DNA of 64,000 nt from positions 20,767,192 through 20,831,191 of the forward strand of contig CM055102.1 of the NCBI GenBank assembly GCA_029204225.1, written 5' to 3'. Within the stretch, counting starts at the first letter, position 1, and every line of letters begins with the position of its first letter. A program made the translations under genes and the position numbers. Under the pieces are notes generated by a model. That model was not told where the DNA came from and ran no database searches. It saw only the letters and a program-made list of their open reading frames with translations. Source of the stretch: Diphasiastrum complanatum (Eukaryota > Streptophyta > Lycopodiopsida > Lycopodiales > Lycopodiaceae). Shown piece after piece: positions 1-64,000 of this stretch.

Positions 1-294
1 CAGGACCTGTGCACACGAGATGGATGTTCTACCTTGAGCGCTTTATGAAAGTTTTGAAGGGCTTTCTGAGACAAAAGGCAAGGCCAGAAGGTAGCATTGC
101 AGAAAGTTTGCTTGTACATGAATCTTTGTTTTATATCACCGAAATAATCTCACAATTGCATCCTACAAGTCCAAAAATGTGGTGTGAAGAAGAAGATGAA
201 CGTGTTAAGGGTGAAGTACCACAAGAAAATGGTGTGCAAAAGAGACTTTCACCTCAATTACAAGAGAAAATTGACACGTTCATATTATATAATT
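1..294 (+). pseudogene. CACTA (En/Spm-type) transposase C-terminal fragment, DUF4218 region
   Basis: The frame from base 3 reads GPVHTRWMFYLERFMK and then RQKARPEGSIAES, the conserved core of the DUF4218 region that follows the TNP2 transposase domain in plant CACTA elements. The motif around HTRWM..LERFMK..KGF is shared with two minus-strand copies in this window (50189-50510 and 53873-54166), which supports the assignment. The fragment enters from the left edge and has no visible start. It is cut at about 294 by the LTR of a copia element, after which the frame is lost. The product would have belonged to the transposase that moves CACTA elements by cut and paste in the nucleus. No function is expected from this piece. 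Confidence 0.8.
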
Positions 295-461
295 TGACAA
301 AATTTTTAGAATTCACACGTGTGGGGAATGTCCACACGTATGATTGATCTTGATTAAGCTTTGTGATTAGCACAGTGACCTGATTCTAGATTGTTTAGCA
401 AGATCTAGTTAAGAAGAAATGGCTTAACCACAATCTAGCATGCTAAGCATCAAATTATGAT
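295..461 (-). repeat. 3' LTR remnant of R1
   Basis: About 167 bp matching 3555-3721 with few differences; it starts TGACAAAATTT. Homology stops abruptly at about 461, where RNase H coding sequence begins without a polypurine tract. It contains the palindrome CACACGTGTG at 314-323. Confidence 0.75.
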
Positions 462-2010
462 TTAGTTCCACTATTAACCTCTTGATCCAAAGCACTTCCT
501 TTGTTGTTGTAGTGAGTGCTTTGTACTCAGCTTCGCATGATGAGAGTGATACAGTATCTTGCTTTTTGGAAACCCAAGATATCAAGTTTCCTCCAAGATA
601 TATGACATAAGCACTTGTAGATTTTTGATCTGCTCTATCACTTCAAAATCCGAGTCAAAATAACCAATAATAGAAAGATCTTCACTTTTATACAATAAAC
701 CAAAATCAGAAGTTGAAGATATATATCTAAGCACTCTCTTGGCCATTTTCCAATGATAGATAGTGGGATTTTGCATACCCTGGATCAACTTATGAACACT
801 AAAGCTTATGTCAGGTCTAGTTATTATGAGCCAAATTAAGGAACCTATAAGACTTCTAAAAAGTGTGATGTCCTCGAAGGATCTTTCATCACCTTTGTTA
901 GAATCCTTTACATTTTGCTCCATAGGTGTTTCTATACTTTTACAATTCAACATATTGAACTTCTTTAACATTGAAAGAGCATACTTGGATTGACATAAAA
1001 AGCTTTATCTTTAAGAAAGTCAATCTCTAAACCTAGAATATAGTGAACTTTTCCAAGATTGCACTTTTCCAAGTGCAATCTTGGTTTCCTCAACTAACTT
1101 GGTACTACTTCCTGTCAGAATGATATCATCAACATAAATGAGAAGAATGACAATATTTTTATCAAAAAACTTGACATATAAAGAAGGATTATAGTTACTA
1201 AGATTAAATCCTAGTGACTCAAGAAAGGTGTTAAGTTGAGAATACCATGACCTTGGAGCTTGCTTCAATCCACATAAACTTTTGAAGAGCAAGCAAAAAA
1301 TTTTTTTTATCATGGATGAACCCAATAGGCTGATCCATATAAATCTCTTCTTCTAGATACCCATTTAGAAATGCATTAGAGACATCTAGTTGAAGAACTT
1401 GCCAATTGAAAAAACAAGCGAGAGAAATTATGATTCTAATTGATACCATCTTTGCAACTGGGGCAAAGGTCTCCACATAATCAAGTCCATAAACTTAAGC
1501 AAAACCTTTAGCACAAAGCCTAGCCTTGTACTTGTTAATTGTGCCATCTTGATTATACTTGACTCGAAAAACCCACTTGCAACCAATGATGTGCTTGTTG
1601 GATGGAAGATCCACAAGCTCCCATGTCTTATTGGCCATCAAAGCTTCATATTCCTCCTTCATGGCAAGGTACCATTCCTTCGAGTTGAGTGCATCATATA
1701 CATCCTTCGGCTCCTCATGAGAAATAAAATAGGCATAATTAGTGGAGTTGATTTCCACTTGCTTGCCTCTATCTTTATAGGTAAGCCTTCTAGGCTCGGA
1801 TCTTTCTCTTTGAGATCTCCTTGGTGAAAAGATTCGAGGTGACTCCTCCTCAAATCTCGGCCCCATCTCTCCATGATAATCTTCAAGGGTGATGATTGGA
1901 GTATCTTTATGAGAATCTTTGAACTCGGCCTTCTCAAGAATGTATTTTTGATCTTCATGGAATGTAACATCTCTACTCTCAATTGTAGTTGAGGTAGAGG
2001 GAACATATAT
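462..2010 (-). pseudogene. copia pol remnant of R1: reverse transcriptase and RNase H
   Basis: Read on the minus strand, it begins with the integrase C-terminal linker, followed by the RT start (KEWYLAMKEEYEALM, IGCKWVFRVKYNQDG, KARLCAKGF), then [36 protein letters not shown] and the catalytic LIYVDDIILTGSS. After this come the SLIGSLIWL and ISFSVHK RT-end motifs and the start of RNase H. These domains would make cDNA from element RNA in cytoplasmic particles. The catalytic YVDD is intact, but the frame is broken: a TAA near 2011, a stop near 1495 at a site that is usually glutamine, a frameshift near 1240-1325 in the FKSLCGLK region, and further stops near 1000. RNase H is truncated at about 462. 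Confidence 0.85.
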
Positions 2011-2709
2011 TTAGTAAGCTTTCTTGTTGGATGCATATCCAACCATGATCCCTTTAATAGAATTAGGATCATCTCTTTTCCTTGTTTCCAAGGGCACATT
2101 AACAAAGCAAGCACAACCAAAAACTCTAAGGTGATCTAGCTTAGGTCTCTTCTTAAACAAGACTTCAAAAGGTGATTTTCCAGTAAGTGCATTGTGAGGT
2201 AATCTATTGCACAAATAGCTTGCACAATCTATAGCTTCACCCCAATAATCAATAGGCAAAGAAGCTGCTACTCGAATTGCTTTAGCACATTCACATAAAG
2301 ATTTGTTTCTTCTCTCAGCTACTCCAGTCAGTATGACTTGAACTAGCTCATCTTGGTTGATGGTAACACCAACACAGGAAAGCTCTCTATGTAAATCTTT
2401 AACTCTCAGAACATAGTTAGATGCACTCTCTTCACTTCTTTGGAAACTTTGAAAAATCTGATTCTTAAGTGTGAGTATTCTAGAAGTATTCTTTGCTTCA
2501 TAGATGGTCTTTAGTGCATCCCAAGCTTCTTTGGCTGTAGTGCAACATCCTATCTCTCTCAAAATTTCATTAGATACATTCATCTTAATGAAATGTAGAG
2601 CCATTCTAGCTCTCTTCTTATATATAGGAATTTCAACCTGTGCTTGAGGCTCCTCCTCAACACCAAGCACAATATCCATAACATCCTGGAGTATCAAAAC
2701 AGACTCCAT
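2011..2709 (-). pseudogene. copia gag-integrase chimeric frame of R1
   Basis: This open frame of 232 residues starts at a real ATG (2707-2709). Residues 1 to about 125 are copia Gag (MNVSNEILREIG, KEAWDALKTIYEAKNTSR, NYVLRVKDLHREL, LVQVILTG). It then switches directly to the end of the integrase core (GVAERRNKSLCECAKAIR) and the integrase C-terminal part (YLCNRLPHNALTGKSPFE, HLRVFGCACFVN, GIMVGYASNKKAY). The Gag zinc knuckle, the protease and most of integrase, including both catalytic aspartates, are missing. The join keeps frame, so it is a clean deletion rather than two insertions. The intact frame is probably chance or recent; no active enzyme is possible. Confidence 0.85.
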
Positions 2710-3542
2710 TCTTAAGTTTCAAATTGAGTAATTAGAAGTGTTTAGTCTTTCATTGGCTTCTAGAAGATATCCTCCCTGAGATTTTATTATAATGAAGACT
2801 TCTTAGTTATTGGATTGAGATATGTTTGAGCTTGTTCCTATCAGACTTAGAGTTGCTGCTCTCTTTCACTATAGGTATTTTCAAGGTTGAACTACCTTCC
2901 TATGTGAAACACTTGCAACTATATTTGAGATGAATCTCAAATATTCCACAAGACAAGTTATCTAGATCAGACACAAAAAGTGGTTTGAGACACTTTGGGT
3001 TTGAATCCTACTTTTGGCACGTGTGAAATGCTTCAAAAGAAAACACTATTGACACTAAGAAGGCTCAAAGGGTGTTCAAATACTTCAAACACAGTCTTGA
3101 TCTACAGTTTCTTGTGTTGGATGCTCAAAACAATGGATTCAGAACAAAGTATAATTGAATCAAATCAAAATGCTGTCACTTGGATTTTGGACCTATCCCT
3201 ATCCTCTTTAAGAGCTTATAACTCTTGCTAGACACATCACATTGATTTGGTTTCAATTTCTATGGAAAGTACATATCATAAGCTTTTCATTAAATTATAG
3301 CACTGCTATCTTTGGATCTATAAACAAGGAGAACAAAGGGACTGTAAATCTCTGATATTCACACGTGCGGAATTCCATACTTCCATACTACCTCTTTTCA
3401 GGTCTGAAAATTTAGTTCCAATCCGATTTGGTCCACATACACTTCAGAGAAAGGTGAGGAAAAGTGCAAAACTACTTTTTTGCTTGATTTAGCTCTCAGT
3501 TTCTTGTACAATCAGAGATGTTAGCATGCATAGCTTAATTTG
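2710..3542 (-). other. 5' leader of R1 between primer-binding site and gag
   Basis: About 830 bp lie between the primer-binding-site-like sequence and the gag ATG. I see no coding frame I can support here. A long leader is also seen in the copia at the right end of the window. Confidence 0.5.
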
Positions 3543-3554
3543 GCTGTGACACCA
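3543..3554 (-). promoter_or_regulatory. Primer-binding-site-like sequence of R1
   Basis: The plus strand reads gctgtgacacca directly before the LTR start. Its reverse complement differs at two positions from the initiator-Met-tRNA primer site TGGTATCAGAGC used by other copia elements in this window. Confidence 0.6.
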
Positions 3555-3994
3555 TGACAAAATTTCCAGAATTCACACGTGTGGGGAATGTCCACAAGTA
3601 TGATTGATCTTGATTAAGCTTTGTGATTAGCACAATAACTTGATTCTAGATTGTTTAGCAAGATCTAGTTCAGAAGAAATGGCTTAACCACAATCTAGCA
3701 TGCTAAGCATCAAATTATGATAGCAATGAATCAAAGAATGAACAAAAGTACAAGATTTTAGTGTATTAGCATTAGCTTCAACACGAGTTAGAGAGAGAAA
3801 GCTAGAGAGATAACAAGCAAAATAGTTTAGATCCAAAATGGCATGAGGTAGCTACAAAACTTTGGTTCTTCATCATTGACTGTGAGGAGAGCTACACATA
3901 TTTATGGAGTTTGAGGTAGCTCGAAATAGAACCACATCTATCCATTCCAAAATGACAACTAAAGTGACATCTAGAGTCTATGTGACATTTGTCA
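3555..3994 (-). repeat. 5' LTR of R1
   Basis: About 440 bp with ends TGACAAA...TTTGTCA. The first 167 bp match the truncated LTR at 295-461. It contains CACACGTGTG at 3574-3583. Confidence 0.65.
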
Positions 3995-4317
3995 CTTGCC
4001 ATGCATGAAATTCTACCAACTTTTTACAAGTGTACTAGTTCTAACTAACAAAGTACAAATCATCATGCATGTGTCCATTACACTTTGTGCATGCCTTGCA
4101 TGTCACTATGGATCACTTACAATTAATGCATGTGAATTGCCACGAGTTTCTACAAGCATGAATTTGCCGATTCTATGTCTACAAACTATATGCAAGTTGT
4201 ATTCTTCAAACTAGACATTCATAACCATGTAGCTCGAGTTCTATGTAGGCCAAAAAAATTGAAACAACACAAACTCACCGGTAAACTCACTCAAAGCTTA
4301 AGTGCAAATGTGCAATT
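3995..4317. other. Spacer between R1 and R2
   Basis: About 320 bp, AT-rich, with several ATGCATG-like stretches (for example near 4066-4132). I see no gene. Its last five bases (CAATT) are the left copy of the target-site duplication of the next element. Confidence 0.6.
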
Positions 4318-5082
4318 TGTCAGAAATGGTGAACTCCTGCAACTTTGTCGCAGCACAAACAAGACACAAGGTTGAATGAGAACAATTCACGACAGTCAAC
4401 GTGTCTTTGACTCGAAGCACGAATGATTCACGAATCAATCGCGAATCGTAAACACACCTCCAGGACCGCAAAGCGCAAAATGGACGCAAAACGAAAAGAA
4501 TGAAAACACATGAAGAAAGATCTTACGCGCTGCCAGCTGGCAGCTCAACGGGCTTCATGCCCAGCTGAAATGAATAGCAACGACAAAGACTAACTAACTA
4601 GTTGATTAGCATTAACTAGTCTTGTGATTCTACGTTTAGCTATCTTGTAAACTCCACACAGTAAAGGTATAAACAATCCTCTCTGGATCATAATTGTGTG
4701 AAGAGAGATAGTGAATACAGAGATCTGTAAGAAACAGAGAGAGACGTAGCGAATAGAGTATGAAAGCAGAATATCATAGCTGTGCATGAAAGTCTGCCAA
4801 CGAGCAGAACATAGCGAAAGAGCAGAGAGTCATTCCGCCAACAAGCGAGACACTGACGATTTTGCTCTAAAACCAAACTAAGAGTATAGTCGCTCTATAT
4901 CGTGTATCTCTTGGCCTTTTGTTGTGTCTATTGATTGCTGGAATAAAATATGTTCTGTGATGCGTAGTCAAGTGTCTGGGATCCCATAAAAGCTTTTGCA
5001 CAAAAAGAAAATTCAAAGACAGAAAATTGTTTGCGAATTAGAAGAGAGGACAAACACGAAACAAAAAAAAACTTCCGCGACA
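4318..5082 (+). repeat. 5' LTR of R2
   Basis: 765 bp, TGTCAGAAATGG...GACA. It matches 9096-9763 along its length but keeps about 100 bp (around 4880-4980) that the right LTR has lost. Confidence 0.95.
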
Positions 5083-5094
5083 TGGTATCAGAGC
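5083..5094 (+). promoter_or_regulatory. Primer-binding site of R2 (initiator Met tRNA type)
   Basis: TGGTATCAGAGC directly abuts the LTR end. This is the standard plant copia primer site, complementary to the 3' end of initiator methionine tRNA. Confidence 0.95.
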
Positions 5095-5145
5095 ATATAG
5101 ATTATCACTACTGATATCCCAGCAGTGATTCTTCCAAACAACACA

Positions 5146-5976
5146 ATGGCTATGACAATCCAGACCAGAGTAGCAATCAGTATTGATGGTGCAAATTACA
5201 GAATCTGAAAATTCAAAATCAAAATACTCTTGAAGGACGAAGGCATCTGGTCGGTGACCGAGCTGTCAGAGGTGCAGCCTCCAGAGGGAGACCCGAGGAG
5301 AGTTGAATGGATCAGAAAGGATGAGCGCGCAATGGCGATCATCGTTTCGTTCATAAATGAAGATCTACTCATGCAGATTGAAGACTGCGAAAGCAGCCAT
5401 GCAACGTGGGAAAGATTAAAGCAGAAGTATGAAGTGAGGACTGCAGCTTCAGTCATGCACCTTCACAATCAGTTGCAATCCATACGGTGGGATGGCAACC
5501 AATTAGATTAGCACATTGAGAAGATCAGAATGATCTTCGCTCAACTCGCTGCATCAAGACAGGAGCACCAGGTCCCAGCACTACAGCAGATGATGTACTT
5601 CATGAAATGTCCACCGACGTCCTATCAGCCGCTACGAGTGCTCATACTGAGTCTACCAGATATGACATTCGACAAAGCAGTCAGTCTTGTCGTCGATGAG
5701 AGACTGATGAGAGACAAAGGAGAGGGAAGCAGTGATCAAGAGAAGGCTCTCTTCACAAAAGAAAGGAAGAATGCTGGTTCAATCCAGCAATACCTTGCAT
5801 GCACTACAAGAAGAAAGGGCATTCTGCATACGACTACAGATTCAACCCAAAAAGAAAAAACAAAGTTGAAAAGACAAACATTGCAAAGTCATCAAGGGAT
5901 GCTAAAAGAGGTTATGAAGCTTTCACGATACTCTACGAAGCTTCGACAAGCTACTCTGGACACAACTACGATGTAG
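5146..5976 (+). pseudogene. copia gag of R2, broken
   Basis: The frame starts at ATG 5146 with a typical copia Gag N-terminus. The Trp expected in the YxIWKFK motif is TGA at 5206; the copia at the right end of the window keeps it as YNIWKFK. Downstream come ATWERLKQKYEVRT and the LHNQLQSIRW segment, a TAG at 5509, and then a frameshift near 5790, after which the zinc-knuckle region continues in another frame. In the knuckle (C..Y....GH....Y, near 5795-5845) the second and last Cys are Tyr, each one transition away. Gag would form the virus-like particle; this copy could not. Confidence 0.85.
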
Positions 5977-7300
5977 TCATCGATTCAGGAGCAAAATCTC
6001 ACATAACCTGCAACAAGAAGATCTTGATCAACTTTTGCGAACTCGAAAATGACAGAGCAGTGATTCTAGGCGATGAAAGCAGACACGATGTCAAATGCAT
6101 CGGCTCTCTACAGCTACGAACATTGTCAGGCCAAGCAGAGCTGCCAGGAGCACTCTATGTGCCCTCACTTAGAAAGGATCTGCTATCTGTCTCCAAGATG
6201 GCAGATTTAGGCATTCGAGTTTTGTTCGATGGCAACACTTGTTGTATGATCGAGAAAATGACAAACAAGTTGCTGACGGTCGGATGCAGAGAAGAAAATC
6301 TCTACCAGGCCAAAATAATCAGCAACTCTGAAAGCATATTAAATGCTTCAAAAAATGAAGATCAGCTCTGGCATAGAAGAATGTATCATCTGAACATGCG
6401 GATCCTGTATGACATGAGCAGAAAGGACATTGCCACAAGTCTCAAGATTTCAAGACCAGAGACTGAGTTTTGCGAAGTTTGTCAGAAAGGCAAGCAACAT
6501 CGGAATCTATTCACACACAAAGGAAGAAGAGCCAAAGAAGTTCTTGAGCTCGTCCACTCTAATGTGTGTGAACCGATGTAAATAGGTTCGCTCTCAAGTT
6601 TGAGATATTTTCTAACGTTCATAGATGATTACATCCGAATGACCACGATCTACTACTCGAAGAAGAAATCCGAAGTATTTGATTCTTTCAAGAAGTTCGT
6701 GGCATTCGCAGAGCGACACACCTCGAAAAAGATACACATCCTTATATTTGACAATGGAGGTGAATACAAAAGCATAGAATTCTGAAGATTCTACAAAGAA
6801 CAGGGGATCGAACACCATCCCAATTCTGCATACACACCAGAATACAACGGTGCGGCAGAAAGAAAAAACAGAATGCTAGTTGAAGGAGCCAGATGCATGA
6901 TGGCACAGGCTCAATTGTCAGGTCAATTCTGGACCGAGGCAATAGCTGCAGCTGTACACTTGTAGAACAGATCTACAATGACAATGCTGGAGAACAAAAC
7001 ACCATACGAAATGTGAACATGCAGAAAGCCTGATCTGTCATACATACAAGTGTTTGGATGTGCAACATACAAGCACATTCCAAAGGAAAAGAGAAGAAAG
7101 CTTGATGACAAATCCGAGCAAACAATCATGGTCGGCTACTTGAACGGAACACATGTGTACAGACTCTATGGTCCAACCACGAAGAAGGTTGTTTCAAGCA
7201 GAGATGTGAAGTTCAACGAGTCCACATTCCCTGGACTGAAAGATGAAAGAGGCCATGAGATCTTCACACTGCTGCCTATTCAAAAGGGAGATTGAGGACA
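5795..7300 (+). pseudogene. copia protease and integrase of R2, broken
   Basis: The protease active site reads VVIDSGAKSHIT near 5972-6010. The pre-integrase zinc region follows (LWHRRMYHLN, then CEVCQKG), then the integrase core with the three acidic residues in TFIDDYIR, FDNGGEYKS and YNGAAERKN. The C-terminal part has VFGCATYKHI and TIMVGYLNG. In-frame stops occur near 6579, 6783, 6963 and 7012. Protease would cut Gag-Pol and integrase would insert the cDNA in the nucleus; the catalytic residues survive but no full protein can be made. Confidence 0.88.
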
Positions 7301-7555
7301 TACATCAAATCAGAATGTAGAGCCCAGACTCCAAAGCAGCAGGAAGCAGAGGATCGACTGCACGAACAAGAAATGTTTGAGCAGCGACGAAACGAACCTC
7401 GAAGGTCAACAAGACAAAAAAGACCTCCAGATCGCTATTTTGACAATCTTCAATGGAGTGAAGACACGTAGTTCGAGTACTACAGCTTCACAGATGAGCC
7501 AACAACATACCAAGAAGCTATCTAGAGTTCAGAGGGAGAATTCTAGAAGTAGGCA

Positions 7556-9080
7556 ATGGCAGAGGAGATCGAGTCGATGAGGCAAAACGAGGCAGGGACA
7601 TTAGAGCCACTGTCAGAAAACAGAAAAATAGTCGACTGCAAGTGGGTGTACAAGAAAAAGCTAAAGTCAGATGGCACTATTGGCCGCTACAAGCCAAGGC
7701 TTGTTTCAAAGGGCTACACGCAGAGATATGGTGTCGACTATTCCGACACATATTCGTCCGGTGAAGATGACAAGCATAAGGCTACTCCTTGCATACGCCA
7801 CATAGTACAATCTGGAAATTCACCAGATTGACATGAAAACTGTCTTTCTCCACGGACATCTAGAGGATAAAATCTTCATGAAGCAACCTGAAGGCTATGA
7901 AGACCCTGACAACAGACAATATGTCTGTCGATTGCAGAGATGCATCTACGGTCTAAAATAGGCATCATGGGCCTGGTACAAAAAGCTTGATGATCTTCTG
8001 AAGTCTCTAGACTTCAACCTACTCAACTAGACTATAATGTCTACATCAAAAGAGTAGGAAAGGTTTTTGTGATACTGACCATTTTCGTGGATGATTCGCT
8101 GATGATAGAAAATTCCTTGATGCTGATCAAAGACACGAAGAGTCAAATTTATGAAAGCTACGAAATCATAGATCTTGGAGAAGCAACAAAATACCTAGGG
8201 CTGGAGATCAGAAGAGATTGAACAAATGGCGAAATACACTTGAGTCAGTCAGAATATGTCAAAAATGTGCTGAAGCAGTACCACATGATGGACTGTACAG
8301 AAAAAGCCACACCAATGATAGCTGGAGCCAAGCTCACGAAACGAGATTGCCCAAAAATAGAAGAGGAGGAAGAACAAAAAATGGCAGGTATATCCTACCA
8401 GAACTTAATCGGGAGTCTGATGTACTTGACACTAGGTACCAGACCGGATCTAGCCTTCTCTGTTTACGCATTGAGCAAATTCTGTTCCAATCTTGGTCTA
8501 GCACATTGGCAAATAGCCAAACGAATCCTACAATATCTGAAGGGTACCCAAAATATTGGATTAACCTACAGAGCTAGAAACGAGAAGAAAGGATTCGAAC
8601 TGCATCACTACAATGATGCGAGCTGGGCGAGCTGGGCGAGCTACAAGGATGACAACAAGTCTAATACTGGACGATGTACAATAGCATGCGAAGCTGCAAT
8701 CAACTGGATATGCAAAAAGCAAACCCTGGTAGCTCAATCATCTTGCGAAGCTGAGTATGTCATAGCCTCGAAAGTGGCGAATGAGATAGTGTGGCTGCGG
8801 ATGATGTTGGAGACAATCAGGATACCATAAGAGGGGCCAAGCACGATGATGATGGACTCCCAGAGTGCCATCTATCTGTCCTAGGATCCTGTCTTCCATT
8901 CAAAGATGAAGCACATTCCTCTGAAGTACCATCACATTTGAGATTTGATCTCGTAAGGAGAGCTCCAAGTCTAGTTCATAAAATCAGAAAGTATGATTGC
9001 AGATTTCCTCATGAAATCGCTCGACAAGCCACTCTTTACCAAGCAAAGAGAGGCAATTGGATTGAACGAACAAAGCTGCA
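7556..9080 (+). pseudogene. copia reverse transcriptase and RNase H of R2, broken
   Basis: The RT begins with EIESMRQNEAGT and DCKWVYKKKLKSDGTIGRYK. It breaks near 7750-7835, continues in another frame with HGHLEDKIFMKQPEGYED and GLK-stop-ASWAWY (a Gln codon turned to TAG near 7960), and has FVDD in place of the catalytic YVDD near 8090. The SLMYLTLGTRPDLAFSVYAL and HWQIAKRILQYLKGT motifs mark the end of RT. RNase H follows, with CKKQTLVAQSSCEAEYV and EIVWLRMML. A duplicated SWASWASY near 8620-8640 is a small tandem insertion. Several stops and at least two frameshifts inactivate it. Confidence 0.88.
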
Positions 9081-9095
9081 AGGTTCAAGAAGGAG
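9079..9095 (+). other. Polypurine tract of R2
   Basis: The purine-rich stretch ending AAGAAGGAG lies immediately before the 3' LTR, where plus-strand DNA synthesis would start. Confidence 0.8.
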
Positions 9096-9763
9096 TGTCA
9101 GAAATGGTGAACTCTTGCAACTTTGTCGCAGCACGAACAAGACACAAATGTCGAACGAGAACAATTCGCAATAGTCAACGTGTCTCGAAGCACGAACGAT
9201 TTGCGAATCAATCGCAAATCGTAAACACACCTCCAGGACCGCAAAGCGCAAAATGGATGCAAAACAAAAAGAACAAAAACAAACGAAGAAAAATCTTACG
9301 CGCTGCTAGTTGGCAGCTCAACGGGCTTCATGCCCAGCTGAAATGAATAGCAACGATGGAGACTAACTAGCTAGTTGATTCGCGTTAACTAGTCTTGTGA
9401 TTCTACGTTTAGCTATCTTGTAAACTCCACGCAGTGGAGGTATAAACAATCCTCTCTGGATCATAACTGTGTGAAGAGAGATAGTGAATACAGAGATCTG
9501 TAAGAAACAGAGAGAGACAAAACGAATAGAGTAATAACGCAAAATACCATAGTTGTGCATGAAAGTCTGCCAACGAGCAGAACACAACGAAAGTGCAGAG
9601 AGTCATTTTGCCAATGAGTGAGACACTGACGATCTCGCTTTAAAACCAAACTAAGAATTTGGGATCTTGTAAAAGCTTTCGCACAAAAAAAAAATTTAAA
9701 GATAGAAAATTGTTCGCAAATCAGAAGAGAGGATGAACACAAAACAAAAAAAGCTTCGTGACA
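9096..9763 (+). repeat. 3' LTR of R2
   Basis: 668 bp, TGTCAGAAATGG...GACA. It lacks about 100 bp present in the 5' LTR; the junction is near 9655. It is followed by the target-site duplication CAATT. Confidence 0.95.
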
Positions 9764-9914
9764 CAATTGCTTGCTCTTTAAACACTTGCTCTCTTTTTTT
9801 TGAATATTTTGTCACATGCACAAGCAATTAAAAAATAACACCATATCACACAATTGAACCATTATTATAAGCAAATTCTTCTAATCCATCTCAAATTCTC
9901 TCATTTTATGCTTG

Positions 9915-9920
<6 letters not shown>

Positions 9921-9965
<45 letters not shown>
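9921..9965. repeat. (CT)n microsatellite
   Basis: About 21 uninterrupted CT units. Confidence 0.98.
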
Positions 9966-9967
<2 letters not shown>

Positions 9968-9986
9968 TTGACAAATCTAACATACA

Positions 9987-10708
9987 TTAATTAGCCAACG
10001 TTTTGTCACCCTCAGCAAGCTCATGAGATGGATCTGAAAGAGGTGTGAGAGGGGTGGCAGCGGTGTGGAGAGGCGTGAGGATGGATTGCTCGAAGGATGG
10101 AATGATAGGAACAAAGGGGAACTCAAGAGTGGTGTCAAGAATGGAGGGAGAGTTTTTAGGTGTGAGTTCAAGGATGTTCATCCAATTGAGGGTGTCGAGA
10201 GATAACTGTGAACCGAGAAGGTTGATATGGAGAAGTGGGGTGAAAATGGAAGAAATACAAGAGGGAGGGAGGACGGAAGAGGCAATAGTGATGGAAGGTA
10301 CAGAAGAAGCAAGAACGGCGGCAGAAGGTGGAGGAATGGGGGCAATAAAAACTGAGATGGTGGACGTAGTGGATGGTTGGGTGGAAGCAGAAGTAGTGGT
10401 TTTAGAAGAAAAAAATGTAGGACGGGGTGGGACGATGCATTATCGGGTGGCAGGAGGGTTGGCTGAAGTGGAGGCAGCACCACACATGCGTTTGTTGTGG
10501 CCAGTGAGTTCGTAGCAGTAGGATATGTAGAGGTAGACACAGTGGAAGGAGTGAAAATATTGGTATGTGAAATAGTGGTGGAAAGTAATTTAGCACGGTT
10601 AAATCCCCCAACCTTCTGTTCAAGGAGTGCAGCAAAGTTGTAGAGAAGGGGCCCGACACCTATTCGGTCGCATGAGTTAGGCTTGATAGCAAGAGAAAGC
10701 TCATTCAT
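9987..10708 (-). pseudogene. Unrecognised Pro/Ser/Leu-rich frame with one probable frameshift
   Basis: On the minus strand an open frame from an ATG at about 10708 reads NELSLAIKPNSCDRIGVG and LEQKVGGFNRAKLL, then becomes Ser/Thr/Pro-rich. Near 10400-10420, at an A/T homopolymer, coding-like sequence seems to pass into another frame, which stays Pro/Ser-rich (IAPIPPPPSAAVLASS) to a stop at 9987 after GDKTLAN. I do not recognise the protein. It sits just inside a diverged LTR-A-like sequence (10820-11206), so it could be a gag relic of that element or a captured gene piece. Low-complexity composition weakens the coding claim. Confidence 0.35.
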
Positions 10709-10819
10709 TAATGACCTGTTTGGTCTCAGATTCGTCAGAATAAGATGATGACATGATGTCAGTGGTTTGGTTAGGTTCTAGATAAGATGTGACAATGACG
10801 AAGATGCCAATCCCTACTT

Positions 10820-11206
10820 TGCAAGATAACATCATGAGAGTGCACCAATGAGTAGTAGAACCCAAAGAGAATTGTGTATAATGATGAAATGAGAGAGAGA
10901 AGAGAGAACATCTCTTTATCCACGAGTTACAAAAATATATAGCAGGTCCAAACCCTACTTTGCCACCTGGCTTTCTCTCCAATATAAAAATCCCTACTAT
11001 TTTGGGACTAGATTAAATGTACCCAAAGTTCAAATTTGAATCTCTCTCAAACTCGACTACCAACTTTCCCACACTTTCAAAAAGTGTTTATTGAATGTAA
11101 TTTAAACTAATATAACTTCAAAAAGTTTATCTCTAAGCTTAAAATGAGTTTTGGCCTCAATTGACAATTTACCAAAATATGACTAAGCTTGTTGAAACCT
11201 CTCACA
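10820..11206 (-). repeat. Diverged, truncated LTR of copia family A
   Basis: It aligns with the LTR at 23152-23807 over its inner two thirds: the GTGCACCAATG.GTAGTAGAACCC block, the CAGGTCCAAACCCTA block and the TTTTGGCCTCAAT block. It ends in ...CTCTCACA, like the family terminus CTTTCACA. The TATA-like block of the other copies is altered here. Clearly older than the other family A copies. Confidence 0.7.
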
Positions 11207-11830
11207 CATAATTCAATCTTGTTGGTCGCATTTTCTCAAGTATTCTTTAGTGTCTTTATGAATCATTGGCCACCAGCATCCTGATTGCAAGATCTTGCGA
11301 ACTGTAATGTCCGATGTGATGTGGCCACCACCCATGCCTTCATGTGAAATTGAGATGATCTGGGTGGCCTCATGTGGAGGATACATCTTCTAAGGATAAT
11401 GTCTAATCCTCTCTGATAAAGTTGGCCAACAAATCAGCTGATATGTTCTAGCTTTTAGAATCAACTTTTGATGTTCTACCTTAGGTAAGAATTTGTCAAG
11501 CTGGCCCCGCATTAGATATTCCACTATGTCTGCGGCCCATTCAAGTACTATGTCAATGTAAAATAAGACAGCATTTGGTAGCTCATCATCGGGTTGGGTT
11601 GTAGTGTCATTCTCTTTAATTCGTGGCACATAATCTACCATATATTGCTGCTTGTCCTTGCGAACCACTATTTGAAAATCAAACTCCAACAGCAGGAGCA
11701 ACCATTTAGTAATCCGTCCTGCAATACAAGTTTTATTAACAAGATAAAGGAAGGTTTGATGGTCCTTATAAAATGCAAAATGGGTGGCCATCAAATAATG
11801 TCTAAACTTCTTAACTGCATAAATCATAGC
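11200..11830 (-). pseudogene. Ty3/gypsy RNase H and integrase zinc region, copy 1
   Basis: The minus strand encodes the gypsy RNase H end (KKFRHYLMATHFAFYKDHQ, LVNKTCIAGRITKWLLLLL, EFDFQIVVRKDKQQYMVD), a linker, and the integrase H2C2 zinc segment near 11250-11390 (ISHEGMGGGHITSD, TVRKILQSGCWWPMIHKD, then KCD). Sequence stops inside the CDxCQ motif, where LTR-like sequence abuts. There is a stop between the two domains near 11390. It would have belonged to a gypsy polyprotein; only this slice is present. Confidence 0.85.
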
Positions 11831-12019
11831 CAGTGTCTCCCTCTACGGTGGTAGAATAGTTCATCTTTGAGTCACTGAGTTGTCGCTTAGCAAATTGGAT
11901 TGGGAAATCTTTTTTACACTCTTCTAGCTGAGTAAGACGGCTCCAATCGCATACTTTGATACATCAATATGCACGTGAAACCTCTCACATCAATATGACT
12001 AAGCTTGTTGAAACCTCTC

Positions 12020-12640
12020 ACACATAATTCAATCTTGTTGGTTGCACTTTCTCAAGTATTCTTTAGTGTCTTTATGAATCATTGGCCACCAGCATCCTGA
12101 TTGCAAGATCTTGCGAACTGTAATGTCCGATGTGATGTGACCACCACCCATGTCTTCATGTGAAATTGAGATGATCTGGGTGGCCTCATGTGGAGGATAC
12201 ATCGTCTAAGGATAATGTTTGATTCTCTCCGATAAAGTTGGCCGACAAATCAGCTGATATGGTATAGCTTTTAGAATCAACTTCCGATGTTCTGCCTTAG
12301 GTAAGAATTTGTCAAGCTGGCCCCGCATTAGATATTCCACTATGGCGGCCCATTCAAGTACTATGTCAATGTAAAATAAGACAGCATTTGGTAGCTCATC
12401 ATCGGGTTGGGTTGTAGTGTCCTTCTCTTTAATTCGCGGCACATGATCTACCATATATTGCTGCTTGTCCTTGCGAACCACTATTTGAAAATCAAACTCC
12501 AACAGCAGGAGCAACCATCTAGTAATCCGTCCTGCAATACAAGTTTTATTAACAAGATAAAGGAAGGTTTGATGGTCCTTATAAAATGCAAAATGGGTGG
12601 CCATCAAATAATGTCAACTTTTTAACCGCATAAATCATAG
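12020..12640 (-). pseudogene. Ty3/gypsy RNase H and integrase zinc region, copy 2
   Basis: Second unit of the tandem duplication, with the same order: MATHFAFYKDHQ and GRITRWLLLLLEFDFQ down to the integrase zinc segment. It differs by a 3-bp deletion (EWAAIVEY in place of EWAADIVEY), a small deletion near 12615 that breaks the RNase H start, and scattered substitutions. Confidence 0.85.
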
Positions 12641-12797
12641 CCAGTGCCTCCCTCTACGGTGGTAGAATAGTTCACCTTTGAGTCACTGAGTTGTCGCCTA
12701 GCAAATTGGATTGGAAAATCTTTTTTACACTCTTCTGGCTGGGTTAAGATTGCTCCAATCGCATACTTTGATACATTAGTATGCACGTGAAACTCTA

Positions 12798-13090
12798 TGA
12801 ACCAATTGGGCAGTCTTAGGCCTTCCTATATCCAATGTGGTTCCATTGTGAGTTTTTATATTGATCGTATTACAAAATTGGTGCTTTAATGTCGCATGAG
12901 TCTTTCTAGATCTAACATCAACTAACTTATAAACCTAATCTATTCGTCGTCGTCATGACGTCCAGTCTGCATGAACACAAGCAAACAAACTACATTAATA
13001 TTTAATGCTTGATTGTATTAAATTAAATAAAATTGACATCGGAATACAAACCACATTAGTATGAATACAAAAACTAGTACTTACATTTGG
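12798..13090. other. Spacer, no gene seen
   Basis: AT-rich sequence with no frame or repeat that I can support. Confidence 0.5.
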
Positions 13091-13099
13091 AGGATGACC

Positions 13100-13830
13100 T
13101 TCGCTCTTTAGTTTGTCAACTAATGTATCGTATGATTCAGGGCTACATTGGAGCAGCTAGTCATAATGCATATCAAACAATAAAAGCATATGAAATCAAA
13201 GATAAACTATAAGAGTAGTGTAGGTTCACTTACCATGCTTCAATTGCAATCCCGCCTTTCCGCTTGAGCTCAACCTGGGATTGCCTATCCCATGCATCCT
13301 AGCGGCCGCGACATCTTTCTGAATCTTGTATTTATCTGGTATTTGTTCATCCGCTTTTACATGATTCCAATCACTTCTTGAACACCAGGAGAGCTTGGAT
13401 TGCCCGTCCCTATAAGCTCGTCATGCCATATCACAACGATGCCTAATCCATAAGCTCATATGCTTATGAATTTCATTCTCCTCAAATTCCTCTTCTTGTT
13501 GGAATTCGTCACGAAGGGTAGCAATAATCTGTCGTTTATCGACGGCAAGTGTTCGGACCATTTACTAAACAATTTGTCGCCAAAAAGAAAATGACGTTGG
13601 CATAAAGAATAGAGTCGGTCCAAAATCACTCTCCCTTTTCTGTTGACAATTATATTACCTTGACGATCCACGTCATAATAAGGATTTGTGGATGACTCTT
13701 CGGTGGGAGCGGGAGCCGCGGCCACTTGTGAGGGACCACCCTCATCTCGGCTAAGCATACTTTGTAGTTCTGCTTTAATGATTCATATAAATTTTTTACA
13801 TAATCTCCCGAGCTTCCACCACTGTCTGAC
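13100..13830 (-). pseudogene. Possible plant transposase-type gene fragment (Ptta/En-Spm-like), split by introns
   Basis: The minus strand has a 100-residue frame ending near 13456 with NPYYDVDRQGNIIVNRKGRV, CQRHFLFGDKLFSKWSEHLP and a basic C-terminus. Exon-like blocks continue to 13230 (DKYKIQKDVAAARMHGIGNP) and to 13090 (SPESYDTLVDKLKSEGHPP, ending at a GTAAG donor). This layout (acidic/Ser lead, 'GN....GR' block, basic region, a run like LVDKLKSEG) resembles plant Ptta/En-Spm accessory transposase genes. That is resemblance by eye only. It lies head to head with the TNP2-like fragment at 14121, which fits a CACTA element. It could instead be an unrelated hypothetical gene. Confidence 0.4.
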
Positions 13831-14120
13831 CCCGACATGATTACTACATTCATAAACATACAATACATTACAATAAACCCTAATATATTGAAATGAAGTA
13901 GAAAATAAAATCGATCACAGAACTTTAATGCATATTGGAGTGGGACTTTTATACCTGTGATAACAAAAGAAGAGAATGATATGCGTTTAGAGCCTGCACC
14001 AAGATGCAAAAGAATCATATAAACGTCAACGTATAAGAATAGTACTATCTAGAAACTAAAACATTAGAATCATACAATAATTCTATGTTATTTGTGTTTT
14101 GTACCTGTGCATATATGCAG

Positions 14121-14935
14121 TTTATCACAACGAGATGAATTACATTCAGATCAGTCTAGCGATGAAGACACTACTCAAGTTAATAGGGTAAGTAATAAAC
14201 ATGCATGTTTTCTTGTTCATAAAGACTTTGTTATTATAAGTTAAACTATTGTGCTAAAGTGACATGTACTTGATTTTTGTTTCTCGTATAAAAATTATTT
14301 CAAAATAAAATATGGTGCACATGCCTCAAGTGTGATGGGAAAAAGATGCGTGAAAGACGCATTGTTGAAAATCATTTGTAAAAGTTTGGACGAAAAGAAA
14401 AAGGTCAACCATCGAATTTGGAAGACGTTGAGGTTTGTTAACTTTATATGATTGTTTTTTATTATAATCTTCGTCAATCTATATACGTCACTTATGGAAT
14501 TTGTTTCATGTGTGTAGCCAATACATCGAATGCCATTCCACAGAGTCGATCCATTTGTGTCTAGTTACAATCAACGTCAAGTTTTGATAGACATGAGAAA
14601 ACAAAGAATGAAACAAATTGAAGAATCAAACACAATTGAAAAAAAGAGTAATCAACTTGATTCTAATGATTATGATGATGAGGTGCAACACGATAAAGCA
14701 ATGCACAACATGTTTGAATCTTACTTTGAAACAAATGAGAATGATAATATGCATTGCAAAGAGGTACGAATCACGTGTGAACTTTTGATATGAAACCTTA
14801 GGTGGTTGTTTGATGTCAAGAGACAACATACTAGAAGCAAAGATGAGTATCATTTAGTAAATTTGTTCAAGGATGCTCTTGAGGCAACGCCCACTTGTAG
14901 AAGCCTCCAACGTGTTTTTAGAATCAAGAATACTA
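14121..14935 (+). pseudogene. CACTA TNP2-type gene, 5' exons (transposase-associated domain)
   Basis: Exon-like blocks with GT-AG edges: 14121-14187 (QRDELHSDQSSDEDTTQV, donor GTAAGT), about 14306-14432 (IWCTCLKCDGKKMRERRIVE and then NHL, the C.C..C and HL pattern of the transposase-associated domain that opens TNP2 proteins), 14518-14763 (an acidic block with SNDYDDEVQHDKAMHNMFESY; donor GTACGA) and 14802 to about 14935 (RWLFDVKRQHTRSKDEYHLV). There is a stop in the second block after ENHL. The transposase core is not present to the right, so this is a 5' remnant. Confidence comes from domain order more than from close similarity. Confidence 0.5.
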
Positions 14936-15986
14936 TATCAATCAACGATAATCACATCATCTTGTGAGCTCATTTCCATCCAGCAAAGCTAGCAAATGAA
15001 AACTTATCAAATGTAGACGATCATTAAGCCAAACAATCGATAGCAACCTTACCTTATCTTGTAGTATCTTCCACACGACTACTCTTCCAATAAAATTCAC
15101 AAGTATCCTCTCATCCATGCGGAAGTGGTCGCAGTAGAGAAGCAAAACGAGAGAGAAAGAGAGAGAGAGAGAGACCACTTAGGGTTGTGTCACCTTCCTT
15201 TATGTAGAGATTACAGTACATCTTGGTGCACTGGGTGCTTAATAATGCTCATTGTATCCCTATAATGTGCACTGATCATAGTCGTTCAAGAAAACCAAGT
15301 TTTCAACCAAAAGACTATAAATTTTAAAAACCTTCATAAGGGGGTATTATCAAGTTTAGCAAGGTAAGGCATTTATGTTTGTTTAGTTGTGCAATGATAA
15401 CTTTATACGATTGGTCTATTGGATGCCAAGTGTATGAATTGGAAAAAAGGAAATGCCCGACTCAGGAACAAAGGTAGTAGTGATATTTAAAAAGTTAACC
15501 GTATTGTCATCAGCCTCCTCATTCTTGATGGTCAAATACTCTGAGGATAAATTGAATTAGCATTATGATAGGCACGAGGTTGTTCCTTATCCAAAAATAA
15601 GGAGAGAGATATTGCCACATGTATGATGTACAACACCTTACTTTTTGCACATCTATGCCCTAAAGTAAGCCACATGGCTATTGTCTTTGAGCAAGGAGCT
15701 TGAACATGGCCTTAGGATAAAATTGTGAAAATCATTTGTTGAGATGGCATGAAACTTTTTACTTTTTTATATTTTGAAAATGAAGTATAAATTTTTTTTT
15801 CCCTTCAAAAAACTTATTTTAGAACAATTATTAGGTTGACTTAAAATCATTTTTTGCTTTTTTATGAAGAAAAATGAGGTGACTCCCAAAGCGAAATCTG
15901 TGTGACTCTTTTTTAAAAAAAAATTCAAAATGTTTTAAATGCACTTTTTGGGATGCTAAAAAAAATGAATTTCCTTATTTCCTTAT
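14936..15986. other. Non-coding spacer
   Basis: About 1 kb, AT-rich with homopolymer A and T runs (15790-15960) and a short GA-rich stretch near 15150-15175. I see no supported gene. Confidence 0.5.
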
Positions 15987-16714
15987 TTGGTGGACGTGGC
16001 GGCGTCAACCAACCTCGCCTTTCCCTTCTACTCTCTCAAAAAAACTAGCCCTGCCCGCGCCACCCAACCCCTCTCTCTCCCCCTTTGCCCCCTGTCTCTG
16101 TGTGTGTGTGTGTGTCTCTGTCTCTCTCTCCCCGTTCAAACGAGCGATATCCTAATCTCTCAGCTTGAGATGGGAAGATCACATATGAATGCACTGCACG
16201 CATTCGCACTCTCATTCGCTCCCACGGAGTTGGATGCTTAGCCTGACTGCCTGCCTGCAATTGTTCAATGTTTTGAGTTGTTTGTGTGTGTATAGTTGTT
16301 GGATGAGAGCTTTTGGAATGATGGAGATAGATCAGCCCAGTAATGAAGACGATTATTCGTTGCAGAGAGTTGTTAGCCAGCGGCTTAGTCGTCGGGTTCC
16401 GGAGGCTGATATGGTGGACGCCACATCGCCCACAGAAGCGGTAGCAAGTTCTCCTCCTTCAAGGGATCCGTTTCGATCTTCCAGTCCACCATTTCCTTTG
16501 TCCCAACTTCTGGAATCAGCTCGTTATGCTGATCGCTTGCATTGATAGCAGTGTGCTTCCGTATGCCCAAACATCAATTGTAAAGCAAATTGAAACGAGT
16601 GACAATGGAGAAGATGGTGGACGCGTGAAGCAATCGATTGTTAACTTGAGCAGATGAATAGCTAGTGAGATTCAGCCAGCTACCCCGAGAACCAGCTTCC
16701 TGCGATCAACACGG
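15987..16714 (+). other. Upstream region of the B3 gene, with a possible broken N-terminal exon
   Basis: CT/GT-rich sequence (16050-16130) like a plant 5' leader is followed by an open frame from ATG 16318 (MMEIDQPSNEDDYSLQRVV and a Ser/Pro-rich stretch) that stops at 16545. A second coding-like stretch (DSSVLPYAQTSIVKQIETSD) continues one base out of frame from about 16541 and hits TGA at 16655. These may be the acidic/Ser-rich N-terminus of an ABI3-like protein broken by a frameshift and a stop, or untranslated leader. Confidence 0.4.
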
Positions 16715-17897
16715 ATGGAATTGTCGTCGCCTGAGGCTGCGGTACGTATCAATAGCTTCGCTAACTTCCATTTCTAATCAATCGTAACAATTTGCAAACT
16801 CCAATGGTAGAATGATGCCGACTCATTGTCAGGTAGATTTCTGCAGAACTTATATCATAGGCTAGATGAGCACTCCCCGCTTTTTGATTAGTTGGATAAA
16901 CCAATTGATTTGATTGGATTGTTAACAATATTTTGCTGCTGTTAATGCTTTATTTCAAGCATTTAAGTACACTAGATTTGACACTTTGCAGTCAAAAGAT
17001 CAACTCACGTTTGTTCTGGAGAAAAAGTTGACATGTAGAGATCTTCGGGGAAATCAGAACAGAAGCATCATTCCAAAGGTTAGCGTCTTCTCCCGTACAC
17101 GGAACCACCTTGTAAGTCGTCACTTTGCTAGGGTATGTACATATGTTGTAGAATGTTGATCATATTCTAAAGAGAGTCTTATTGATATAAATGCAGAGTC
17201 TGGCAGAGCAACATTTACCTTCTGTGAAGAAAGGTGAAAAAATTTCTCTTGAAATGGAGGACTTTACTGGACCTCGCAAATGGAATTTCAGGCTCAGGTA
17301 AAGCATCACCCTTCTTCAAAGTTTACCAATACTAGGGGTTCCCAGAAAGAGCAGGTGTTTAGAAATGAGGATATCCGAAATTTTTAAGTCACTCTCTATG
17401 GAATTCACTAACCCGATATTCATTTGAAATATCTTGAAGACTTGAACCCTCAGATCCTCCTAAATGTGAAATCTCTCCGCCAGCTTTTCTTTCAGTCGTA
17501 GAAAAAAAAATTTGGATCCTTGAAAACGAAGTCTAATTTGTTCATGGTATCTGCAGGTGCTATCCAGATAAGAAGAGCCAAAAGTACGAGCTGGAGAAGA
17601 CCAGTGAGTATTGTTATCTAATGTCCATGTTGCTTGTCGAAAAGTAGGAGTCGTTGACGTCTTCTAAATTCGGGGTAGAATGAATCGTGAATGTTAAGCA
17701 TGCCATTCGCTTTCCTTGCTGATTGATTGTTTCCTTGTAATCGGTTTTAAGTGTCGGCGCGTCATGACATGTAGTGGCAATCATGCAGATCTCGTTAAAA
17801 GATCTGAGTTTGGTGCTCGATTTTGAATGCAGGAGAATATATCAACCAGTATAAAGACAGGATTGCCATTTACAAGGATCAACCATCCGGACAATAT
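16715..17897 (+). CDS. B3-domain transcription factor, ABI3/FUS3/LEC2 (LAV) type, partial
   Basis: Four phase-consistent exons encode a complete-looking B3 DNA-binding domain: 16992-17078 (TFVLEKKLTCRDL...NRSIIPK), 17197-17297 (SLAEQHLP..KKGEKISLEMED...KWNFRLR), 17557-17603 (CYPDKKSQKYELEKT) and 17833-17897 (EYINQYKDRIAIYKD...GQY, followed by donor GTAAGA). A leading exon ends at 16741 (donor GTACGT) and offers ATG 16715. Introns after the IIPK, FRLR and LEKT positions match where I recall LAV-family genes splitting the domain. B3 proteins bind RY (CATGCA) DNA in the nucleus and control embryo and maturation programmes in seed plants. The usual SLGRIVLPK loop is changed to GNQNRSIIPK, so binding may differ. 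No exon is found after 17897; a copia element starts at about 18118. Whether it is expressed is unknown. Confidence 0.7.
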
Positions 17898-18117
17898 GTA
17901 AGAGTAACTCAGTCTACTTAGCAGCTGACATAGTCTGGGATATTCTCACGTTCTATCTTCGTCTTGGAATATTTAAGCCTTGGACAGTTGCACAAAAAGT
18001 TTGGGCCGCTAGCTGTTATGTCCATCGTTTCAGAACCAATGTCTATATATAGATTTCGTGTTCGTGTCCGTGTGCGAATTATGAATCCATAATATTGCTC
18101 TGACAGGTGATTAGGAG

Positions 18118-18442
18118 CATGAAAAGAAGAGAGAAGATGACTCTCTCCACGAGTTACATCCTTTTATAATAGGTCCAAACCCTATTTGGCCACTTGGCTT
18201 TCCCACCAAAATGCTAACCCTACCAATTTTGGGTCTAGATTCAATGTACCCAACTTATTCAAATTGAATCTACTCAAACTCGCATTCTATCTTTACCACA
18301 CTTTCAAAAAGTGTTTATTCAAATGAAATTTAGACTAATGAACTTTGAAAAGTCAACCTCTAAGTCTAAAACAAGTTTTGGCCTCAATATGCCAAATATG
18401 GGAATATTGCAAAATGTGATGAAACTAGTTGAATCTTTCACA
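18118..18442 (-). repeat. Truncated 3' LTR of R3 (family A)
   Basis: Matches the inner half of 23152-23807, from the GAGCATGAAA region to ...CTTTCACA. The outer 330 bp or so are missing. TATAAAAGG is retained (minus strand of 18160-18168). Confidence 0.88.
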
Positions 18443-18456
18443 CTCCCTCTTCAACT
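18443..18456 (-). other. Polypurine tract of R3
   Basis: The minus strand reads GTTGAAGAGGGAG immediately before the LTR start TGTGAAAG. Confidence 0.8.
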
Positions 18457-19023
18457 AGTTTTAGCATAGACTTTGATAATACTCCAAGTGCAGTCCTATG
18501 CTTCATGAACAAGTCTTTTCCAAATGCTTTGGTGAAGATATCAGCTACACATTCCCTTGAAGACACATGGTGAAGATCCACCTCCTTTGCAATGACTCGC
18601 TCCCTCACAAAATGATATTGTATCTCAATATGCTTGCTCCTAGCATGAAAGATAGGATTGGATGCCATTCTTTGGGCTGATTGATTGTCACAAAAGATGA
18701 TTGGGATCTCTGAAAAATCCAGCAAGTGAAGATCCTTGATCATCCTCTTGATCCATACCATCTCCTTTGTGCGATGTGTAAGAGCTTTGTACTCGGCCTC
18801 ACTAGATGACAATGAGATAGTGACTTGTTTATTTGACATCCATGATATAGCTCCATCACCTACGAAAATACAATAAGAACTAATGGATTTCCTATCCATT
18901 ACATCTCCAGCATAGTCCGAATCTGAAAATCCAAAAAGATTAGGTGATGATCCCTCATACAATATGCCAAAATCTCGAGTTCCAATGATGTACCTCAAAA
19001 CTCGCTTTCCTAGCTTCCAATGC
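18457..19023 (-). pseudogene. copia RNase H of R3
   Basis: An open frame encodes the end of RT (HWKLGKRVLRYI) and all of RNase H: LFGFSDSDYAGDVMDRKSIS, YCIFVGDGAISWMSNKQ, LSSSEAEYKALTHRTKEMVW, IIFCDNQSAQRMASNPIFHA, RSKHIEIQYHFVRERV and CVADIFTKAF. The catalytic Asp-Glu-Asp pattern (SDSD, SEAEY, CDNQSA) is present. It would degrade the RNA of the RNA/DNA hybrid during cDNA synthesis. It is in a different frame from the sequence upstream, so it could not be made as part of the same protein as integrase. Confidence 0.88.
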
Positions 19024-20080
19024 TCCTAGCATAGTTTTTGCCAATAGAACTTTGATCCATCATAAGAATGATCTTCTTCCTAAGAATAGATCTCCTTTCA
19101 ATGATCATGTAATGCTCAAAATATAAACAACCATAATTGATATAGAGAATAGTGTCCACTTGGGATGCTTCACTATTTCTTACATCAATTTTACATGTAA
19201 AAATGTGACTACAACATGAAGAATCAAATAGAATGTAAGTGAGATGATTCCACCATGCTTCCAACTCTGAACTCTCTAGAAAAATACAGCAAACAAACAA
19301 TAAATGTGAGTGATCAACTTTTGCTTGCATGTCTCCTCCTCATTTGTCCTTTGTTGCCTTGTATCCACCATGATACTCCATGAATGAGCCTCCATCTTCA
19401 TCTTGCCACAAGAAATCATCAAACCTTGGAAATCCATGAGTAGGTGAGTACATAAATGATGCAAATCCAGCACCACATGACTCCATAAACCAAGTAGTTT
19501 GCACTAGTCCATCTTCAAGATCTACTTGACACAAGAAAATGACCATGAATTCACCAAAAATTGACAATCTCCAAGTATTGGCACCAAGTAGCTCAACACT
19601 TGAGAGCTTAGCCATGGATGAGTGACATAATGAACCTCCAATAGCTTCAGCAAAATCAGCCAAGAATGCTAGTACAAATCCAACATCAAAACAATGCTCA
19701 CCACTAGTTTTGCCATATCTTGACAATTTGCACACATCCACATGAAATTGCTCAAACATGAGATAGAACAAGTAAAGTAAACTTGAACAACACTTCCTTG
19801 CTGCTCCTTTGACCTTACTTTAGTCTTCAATATGTTGCAAAAACAGATCCATAACACCCTTGCCAATTACCTCTCCTTTGATGCTCTTGACTAGCTCCAA
19901 ATTGCCAACTTCCCTTTTGACTAGTTGAAGCGCTTTGAGATCAACCTCTTGATCTTCAACTTGACCATCAAAGTCATTGAAAAAACTTTTTTTTCCAGAT
20001 CCATTACTTGATTTTACAGCAAGATAACATCCATCCACTTGCATAGCTCCATGTACACAAGAAGATCCTCCAAAAGATGT
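19023..20080 (-). other. Foreign segment in place of the reverse transcriptase of R3
   Basis: On the minus strand the pol frame runs through the join (after EYRSLMKSGT) without shifting and stays nearly open for about 1.05 kb, with stops only at 19820 and 19340 that I can place. The peptide starts SFGGSSCVHGAMQVDGCYLA, includes ELLGANTWRLSIFGEF, and ends near SSIGKNYARSIGS. None of it resembles RT: no KARLVAKG, LDVxxAFLxG or YVDD. The length is close to the missing RT (about 1 kb). I do not recognise the source; it may be a captured host sequence or another element's coding region. Confidence 0.75.
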
Positions 20081-21703
20081 TCCACTCTTCATAAGAGATC
20101 GATACTCAAGATCCATTGGTTGGATCCACTCCTCTTCTTTCCTTGCTTGATCTACACTTGTAGGATCATCCAAAGAGGTTAGGAAAGCAACATAATTTTC
20201 AGAAACTACTTGCTTACCCTTTTGATCATATGTGAGCCTTGAAGGTACTTTTCTTTCTCTTGATGTTCTCCTTGGCTTTTGACTTGATGAAGGTCCATCA
20301 TCACCACCATCCAAAGTAGGATCCTTCTCAACAACATCAAGAATGTTAGATCCATCTACTTTACCATCAATCATGCTTGAAGACACCTTTGGAATATTTC
20401 TCTCATAAAAAATGACATCTCTACCAACAATCACTTTGTTAGTAGAAGGAATGTAAACCTTGTAGGCTTTACTCACCTCACTATATCCAACAAAAATACC
20501 TCTTCTTGAAGATGGATCCTCCTTGGTCCTATCATCAAGAGTAATGTTGACATAGCATGTGCATCCAAAGGTTCTTAGAAAGTTGACACTCGGCCTCCTC
20601 TTGAATAGCATCTCAAAAGGTGTCCTTCCATCCAAAATAGCACTCGGCCACCTATTGCACAAGAAATTGGCACACAACAAAGCTTGATCCCAAAATGGTT
20701 TGTCAAAATTAGCACTTAACCTCATAGCTTTAGCACTTTCACATAAAGTTCTATTCTTCTTTTCAGCCACTCCATTTTGTTGCGGGGTCCTTGATGTTGT
20801 ATACTCCCTCTTGATCCCATGCTCATCACAAAAGGCCTTGAACTTGTTAGATATGTACTCACCACCATTGTCACCTCTCAAGCACTTGATCTTTGTGGAT
20901 AATTGGTTCTCCCTTGCATTCTTGAACTTGACAAAGACATCATACACTTCATCCTTGATCTTTAGTAGATAGATCCAACAAAATCTACTAAAATCATCAA
21001 TGAATGTTACATACATCTTAGCTCCACTATTGCTAATTGTAGTAAATCCATGAATATCCGAATGTACAAGTTGAAAAGGCTTTGTAGATCTAGAAATAGA
21101 TCTAGTATAAGGTAGTCTATGTGACTTACAAAAAGCACAAGACTCACAAACATGCTTGTCATTACTTAAGGAACTTGGAAGACCAATCACAACCTTCTTC
21201 CTTGCCATTACCTCCAATGACTTGAAGTTGAGGTGTCCCATCCTTTTGTGCCAAATCTCTTGAATAGAAATTTGCTCCCTTGCAACACATCCAACTTGGT
21301 TAGCAATAACACAAGCATCAAGTTTGAACAACTTCCCTTGTCTTTTACCTTTTCCAATCAAGACATCCTTCCTTTTGATCAAACAAGCATCTCCATCAAA
21401 CTCCACCTTAAGACCCTTACTTAGCATTTGACTCACACTAAGCAAATTCTTGGTAATAGATGGAATAAACAAGACATCCTCCAAATGAGCATTCCTATTT
21501 GTAGAGAGAGAAATAGGAATTGTGCCAATCCCTTTGATTTCACACTCACCATCATTGGCCATGTAGATCACCCTCTCGTCATCTCCATATGCCAACAAAG
21601 AAGTGAAGTACTCTTTGTGAAAGGTCATGTGTGAACTTGCTCCACTATCAATCCACCAAGGATCTAGATCTCCATCATTAGCAAGCATACATGAAGACAT
21701 CAC
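20081..21703 (-). CDS. copia protease and integrase of R3
   Basis: This is part of a long uninterrupted frame. Order: protease active site WWIDSGASSHMTFH (near 21650), HLEDVLFIPSITKNLLSVSQ, the pre-integrase zinc motif (IWHKRMGHLN, CESCAFCK), the integrase core with its three acids in VTFIDDFSRF, RGDNGGEYIS and NGVAEKKNRT, then NFLCNRWPSAILDGRTPFEM, FGCTCYVN, GIFVGYSEVSKAY, the linker, and the first RT residues. The core looks intact. Protease matures Gag-Pol; integrase joins cDNA to chromosomal DNA in the nucleus. Gag lies one frame away at about 21700, whereas copia elements normally use one frame, so a 1-base indel there is likely. Confidence 0.9.
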
Positions 21704-22551
21704 AAAAGCATCATCGGCACATCCAAATCATCCTCATCAAGAGTAAGATTACCTTGCTTGTCTCCTTGATCTCTCTTCTTCTTGTAGCACTCACTTGCAA
21801 AGTGTCCTTTGATGCCACAATAGAAGCACTTGAGCTTTGATCTATCCTTCTTTTTGCCACTTGAAGAAGCATCCACTTGATCTTGCCCTTTAGACCACTT
21901 GCTTTTGGTTTTGCCCTTGAATTTGCCCTTTGTGAACATAGCATCCTCTTGAAGTGTCGATGTAGATCCACCTCTTGCTTGAAGCCTATATTCCTCATTG
22001 ATCAAGATCTCTTGAAGATCCATCAAACTTGGCAAAGTCTTTTGAATAGCAATACTTTGAACAATGTTAGCATGAGCATCCAACAAGCCATTAAGAATCA
22101 CTTGAATAAGCTCTCCTTCCTTAATGCTTTAATCTATGCAAGCTAACTCATCATTCAATACTTTCATTCTCAAAACAAAATTACTTGGAATTTCTTCATT
22201 CTTTTGCAAACAAGAAAAGATTTTTCTTCTTAGAGTCAACACTCTAGAAGTAGACTTGGATTCATAAAGCTTCTTCAATGAATTCCAAGCTTCTAATGAT
22301 GATGTGCAATTACCAACTTCCTTGAGAAATTCATTGGTAACATTCATCTTTATCATGTGTAGAGCCTTCTTGGCCCTCTTGTCATACCTCAATTGATCTT
22401 CTTGTGTTGCTGGTCTCTCCTCCAAACCTACAACAATATCCAAAACATCATTCATCTCAAGAAGTGACTCCATCCTCACTTTCCATAATGAATAGTTACT
22501 TGAGGTAAGCCTGTCATTGGCTTCCAACATGACTCCAATTGAGGTTGTCAT
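21700..22551 (-). pseudogene. copia gag of R3
   Basis: It starts at ATG 22551 (MTTSIGVMLEANDRLTSSNY, then SLWKVRMESLL). Next come YDKRAKKALHMIKMNVTNEF, LEAWNSLKKLYESKSTSR, NFVLRMKVLNDELACID and, after a basic stretch, a canonical zinc knuckle CFYCGIKGHFASECYKKK near 21780-21830. One in-frame TAA at 22129 interrupts it; the frame then continues to 21700. About 280 residues, normal for copia Gag. It shares clear block similarity with gag of R1 at 2709. Confidence 0.9.
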
Positions 22552-23139
22552 GTAGCAATGACCTGATCTTCTCTTTCAACCTGTTTCAATGCACAAAGCA
22601 CTCCTTTGAACAACAACAAATGCTTTCAAAAGAAATCACCAAGATTTGAAACTATCTCACAAATTCTCTTCTAGCACTTATCCAAGCAAATCAACACATA
22701 GAATCATGGAATCTTGATCAACCTATGATCTATTCTCAATCTAATGACTTTTGCCACTTCCTAAGATTGAAACACACTCAAATGAAGTCCAGCAATCTCA
22801 CTATCTAGAGATCCAATCAAAATTAGGGTTTTGACAAAATCACAAAAAATTGACTATTCCAAATCTACATGCAAATGCTGAAAATTTGATATGCAATCTA
22901 TAAGCCACCACTTAGGCTGAACCAATGATCCAAAAATCGGCCAAATCCAGCATGTGAATTAAAAAAACGGAATTGAACAAGTATATTGACCTATTTAGTG
23001 TTTTGATCTACAAAAGATCCAATCTACAAAAGCAAAAAATCCGATTTTGGTGTAGAATCCTCTCTAGCATGCTCTAGACTTGATATCTTCACCAAATCAT
23101 TGATAGATCTGATTTCCTCCTTTATAACCTGAAACACAA
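22552..23139 (-). other. 5' leader of R3
   Basis: About 590 bp between primer-binding site and gag; no coding frame that I can support. Confidence 0.6.
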
Positions 23140-23151
23140 GCTCTGATACCA
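23140..23151 (-). promoter_or_regulatory. Primer-binding site of R3
   Basis: The plus strand reads gctctgatacca, the reverse complement of TGGTATCAGAGC, touching the LTR start TGTGAAAG. Confidence 0.95.
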
Positions 23152-23807
23152 TGTGAAAGATTTCAGATCCTTAAGATCCAATCTACTTGAATGATCTTTG
23201 GTTAGAAAGAGAAATACACTATCAATTTCACCAATGTAGAAAAATCGCATCTACACACAATTTGAGATGCAAACACTAATAGAACTTGATCAAACTTGAA
23301 TGAAATGATTATGTACTGTTGCTGTCCATACAAAACCAGAAAGCTACTGTATTTCACATGTGTGGATCCAAAAATAACAAATATAGATCATTCTACACAT
23401 AGAATTGCAAGCAATCACCAAGATAGTGCACCAATGGATAGTAGAACCCAAGAGAACCATGTATAAGCATGAAATGAGATAGAGAAGAGAGAAGAGAGAA
23501 GATGACTCTCTCCACGAATTACATCCTTTTATAGCAGGTCCAAACCCTATTTGGCCACTTGGCTTTCCCACCAAAATGCTAACCCTACCAATTTTGGGTC
23601 TAGATTTAATGTACCCAACTTATTCAAATTGAATTCACTCAAACTCGCATTCTATCTTTCCCACACTTTCAAAAAGTGTTTATTCAAATGAAATTTAGAC
23701 TAATGAACTTTGAAAAGTCAACCTCTAAGTCTAAAACAAGTTTTGGCCTCAATATGCCAAATACGGGAATATTGCAAAATGTGATGAAACTAGTTGAATC
23801 TTTCACA
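23152..23807 (-). repeat. 5' LTR of R3 (family A, full length)
   Basis: 656 bp, TGTGAAAGATT...AATCTTTCACA with a 10-bp inverted end. It has a TATA box on the minus strand (TATAAAAGG, 23525-23533) in the position expected for the Pol II start. A second full copy is the solo LTR at 42900-43552. Confidence 0.95.
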
Positions 23808-26800
23808 TTGATTATGGAATTAATGATGCATGCCGGTTCTTTTCATGATTTATGATTCTAGCATATGTTTTGGTCAAAATTGCTTGTTTTTTCATGCTTT
23901 TTGACTCAAAATTGATAGTAAGAACACAGATCCAGCAAGATCAGATCAATTATATGGCTATAATTGCATGTGTTAGATAAAGAGTTGCATGTCATGAATT
24001 TTCACTTTATAGTGAAGAAAAAACCAAAAAATAGTCGAAAATCATCTTTTTTGCTTGTTTTTTTCATAAAGTTATAGGTGGCTGTAATATATCATGTAGA
24101 GATTGCGAAGAGTTGAACCAAGAAGTTAGAGTCAAGAGTTCCATGAAATGGACTTGTAGAAGGTTAAAAAAGACCAAAAAATAGCTTGTTTTTGTGGTTT
24201 TTGGGGGATGGATTGCTCCCAATCCATAAGGAGATCATGATGAAAATTTTTACAGCATGATTAGCATTCCCTTTTGCCTTCCCATTAAGCTATCAGACCT
24301 ATAAATTTATGGTCGGAGGCTTATGCTCCATCTCCATCAAGTTTGAAGCTATTGTGACAAGAAACCTTCGTTCTCAGCCTATACTGTTTCATAGGACCTG
24401 TATGAATGCTTCACATAAGTCTAATAGAACATTTAAGACTTTTGGTAGCATCACTTTTGAGCTTGGGGGGGTGTTTGCATGATTTTTAATCATATGGCCT
24501 GGAAAAAATGTGCCCTAGTACAGAAGTTCTACTGCTGTGCTCACACGTGTGATGCCTAGGTGGCAGGATGATGTGGCAAGTGTCTCGATCACTAGGTCTC
24601 CCTTTGATCTGAGCTTTACAACACCCAATTTGGTGTCATGTAGCCAAAGTTATGGCCGTATGAAGTTTTGCAATTTTGTGAGTAAAATTGGCAAAATTTT
24701 GAATTGTTTTGATTGTATGCCAATCATTTCCCTAGTTTGTAGTATTGTGCTTGCATGGATTGATTGAATGCTGATTCTCAATGTGATTCTGACATGCATA
24801 AGGGACTTAGTGTCGAATTGAGTGGTCATATGCATGTGCTCTAACGGTTGGGTCACAAATCAGTGATATTGGCTGACAAATTCCGTAAAACTGATATTTA
24901 CATAAAAGTTCCGTAATGTCGTTTTGTGACTGATGTAGTGTGTTTTGCATGCTAGTTAAACATTGGTTTAATGACATTAGGAATCAAACAATATTTTGAT
25001 TTTTTGATTTCGATTGCCTTTTGTACTAATAATATTTTCGTCAGAATTTTTTAAATTATGTAAAATGAACCAAAAATTGAGTTTTTTTTTGTTCAAAAAA
25101 TCAAAATTTCAATCATTTTTTCACTATCTATGGAATCAATTTAGATTTGTGAATTGACTACACTGAGTTTATCAGTCAGAGTTAGTCACAGTGTTTTCAC
25201 TATTGAAGCTAAATTATTTCCCAGTTATAGACAATTTAAAATTGACAGAAAAAATCGCAATGAATTTGCTGACAGTTTTTTTAGAATGATATTTTAACTT
25301 TTGGAGTAAGGTACTCCCAGGTTGAAAGTCAAATTTTTTTCTTTTCGGTTGAATTTCAGTTTTTGTTACTTGTTTGATATATTTATAATCGATACCGATC
25401 GTTAGAAATGGGACGTTTGTACAAGATATACAAATCAAAATTGAATTTGAAAACTGTCAAACAATATGAAATGACCAAATAGAATGAGTGGTCATAGAAC
25501 TCCTTATCCGGACATTGAATTGTGGTTTGAATACAGTTTAGGAGTTACTAAAGTCCTATTGATAGGATTTCCATTCATGTAATTTCATATTCGTTTTGAT
25601 AGGTTTTTGTTAATATTGACTGAGTAATGCCAAACCAGTCAATTAAAAAAAAAAACAGTCCAATATTATTATTTGAAATTTTGTAATTGATAGGAACTGA
25701 TCAAAATAAAAAATTGATTTCATTTTTTGGTTAAATCCGATGGTGAATTGTATGCAAAAGATCAGACTAGTACTATATTTTCATACTAGTGGATGATTTT
25801 TGTATATCGGTGATTCAACCCAGGTATATGATAGAAATGAAATTGTTTCACACTAACTCTACTTTATCCATCATATAATCCTTGAAGGATGAGGACACAT
25901 CTTGTACCTACTAAGTTTCTTTTTCACCAACTCATTTGCTTATTTTTCTTGCCATGATTTTTGGTAGAAACTTAGACTCTACAGCTACGGTTGCTTTATC
26001 AATTCTCTCCCGACTCTATAATATATGTTTAGTACTCTCCATCTCTTTCGGATGGATTGGTTTCGAAACATGCTCTATTAGTCGCATATGTTTGGATGGA
26101 TCGAGCTTTTCATTGGTTCTTGTCACAAAAGTTTTCAAGGTATTAGATATTTTCTAAGGGATTGTTGTAGGAAAATTGGTTGGGCTAGGTTTTCTATTCT
26201 CATCCCATAATGACACTTCAAACTAATGAATGGATTTCTTCTTGCATCGACCTCACTAAAATGATTTCGTGTAATTCGTTTCAAGCTTTGTGAATTCGTG
26301 ATCATTTGGTTTAGGCCTTGAAGTAGATAATATGTTATCTCTCTCAGGTGTGTAGGTCGAGGTCCTAAGTACGATTGATTGATGATATCTCTCTAAATCT
26401 AGATAATAATCCATGTAATCTCATTCTTTTTTGAGCATAATCACTTGACTTATTTCAATCATATTCGGATCACTAATCCCTAAAAGGATCTTGTGGTAGC
26501 CATTGAGCTCGTATCATATCGTTGGAAAGCTCTAGAACTTGGTCATCGAGTTCACTACCCACATCTCCATTGGTATAACTAAGAACCTCGTCTTCATCAG
26601 TTATGCCAGATTATGGATAAGAGCTCTCAACCAATTGATCTATGTTTGAATTGAAGAAGTCGACAATAGCTAAAACTTCCATCCAATCAACTATCTTTGT
26701 TTAGGTGTTTTCCTTAACAAGCACTTTCCTCCAATGGGGTTTCTGATTCTCTTTCTTTCTCTTCAATATGATCTATGGTAGCCAAATTGGACGTCATTCT

Positions 26801-26839
26801 ATGTTGATTTGTCGGCTTCACCACCCATGTTTTTGGATC
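23808..26839. other. Old AT-rich sequence, no gene seen
   Basis: About 3 kb without a supported frame, RNA gene or clear repeat. CACACGTGTG occurs at 24542-24551. The rest of the B3 gene was looked for here and not found. Confidence 0.5.
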
Positions 26840-27190
26840 AACCTTCACTACCTTATCTATTTTGTAGGATGATTTTGTTGTCTCTCCAATTATAAAAAGC
26901 ATGTGAAGACCGCAATCAAGATATACCAAGTAACACATGATACATTGCAATGAGTCAAGCAAAGATTTAAATTGACAAGGTTGATCATGAAGCACACATC
27001 GACCACCTTGACATGAACATCTCTTGTAATGCCAAATGCCAATAGGTCGCACACTAGACTGATCAACTAATTTGATGCTAAAAGACATTGAGTCCATCCC
27101 TTTTGAATTCCATCTTCATACAATGCAGACGAAATGATATTCACTCCAAACCCACCATAAAGGATGATAGATTTATTTGCAAAGTTTTTG
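26840..27190 (-). pseudogene. Ty3/gypsy retropepsin relic
   Basis: On the minus strand, pieces in three frames join in the order of a gypsy protease: a glycine-rich active-site region (GGFGVNIISSALYEDGIQKG, near 27140), SFSIKLVDQSSVRPIGI, TRDVHVKV, and HVLLGIS-stop-LRSSHAFYNW with WRDNKIILQNR near 26880. The active-site Asp is not seen, and at least two frameshifts and one stop break it. No adjoining RT was recognised, so this is an isolated relic. Confidence 0.7.
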
Positions 27191-29984
27191 TGGTATATGG
27201 GTAACGTGATATTTGAAGCATCAGTTTTTCATCTAACATTTATAGTGTTCACATCTATTGGGTTCTCCTCTACCTCGCTTATATGGATGGGCTCTAAGGG
27301 GCTCACTTCAAAGTGATGGGTATGGGTGAGGTATAGTGCATGTGTCTCAAAACTTTCAAACCATTTTTTTTTTCAAATTTATTGACAACTTATTAAAAGA
27401 GAAATTATAATGGACAATAATCTAAATCAAGCAACATGGATGAACAATTGAGTGGTCATATTATCATGTCATTCAATGCAATTGTGCCATCTCGATCATT
27501 CTACTAGCAGTTGAATGCTTGTAGTATGGCAAAACATGTACATTCGTAGTCAGGTCGGTAGACTAGTCTCACAGTATCGAACACTTTGGTCAGGCATGCG
27601 AATGTTTTCAAAAGGCTCACTTCCACACATATTTAAACCATTAAAACATATAGCTCCTCAACAGATTCACACTTTTGTCATTAAGCTTATTAGAGACTTT
27701 TGTCTGGACCAATCTACGAATGTTTTCAAAACTGCTAGTGTGCATAGGGAGTGTAAAGGCTTAAGCTTCACCTACCATGCATTTTAATCAAGCGGCCTCT
27801 CCAAGTGGGTTATAGCATGGATTGCCAAAATTATCACAAGTACTATTAGTTATTTATGAGAGATATTGTGCATGTCTCGCATTTCATGGCAATATGGCAA
27901 TGACTTGCATATCAAGTTACTAAGATTATTATTGGTAATAGTGGGATCTGTTACATTTGCATAACATAGGATTTGCATAAACTATAATAGCATCCCTTTC
28001 AAAACACATTGGTTGCTTGGAAAGCTATCTAGTACCCACGAGTACTAGCAAAGACATGTAAAACCCTTTTTTGCATAGGAGGTTAGTGTAGTAGATGATG
28101 CATTAACCACTTTTTTGCCATAATAGCTACGACACCCACCCCATTTCACGGTAGAGATTTCAAGTTATTGCTCGTTCGTCCTAGAATGATTACTCATGTC
28201 TCTTCTATCTTGTAAGACAAGCCAAATCCCTTTTAACCCTACTTGAAATCAATTTTAGAGTTTGGACAATAAGGATTATCTTCTTACACTGAAATGTCAT
28301 TGATAATACTAGAAGACCAATCTTTTGACAAGAACTAGCGCAAAGTATGTTATCAAACGGTTTGATTATTCGTTATAGTATGAGAAATATGGTTCCCTCA
28401 AATTCAATTTAAATTAACAAGGTCAACAGTGTTTTTGGTTGTCAAACTATGACCATATTTTATTGGTAATAAACACAATTTTTTTGATCGCACATATTGA
28501 TACTACATGCACATATGTATTTGCTTAGCATACAAGGTGAGGATCGTATACTAAGGGTGTGGCTAGGAGGGGGGCCAATGGTAGTGGGGTTGGTCGTTCT
28601 GCAAGGCAAGGCCATTGAGGGGTGGCATGAGGGCCCACAAGTGCCCCACCAGTAGGGATTCATATGTCTACCATTACCAACAAAAGAACAAAGGTAAAGT
28701 TGTGATTGTATTAGACAATGTTTTTGTGCATATGACCTCCCCTTTTACCTAGAAAAGACCCTTGCATGGACGGACATAATGAGGGTTGCATCAATCATTG
28801 GTTCAGAGTGGGAGGGAACTACTATGGGGTAACTAAGGACTAAGGAATTGTTTGTTGAAAAAGTTAGAGACCCTTAGAGAGTCATGGGAGGATTTTGGAT
28901 GCAATATCATATTTCAACAAGAAGTGGGCCGCCACAAAAAATTTGGGCTCTTGTGATGGGCCCCACTATTGCCAATGTTTAGACACAACCATTTTGTTTG
29001 AGGCTATTGTGCACCTTCATGAGATCACTCTAAAACAATGAGCCTGTATGCAAACTAGGTCGAGCAAGGTAGGCTTGAAAGTCTCCAAGGTGAAATGCAC
29101 CCTAAATATAGCAAGGACCTTTAGTTTCTTGGTGACAAATCTCACCAAGAGCAATGATGCACCAACCACCCCTTCATCCAAGGTAATTTTGCTATGTGTT
29201 CGAATAAGAGATTTAGGCAATGTGCACCACAAGGAGTCCAAAAACATGGGGGTAGGTCTTGTTCAGAAGCCTTTCCATAGCAACAAATTTTGATGTATTA
29301 TTTGCGACAACTTGCACACAAGTTGCAATACAATATCAATTGATAGCCTTGACATTCACAGGTCATATATTAATTAATGGATAGGTTGGGGGCGTAGTTG
29401 CGAACATGAACGGCGTTTGGTGTTGAGAGATATGTTCAATGCCCATTGCAACTGCCATTAGTTGTGTCTCACCAATGGCAAGAGTGGGGCCAATCACAAG
29501 AGCCCAAATCCCAAAATATTGGAACCATAATTTTACCATCTACATTTTGAGGTGAAGGGTGGGTTATCATGATAGGAATGTAGCATATCTATATCGTTTT
29601 GCGACATTTAAATCAATGGAGCGGACTACACCATGCATTTAATAATGAGTTCATGGATACATTGTAGTTGCAAACATGCACAATGTTAGGTGCTGAGTAA
29701 TGTGCTCAATATGCAATGGCCATTGCTAAATTAACTTCTAGAAATCTCCATCTGCAATGTATTATGTGCATGATGCTAGCACATAACTTACTGAAGTCAC
29801 AAATGTAGCCTTAAGTAGCTAGTGGTTACGACAAAATTGATTTCGAATTTTTTATTGTCAAGCTTGGTTCTTGTTTTTTTCATTCCATAGGCTCCAAGAG
29901 ACAGGGCAAATGGCGATGGCTCATGTGTATTGTGATTTGTAGCATTCCTAGGTTAAAAAGCTTGTACTTCAAATCTTGTCACAA
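27191..29984. other. Old sequence, no gene seen
   Basis: About 2.8 kb without a supported gene. A degenerate repeat of a block near 29400-29470 around 29660-29740 (both contain 'GTT.GGTGTTGAG..ATGTTCAATGCCCATTGC' variants) is the only structure noticed. Confidence 0.4.
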
Positions 29985-29988
29985 AATT

Positions 29989-30282
29989 ACACAACAATCA
30001 CATGTGAGAGAAATTGGAGTGTTTCTTCGTCATTTACAGAGGAACAAGCTCACGACATCACAATTAGACAAGTTGGTGTACATGCAACCCAACTTCTGAT
30101 TTTAAAAATGATGCAGGTCAAGCACAATTGTGTACACAACAATCACATGTGAGAGAAATTGAAGTGTTTATTCACTCATTTACATAAGAGGAACAAGCTC
30201 AGTACATCACAATTACACAAGTTGGTGTACATACAACTGAACTTGTGACATTGAAAAAGATGCAAGTCGAATACAATTGTGC
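29989..30282. repeat. Tandem duplication, about 145 bp unit
   Basis: Two adjacent copies (29989-30133 and 30134-30282), each starting ACACAACAATCACATGTGAG, with small indels and roughly 85-90% similarity by eye. Confidence 0.8.
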
Positions 30283-31698
30283 ATTTACTATTTAGTCTTT
30301 ATTATTGTCAATTTGAAGAGTGACACCAAACTCGATCATGATTTGTGAGTCGAGTATTCAGGTGCGACTCATAAACTGATTAGACGTGCAATTTGTTACC
30401 AATAACAGCATAAGTCAATTTAGGTGACATCAATGTCACTAAGGTTGTAGAGTTGCCACCTAGGTCACGTTTCATGTTGAAATTTTTTTAACCTAAATTA
30501 TGTGAAATGTCATGTCATTAACTCTTTTGAGGTTTGACCTTTGAATTTTAAACTTTGCAAAGTGCAAATAAGATTCAGAATCTAGAATAGCATTTGAGTA
30601 GCAAGTTGGAACTTGTAACTTGTAAGTAGGAATGTTTCAAGTTCAATAGATCAAAAACTAAGATTCGCGAATCAGAATTTAGAAGTCATTGGTCATAAAC
30701 AACTAAACATGTAATAACTATGTGCCTATAGACCCAATTGATTCAAAAAAATGTAAAAAATCAAAAAACCTAAATCAGATCCTCTGATTCGTTCCCTAAA
30801 TGTCGATCCAGACAAGTTTGAATGGGACGAATTGGTCAATTTGAATAGCTAATTCAGATTGGTCCGGGAAACATTGATCATCATCACTTCATTGTGTGGT
30901 TGTTATACAATGCTCAATATATGATCTTGTCATAGCTGCAAGTAAGACGACATCCAAAACACCAAGGCATGCATGCCATGTGATACTGCAAACAAAATGT
31001 CGTGAACATATTGAAAAGTAATAATCATCATGGTTAGGATATGATATTCCATTAACTGATAAGAGAGAGAGTGTGCATGGCGATGATATTTACTAGGTAG
31101 ACCACCTTGTACATTGACTATCATTTGATATCGTAAGCTTTAATTTTGTAGACGAATTCAACGAGTTTATTCATCTTTCCGATATCGTCCATATGCTTCT
31201 CTCGTCCAGAAGAGCAGACGTTACAAAAGCACCTAACAAGAATCCTAGGACTGCTGCTTTCCCAGAGCATCTCGTCATGTAGTGACGAAGAATCTTCAGA
31301 TGTTGCATTGTGGGTGCCGCACAACTTTACATTTTGAAGCATCAGATTGCTGCAAGATCCATAGAGTATCCGTTTGTTCCACCCATATTTGTTCCATGTA
31401 AATCACACTTAGCTCTTCAAGCTTGAGGTGATATTTCAAATTTATTGATATTTGCTCATCAACAAAGCTGCTAAACCACAATCTAATTTTACTCAACCTG
31501 AATTTTTCAGTAAGCTAAGGAGAACTTATTATGCACCTTTTAAATAGCTGTATGTTCCACCAATTGGGAATGCTCATCCAATAAACGATTTTGTATACTA
31601 AAAAGAAAATAAAATATATTTGTAGAGATCTAGATACACAAGCTACCACCCTATTACTTATTAGATGATTAATATGCACAATTCGAGAACCTACAGGA
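30283..31698. other. Spacer left of the TRIM, no gene assigned
   Basis: Minus-strand frames at 31296-31496 and 31121-31342 are short and unrecognised. If the SERINC gene is intact its later exons should lie in or beyond this stretch, but I could not find them. Confidence 0.4.
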
Positions 31699-31842
31699 TG
31701 TTGGAATATCAATCCACACTCTAGAGAGAACTATCAGACAGGGCGGATAGCTCAGTGGTAGAGCATCTCATCCGGAATGAGGGAGGTCCTGGGTTCGAAT
31801 CCTACTCTGTCCATCCATATTATGATTTATGGATTTCTAACA
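31699..31842 (+). repeat. 5' LTR of the TRIM
   Basis: 144 bp, TGTTGGAATATC...TTTCTAACA. Confidence 0.95.
31741..31813 (+). ncRNA. tRNA-like sequence in the 5' LTR of the TRIM
   Basis: 73 nt fold as a tRNA: acceptor GGGCGGA with TCTGTCC (7 pairs counting G-U), D stem GCTC/GAGC, anticodon stem TCTCA/TGAGG, T loop TTCGAAT, discriminator A. Pol III A box TAGCTCAGTGG at 31748-31758 and B box GGTTCGAATCC at 31792-31802. The T stem has one mismatch here. The anticodon loop is TCCGGAA; position 33 is C rather than the universal U, and the variable region is long by one, so decoding ability is doubtful. More likely a tRNA-derived Pol III promoter than a working tRNA. Confidence 0.8.
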
Positions 31843-31854
31843 TGGTATCAAAGC
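31843..31854 (+). promoter_or_regulatory. Primer-binding site of the TRIM
   Basis: TGGTATCAAAGC abuts the LTR end TAACA; initiator-Met-tRNA type with one change. Confidence 0.88.
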
Positions 31855-31953
31855 CAAGTTAACAGTTCATGGTGTCAAAGCCATGGTTAGGTGGCCCAAG
31901 TTGAGGGGCAGGTGACAGCTAGGACCCCAACCAAGTGTGGCTTGAAAGGGGGG

Positions 31954-32097
31954 TGTTGGAATATCAATCCACACTCTACAGAGAACTATTAAACAGGGCG
32001 GATAGCTCAATGGTAGAGCATCTCATCCAGTATGAGGGAGGTCCTAGGTTCGAATCCTAGTCTGTCCATCCATATTATGATTTATGGATTTCTAACA
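31954..32097 (+). repeat. 3' LTR of the TRIM
   Basis: 144 bp, same ends as the 5' LTR, preceded by the polypurine tract at 31944-31953. Confidence 0.95.
31996..32068 (+). ncRNA. tRNA-like sequence in the 3' LTR of the TRIM
   Basis: Same 73-nt layout. The T stem CTAGG/CCTAG is perfectly paired here. A box TAGCTCAATGG at 32003-32013, B box GGTTCGAATCC at 32047-32057. The anticodon loop is TCCAGTA, different from the 5' copy, and again lacks U33. Confidence 0.8.
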
Positions 32098-32240
32098 CAG
32101 CCAGTGTAGCATTGTGTCGTTGATAAAGTTTAAACTAGAAGATTCAAAGCAATATATAAGAAAATGACCAATATAGAGTACTTAACTCTTCAGTAAGGAA
32201 GCTTGACGGTAAGGAAGCTTGAGGCTAAATTGTTCCTTAC
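32098..32240 (-). other. Start of SERINC intron 1 (predicted)
   Basis: The minus-strand donor GTAAGG (32235-32240) opens an intron that the TRIM would lie in. The first run of four or more T on the plus strand after the TRIM is at 32246-32251, just inside the exon. Confidence 0.55.
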
Positions 32241-32423
32241 ATGTATTTTTTCAAGCAATGGCCCTGCAAAGTCTCGGAGAAGCCAGGCGAGGAGGAGAGA
32301 CAAGGTGAACAAGCCACAGTAGGCAATTCTTGCTGATCTACGAGAAATACCACGAGCTACTCCTTTGCACGCCTCGCATGCACAAGAAGCACAGCAAGAG
32401 GCAAAGCATGATGCAGCCCACAT
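32241..32423 (-). CDS. SERINC (serine incorporator/TMS1) family protein, first coding exon
   Basis: The exon encodes 61 residues from ATG 32423: MWAASCFASCCASCACEACK, then GISRRSARIAYCGLFTLSLL and AWLLRDFAGPLLEKIH, ending at donor GTAAGG. The cysteine-rich start followed by SRRSARIAYCGLF and a first membrane helix is the signature N-terminus of SERINC/TMS1 proteins, polytopic membrane proteins of the endomembrane system. Some animal members have been linked to serine incorporation into lipids and others to lipid scrambling; the plant role is poorly defined. An acceptor-like CTTGCAG near 32491 suggests an intron in the 5' untranslated region. Later exons (about 340 residues) were not found to the left within 1.1 kb, so the gene may have a long, TRIM-bearing intron or may be broken. 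Confidence 0.85.
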
Positions 32424-33100
32424 GATTCGCGATCCTAACAAACAAGAGACCAAACTGTAATGATTCCTCCTCAGTCTTATATTTCAATTACCTGCAAGAT
32501 TTTTTTAAAGGTTTCAAATATAATAGAGCTCTGAAGTTTCCATACTTATTTCATAAGGATGATGTGTCTGCAGTGAAAAATTAGAAGGTAATCAACTCCT
32601 TTCGACTTTATTTCACTTACAACAAGAGAAGAAATGAAAACCTAGCAGTTGGAACGATTCAAAACTTTCACAGAGAATATGTTGCGGGTACCGCAGTCCA
32701 GCGCTAAATGAGATAGCAAATAAACTATAGCAAGTAAGTGGAATGGTTAATTGCTCAAACACATTCAAGAAAACTAACCCCCACCTTGCCGTGAAACAGA
32801 AAAACGACCTTACACTACCCTAACTCATCATCTAGCAGTTACGATCCATATACGAACCCTACACCTTCCAACTCCAGAGCTTCCGAAAATACTACAAAAA
32901 GAATAAAATTGGCCAAGAATTACCGGATGCTCGAGAAATGCAAGGAGTAGCTTACGATCGGAGAGTTAAACGTGAAGTCGAGTTGCTGAAAGAGGCGTTG
33001 GCGATGGTGGTTCGACGGTCGATCGAATGCCCTTTTGCGACTTGCAACACCACACTTTCAACTCATCGTTTCATTCTATTAAATAAAACTCGTTTTTTTT
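32424..33100 (-). promoter_or_regulatory. Presumed 5' untranslated region and promoter of the SERINC gene
   Basis: About 680 bp upstream of the start codon hold an intron-like acceptor near 32491. I see no clear TATA box and no other gene. Position, not motif, is the evidence. Confidence 0.4.
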
Positions 33101-33109
33101 TTTTTTGGG

Positions 33110-35033
33110 GAGGGGGGGGGTTGGCGCTTCGCATCTTGCGAGAGCACGGTGGCCCTTTGACCCCGGTGCCCTCCTGACCACATGTTTAAAAAAAAAAAAA
33201 AAACTGGATGCCCGGATGCCACGTGCCCAGGCAGCCAGATTTTATCCCATAAAAATCTTGCAAGGGGACTGGGAGGGGATATATAGAGAAATCCACCTAG
33301 TACCTTGCGTGTGTGTGTGTGTGTGTGCCTGAGCCTGAGCCTGAGCCTGAGCTTGAGCCTGAGCCTGGGTGCCAGGCGCCATCCTTGGCTGCCCGGTGCC
33401 CACGCTCCTTGCTTGGTGACGCTCCCTGCTTGGTGTCACCCGGAATTGCCTCCAGGCGCCACCTCGCTCTGGCTCCCCAGCGCCACCCGCCTTGCCCGGC
33501 GCCGTGGGGGCCCCAGCGCCACCCGCCAAAAAACCCGCGCCCTAATTCTGGCGGGCACCCGAGCACGATCCACGCGTCACGCGTTGGGGGGCCCCGAGGC
33601 GACCCGTGCTCTAAAGCCCCAGCGGGCTAACGCTTTAAGGCACAGGCGACACGTGTTTGGTGTTTGGCCCCGGCCAGTGGTTGGGCGCCACGTGGCCTTG
33701 GTACCCAAGCGGGCAAGGATCATAAAGAATTGGGGGGCGGCCAAATTTTGAGGGCACGAACGGGCTGATGGGCGGGCTCCCAGGTGGGCGCTGGTGGGCA
33801 CCGCTCAACTGGGCGTCGAGCAGTTCCCAAGAGGCCGCCGGGCAGCTCTCCGGTGGCGCCAAGCGGGCGGGTGGTGCCGGGCGGCGGGAGCCACGCCCTG
33901 GCACTTACACATGTGAGAATATAGGCAAGTTTGCGTATATATCTCTTCCCATAAGAATGTTCGGTTTGGCCCCAGTTTTTTTTTTCTTTGAATTAAATTT
34001 TTTATTTAGAGAAACCTACTCCAACTTTTTGCCCAAAATTGTGTGATTGACAAGTGTTTCTATATTTTATAAGGATTTTGCAGTTGTGGGGGGGGGCGAG
34101 CTTCGCATCTTGCGAGAGCACGGTGGCCCTTTGACCCCGGTGCCCTCCTAACCACATGTTTAAAAAAAAAAAAACTGGATGCCCGGATGCCACGTGCCCA
34201 GGCAGCCAGATTTTATCCCATAAAAATCTTGCAAGGGGACTGGGAGGGGATATATAGAGAAATCCACCTAGTACCTTGCGTGTGTGTGTGTGTGTGTGCC
34301 TGAGCCTGAGCCTGGGTGCCAGGCGCCATCCTTGGCTGCCCGGTGCCCACGCTCCTTGCTTGGTGGCTCCCTGCTTGGTGTCGCCCAGAACTGCCGCCCG
34401 GCGCCACCTCACTCTAGCTGCCCAACGCCACCCGCCCTGCCCGGCGCCTTGGGGGCCCCAGCGCCACTCGCCAAAAAACCCGCGCCCTAATTTTGTCGGG
34501 CACCCGAGCACGGTCCACGCGTCACGCGTTGGGGGGCCCCGAGGCGACCCGTGCTCTAAAGCCCCAGCGGGCTAACGCTTTAAGGCACAGGCGACACGTA
34601 TTTGGTGTTTGGCCCCGGCCAGTGGTTGGGCGCCACGTGGCCTTGGTACCCAGGCGGGCAGGGATCATAAAGAATTGGGGGGCGGCCAAATTTCGAGGGC
34701 ACAAACTGGCTAATGGGCGGGCTCCCAGGTGGGCGCTGGTGGGCACTGCTCAACTGGGCGTCGAGCAGTTCCCAAGAGGCCGCCGGGCAGCTCTCCGGTG
34801 GCGCCAGGCAGGCGGGTGGTGCCGGGCGGCGGGAGCCACGCCCTGGCACTTACACATGTGAGAATATAGGCAAGTTTGCGTATATATCTCTTCCCATAAG
34901 AATGTTCGGTTTGGCCCCAGTTTATTTTTTCTTTGAATTAAATTTTTTATTTAGAGAAACCTACTCCAACTTTTTGCCCAAAATTGTGTGATTGACAAGT
35001 GTTTCGATATTTTATAAGGATTTTGCAGTTGTG
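33110..35033. repeat. Two tandem GC-rich units of about 0.95 kb
   Basis: Copy 1 (about 33110-34088) and copy 2 (about 34089-35033) match closely; CTTCGCATCTTGCG recurs at 33127 and 34101, and ATTTTGCAGTTGTG at 34075 and 35020. Each begins beside a run of G, has an A-run, a (GT)n tract, a GAGCCT hexamer repeat (8 units in copy 1, 2 in copy 2), a block of about 500 bp of very GC-rich sequence and an AT-rich tail. Open frames occur on both strands because of base composition; I do not accept them as genes. It could be a GC-rich satellite, a captured CpG-island-like segment, or an unknown element duplicated in tandem. Confidence 0.88.
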
Positions 35034-35869
35034 ACGGGCAATGGACAGCCGACAATCTATGTGGTAGCTTGTGGTCGAGATGTGTGGATGATGCTCAGAG
35101 TGGGTGATTGATGATTGAAGGCGGACAATGGAAGGCCGACGGGTGACAATTTGGGTTATGACTGATGGTTTGGGTCGAAGGTCAATGGTTTGGGTCAAAA
35201 GTTGTCAATGACAATTAGCCAACATTTTGGGTGGCGGCCAATGGTTTGGGTGGACGGCCAATGATCGTACAAATATGGTGTGAATCTGGGTGGTCGTCGA
35301 CGATCTGGATGACGGCCGATCTCGCACATCTCACATATCGAATATATAACATATCTCACACATCTCGGCCATAGTAGGGGTCAAAATTTAACCATGTTCA
35401 ACAATAGCACATGGAGTATTTCAATAAAAAGTTGAGGGCGGTAGGCGATCCGTGTTTGCAAATGCCTGTTAACGGGCGGCCCACAATTCAAAGTGAATAT
35501 GTTGTTCATGCATGTGTCTTTTGTTGGAATTCGATGCTCAGCCTCAATAATGAGCATTCTAAAAGCTGTACAAAACCCAGAAAAAGAAGGCTCGAGTTTT
35601 CAGAAGTTTGAAAAATCCAGTGTCGGATTTTTTCTTACCCAATGTCATCCTTGTCAAAAAAAAAAAATTCTGATCCTGGATCGGCTCTGATCGAGGCGAA
35701 AATTATCCAGGCGTGTTCGACCTTGGATTGGGTCGAATCGGGTTTGATAAATTCGACCCATGTGCATATTTTCACCCCTAGTATAAATTTTTGACCCTTT
35801 GAATATTTTTTGATACTACGTTACTTTTCGACCTAGTGTATTAAATCTGACCCATTGTAAAATCTGATA
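35034..35869. other. Spacer with degenerate 'GGTTTGGGT..A.GGCCAATGG' repeats
   Basis: From 35034 to about 35330 the sequence repeats variants of TGGTTTGGGT and GGACGGCCAATGG. Similar GACGGGC...GATGGTTTG wording appears at 47155-47290 and GACGGACAA at 40817 and 53166. No gene seen in the rest. Confidence 0.5.
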
Positions 35870-35876
35870 GTGTCAG

Positions 35877-36270
35877 TCAAAAATCCGAGTCTTTGGAAAA
35901 ATTCGAGTCATTGGAAAAATTCGATCCTTTGGAAAAATTCGAGTCTTTGGAAAAATTCGAGTCTTCGGAAAAAAATTGGAGTTTTCGAAAACAAATTTGA
36001 GTGTACTAAAAAATTCGAGTCTTCGAAAAAATTCCGAGTTGATAGTACAAAGGGTCAACAATATACAAAGGGTCAGATTGTACTTTGGGTCGAAAAAATT
36101 CCAAAGGGTCAGAAATATACAAAGGGTCGGAATAAATCCACCTCGATCCGCGATCCGATCCAGGGTCTGAATCCTTCTTTTCCAAACTCAACGTTGGGTC
36201 GAAAAAATTCAATCCTTTGGAAAAATTCGAGTCTTTGGAAAACTTTGAGTCTTTGAAAAAATTCACTCTG
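35877..36270. repeat. Minisatellite, 17-20 bp unit (GAGTCTTTGGAAAAATTC type), block 1
   Basis: Many imperfect units of AAATTCGAGTCTTTGGAA, interrupted near 36046-36130 by a second motif CAAAGGGTCA. Related blocks are at 36497-36740, 41018-41390 and 53364-53495. Confidence 0.9.
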
Positions 36271-36305
36271 TAGGTCTACCATCGTGGCAAGACCTGCAAG
36301 CTTAG

Positions 36306-36325
36306 GGTTTGCCACGTGGCAAACC
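36306..36325. repeat. 20-bp perfect palindrome with a G-box core
   Basis: GGTTTGCCACGTGGCAAACC is its own reverse complement and contains CACGTG. A related GCCACGTGGCAAGCC is at 36421-36435. Confidence 0.9.
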
Positions 36326-36496
36326 ATGTAGGTCTAACATAGGCTTGTGTGGCAAGCCAACCAGACTTTGCCACATATGCTTGAGTGGATCTAGAGAGAG
36401 AAAGAAGTGGGGCTCAAAAGCTGCCACGTGGCAAGCCACATAAGCCTACCATAGGCTTGTGTAGAGGGCCACATAGGCCTGCTATCTACCAAGCCT

Positions 36497-36740
36497 GTCT
36501 TGAGTCATTGAAAAAAGTCGATTCATTTGAAAAATTTGAGTCGCTCCAAAAAATCAAGTGGTTCGAAAAATTTGAGTCATTGAAAAAATTTGATCATGTG
36601 GACAAATTCGATCCATCGGAAAAAATCGAGTTTTTGGAAAAATTCGAGTCATCAAAAAAATTCGAGTAGTTTGAAAAAAATCGAGTCTTCCGAAAAAAAA
36701 ATCAAATCTTCGAAAAAAATCGAGTCTTCGAAAAATTTCA
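36497..36740. repeat. Minisatellite (GAGTC..TTGAAAAAATT type), block 2
   Basis: Degenerate units of 17-20 bp with the same wording as block 1. Confidence 0.88.
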
Positions 36741-37380
36741 TGCCAGAAAATAGTTTCAAGCCAGACTGCAATGTGATCCTTGACATTCATAACTAAAGTG
36801 ATACTTTCAAATCAATTGAGCCCAAAAACATGAAGATGTTTTTTATTGGCATTGGTAGAGCATACAATGAGGAAATATTTCCAACATGAAGTCAGTTCCA
36901 AAAATGATCCTTTTACAACAACTTTTGAATGTTGAAATTATATAAAAATCCAATCCATTTTTGTCCCAATAATTGGGTGATACATTGAATACATATATCA
37001 ATCATTGTGTAAATGAAAGTACATATAAGTGTAATCTCAAATGGAACTACATAAAACTTATGCAACTGAAAGATGATTGGAATTTTTAAGCCATTGCAAT
37101 GTGCGAACCCACTTCCTTTGACAACTCGGAAAGTCTCTTATAAATTGTATGTATATCTGCTAGAATGCTGCTTCAACAACCAATTGTTATAGCTTGAACA
37201 TGGAAAATTGAGTCCTCTTTTTGTTGTGGGCTGGTTGATTTCAATCCTTTCAACGTTGAAAACTTTGATTGTGATTGTGATTTGTACATTTGTGGTGTCT
37301 TTATTTTCAAGTCTTGTGTTGAATTTCTATCTCTCATTCGTATCCAACAAATGTATTAAAACTTATCTATCATCAGTATC
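36741..37380. other. Spacer, no gene seen
   Basis: About 640 bp without supported structure. Confidence 0.4.
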
Positions 37381-38060
37381 CCACTATGTATCCAAAAAAT
37401 CACTAATATTGAACAATCAGTATCCCGCTATGTATTAAAACTTATCTCTCATTCGTGACACTTATTAAAGCTATCATACACTTATCATAAAAATCAGTAT
37501 CATAAAAATCACAATTAGTATCATTCCCGCTATCATAAACTTATCATTCCCACTATCATCAGAACTTAGCTATTGTATCATAAACTTATCATTCCGCTAT
37601 CATCAGAACTTAGCTATTGTATTAACTGCTGGGCAGACTATCATAAACTTATCATAAAAATCAGAACTTATCATTTCCACTATCATCAGAACTTAGCTAT
37701 TGTATCATAAACTTATCATTCCCGCTATCATCAGAACTTAGCTATTGTATCAACTGGTGGGCGCCTAGGCTATCATAAACTTATCATAAAAATCACAATC
37801 ATAAACTTATCATCAGAACTTAGCTATTGTATCATAAACTTATCATTCTCGCTATCATCAGAACTTAGCTATTGTGAACTTATCTATCATAAACTTATCA
37901 ATATCATTTCCGCTATCATAAACTTATCTATCATCAAAACTTAGCTATTGTGAACTTGATCTATCATAAAGTTATCATAAAAATCAGTATCATAAACTTG
38001 TCATAAATCAGTATCATATTTCCACTATCGTAAACTTATCTATCATTAGAACTTAGCTAT
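37380..38060. repeat. Complex minisatellite of ATCATAAACTTATC and AGAACTTAGCTATTGT modules
   Basis: Two short modules alternate irregularly: (C)TATCATAAACTTATCATT and CGCTATCATCAGAACTTAGC followed by TATTGTAT. Spacing varies, giving higher-order units of about 40-100 bp. Confidence 0.9.
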
Positions 38061-39179
38061 TAGTTATTGTTGTTGTATATCGGTTCATTTTGACTCACTC
38101 TAGATCCATTTACATACTTCATATAGTTGCATCAGATCATTTCATAGCTTGCCCATAGGATATCCTAGATTTACTTTTGTTATAACAAAGCTCAAAGGAT
38201 TTCTCGCAAAATTTCGGAAGCCAGAATGTCACATATAATAGCTGACACAACTCGCAAAATTTCGAAAGCCAACCGACACAACTCGCAAAATTCTGGAAGC
38301 TAGAATGTCGCAAAATCTGCACTCGTCGCACAGCTCGCAAAACTTGCAAAACAGCTCACAAAACTCACAAAAGTTCGTTGGGTGTGATGAAGTCTATTGT
38401 GCTTCTTGACTCTTCGGACTCAATGCAAAACTTTACCCGATAAGTCTACAGACTCTACACACATTTGCACTCAATATAGATTATTATCATGTGCACTCTG
38501 TGAACGTCTTAAGCGTCAATGAAGTTGGAGATCCATTTCGAGACTGCACTTCATAGGAGGATCTATTTCAGCAAACTATGTATAGTCTCTTACCATTGCA
38601 TTAAAATTTTGATGAGGAAACAACATCGGCTTGACCAATGCAAACTGGAAAATGGCGTTCTATGTGATGGCATTCGTCATGATAAAAAAAAATGCCAGCA
38701 AAGGCTTATTACTAAGTGACACACATTCACATACATTAAAGAGCTACTCGCAAACAAATTTGTGCACTGTGATTTGAAATCTTAAAAGAGCACTGCAATG
38801 ACTCCAATATTGCAATTCATATGCTTCTTCAGTGTGAGTTTGGTGATAATGCAATCCAGAATTTTATGCTTAGCTTCTAAAATAATCGATCTGGCCTTAT
38901 GTTGCTCTATATTTACGCTCTCCCATCTCTTGACACACTGCGTCTTAGCCACGGAGGTTGACAAAGGTTGGCGTCAATTTCTTTGTTGTATCAAATTTAA
39001 ATTTCTTTGGAGTGGCACTAAATTCAACATATCACTAAGTCCATTTATTACTACTTATTACTCAATCTGAACATTTCTAAATAGATCATCTAGGTATAAT
39101 GTGTTGCTATTTCTTAAAGTATACATCACTGCTGCATCAGTGCTTAAAGTATACATCAGTGCGATTAAAAGGTTGATTC

Positions 39180-39640
39180 GATACATACATAAAAGATTGA
39201 TTCAATAATTAAAGAAGGAATTAAAGATCCAGGCACGCATGCCTGTGCATCCTCCTGCTCTGAAATGAAGCCGTAGGCATCCGATCGAGGTGACCAAACT
39301 AAAGACAGATTGAACAATTTGGCAATCAGTGACAGATTTCTTCCAAGGTGGAGAGTATCCAATACTGACCAAGAACAGGTAATAATATAGAATTGCATGG
39401 GCGCCCGTGTTGCTGAGTATCGTTAAAACCTGCAAAGATTGAGTGTACTGGAACTAGCAGAAGCACATGATTATGACAGCCGCGTGATGGAAGACATAAA
39501 AAAATGTAATCTATTGTTTGCGCAAAACGACGATCACAGTATCAAACAACTGATAGAATTTAGACAGATAGTATATGTTAAACCAGAAGAAGACCCTGCC
39601 TACAGGCCTGGTGCCAAGAGGAAAGCAGAGCAGCCGATCT
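39180..39640 (+). pseudogene. Exon-like coding pieces inside unit B, copy 1 (unrecognised gene)
   Basis: One block (about 39180-39379) reads DSIIKEGIKDPGTHACASSC, one stop, then RLNNLAISDRFLPRWRVSNT and DQEQ, ending at a GTAATA donor-like site. A second block from about 39439 reads LSVLELAEAHDYDSRVMEDI, then IEFRQIVYVKPEEDPAYRPG and ends AKRKAEQPI-stop at 39642. Codon-like coherence, and the same frames in copy 2 (51536-51998), suggest fragments of a host gene carried by the repeat. I do not recognise the protein. Confidence 0.5.
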
Positions 39641-39984
39641 AAACCTTTCCTGGAGCTTTGCCATAGCTAGAAGCTCTCTTCTATCTCCACCACACGGCCT
39701 GCTAGCAGCCGATGAAGATTGTGAGAGAGCTTAGGAGCAGAATGAGGTTGTGAATGGCGGGGATAGGACCTAGAGGGATGGGCTTTTTTTTCCAACTAAA
39801 CAACAACTTTATGGAGAAGATGAGTAATAGATATAGAGGAACGGAGAACACCAGGAATGTCCAAGATCCGTCCCAAGTGTTCTGATCTTACCGGAAACTC
39901 GCCACAAAAGGATGACCAGCTGCCCAGTATCTGAGGCTATATTTTCACCTTTGTAGTGGATGTGGCTTCGCTGCCACTCTCAAA

Positions 39985-40250
39985 ACCATGGGAAACAATC
40001 AGCTCTTTTCAGCTGAAGGTTTTGAGCAAAGGATTTTCGAGACTGATGTAACTGTTTCAGGAAATTTTGAGACCTTGGTCTTTGGCTCGCCAAACAAATT
40101 AGACTCGCATTACTTTGCAGATATACTCTCTGATTAAGACAGGACGTTATTGCAATAGTATCATGAAAAACTCCTAGCGCAGATTGGCCAATACAAACGC
40201 AATCTGTGTCTACAAGCTTTCATAACTATCATTCGAACAACTACAAAATG
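39985..40250 (+). pseudogene. Coding-like piece inside unit B, copy 1, with stops
   Basis: The plus frame reads MGNNQLFSAEGFEQRIFETD, VTVSGNFETLVFGSPNKLDS, HYFADILSD-stop, a second stop, then YHEKLLAQIGQYKRNLCLQA. In copy 2 the first stop is a Lys codon (LLSDKDRTLFQ), so copy 2 is better preserved. Not recognised. A minus-strand frame over 40180-40454 (EADLHGNGINPVQIRSFLTF) is also open and could be the real coding strand for that part. Confidence 0.45.
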
Positions 40251-40634
40251 TCTTCCTTGGAAGTTGGTGTAAAAGGCCTGTGTGTCTAAGATCAGAGTGG
40301 TATTTGCTGCTATCGAGATCCATCCATCGAGATCCTGAAGCAAACATGTCTCTCGCAATCTGGCTCTAAATGTCAGAAAGGATCGTATTTGAACGGGGTT
40401 GATGCCATTACCATGGAGATCGGCCTCAAAGGTCATGTTGTGGAGATCGCTCAAACCTGATTGACGCCCTTGCTATGGAGATGCCTTTGGTCGCTAGATC
40501 ATCCTCTGTCATCGAGAGAGAGAGAGCGAGGGGGGCTGGGCAATGGCAGGAGAATTACAGAAAAAAGGAGAAAAAGGCAGGAAATATACGAACATAGAAA
40601 AGAGGGTCAACGTTTAAACCGTGAGGGGCCATTA

Positions 40635-40745
40635 GATGCATGCATGGGAGGAGGGCCATGCATGCTTTTTTCCATGCATCCATCCTTCTCCCCAAGTTTT
40701 TAAGTTAGAAAAAGCTCATGCATGGGTGAGGGGAGGAGCATGCAT
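40635..40745. promoter_or_regulatory. Cluster of RY-type CATGCATG motifs (copy in unit B1)
   Basis: Five CATGCATG or CATGCATC/CATGCATGG sites fall within about 110 bp (GATGCATGCATGGG, CCATGCATGC, CCATGCATCC, CTCATGCATGGG, GCATGCATGG). The cluster recurs at 42484-42600 and 52977-53090. RY elements are the known target of ABI3-type B3 factors; any regulatory role here is inference. Confidence 0.6.
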
Positions 40746-41017
40746 GGTGCACCCATACACATGCACAAAACTGTACATAAGTTTAAATATATATATAGAC
40801 TAGTAAAGAGTGCCTATTGTTGACGGACAACGGCGAACGTGTGTCGATGGCGGACGTGCATTGATGGCGAACGTGCATCAATGTGTGTCCATATGTACGT
40901 GGCCAAAGTACGACGGGTGGGTATCAAAAAAGTCTGATTTTGAGTATCAAAAAATTCTGATTTAGGGTTTAGGGTTTAGGGTATCAAAAAATCCTTCTTT
41001 GCCAAGCTCAACGTTGG

Positions 41018-41390
41018 GTCGGAAAAATTCGAGTCTTCGGAAACATTCGAGTCTTTGGAAAAAATTGATCTTTTGGAAAAATTTGAATCTTCGAAAAAAT
41101 TTGAATCTTTGGCAAAATTTGAGTCTTTGAAAAAATATTCTGAGTCTTCGGAAAAATTTGTTTCTTCGAAAAAATTCGGGTATTTGAAAAATTTGAATCT
41201 TCGAGTCTTCGGAAGTCTTTGGAAAAAATAGTTTCTTGGAAAAAATTTGAGTCTTCGGAAAAATTCGAGTTTTCAAAAAAATTTCAGTCTTCGAAAAAAA
41301 TTTGAGTCGTCGGAAAAATTCGAGTCTTCGAAAAAAATTCGAGTCTTTAGAAAAATTCGAGTCTTTGGAGAAATTCTGATTTGATAGTAC
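41018..41390. repeat. Minisatellite (GAGTCTTCGGAAAAATTC type), block 3
   Basis: Same 17-20 bp wording as blocks 1 and 2, followed by the CAAAGGGTCGAA motif near 41390-41525. Its left part is the end of unit B copy 1. Confidence 0.9.
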
Positions 41391-41697
41391 AAAGGGTCGA
41401 ATTTTACTTTGGGTTTAGGGTTAGAGTTTAGTCTTTGATACGCATAGGGACACATTTCCAAATTCACTCGTGTACACTCTTTGACATAGTTGACAGTACA
41501 CAGGGTCAAAAATATACAAAGGGTCGAATTTCGATTGCAGTAATTGGAGCCTTTTTGCGGATCACCACCGGCTCCCAATCCTGAGATATTGGGCCTATGC
41601 CATTCAAGTAGTTTTAGAGTCAATAAGTTGGCACAGATAGGCTGGACTGGCTTTATGAATAGTATTTAGCATTTAGCGTTATGCAACAACATGTATC

Positions 41698-41701
<4 letters not shown>

Positions 41702-41792
<91 letters not shown>

Positions 41793-41838
41793 CACACACA
41801 CACACACACACACACACGCACGCGCACACACACACAAG
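41702..41838. repeat. Compound microsatellite (CT)n(CA)n
   Basis: About 30 CT units then about 38 CA units, with one AA interruption. Confidence 0.98.
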
Positions 41839-41989
41839 CCAGGAGAGAGAGATAATTTCAAGATCCAGATGATGCTTTAGATCAATGCACGGACTGTGAG
41901 GAGGGAGCCAACCATGATGTACGCTATTGATAAATCGCCCAGATGGAGAACACATGTGGATAAGTTAGCTCTTGAGCTCAGACATGTGA

Positions 41990-42088
41990 CAGCAGCATAG
42001 TAGGACCTCGAAGGAGAGAGAGAGAGGTGACAGCAGCATAGTAGGACCTCGAGGGGAGAGAGAGGTGACAGCAGCATAGTAGGAACTC

Positions 42089-42148
<60 letters not shown>
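41990..42148. repeat. Short tandem repeat GGTGACAGCAGCATAGTAGGACCTCGA plus (GA)n
   Basis: Three copies of a unit of about 35-40 bp (GTGACAGCAGCATAGTAGGA core at 41987, 42026 and 42065) end in a long GA tract (42091-42147). Confidence 0.93.
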
Positions 42149-42152
<4 letters not shown>

Positions 42153-42244
42153 TTGTTCAATTAGCAAAGCAAAGTGAATTGGTCCGTTAGCTATTAATTA
42201 AAAGGTGGGCATTTAAGGTTTAGGGTGGCCATTAAAGGCTTAGG

Positions 42245-42365
42245 GTCAGTGCTGCAGATTAAAGGGCAAGACTACCCTTCAATAAAATCGGGGTTTTTCT
42301 TAAAATTGAAGGGCAACACTACCCTTCAATAAAATGGGAGTTTTCCTTAAAATTGAAGGAATGCC
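42245..42365. repeat. Tandem repeat, about 48-bp unit
   Basis: The unit GGGCAACACTACCCTTCAAT followed by AAAAT.GG..TTTTTCTTAAAATTGAA occurs about twice, near 42264 and 42312. Confidence 0.8.
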
Positions 42366-42483
42366 CATTTTTGCTTTCATATTTGAAGGGTGCACGATTT
42401 AAATGCCCTTCATTTGAAGGAAAAAAAGGCCTAGGATGTGCATTTTGCTCTTCAATTTGCAACACTCCTTCTGGTGGCCAATA

Positions 42484-42646
42484 TGGATGCATGCATGGGG
42501 AGGAGGACCATGCATCCTCCTCCCCATGCGTGCATCCTCTTTTTTTAGATTTTCAATTCAAAAAAAGTGCATGCATGGGTGAGGGGAGGAGCATGCATGG
42601 TGCACCCATACCCATGCGCAAAAGTGGAACAAAATTATATATATAG

Positions 42647-42648
<2 letters not shown>
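42484..42648. repeat. RY-rich module, third copy (left part)
   Basis: Matches about 40635-40790 of unit B (GTGCATGCATGGGTGAGGGG, GCATGCATGGTGCACCCATA). The right part of this module appears to continue at about 47132 beyond the inserted LTR element. Confidence 0.7.
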
Positions 42649-42713
<65 letters not shown>

Positions 42714-42719
42714 GATATA
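42649..42719. repeat. (AC)n(AT)n microsatellite
   Basis: About 25 AC units then AT units. The last five bases ATATA are the left target-site duplication of R4. Confidence 0.97.
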
Positions 42720-44055
42720 TGTGAAAAAAGGTACAAAAAGGACCAAGAGTGGATCTTAATCTGATCCTCAAGAGGGATTGGTTGTCAAATTACTTGATCT
42801 ATCAATCTACTTGAGATTAAGATCAATCTAGATCAATTCTAGACACAAAATCCTAACAAGAAGAATCATTAATTGAAGGTAGTGTACTTTCTAGTTTCCT
42901 GTGAAAGATTTCAGATCCTTAAGATCCAATCTACTTGAATGATCTTTGGTTAGAAAGAGAAATACACTACCAATTTCACCAATGTAGAAAAATTAGCATC
43001 TACACACAATTTGAGATGCAAACACTAATAGAACTTGATCAAACTTGAATGAAATGATTATGTACTGTTGCTGTCCGTACAAAACCAGCAAGCTACTGTA
43101 TTTCACACGTGTGGATCCAAAAATAGCAAAAATATAGATCATTCTACACATAGAATTGCAAGCAATCACCAAGATAGTGCACCAATGGATAGTAGAACCC
43201 AAGAGAACCATGTATAAGCATGAAATGAGATAGAGAAGAGAGAAAATGACTCTCTCCACGAGTTACATCCTTTTATAGCAGGTCCAAACCCTATTTGGCC
43301 ACTTGGCTTTCCCACCAAAATGCTAACCCTACCAATTTTGGGTCTAGATTCAATGTACCCAACTCATTCAAATTGAATCTACTCAAACTCGCATTCTATC
43401 TTTCCCACACTTTCAAAAAAGTGTTTATTCAAATGAAATTTAGACTAATGAACTTTGAAAAGTCATCCTCTAAGTCTAAAACAAGTTTTGGCCTCAATAT
43501 GACAAATATGGAAATATTGCAAAATGTGATGAAACTAGTTGAATCTTTCACATTTCCCACGTGTGAAACCCTGTCTGAGTACGGACTCCAACCTGAAAAT
43601 CAAGTACACATTGATAGCACCTCAAAACAATCAAAACAAATGTAGACAAATGGAGAGAATCACTCAAAATTGCTTCCAAAACCAAGATTGGTGTCTCACA
43701 TTGATTATGGCCAAATGTGGCTCTATATATACAATAAGTGGGATCTCGTGGTACTGATCATCCCTCTGATCCCACATGTGTGAAGGTGCTTTGTCATATG
43801 ATGATTCATCATGCAAAACTGACACTTGGACAAAACCTTCTATTTTGAGCACTTTCGGTCCATTTTTCTTCTATATGGAGATCTACTTGGAAATCTTCTA
43901 GAAGTCAAAATTCGCATACTTCAGCTTATTCCACACATGTGAGCTGTCCTCTACACATGGGATATGACACCTAACCAAAGGATGTGGCTCATGCAATCAA
44001 TAGATTGATGCCATGTGTCATATGTCTAGAAAACTAGTTTTTGGCCTTTTTAGCC
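42720..44055 (-). repeat. 3' LTR of R4, interrupted and truncated
   Basis: 42720-42899 plus 43558 to about 44055 match 46296-46974 of the right LTR. The remaining 150 bp or so are deleted. Confidence 0.9.
42900..43552 (-). mobile_element. Solo LTR of copia family A, nested in R4
   Basis: 653 bp, TGTGAAAGATT...AATCTTTCACA, very close to 23152-23807. Flanked by the perfect 5-bp duplication TTTCC (42895-42899 and 43553-43557). The other LTR of R4 (near 46470-46485) shows the uninterrupted site. It arose by recombination between the two LTRs of an inserted family A element. TATAAAAGG is at 43269-43277 (minus). Confidence 0.97.
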
Positions 44056-44696
44056 TTAATCCATCTTTGAGATACAAAACTCTCTTCAAAGCAAAATGGT
44101 TCTTCATAAGTTGACATGAGAGCATAAATGAAACTATTTTCATTTTGTGATTGCTCCTTATTCTTGATTGATTCCTCTTGGATAATAACAATAAGTTTGA
44201 ACTTGTCCAAAGTTCCAAGCAAAATACTTTCCAAGGACATGAAATAGATCCAAGTTACTTTCATGAAAGTGAGGTCTATCTTTGCATCTTGAACCAAACA
44301 ATACACTTCCAAATGAAAAATTTCAAAAGATTTGACATGTGTTGTGATGGACTCTTGAAGACAAATCTTGCAAGTCCTTATGAGACTCCAAGCCTCATTC
44401 ACCTTTCCACAAAAGAAACACCTTTCCTTGGACTTGTCCTTCTTGTATTTGCATTTCGAACTTGAAGCTCCATCCTTCACCTCGGCCCCCTTGCCTTGGT
44501 TCTCCTTGGATGGATTGGTCTTCTTTTTGTAGCATCTTGAGAAAATATATCCTCCCTTGCCACAAAGGTTGCACTTAGGATCCTTTCTTTCCTTCAGTAG
44601 GATGCCACCTATTGATGCCATGTGAATAAAAACTTGTGATATGATTCTACAAATGTAATTTGTGACTTTCAAGAGACTAGATTTGAACATCTTCAA
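44034..44696 (-). pseudogene. gag-like frame of R4 with two degenerate zinc knuckles
   Basis: 220 residues are open on the minus strand. They include CNLCGKGGYIFSRCYKKKTN near residue 38-55, a zinc knuckle with Tyr in place of the usual His, and after a Lys/Ser-rich linker a second partial knuckle CFFCGKVNEAW near residue 92. The rest is not clearly assignable. The frame ends inside sequence shared with the LTR (KAKKAKN), which marks the deletion join. A functional Gag would package the element RNA; this one lacks a normal knuckle and an N-terminal domain that I can find. Confidence 0.65.
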
Positions 44697-46283
44697 TAAT
44701 CTAGAATGATCTACAAAAGATCTAGCTCACAAACCTAAGAATCAATCTTCACAGTAATGACTAGTCACTTGGATACTTTGCTTTGATCACTAAGACAAAA
44801 GCACACAATCTTTGAATCAAATCACTAAAGAAATCAGATCCAATCTCCTATTGGACTCATCAAATACCAATGACTCTTTCTTTTGAAAGTTGAAATGGAT
44901 ATGATAAAGATTTGACACCTAGATTTTCCTTTTCACTTGACTAGTTCTCTCAACACTTGAGATTCTTGAACAAAAGATGGGTTTTGTTTCAAATACATGA
45001 AAATCAAACTTAATCACTTCTTTTGGACTCACTCTTGACCCAAATAATCTCACACTTGAGATTTAGAATGAATTTGATTTGATTTGACAACAAACTATAC
45101 CACCAATTTTTCACAAAGCTTAAAAATTTAGACAACTAGAGATTCACAAAGATCTCAACCATGCATGAATACTCAAATATGGACTCCTCCTCATTCTAGA
45201 CATCCAATGGGATCACAAATTGACCCTCACACTCTCACAAAGAAAGTTGAATAGAACTAACTTGAGTTTCATACATACTATGTCAATTTTTGCTCAGCAA
45301 ATTGAATTCAATCACTCCTATTGGATTCCACCAATTACTCTACCTTTTAAGACTTGGAATGAAATTCAAAATCAAAATTTGTGATTTTTCTCACTAAGAT
45401 ATTGTGCTTCAAAGAGCTAATGCCACTTAGAAAGATTTGATCACCTAGGAGAATACAAATTCTCCACCAATAACAACACAAAATGAGCTTCTAGATCTTG
45501 CCTTCTACAAAGAAAGGAACTCTTTACAAAATTGGATCTCTCTCTACACATTTGCCATAGACACCTTAATGACTCTTTTCAAACCTCACAAACATCAAAC
45601 AAATTGAGTAGGATTGAATAATGTGACTTGGATCTCAATCTCTTTTCTAGAACTCTCAATTTAAGCCAATCTATGTCAAATTCTACAAAAGATTTGCATA
45701 GATGCTCTATATGCACTAGAAACTCTCAAAGGTTTCACTTGGAGGACAGATCCAAGGATGTTTTCTAGCAAATTGATGCTTCTAAACTTGACCTTATCAC
45801 TCGAACAAATCTAGAGTGATGGTACAATGGATTTCAACCTCTCACCTTGCATATCACTCCTTAATCTATGATTTTTAGCAAAATCTCTCTCAACTTCAAC
45901 ATGCACTCAAAAAATCAGAGATAATCAATTAATGCACCTAATTCAAGCTTCAAATTTAATTTCTTGGCTGATCGAATCCAAGAACTAATCAAGGGATTAG
46001 ATTCTCTATAGAAAATGCTTGATTTTGCACCAAAAATCTCTCAAATTGGGTGTGCGAGTCAAATTGTACAAATTTTGAATTTTCTCAGCCAAAACTAGAG
46101 ATGTATGGCCTCACACGTGTGAAAAGGGTTCCTACAGCCCACAACAAGATCTGGACCAAAAATTTTGAGGATAGCTTTCAAATCCAACTCGCTACACAAA
46201 ATTTGACTAGTTTCCAAAAAACTGCTAATTTTGGCTTTGATTTGGATTAACCCTATCAATTTCAACAAAACCTCTTGTACTAG
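44697..46283 (-). other. R4 interior upstream of the gag frame
   Basis: About 1.6 kb with no supported frame, either long leader or decayed gag. CACACGTGTG occurs at 46112-46121. Confidence 0.5.
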
Positions 46284-46295
46284 GCTCTGATACCA
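46284..46295 (-). promoter_or_regulatory. Primer-binding site of R4
   Basis: The plus strand reads gctctgatacca (reverse complement TGGTATCAGAGC), abutting the LTR. Confidence 0.95.
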
Positions 46296-47126
46296 TGTGA
46301 AAAAAGGTACAAAAAGGACCAAGAGTGGATCTTAATCTGATCCTCAAGAGGGATTGGTTGTCAGATTACTTGATCTATCAATCTACTTGAGATTAAGATC
46401 AATCTAGATCAATTCTAGACACAAAATCCTAACAAGAACAATCATTAATTGAATGTAGGTGTACTTTCTGGTTTTCCATGTGTGAAACCCTGTCTGAGTA
46501 CGGACTCCAACCTGAAAATCAAGTACACATTGATAGCACCTCAAAACAATCAAAACAAATGTAGACAAATGGAGAGAATCACTCAAAATTGCTTCCAAAA
46601 CCAAGATTGGTGTCTCACATTGATTATGGCCAAATGTGGCTCTATATATACAATAAGTGAGAGCTTGTGGTACTGATCATCCCTCTGATCCCACATGTGT
46701 GAAGGTGCTTTGTCATATGATGATTCATCATGTAAAACTAACACTTGGACAAAACCTTCTATTTTGAGCACTTTTGGTCCATTTTTCTTCTATATGGAGA
46801 TCTACTTGGAAATCTTCTAGAAGTCAAAATTCGCCTACTTCAGCTTATTCCACACATGTGAGCTGTCCTCTACACATGGGATATGACACCTAACCAAAGG
46901 ATGTGGCTCATGCAATCAATATATTGTTGCCATGTGTCATATGTCTAGAAAACATTTTTGGCCTTTTTAGCCACTAGAACTTGAATTAAATCATATGTAC
47001 AACCTAAATGATTATGGTACATGACAAGTACACTATTTTCACATGTGGGAACAGGCTCCACACATGTGTGTTTATCTATATACAAGATGTTTGGCCTCTA
47101 CCAAGCTTATTTTTGCATTTTTCACA
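46296..47126 (-). repeat. 5' LTR of R4
   Basis: 831 bp, TGTGAAAAAAGG...ATTTTTCACA, with TATATATA on the minus strand at 46643-46650. It contains several CACATGTG/CACACATGTG palindromes (for example near 46694, 46852 and 47057). Confidence 0.95.
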
Positions 47127-47131
47127 ATATA

Positions 47132-48305
47132 TATACTAGTGGGTATGCTCATCAGTGACGGGCGACCAGACATTGATTGTAGATGGTTTGCGTTTTGGTA
47201 TGATGTCGATTGCGGATGGTTTGTGTTTTGGATAGTCAGGCATTTTGGGTGGCGGTCGATGCTTTTGACGATGGCAAGAGGCTGATTGTGGATTGTTTCT
47301 CATGCGGCTGAATATATATGTTGCATATATGTATGTGTAGGGTGTGTGTATATGTGTGTGTATGGCTATGCATAGTTGTGTACGTGGTGTGTATATGTCT
47401 GTGTATAATCAACGTTGATTGAATGTGTGTGTGACATGTGTATGTGAATACTAATCACTTATCATCAATTATCTCATATTTTAAAATTACTCTCAAAGCA
47501 CTCACCAACAAAAATCATAAATTTGACACAATGGAAAATAAATCGCACACCCTGAAACTGTTAATCACAATTCCAAATTGTCTACAATTTGCATTCAAAA
47601 ATTTCATCCATGAATGCATGGCTGTACACCAGGGTATCCAAAAACTACTGAAAGGGACCAAGTCTCACAATAGAATCATTCTTATAAAATAACCTAATAT
47701 TACAAATCAACTCCTCTACATCTACAACCAGCTGCCATCTTGTTGAAATAAAGTATAGATCCTCCTGCTGCTTGTATTAAAAGATATGTAAACACTTGTA
47801 TCACCCACATTATGCTGCATGTATGAACATCCTTCCCGAAACAAAAGAACTCCATCACCTCTTGCACGAATGTTTTGTAGTCTATCACAACCTTCACCAT
47901 CTGCAAAAACAAGATATGTATCAGTCGAACATGCAAAATAAAATATAAACCACAGTTTTAAAACGAATAACATGCCATATTTCCAAAATCTATTCTTAGT
48001 CTTAAAGCTTTATTGTAACTCTAACTTCAATCCTAAACCCTAATCCTTATAGCTCATCCTAACCTAACCCTATGACTCATTATAATAAACCTAAACCTTC
48101 ATTATAATACCTCATCTAAACCCTAACCCTATAGCTCTTCTTAACCCTGAACTAATATCTCCACACACATGATAGAATCCCAAATGCTAAGTCTAATCCT
48201 AACTCTAACTCTAACTATACCTTACATTCCAAAACCATAAACCATAAACATCACCTTCAAACTTACTACTACAACACTTCTAAATACACAATGTTCTGAG
48301 TTTAC
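47132..48305. other. Spacer between R4 and the helicase relic
   Basis: Starts TATACTAGTGGG and GTGACGGGC, which looks like the right part of the RY module. Then GT-rich sequence (47330-47440) and a region with scattered CCCTAA-like telomeric wording (48030-48140). On the minus strand CTAG followed by T at 47136-47140 could be the 3' end of a Helitron, but I see no convincing hairpin next to it. Confidence 0.4.
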
Positions 48306-49125
48306 CTCGCCACTCCATCCACATCCGAAAATCGATCGTCCTTGTTAGTAATCAGCACACGAAGACTTGTTGCATTTCGCACTCTCGATAGTGCAACATC
48401 CAACTACCCATGACTAAACACAGGCCGAGGCAAATACAATCCAATCATGTCCATAGTTTGCCCTTGTGTTTTGTTTATTGTCATGACAAATGTTGCTCTA
48501 AACTGGACCCTCTTCAATTCAAATGGTATGTCTAGCACTATAGCAATACATGGAATAAAGACTCTACTCCTATATTCTTCTCGGTCACTATCTACGCCTT
48601 TATAACCTATCTACCCAATTTGAGGATGATCAATCTTGTGCCATTGCACAATCCCTTGTGCGATGCTATCGGTCGTAACAACATCACAATCATCCCAATC
48701 TTGAGCACCAACTTATGTGGAGGACATCCACTCAGTTGTAGTCTGTTCAAAAACTCCACATGGTGGACATTAGAGCCCTCACACTCAACAACATCATCGG
48801 CACTATAAAAAGTGCAAGTATCACCCGAAAGCTACTCAACAACCCTCGCATTGATCTCATCCACATCTTTGTTCAATGGGGTCAATATTGCACGACTCCT
48901 TAGAAACTCAACATCCCCAAAACAGCGCACAACATCATGAAATGTGAATGAAATCAATTCGTCCACATCATGCATCCTTAGGCACATACCATCTGGTAGG
49001 GAAATCAAGTTCAAATCACGATGCACGAATGTGGCCTCACGACCATCTCCGACACTCAACAAATAATATGCAAACCTCAACTGCTCGTCCTTATCGCCAC
49101 TCTCCACGTCCACTGAAAACATGCT
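48306..49125 (-). pseudogene. Helitron-type Pif1-like helicase, C-terminal part, broken
   Basis: On the minus strand, in family order: GDGREATFVHRDLNLISLPD, FLRSRAILTPLNKDVDEINA, then after a TAG, LSGDTCTFYSADDVVECEGS, HHVEFLNRLQLSGCPPHKLV, LKIGMIVMLLRPIASHKGLC and NGTRLIILKLGR. A frameshift leads into VFIPCIAIVLDIPFELKRVQ, the motif V region TINKTQGQTMDMIGLYLPRP, and the motif VI region VALSRVRNATSLRVL. The last exon ends at GVAR with a GTAAAC donor. Helitron helicases unwind DNA during rolling-circle transposition. Stops occur at about 48832, 48606, 48597 and 48408, two of them at conserved Gln positions. The N-terminal helicase motifs and Rep domain are absent. Confidence 0.88.
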
Positions 49126-49212
49126 CTTTATGTCTCATGACTCTAGCTTCTAAATTTTGATCTTGAGGATCTGAATTTGAAACAATCTGACTTTTGACCC
49201 GGATCAACTATC

Positions 49213-49216
<4 letters not shown>

Positions 49217-49290
<74 letters not shown>
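49217..49290. repeat. (CT)n microsatellite
   Basis: About 37 uninterrupted CT units. Confidence 0.98.
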
Positions 49291-49294
<4 letters not shown>

Positions 49295-49818
49295 CTGTCA
49301 ACAACATTCCTTCTAGCGGTTGCTAGTTACTACGCACACCATCACAGAAAGCGGGAAGAGTATAAAAGAGACTACTAGATCTAATTTCGTTACACCGTGA
49401 TTTGTTGCTATATTACGTTCGTGGTTTATCGATTATCACCTTCATATATTCGTAGCCCACATTTTTTCAATTCACTTGAAAGTACTTGTGAATGTAATAA
49501 TTCACTATGTCAATAAACATTCATTCAAAGTTTGTAAGTTGAGTAGATGATGTGTTATAGTGTGATTTGAAATCAGCTATCACTACAAGAGGATGGGCGA
49601 TTTCCAAGGCTTTTTTTGAGCATTTTTTTGCGGGAGGAGTGGAATGCTCGAGCCTCGAGTCCAGTGTTTGGCTTCAGTATAAGCCTACCGAATTTAAACT
49701 TGTTTTTTAAACATTTATAGAGAGGGGTTATAAAGAGGTTCAAGGTGGCAAGAGGTATTCTAGGACACTCTGCTAACCGAGCTTGCTCGACTCTCTTGGG
49801 TAAAATTTGTTATGACTC

Positions 49819-50552
49819 CACAATCGTACGTGTTTCTATTTTTGTCAATGCGCTCCTTCGTACGAAAGTGTCATCCATGCATCCACAGTTCATTGTATTT
49901 TTGTACTAAATGAAATAGGACTAAATGTGTTAGAGATACAACAAACATGTACAAAATTGCACGTACAAATGTTTTAATTAACATGTGAATGATGATCATC
50001 ATAACTTACATGTAAATTGCCCCTTGCATATTTATGCTCTCCTCTATTACTTCCTGGTTGTTTGTCGAGGCTTCTCTAAGGGCATCGCATAGCCAATCAA
50101 GTGTCATGTCCTTGGGTAGAAGGGCGAGGTCAGGTGGATATGGTTGTCTTTTATGCCCTCTCCTGAAAGTGGCTCGAGCGGTTTCGGTCTACGAGCATTG
50201 GCATCTTAGTATAACGAAATCCAACTTCTCCTTGAAGGACTCACTCATTCTCATGATTGCTCCTTTTCCTTGAGGAACTTCTCCAACAACACACTCATCA
50301 TTCTTCTTATTCCAAAGACGAGGAATAGAAGGATCGCTATGAGCAAGCAACTCCGTGATGTAAACCATGGACTCTTGCACTAGCCATCCTTCCGCCATGC
50401 TACCCTTAGGCCTTGCTCTTTGTCTTACGAAGCCTTTCAATGTTTTCATAAATCGTTCCAAGAAAATCATCCAACGACTATGGACAGTGTGCCTAAATTT
50501 AAAAAATGGATCAATGATAGTCTACATGGGAATTACCACAATAGCAATAGTC
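49819..50552 (-). repeat. CACTA-derived direct repeat A1 left of unit B
   Basis: About 734 bp nearly identical to 53499-54235, from ACAATCGTACGTG to ACAATAGCAATAGTC. Confidence 0.92.
50189..50510 (-). pseudogene. DUF4218 exon of CACTA transposase, copy in A1
   Basis: The minus strand reads TVHSRWMIFLERFMKTLKGF, RQRARPKGSMAEGWLVQESM, a Lys/Asp-rich linker, and ends near KEKLDFVILRCQCS. It is the same exon as 53873-54166, and the upstream exons are missing because unit B begins at 50553. Confidence 0.82.
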
Positions 50553-53497
50553 AAAATTTTGGAAGCCAGAATGTCACATATAATAGCTGACACAACTCGC
50601 AAAATTTCGAAAGCCAACCGGCACAACTCGCAAAATTTTGGAAGCTAGAATGTCGCAAAATCTGCACTCGTCGCACAGCTCGCAAAACTTGCAAAACAGC
50701 TCACAAAACTCACAAAAGTTCGTTGGGTGTGATGAAGTCTATTGTGCTTCTTGACTCTTCACACTCAATGCAAAACTTTACCCGATAAGTATACAGACTC
50801 TACACACATTTGCACTCACAATATAGATTATTATCATGTGCACTCTGTGAACGTCTTAAGCGTCAATGAAGTTGCAGATCCATTTCGAGACTGCACTTCA
50901 GAGGAGGATCTATTTCAGCAAACTATGTATAGTCTCTTACCATTGCATTAAAATTTTGATGAGGAAACTACATCAGCTTGACCAATGCAAACTGGAAAAT
51001 TGGAAAATGGCGTTCTATGTGATGGCATTTGTCATGATAAAAAAAAAATGCCAGCAAAGGCTTATTACTAAGTGACACACATTCACATACATTAAAGAGC
51101 TACTCGCAAACAAATTTGTGCACTGTGATCTGAAATCTTAAAAGAGCACTGCAATGACTCCAATATTGCAATTCATATGCTTCTTCAGTGTGAGTTTGGT
51201 GATAATGCAATCCAGAATTTTATGCTTAGCTTCTAAAATAATCGATCTGGCCTTATGTTGCTCTATATTTACGCTCTCCCATCTCTCGACACACTGCGTC
51301 TTAGCCACGGAGGTTGACAAAGGTTGGCGTCAATTTCTTTGTTGTATCAAATTTAAATTTCTTTGGAGTGGCACTAAATTCAACATATCACTTAGTCCAT
51401 TTATTACTACTGATTACTCAATCTGAACATTTCTAAATAGATCATCTAGGTATAATGTGTTGCTATTTCTTAAAGTATACATCACTGCTGCATCAGTGCT
51501 TAAAGTATACATCAGTGCGATTAAAAGGTTGATTCGATACATACATAAAAGATTGATTCAATAATTAAAGAAGGAATTAAAGATCCAGGCACGCATGCCT
51601 GTGCATCCTCCTGCTCTGAAATGAAGCCGTAGGCATCCGATCGAGGTGACCAAACTAAAGACAGATTGAACAATTTGGCAATCAGTGACAGATATCTTCC
51701 AAGGGGGAGAGTATCCAATACTGACCAAGAACAGGTAATAATATAGAATTGCATGGGCGCCCGTGTTGCTGAGTATCGTTAAAACCTGCAAAGATTGAGT
51801 GTACTGGAACTAGCAGAAGCACATGATTATGACAGCCGCGTGATGGAAGACATAAAAAAATGTAATCTATTGTTTGCGCAAAACGACGATCACAGTATCA
51901 AACAACTGATAGAATTTAGACAGATAGTATATGTTAAACCAGAAGAAGACCCTGCCTACAGGCCTGGTGCCAAGAGGAAAGCAGAGCAGCCGATCTAAAC
52001 CTTTCCTGGAGCTTCGCCATAGCTAGCGGCTCTCTTCTATCTCCACCACACGGCCTGCTAGCAGCCGATGAAGATTGTGAGAGAGCTTAGGAGCAGAATG
52101 AGGTTGTGAATGGCGGGGATAGGACCTAGAGGGATGGGCGTTTTTTTCCAACTAAACAACAACTTTATGGAGAAGATGAGTAATAGATATGGAGGAATGG
52201 AGAACACCAGGAATGTCCAAGATCCGTCCCAACCGGAACCTCACCGCAAAAGGATGACCAGCTGCCCAGTATCTGAGGCTATATTTTCACCTTTGTAGTG
52301 GATGTGGCCTCACTGCCACTCTGAAAACCATGGGAAACAATCAGCTTTTCTCAGCTGAAGGTTTTGAGCAGAGGATTTTCGAGACTGATGTAACTGTTTC
52401 AGGAAATTTTGAGACCTTGGTCTTTGGCTCGCCAAACAAATTAGACTCGCATTACTTTGTAGATCTACTCTCTGATAAAGACAGGACGTTATTCCAATAG
52501 TATCATGAAAAACTCCTAGCGCAGATTGGCCAATACAAACGCAATCTGTGTCTACAAGCTTTCGTAACTATCATCCGAAACAACTACAAAATGTCTTCCT
52601 TGGAAGTTGGTGTAAAAGGCCTGTGTGTCTAAGATCAGAGTGGTATTTGCTGCTATCGAGATCCATCCATCGAGATCCTGAAGCAAACATGTCCCTCGCA
52701 ATCTGGCTCTAAATGTCAGAAAGGATCGTATCTGAGCGGGGTTGATGCCGTTACCATGGAGATCGGCCTCAAAGGTCATGTTGTGGAGATCGCTCAAACC
52801 TGATTGACGCCCTTGCTATGGAGATGCCTTTGGTCGCTAGATCATCCTCTGTCATCGAGAGAGAGAGCGAGGGGGCCTGGGCACTGGTAGGGGAATTACA
52901 GAAAAAAGGAGAAAAAGGGAGGAAATATACGAACATAGAAAAGAGGGCCAACTTTCAAATTCAATGAAGGGGACATTAGATGCATGCATGGGAGGAGGGC
53001 CATGCATGCTTTTTTCCATGCATCCATCCTTCTTCCCAAGTTTTTAAGTTAGAAAAAGCTCATGCATGGGTGAGGGGAGGAGCATGCATGGTGCACCCAT
53101 ACACATGCACAAAACTGTACATAAGTTTAAATATACATATAGACTAGTAAAGAGTGCCTATTGTTGACGGACAATGGTGAACGTGTGTCGATGGCGGACG
53201 TGCATTGATGGCGAACGTGCATCAATGTGTGTCCATATGTACGTGGCCAAAGTACGACGGGTGGGTATCAAAAAAGTCTGATTTTGAGTATCGAAAAATT
53301 TTGATTTAGGGTTTAGGGTTTAGGGTATCCAAAAATCCTTCTTTGCCAAGCTCAACGTTGGGTCGGAAAAATTCGAGTCTTCGGAAACATTCGAGTCTTT
53401 GGAAAAAATTGATCTTTTGGAAAATTGAATCTTCGAAAAATTTGAATCTTCGAAAAAATTTGAATCTTTGGCAAAATTCGAGTCTTTGAAAAAATAA
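50553..53497. repeat. Dispersed repeat unit B, copy 2 (about 2.95 kb)
   Basis: Nearly identical to 38207-41137. It keeps coding-like pieces better: SEEDLFQQTMYSLLPLH without the stop of copy 1 near 50890-50940, DSIIKEGI...RFLPRWRVSNT and the LSVLELAEAHDYDSRVMEDI block at 51536-51998, and the GNNQLFSAEGFEQRIFETD block near 52328-52600. It has the same RY cluster (52977-53090), telomere-like (TTTAGGG) tract (53304-53324) and terminal minisatellite (53364-53495). Confidence 0.92.
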
Positions 53498-53498
53498 T

Positions 53499-54235
53499 CT
53501 ACAATCGTACGTGTTTCTATTTTTGTCAATGCGCTCCTTCGTACGAAAGTGTCATCCATGCGTCCAGAGTGCATTGTATTTTTGTACTGAATGAAATAGA
53601 ACTGAATGTGTTAGAAATACAACAAACATGTACAAAATTGCACGTACAAATGTTTTAATTAACATGTGAATGATGATCATCATAACTTACATGTAAATTG
53701 CACCCCCTTGCATATTTATGCTCTCCTCTATTACTTCCTGGTTGTTTGTCGAGGCTTCTCTAAGGGCATCGCATAGCCAATCAAGTGTCATGTCCTTGGG
53801 TAGAAGGGCGAGGTCAGGTGGATATGGTTGTCTTTTATGCCCTCTCCTGAAAGTGGCTCGAGTGGTTTCGGTCTACGAGTCTTGGCATCTTCGTATAACG
53901 AAATCCAACTTCTCCTTGAAGGACTCACTCATTCTCATGATTGCTCCTTTTCCTTGAGGAACTTCTCCAACAACACGCTCATCATTCTTCTTATTCCAAA
54001 GACGAAGAATAGAAGGATCGCTATGAGCAAGCAACTTCGTGATGTAAACCATGGACTCTTGCACTAGCCATCCTTCTGCCATGCTACCCTTAGGCCTTGC
54101 TCTTTGTCTTAAGAAGTCTTTCAATGTTTTCATAAATCGTTCCAAGAAAAACATCCAACGACTATGGACAGTGTGCCTAAATTAAAAAAATGGATCAATG
54201 ATAGTCTACATGGGAATTACCACAATAGCAATAGT
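53499..54235 (-). repeat. CACTA-derived direct repeat A2 right of unit B
   Basis: Second copy of A1. Beyond 54235 the CACTA gene continues, so A2 is the copy in its native place. Confidence 0.9.
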
Positions 54236-54990
54236 CTAGGATGGACTAAGAATAGGCAATTGATGCAAGTAGATTATGTACCTGCAAAGGCGGCCTCATC
54301 TACCAAATGCACAATGAGATGCATTTGAATGGTGAGAATGGATGTGGGAAAGTGCTTCTCGATCAAACACGTTGTCTTGATGGAGCTTTGTCTTGTCGTC
54401 TCAATGGATGCCAGCGGTATCTCCTTAAATGAAATGTATTTTTATAAGAAACGTAAACAACAGTGACTTACGCGTTAGTAAGATCATCATCTTGAATCAT
54501 CCCACGAAAAAATGATGTGAGTCGCATTCACCGTACCTCACCAAACCACTGATTTTGTAGATTTCACTCTTTAACTCCTCTGTCAAGAACCCTCTCAACA
54601 CCAAGGGAAGCACAAACTGCATGCACAAAAACAATTGAGTCATTGAGATACATATATGCGCAATGAGATCATCATGAAATTACAAGACATGCTATAAAAT
54701 GTAATCCACAATGTTGAGGTGGAAGAAATGTCAAAAAACATGCCATGCCAACCTGTAAAAATTTATGCCAGTCATGAGACTTTAGTCCACTTAGCTTGTT
54801 GGCCCTTGTGAAGGCATCCTTTAGGCCTCGCATGTGTTCTGTTGGATTTCGAAATGAGGCTATTGCCTTCTGTACAATCGTCTCTTCTCTCCTCGAGAAG
54901 ATCCATGGGGCCTTTGGGAGGACAATTGAAGTCCCCACCGTTTGTGGCCATAAATCGGCCATCTTTTTCACTTCTTGTGAAGGCATCCTT
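53873..54990 (-). pseudogene. CACTA TNP2/DUF4218 transposase, 3' exons
   Basis: Exons on the minus strand, 5' to 3': about 54990-54753 (MADLWPQTVGTSIVLPKAPW, IFSRREETIVQKAIASFRNP, then KLSGLKSHDWHKFLQ and donor GTTGGC), 54616 to about 54510 (FVLPLVLRGFLTEELKSEIY), about 54425-54290 (SIKTTCLIEKHFPTSILTIQ, MHLIVHLVDEAAFAG) and about 54166-53873 (TVHSRWMFFLERFMKTLKDF, RQRARPKGSMAEGWLVQESM). KLSGLKSHDWH, HLIVHLVDEA and HSRWM are the DUF4218 landmarks in the right order. Introns have plausible GT-AG edges. The transposase catalytic core upstream is not present, so it is a remnant. Confidence 0.82.
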
Positions 54991-55140
54991 TAGGCATCAA
55001 ATTTGTTATGTCAGAGTTCAAAATGAGGCTATTGCCTTCTTTACAATCGTCTCTTCTCTCCTCAAGAAAATCCATGGGCCCTTTGGGAGGACAATTGAAG
55101 TCCCCACCGTTTGTGGCCATAAATCGGCCATCTTAGTAGA
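54805..55140 (-). repeat. Tandem duplication of a 169-bp CACTA exon segment
   Basis: 54805-54973 and 54974-55140 repeat, starting CTTGTGAAGGCATCCTTTAG and ending CCATAAATCGGCCATCTT. The first copy is in frame with the exon; the second has small indels. Confidence 0.9.
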
Positions 55141-55190
55141 GTGTGTAGATTCGATGGTGAGCAGCCCTCCGCCTATCAAAAAGGGTTAGA

Positions 55191-56600
55191 ACACTAGGTA
55201 GGTGCCAATTTGCTAGATTTAGATGCTTTCTACTTTTTTTTCTAACATGTTAGCCAATTTTTTAGCACACAAAATCGAGCTAAATTTCAAAGTTTTATAA
55301 AATATATTGTATGGTTCTAATATAAGTTGATTAGATCAGTGTGTGACCCACACGGTTTTGGCCAGTATAGCCCATGCCTATGGGGTCCCAGTTCACACAA
55401 AAAGAACTACAAAGTTATTTTAAATAAAGTGGCCTTAGAATTGGCCATAACATTTTTATTCTGGCTGATGTATGCCAGATTTCATCTATGTAACCTCGGG
55501 TTTTTATTAATATAAAAAGATATCTAAGATTTTGGAGGACATCCTTTTCCTTGAGACCCAAAAAGAAATCTAAGACCGAAGAATTCGAAGAGAATCGGCA
55601 TCAGACCAATAGCAGCAGTTCCTGAGCAAATCACCGACAAAACTCATCTAGGAGAAAGACCAACAATCCAAGGAGAGATACAAACCTCATTCTAAATGAT
55701 ATTGGGACCAAAGGATAGGATCTTGAAAGACAAATTGCAACCCTCCAAAGACAAGAACAATCCTAAAAGGGTGTGACTCATTGCAAGTACTATGGGACAT
55801 TTCAACTTGAGAAAATGAAAAGAAAGAAAGAAAAATGAAGAGTCTCCCTTCCTTGTATAAAAGACAAGAGGAGACCACAACATTAAAGACCCTTGACCAA
55901 AGTCAAGGGGCCTTGCCTTTCAAAAAGAGAATAGAAAATAGCAAAATGGGCAAGTCAACTCTTCACCATCCTTCAAAAGTAAAGAGTCAAAACATGGTCC
56001 AATGATATGCAAGGCCCCATGAACACTTAATTGGACATAAAAGATAGATGACGAAAGCACATGGGTGGTGAGCAAAAGGTCTTTATGGTGTGATTATGAG
56101 ATAACTACCACTTTGGTTTCATTCCAAGGTGGCAAATCATTCCCATCTCCTATATATACTTGGAGGTTATCATATAAAAGAGATAGAGAAGGAAGAGAGA
56201 ATTCATTATGAAATTTGATTCCATATCTTCTAAAGAGAAATGAGTTGAGAGACTTTCATTCTACATTTCTGGATTCATTTCTAGTGTGTCTTCCTATGGA
56301 TTGAACTTTTTTATGAGGATTGAGCTCTTGAAGAGTGATTTGTTATTAACTTCTTGTTTTTCTATACTTGCCATTGAGATCATTTGTTCATTGAGAGTTA
56401 AATGCATGAAGAGTGCATTAGTGGTCCCATGAGAGTGTGAGTAGAGATGAGACATATGACTTCACCTTTATGAGTGATTGTATAATTGAGAGATTGTGGC
56501 CCCATGAAGATAGAGGTGGGAGTTATCCACTATTCCACAATCCCAATTTTTTTGTGAGCTCCATTTGAGAGGGTCTTCTTGGAGTGATTATATTCTACCA
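55191..56600. other. Spacer, no gene seen
   Basis: About 1.4 kb, AT-rich, with no supported frame or element boundary. Confidence 0.4.
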
Positions 56601-57008
56601 GAAGCTGCCTTGTTTTACATTTACATTGTACCTGAATGGGCCACAGAAATAGTTGAATATCTAATGTGAGGCCGACCAGATAAATCTGTACTCAAGGCGG
56701 AACAACGAAAACTGATTCTAAAAGTGAGACCTTATCAGCTGATTGTCAGTCAATTATATCAAAGAGGAGCAAATCCACCCAAATTATTTCAATTTCGCAT
56801 GAAAGCGTGGGTGGTGGTCATTTTGCATCCGACGTTACAGTCCGAAAGATATGCAATAAGGATGTTGGTGGCCAACGATACATAAGGATATGGATGAATA
56901 CTTGAAGAAGTGTGATGTGTGCCAGAGAGCTCGGAGACCAACAAGGTTGAATTATGATCTTTTACACCCAGTTTCAGCTCAAACACCATTCAAGAAGTGG
57001 GGATTGAG
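56601..57008 (+). pseudogene. Ty3/gypsy integrase zinc region and linker, relic
   Basis: The plus strand encodes AALFYIYIVPEWATEIVEYL, LKAEQRKLILKVRPYQLIV, then in a shifted frame the H2C2 zinc segment (GHFASDVTVRKICNKDVGGQ, KKCDVCQRARRPTRLNYDLL, HPVSAQTPFKKWG). It is related to the sequences duplicated at 11178-12797 but extends further into integrase. A stop after EYLM and at least one frameshift break it. It is cut at KKWGI by the LTR starting at 57009, exactly where integrase would continue to its catalytic core. Confidence 0.82.
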
Positions 57009-59167
57009 TTAACATTCTATGCAGAAATTCTGATCTAGTGGAGAGTGTAGATTAGAGATGCAATCACTGACTGATTACCAACCATCAAAACCATGAACAA
57101 CATCCACAAGTAACAGAGTGATGGAGGAGCTCAGATAAAGCAAAAGAGCTCACAAAGCAAAAGCATCTTTATTACAAAGAGACTGATACATATACAAGTA
57201 AAGGTCTCCTTGCATGAGGACGCCATGTGGCATAGACCTAATAAATGCACGAAATCCACTATTGGCCTCTACGTGGCATTTTAGTCTATATACAGGTAAA
57301 CTCCCATTATTGGCCCGGGACAAGCCCCCGGGCTGGCTTCTTAACTAAAGCCTACCAAACTGAAACATTACATAACTGTAAACTACAATCACAGTTGAGC
57401 TTACTATTTCTAACTCCCTCTCTTAAGCTCAAGTGTGGTTTAAGTATCAACCTAATTGTACACTTATTATAGTATCACATTTGAAGCTAGTATAAATAAA
57501 TCGGATCAAATCTAAGCTCAAATGTGATAAGAGTATCAGAATAAAAATGTGTAGCCATGTCCTGGAGTGTCCGTATAGATCATATGCAATTTTTCTGCTA
57601 CCTGTAATCGACTCACACTCAAGTACACAGTCAAAGCACTTGACTCACAGAGTATCAACCAAACACCATGCTCTCAACAAGAGTCTGCCACACTCTGAAC
57701 TTGACTTGTTCACCATCCAACTTGAAACAAAAGCGGACCACATGAGACACAAGACTCACACCAAGGAAACCTCACTGCCACCATGAGATTATCATCCTCC
57801 ATCTTACTAGGCTGACATCCTATTAGACGCTCACAAGACAGACTCATAATGCGGATAACAATGAGCGACTATGGATCAACCTGAGGAAATCTTACTGCCA
57901 CTAAGATTATACCCTCGCTAGAATATCAGCTAGTAGACATGTCAACAAGTCACTGAGCATCAAATGAGTACTTTGTTTTTCATTTTAGTAGCAAATGCAT
58001 AGCGAATCAAACTCCAACTTAGATCTACGTCTAGTCACAAAAGACTCTCATGACGAAGTCACATGCAAGCAATCACATTCATGCAACCAACACGAATGAC
58101 AAACATATCAACTGATGATCACTGTTTGCTGAAGAAGGTATCCTCATGTACCATATGCCTTTGCCATAGGTAGATCCACTGCTACAACAACCATGCATCC
58201 AAAGCTCCACGCATCTGTCCTGAGATGTCCTCATTGCAAGTTTTCCGCATATCCTAGCTTTCTCCAATGCAATTCTGCCCTTCACTGCTCTAACTCACAA
58301 TGCATTGTGATTAAGCTCATCAAGACCACTTGCGAACAACTTTAGAGCTTCTTGGCTATAGGCACATGCCTTTTTTCCTAGCCTGCCCCATAGACTTTCA
58401 GCCAAAAATTGGGCTTAGTTTGGCACACAGGTCACCAAATAGCAAAAACCGTACCTCATTGGGTCACTTATCTCCTGCTCCATCAAATGGTGTCAAGAAT
58501 GCATCAAAATGCATTTCTCCCTTAACGATGTTGTCGCTCTGTCCGTCAGCTCTGTGCAGGCTTTTACAGGCTCCAAAATGGCCCTTATTTGAACCCAAAA
58601 GCCCTCCTCTAGCCAAAGTTAGGCCCTTCCAAAGTGGCCTTAGAGAATGAGTTCGAAAAATGAACTGTTTCTTCATCTCAAAGAGCTCATGCCCTTCAAT
58701 GCCAAATTCACTAGTCGGGCCCCTTCAACGGCTTTCAAATTGAAATTTTTTAATGAAGTTGCCTTGCAAAATGCCCTTCAATTGCCTTTAGGCCCATTTC
58801 ACTCTCCATCCAATCGTGTCCTCCAATCTAACGATCTTCATCATTTCAAGAGGTCTTGATCCTGGTCGTCGATCTGAATGGGCCAAGATTCAATGATTTC
58901 CCAGCCTTTTTGCGCACTGAATATGACACATCTGGCCACAGACCACCTCTAGCCGCTAGAGCCCTTTGATGGTTGGGCACGCGGGAGCTGCCACAAGCTC
59001 CTCCTTTGTTCTCCTTCCATAAACAAGCTATGGTTTCTTTTCCTTTGCTATGGCTGCATCTGATCAGAGCATCCAAACTCCTCCTAGAATCTATGACCTT
59101 CAAGCAGCTACTGTTTCTCCCCAAGGCACCCAGCTGTATAAGCTTACATCTCCAAAAAAGTCTTAGA

Positions 59168-59560
59168 ATGATGAAAGATCAGAGGTTTTTCCTCCCTAGA
59201 ACGCTGACTCTCAAAAACCTTCATAGCAAGAGAATTGAATTGCTCTCTGATGAAAGCATGGCTGTCCATGGCCTCCTAGCAGTTGAGTCTGCTACCAGGG
59301 CACCCACATGAAGCCTCTTACAACTCAAAATATGGTTCTGTATGAAGAAAGATCCAACATTTTCTTCTTGTAAACTCTAGCTGTCCGTGAGAATGCTCAA
59401 AGGATTGCCAATCACTTCCCCACCCTTCCATGTCCGAGCATGGCTTCTTGCAGTCATCACCTAGCTGCTCCAGCGCCCTACTGTATCTTCTTACAATAGC
59501 AAAACAGCTTCCTACAGAGAAAGATCCAAAGTTTTTGCTCTGTAAACCCCGGTTTGCAAA
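59168..59560. repeat. Degenerate tandem repeats of about 175 bp in R6
   Basis: The block GAAAGATC..A..TTTTT.CTC.GTAAAC recurs near 59171, 59346 and 59521, spacing about 175 bp, with many differences. Confidence 0.55.
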
Positions 59561-59946
59561 GACTAAGCTTTGTTGCATATCTTTGGAACTGCCTTCTGAT
59601 CAATTCTAGAGAATTGAATCTCCACAGCTACCATGGCTGTCCAGCAACCTGTCCCAATCCTTGTTTGCAACAAATCGCTCCACAATTCACTGATAATTGC
59701 CTCCGTTATGAGCACTTCTTCTTTTTTGTCAGCTGCCTCATAGCCTGCTTGCTATGAAATTTTCTTTTACTTTGATTCTACGAATTGGCTTCGTATGCAC
59801 TAAATCAAAGGGCTTTGCGTCACCAATCACCCCGGAGCATCCTGTACCTCGTACGGCGTCCTTATCGTTGCTCGATTCTGATGCTACCATCGATGGAATC
59901 ACTCTTCCAAGAGCTTTGATCGTGCATGTTCCTCCACAGCCTGCAA

Positions 59947-59958
59947 GCTCTGATACCA
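59947..59958 (-). promoter_or_regulatory. Primer-binding site of R6
   Basis: gctctgatacca (reverse complement TGGTATCAGAGC), two bases from the LTR repeat. Confidence 0.85.
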
Positions 59959-60045
59959 AGTTAACATTCTATGCGGAAATTCTGATCTAGTGGAGAGTGC
60001 AGATAAGAGACGCAATCACTGACTGATTGTCAACCATCGAATCAG

Positions 60046-60960
60046 AGTAGTGAAATTAGCCTGCCTACATGGTCTGATCTTGAAAATCCGACATCTAGAG
60101 CAAGTTGTGTGAGAGTTCACCTTCTACGAGGGTTAAACCTTCTCAAACAGGCTGAACCTTCACAGAACCTTCGCAGGGCAGTCAAATCACCTTCTGAACC
60201 TTTGTAGACTTCACTAAGGTCTTAGAATATTATGATGAAGGTCCCTAAAATTTTTTGGTTGGAACTGAACTGGAGAAAGTGCACTTTTCCTAATATGCAC
60301 TCTAATTTTTGCTATATAAGGGAAAAAAATTCGAGTAATTTGGCACTTCATTCAGCGAAGCTTTGCCAAAAAAATATACTAGATTTTCAATGTTATCAGA
60401 TTGCAACAAAAATTCTCACCAGCCTTCATCAACTCTCAAAGCCACCTGTTACACACAGTGCCACCATTTCCACCTTCGTTCTCACGATTTTCATCTTTTC
60501 ACAGTTTTTTAAGCCTTTAGCCTGTTTTTTACGCCTTTTCCTCTTTCTTGAGTGACTTTTCACCTTTCTTCCATCTCCGTCGCTAGCGCACCTTTTTGAC
60601 CATCTAACGTCATGACTTCTTCTTCCTCTACTGACGATACCCAAACGAAGTAGGTTATCCAACGTGAGATACCTGTTGGAATGACAAAGTGGAGCCACAG
60701 CCCATGCTCAAAGAAATACCATAAGTAGAAGTGGGACTTTGTTCAAAGTGGATATACGTGGTAAATGTTTAAGTGTTCAATGTCCCCTGGTACCAGCCCC
60801 TTTGCGAGTAAGGGGGAGCACTTGGATTCGTGGGCGGCTAGGCGTTTAGGGACGAGATCCTGGAACGCGGCTCACGGAAGGGGCAAAAGGCTCCGTGATT
60901 TTGGTGCAACCTCTGAACCAAAGAAAGGCTAAGTTACATCATGGTGCAACCTCTGAACCA
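60046..60960. other. Spacer, no gene seen
   Basis: Contains a short direct repeat near 60902-60973 (TGGTGCAACCTCTGAACCA twice). No supported gene. Confidence 0.5.
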
Positions 60961-60971
60961 GAAAGGTTAAG

Positions 60972-61700
60972 TTGTATCCATTGAAGGCCCATCGAATCAA
61001 CAACGATCTATCTATTTGTGTTCCCAACGTCCATCATGTTCCTCAGCTATCAAAGAACCTGTTATCAGTCTCTAAGATAACTGATGAGGGCTACATTGTT
61101 ACTTTTTCATCTGAGCAGTGTACAATATCTGAGGAAGATACTACTCTGACTACATGCACTAGAGTCAAAAATCCTTACATACTCTCTAATTCAGTTGCAT
61201 TAGCTAGCACTTCTCATGAAAATGTAAATGATAATGCTATTATGTGGCATAGTCGATTTGGACATGTGAATACAAGATCACTTCCCTATATGTGTTGTAA
61301 TAATATAGTTGATGGATTGTATTTCCCTTCTTCATTAGATAAGAAATTTTTCTTTTTGTGAATCATGTGTCCATGGAAAACACTCTAGAAGCAAGTTTCC
61401 CAAATCACATTCCATCAAAACAAAACATGTATTGGATCTTGTACATAGCGATCTTTGTGCTCCAATGCCAACTCCGTCCTTAGGAGATGCAATCTATTTT
61501 ATCACTTTCATAGATGATTATTCTAGATGGTCTACAGTCATGTTCATTAAGCACAAATCTGAAGCCTTTGAATGCTTCAAGAGATGCAAGGCCATGGCTG
61601 AGTGGTGAGAACACTTTGTATTGATGGTGGCGGTGAATACTTCTCTAACGAGATGTCCAACTACATGGGTGAACATGATATTAGAAGACAGTTCACCACT
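60972..61700 (+). pseudogene. copia protease-integrase fragment, broken
   Basis: The frame encodes the end of the protease region (VPNVHHVPQLSKNLLSVSKI), the pre-integrase zinc part (MWHSRFGHVNTRSLPYM), a frameshift near 61355, then CESCVHGKHSRSKFPKSH, LDLVHSDLCAPM, ITFIDDYSRWSTVMFIKHKS and, after another shift near 61605, LCIDGGGEYFSNEM. The first two catalytic aspartate regions (FIDDYSR and IDGGGEY) are present; in the second, the usual DNGGE is DGGGE. Sequence is lost after QFTTSYFF, near which the next element begins. Truncated at both ends. Confidence 0.85.
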
Positions 61701-61774
61701 TCTTATTTTTTTGTTGTAGGTCCAGATTGGTAAATGGTCAAAATGCCCATCAGAATAGGCTAATCTATGGGGTT

Positions 61775-62043
61775 TGTTAAAGTAGTGCCTATTCTGAGTT
61801 AAAATAGCAATGATCGACTTATACAATGCTTTCTTATTTCAACGACACCACGTGTGCTTAGTTCTAGAGTTATCGGGCCATCTTTCTTTTATGTGCCCTT
61901 TGAGTGTTTTTAAGCAACTTATCTTTGTACTTACGAGTCAGTTGAATATACAGTTTGAGGAGAGCAATTCTGTGGTCTTGTTGCACTTGACGTTGTGGTG
62001 TGGTGATTAATCCGGTCGGGTGTTTGAACTGTGTTTTCTTAAC
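61775..62043 (+). repeat. 5' LTR of R8
   Basis: The start TGTTAA and end TTAAC are inferred from the primer-binding site position and the TG/AAC ends; the second LTR is not in the window. Confidence 0.7.
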
Positions 62044-62044
62044 T

Positions 62045-62056
62045 TGGTATCAGAGC
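62045..62056 (+). promoter_or_regulatory. Primer-binding site of R8
   Basis: TGGTATCAGAGC, one base after the LTR end. Confidence 0.95.
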
Positions 62057-63288
62057 CCTTAGTGGCTTGAATCACCGGACAAGAACAGAGAGCTACAGAT
62101 TCACGACGGTTTGTTGGCTAGGAAGCACAAAATCGAGTCTGTGGAGATTCGTGGAACGGCTCAAAATTGTAAAAAGGATTCAGAGACAGGGAATTGTTGG
62201 TTGAATCAGAAAGCAAGCAAAGATTGAAGCTGAAAATTCTTCTGGAGGGTTGCTTGGCGTTTGTGATTTGTTTGAATCCAACCGAACACCGTTTGAAGAG
62301 CGGTTTGGAGCAGAGGATTGTCTACAGTAGGGCAACCTCAGCCAGATAGGAGCCGCAAGTGAAAGCTCAGGGAAAGCCTAAGTAAAGCCCAATATATCCT
62401 TCTCTTGTTTCAAAGTGCAAAATCTGGGATATCTCCTTGTAGGAGGCCGTTTTCAGAGCTATAAGTTGCTGAGAATGGGTGCCCTAGTAGTGCGATTCAG
62501 CAGTAGGGAGGCCGCGACTGGTGGTGGAGGAAGAAAGCAGTCAGATCGATCCACAAGGAGCAGCCATAGACTATGAAGAGAGAGAAGAGTCCATCGTAGA
62601 GAGAGAGAAGAGGAGGAGAGGTTGCGAGACCTCTCGCGTGCCCAGTTCAGTTAGTCAGTTAGCGGCCCAAAGTGCTTGGTGCTTCGAAGGCCCTTGATCA
62701 ATGCACAAATGCGTGGAAAGCCGTCCGATTTCGAATCACACAGATCAATGATGGTTATTACATGACAGGTGGGTCGTTGGATCTAAAGGATCTGTTGGAT
62801 TGATGTGAAAAAGTCTGAAGGGTTTTGAAGTGCAAAGTGCATTGCAACTTCATTTAAAATCTTCAAACTGAAAAAATTGTTGGGTCCCAAGGTTTTGAAG
62901 GGTGAAGTTTCTTCACACTGAAGAAATAGTTCAAAAACCCAAATTGCCCTTATTTTCACCTCCTTTAGCCTATTTTGGCCAAACACAAGGCTATAGCCTC
63001 CAAACGAAGGACACCTTGACTGTACCTACAAGTACGATACACAAAACAGAGTGATTGCCGTGGAGAAAGTGTTCGAAGCGCGCCAGAAGTGATTTCACCA
63101 TTCCACTAGGCAGGAAGCTGGGAGTTGGTGATGAGAAGCATTTCGAAAAACGACGCCAATTTGGCTTTCAATTTGGCGAAAGAGAGGCGGGTGGCCTGGT
63201 AAGCTAAAAATTGCAGGTGATTTCTGAATCACGGTTGGCTCCAGCATATACTTTATAGCCTATAGGTGAAGTTTCAAGCAGTTTGGAG
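62057..63288 (+). other. Long leader of R8
   Basis: About 1.23 kb between primer-binding site and gag. It contains GAGAGA-rich purine sequence near 62570-62620 and a segment near 62783-62990 whose wording (TTTTGAAGGG, TTCAAACTGAA) resembles the opposite strand of part of R6. No coding frame that I can support. Confidence 0.6.
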
Positions 63289-64000
63289 ATGGCAAACATC
63301 AATGAGGCAATTTTGGGCGATGCAAGCAAACTTGATGGGGCTTCTAACTACAACATCTGGAAATTCAAAATGAAGAGCATTTTGATGGAGAAAGAGTTGT
63401 GGGAGATCGTGGCAGGTATTGATGTCCGGCCAAATACCACTCCATGTGACATAAGGGCCTTTGATAAAAAGGCGCAGAGAGCATTGTCCTTGATCAATCT
63501 TTCAGTGAAAGACCATGTGATCACTCATATAAGTGATGCCACGATGGCTAGGGGAGCTTGGGAAGCTCTTAGAATGCAATTTCAAACTTGCAATCCAGCT
63601 CGAGCCATGTTCTTGAAGTCGCGATTGAACGCAGTAAGGATGGAAGAAAGTGAATCAATGGGATCTTTCTTCACCAGGATAAAGGAGCTGAGAGATCAAC
63701 TTGTGGCGATTGGAGAACAAATCAGGGATATTGAATTGGTACATACCACAATGAGCGGTGTCTCGTAAGGGCTACAGATGTTTGTGAGTGGCATTGCTTC
63801 GAGGGAGAGATTGCCTACTTTTGAAGACTTCCATGGAATCATGTTGCAAGAAGAGCAGTGTCGCGAAGTGGTGAAGTCAAGGCAAACCCCACAGGAGGGT
63901 CAAGCCTTGCTTGATAAAGGCAAGCAGAAAGGATGGAAAAGGATTGCTAAGAAATCCAAGGATGATGATGACGAGGGAAAGTCGTCATCAAAAGAGAAAA
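63289..64000 (+). CDS. copia gag of R8 (partial, one in-frame stop)
   Basis: From ATG 63289: MANINEAILGDASKLDGASN, YNIWKFKMKSILMEKELWEI, FDKKAQRALSLINLSVKDHV, AWEALRMQFQTCNPARAMFL, KSRLNAVRMEESESMGSFFT, RIKELRDQLVAIGEQIRDIE. A TAA after MSGVS at 63766-63768 breaks it, where a Leu/Lys-like residue would be expected, and the frame then continues (GLQMFVSGIASRERLPTFED, FHGIMLQEEQCREV) into a Lys/Ser/Asp-rich region at the window edge. It matches copia Gag (UBN2-type) blocks in order. Gag forms the particle. Best-preserved gag in the window apart from that stop. Confidence 0.88.

Follow-up and report, generated by a model that had tools for sequence, protein, structure and literature searches.

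Introduction

The closest described relatives of the element reported here are Helenus elements, defined by Kojima (2024; PMC10886601) as TRIMs with tRNA-derived sequence in their LTRs. The available text of that paper records them from fungi, animals and one plant, Selaginella moellendorffii, and proposes the term TRIMp3 for Pol III-promoted TRIMs. The plant family, Helenus-1_SMo, is described there with LTRs of 120 bp, an internal domain of 85 bp and 5-bp target duplications; by the paper's own statement, Pol III transcription of Helenus is not validated. For Cassandra, the same source describes transcription that starts in one 5S part and ends in the other, with 18 bp shared (PMC10886601). 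Many TRIM families are known to form tandem arrays (PMC4717578; PMC4528315). A CAA within 10 nt upstream, described as a start-site motif of plant tRNA genes, is reported for 36-45% of angiosperm tRNA genes (PMC11700998). Among the papers listed by our literature search, which most subscription journals lay outside, no paper later than Kojima 2024 treats Helenus.

Results

Structure of the element

The element lies in a 64,000-nucleotide stretch of plant DNA (hereafter, the window), and its features are collected in Table 1. The sequence-only reading of this DNA had described two 144-bp LTRs, a primer-binding site (PBS), a polypurine tract (PPT) and a total length of 399 bp, and all of these were confirmed; both LTRs start with TGTTGG and end with TAACA.

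Table 1. Features of the TRIM and its immediate surroundings, in window coordinates
Feature	Position	Strand	Remarks
Whole TRIM	31699..32097	+	399 bp; two LTRs, PBS, PPT
5' target site duplication CAGGA	31694..31698	+	3' copy lost here; L009 and L011 carry both
5' LTR (LTR1)	31699..31842	+	144 bp; same unit in other sampled copies
LTR1 tRNA-like sequence	31741..31813	+	ARAGORN; Rfam RF00005 over full model length, 47.5 bits, E 1.1e-8
LTR1 A box; B box	31748-31758; 31792-31802	+	placed by eye, tRNA positions 8-18; 52-62
Primer-binding site TGGTATCAAAGCC	31843..31855	+	directly after 5' LTR
Internal domain	31843..31953	+	111 bp; 113-118 bp in other sampled copies
Polypurine tract GAAAGGGGGG	31944..31953	+	directly before 3' LTR
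3' LTR (LTR2)	31954..32097	+	144 bp; 8 mismatches vs LTR1
LTR2 tRNA-like sequence	31996..32068	+	ARAGORN; Rfam RF00005 over full model length, 53.7 bits, E 2.1e-10
LTR2 A box; B box	32003-32013; 32047-32057	+	placed by eye
Site of missing 11 bp, including 3' target duplication	32097..32098	.	retained in both L009 and L011
First T run (TTTTTT) after LTR1 tRNA-like sequence	32246..32251	+	outside element

A search of the same genome scored 40 of 1469 first-look candidates, which gave 45 matches. Our main sample consisted of 40 loci among the best matches, that is, the window copy and 39 fetched regions, and the query favours the copies most similar to it. The other two-LTR copies are 403-406 bp long. 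In all 40 sampled loci TGGTAT starts at the LTR end and a G-rich tract closes the internal domain. The PBS reads TGGTATCAGAGCC in 35/40 copies, a sequence that contains the PBS letters given for Cassandra; the tract before the 3' LTR is made of purines only in 39/40, the exception (L028) being GAGCCGGGGGG.

The window is rich in retroelements. Pieces of Copia-type gag/pol, recognised by Pfam matches such as Retrotran_gag_2, rve, Pol_BBD and gag_pre-integrs, lie at 2011-2718 and 19820-22575 on the minus strand and at 5736-6581, 60957-61361 and 63259-63768 on the plus strand. A direct repeat of about 2.95 kb (96% identity) occupies positions 38207-41157 and 50552-53495.

Copy number and target site duplications

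Perfect 5-bp target duplications flank the element at 34 of the 40 loci of the main sample, whereas swapped flank pairs give 15 of 1560; tolerating one mismatch raises the figures to 36/40 and 40/1560. Exact duplications of 4 bp or of 6 bp were each seen at none of the 40 loci. Since eight pairs of loci share flanks, seven loci were removed as further records of an insertion already counted, and 27 of the remaining 33 carry perfect 5-bp duplications.

At least 920 places in the genome match the 36-base LTR/PBS junction at three or fewer mismatches, and the same pattern read backwards matches none. A second sample was made of 20 of these 920 places, all of them exact matches and all on contig C1; two of its members, L174 and L186, look alike and may represent one insertion. 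Perfect 5-bp duplications were found at 6/20 of these loci (0/380 exact with swapped flanks), and five further copies have duplications that, judged by eye, differ at one base. The LTR alignment covers the tRNA-like part in 19/20 of these copies, the exception (L184) being a fragment, and ARAGORN calls a tRNA in 17/20. As the junction lies outside the tRNA-like part, its presence in 19/20 copies so picked indicates that it belongs to the element.

The exact 18-base junction TAACATGGTATCAAAGCC occurs 176 times in the genome. Among 70 loci examined, from the first 100 of these, 13 are copies of this TRIM; L126, where the match is 25 bases at the PBS only, was left out of that count. Each of the 13 has at least one LTR covering the tRNA-like part, and 7/13 have perfect duplications.

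We conclude that the element is a dispersed, multi-copy transposon family. Three doubts had been voiced along with the sequence-only reading: that the unit is single copy, that other copies lack the tRNA-like part, and that the LTRs are a tandem duplication with no target duplications elsewhere. They are answered, respectively, by the at least 920 dispersed junctions, by the 19/20 copies picked independently of the tRNA-like part, and by the perfect duplications at 34/40 loci.

The window copy itself has the flanks CAGGA and CAGCC and hence no target duplication. In L009 and L011, two copies with the same flanks, CAGGA stands on either side of the element, and the 11 bp absent at the right end of the window copy are present. 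About 1.7-1.9 kb around the window TRIM is repeated in the genome at 95-97% identity (L002/L009, L004/L011), one repeat of these surroundings lying on the same contig, about 50 kb upstream.

The tRNA-like sequence

ARAGORN makes just two calls in the window, one per LTR of the TRIM, with anticodon CGG in LTR1 and CAG in LTR2. Both sequences exceed the gathering score of RF00005, which is 29. The sequence-only reading had noted a 73-nt sequence with tRNA stems, A box and B box in each LTR. By itself, free folding energy is unremarkable (z of 0.37 and -1.28). On the opposite strand (window 31767-32069), weak Rfam matches to plastid cis-regulatory families, of at most 24 bits and far under gathering scores, probably arise because those families contain tRNA-like letters.

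Among 66 LTRs from 32 loci, 61 carry the A box TAGCTCANTGG, 60 the B box GGTTCGAATCC and 64 the letters GGTTC. A CAA lies no more than 10 nt ahead of the tRNA-like part in 60/66 LTRs, at -6 to -4 in most sampled copies, and equally close ahead of 9/20 host tRNA genes. Both LTRs of the window copy have lost the CAA, which makes it a poor copy for testing. Stem positions are paired in 1316 of 1386 cells, and the single pair that mostly fails is 28-40, which is C-A in 54/66 LTRs. Of the features of a functional tRNA gene that we looked for, U33 is missing from the anticodon loop, TCCGGTA in 59/66 LTRs; a single anticodon is missing, the window copy having CGG and CAG; and a TTTT within 50 nt downstream is found in 1/33 insertions. 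The closest of the 20 host tRNA genes fetched (63 were scored) is a tRNA-Cys gene, L161, identical at 53/78 columns, followed by one at 52/77, a margin too small to single out a parent tRNA.

Mean column conservation across 80 LTRs is 0.982 in the tRNA-like part vs 0.995 in the rest of the LTR. The tRNA-like part thus varies more than its surroundings, which offers no hint that it is under selection. Its variable columns are mostly G>A and C>T. Hot spots of RNA modification were considered as their cause and rejected: the changes, mainly G>A/C>T, are patternless by eye, with two columns carrying the minority letter in 11-12 of 66 LTRs.

Distribution of T runs

The claim that the plus strand is free of TTTT from 31741 to 32097, with the first T run at 32246, proved accurate. 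TTTT follows the 5' tRNA-like part within 50 nt in 1/33 insertions vs 17/20 host tRNA genes; because the copies share ancestry, these are not 33 trials, and the contrast is descriptive. Anywhere from the 5' tRNA-like part to the element end, TTTT occurs in 2/33 insertions. Beyond the last LTR, the first TTTT comes at a median of 92 bp (29/33), and 4/33 have none in the flank examined. Among the 40 sampled elements TTTT occurs in 2 and AAAA is equally rare (1/40); in the second sample, TTTT occurs in 4/20 copies. Selected depletion of TTTT was considered and set aside as non-significant, since TTTT turns up in 45% of dinucleotide shuffles made from the window element and is absent from the other 55%.

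Age and tandem arrays

The two LTRs of a copy differ at 0 to 8 of 144 places in 31 two-LTR loci (including L038, which is part of an array). L029 and L036 have target duplications and LTRs without a single difference, and hence inserted recently.

Tandem arrays, with 3 to 6 LTR matches, some of them partial, were seen at 20/23 loci examined; this set was selected (20 loci from a search for internal-LTR-internal structure, plus L012, L035 and L096) and hence gives no rate. One of the 20 junction-selected copies is a 3-LTR array. L136, L035, L129 and L142 are arrays whose LTR matches number 5 or 6. For the first three LTRs of L136 the alignment stops at position 116, which suggests local amplification of a single shortened unit, and L139 likewise looks locally amplified. 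Movement of arrays as a unit, an idea prompted by L035 with its five LTRs and an outer pair free of mismatches, was considered and rejected: among seven arrays with outer target duplications, out of the 23 loci examined, the outer LTR pair is strictly the least diverged in none and tied in one.

Discussion

We consider it probable that the family is a non-autonomous LTR retrotransposon of Helenus type, read by Pol III from its 5' LTR and mobilised in trans. Pol III transcription is inferred here, and read-through that gives a terminally redundant RNA is plausible. TFIIIC would bind the 5' LTR at its A and B boxes, and Pol III would start close to the CAA, a few bases before the tRNA-like part. 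Pol III starting in the 5' LTR must cross that LTR's own downstream part, so a terminator there would stop transcription at once; because the element holds no T run, the polymerase would be expected to pass the PBS, the PPT and the whole 3' LTR and to stop outside the element, at the first flanking T run. The predicted RNA would repeat about 108 nt, made up of the tRNA-like part and the 3' end of the LTR, at its two ends and would carry a host tail. A tRNA would prime at the PBS, and the strong-stop cDNA would jump to the 3' LTR copy, leaving the host tail out. Reverse transcriptase and integrase would be supplied in trans by some autonomous LTR element. In the search for such a partner, the 57 other loci among the 70 examined TAACATGGTATCAAAGCC loci resembled the family at the PBS alone, with neither LTR nor internal domain matched under the cut-offs applied. 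It counts against the mechanism that RNase P and tRNase Z could be attracted by a well-formed tRNA fold and would then cleave the transcript.

A more specific proposal is that the family is a terminator-free Pol III LTR design, in which having no terminator solves the conflict that one placed in the 3' LTR would halt transcription in the 5' LTR as well, with locus-specific host tails and a redundancy of about 108 nt vs the 18 bp of Cassandra. We offer it tentatively and lean somewhat against it.

Transcription by Pol II, as in ordinary TRIMs, would make the tRNA-like part a passenger, for example a SINE that once landed in the LTR and has been copied since. Such a history agrees with the finding that conservation of the tRNA-like part does not exceed that of the remaining LTR, and with the existence of a TRIM (L066) that has the same LTR ends and PBS and no Rfam match at gathering scores. 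We nevertheless regard it as unlikely: the A box, B box and upstream CAA are intact in 60-61 of 66 LTRs, just 42 bp of LTR precede the tRNA-like part, and among 33 junction-selected copies there is no LTR that cleanly misses the tRNA-like part alone, the defects seen there being truncated LTRs and, in L097, a 3' LTR unmatched at positions 26-49.

That there is no transposon at all, and that two ordinary or pseudo tRNA genes sit in a segmental tandem duplication, might be suggested by the tRNA scores of both copies and by the lack of a target duplication at the window copy. The at least 920 dispersed junctions and the target duplications elsewhere already refute it; in addition, the PBS and PPT are correctly placed, the loop TCCGGTA is without U33 in 59/66 LTRs, and the two window copies differ in anticodon. 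We give this explanation practically no weight. Descent from Cassandra, with the 5S part swapped for a tRNA-like part, would account for PBS letters that in most sampled copies equal those of Cassandra and for the tandem arrays of both, but the same PBS is also found in further LTR elements, both in the window and elsewhere in the genome, and we judge such descent very improbable.

Returning to the Helenus reading, the family has two LTRs, a length under 1000 bp, tRNA-derived sequence in the LTRs, a PBS after the 5' LTR and a PPT before the 3' LTR. Its boxes agree with the A box TRGCY...YGG (TAGCTCANTGG, 61/66) and B box GGTTC (64/66) of Helenus, and its 5-bp duplications (34/40, 6/20 and 7/13 in the three samples) with those of the plant family. 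Since each structural feature of Helenus that we tested is present, the family belongs to this known kind: the kind of element is already published, as Helenus or TRIMp3, in the available text of PMC10886601, and the family is a further case. The sequence-only reading of a TRIM with tRNA-like Pol III promoter motifs finds support in structure, copy number and target duplications; its parallel with Cassandra is apt, but the design is not new (PMC10886601).

The single plant species that the available text of PMC10886601 lists with Helenus is joined here by a second plant family, with at least 920 junctions; a clubmoss host would keep plant Helenus within lycophytes. With plant examples rare, the family, some copies of which have identical LTRs, is a good system to test tRNA-like LTRs as real Pol III promoters, and to ask how a Pol III element with identical sequence at its two ends avoids termination in the first of them; the missing stop signal yields a testable prediction. 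Copies of such elements get called as tRNA genes, which is a warning for annotation.

Among ordinary TRIMs, SMART, Wukong and L066 resemble the family in small size, PBS and PPT, and SMART and Wukong, as far as their available descriptions go, also in forming tandem arrays. L066 is an ordinary TRIM-like element (at about 1219-1870 of its fetched region) with TGTTGG...TAACA LTRs of about 290 bp, a short internal part and the PBS TGGTATCAAAGCCAAG, and its first LTR holds a T run. Unlike the family described here, with its tRNA-like LTRs, L066 has no Rfam match, and SMART and Wukong are not known to have tRNA-like LTRs either.

Cassandra, in the available text on it, shares with the family a small-RNA-gene promoter in each LTR, the PBS TGGTATCAGAGC and tandem arrays (PMC7215508; PMC10886601). 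The promoter part is 5S-like in Cassandra and tRNA-like here, and descriptions of Cassandra place Pol III terminators in its LTRs, whereas 38/40 sampled copies of the present family are without TTTT. Rfam reported tRNA but no 5S sequence, both in window 31200-32600 with E up to 1 and, at gathering scores, in L012 and L035. Ajax is likewise described as a TRIM whose LTRs contain a Pol III promoter part; unlike the family it is 5S-derived, and it is recorded from ribbon worms (PMC10886601). The likeness to Helenus, as the available text presents it, extends to LTRs that each hold a tRNA-like part and its A and B boxes, to PBS, PPT, 5-bp duplications and many copies, to tandem arrays, noted for a zebrafish family, and to a tRNA part that in many Helenus families is unfit as a tRNA (PMC10886601). 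From Helenus-1_SMo, compared by description only, the family differs in its dimensions, with LTRs of 144 bp and an internal domain of 111-118 bp vs 120 and 85 bp (PMC10886601).
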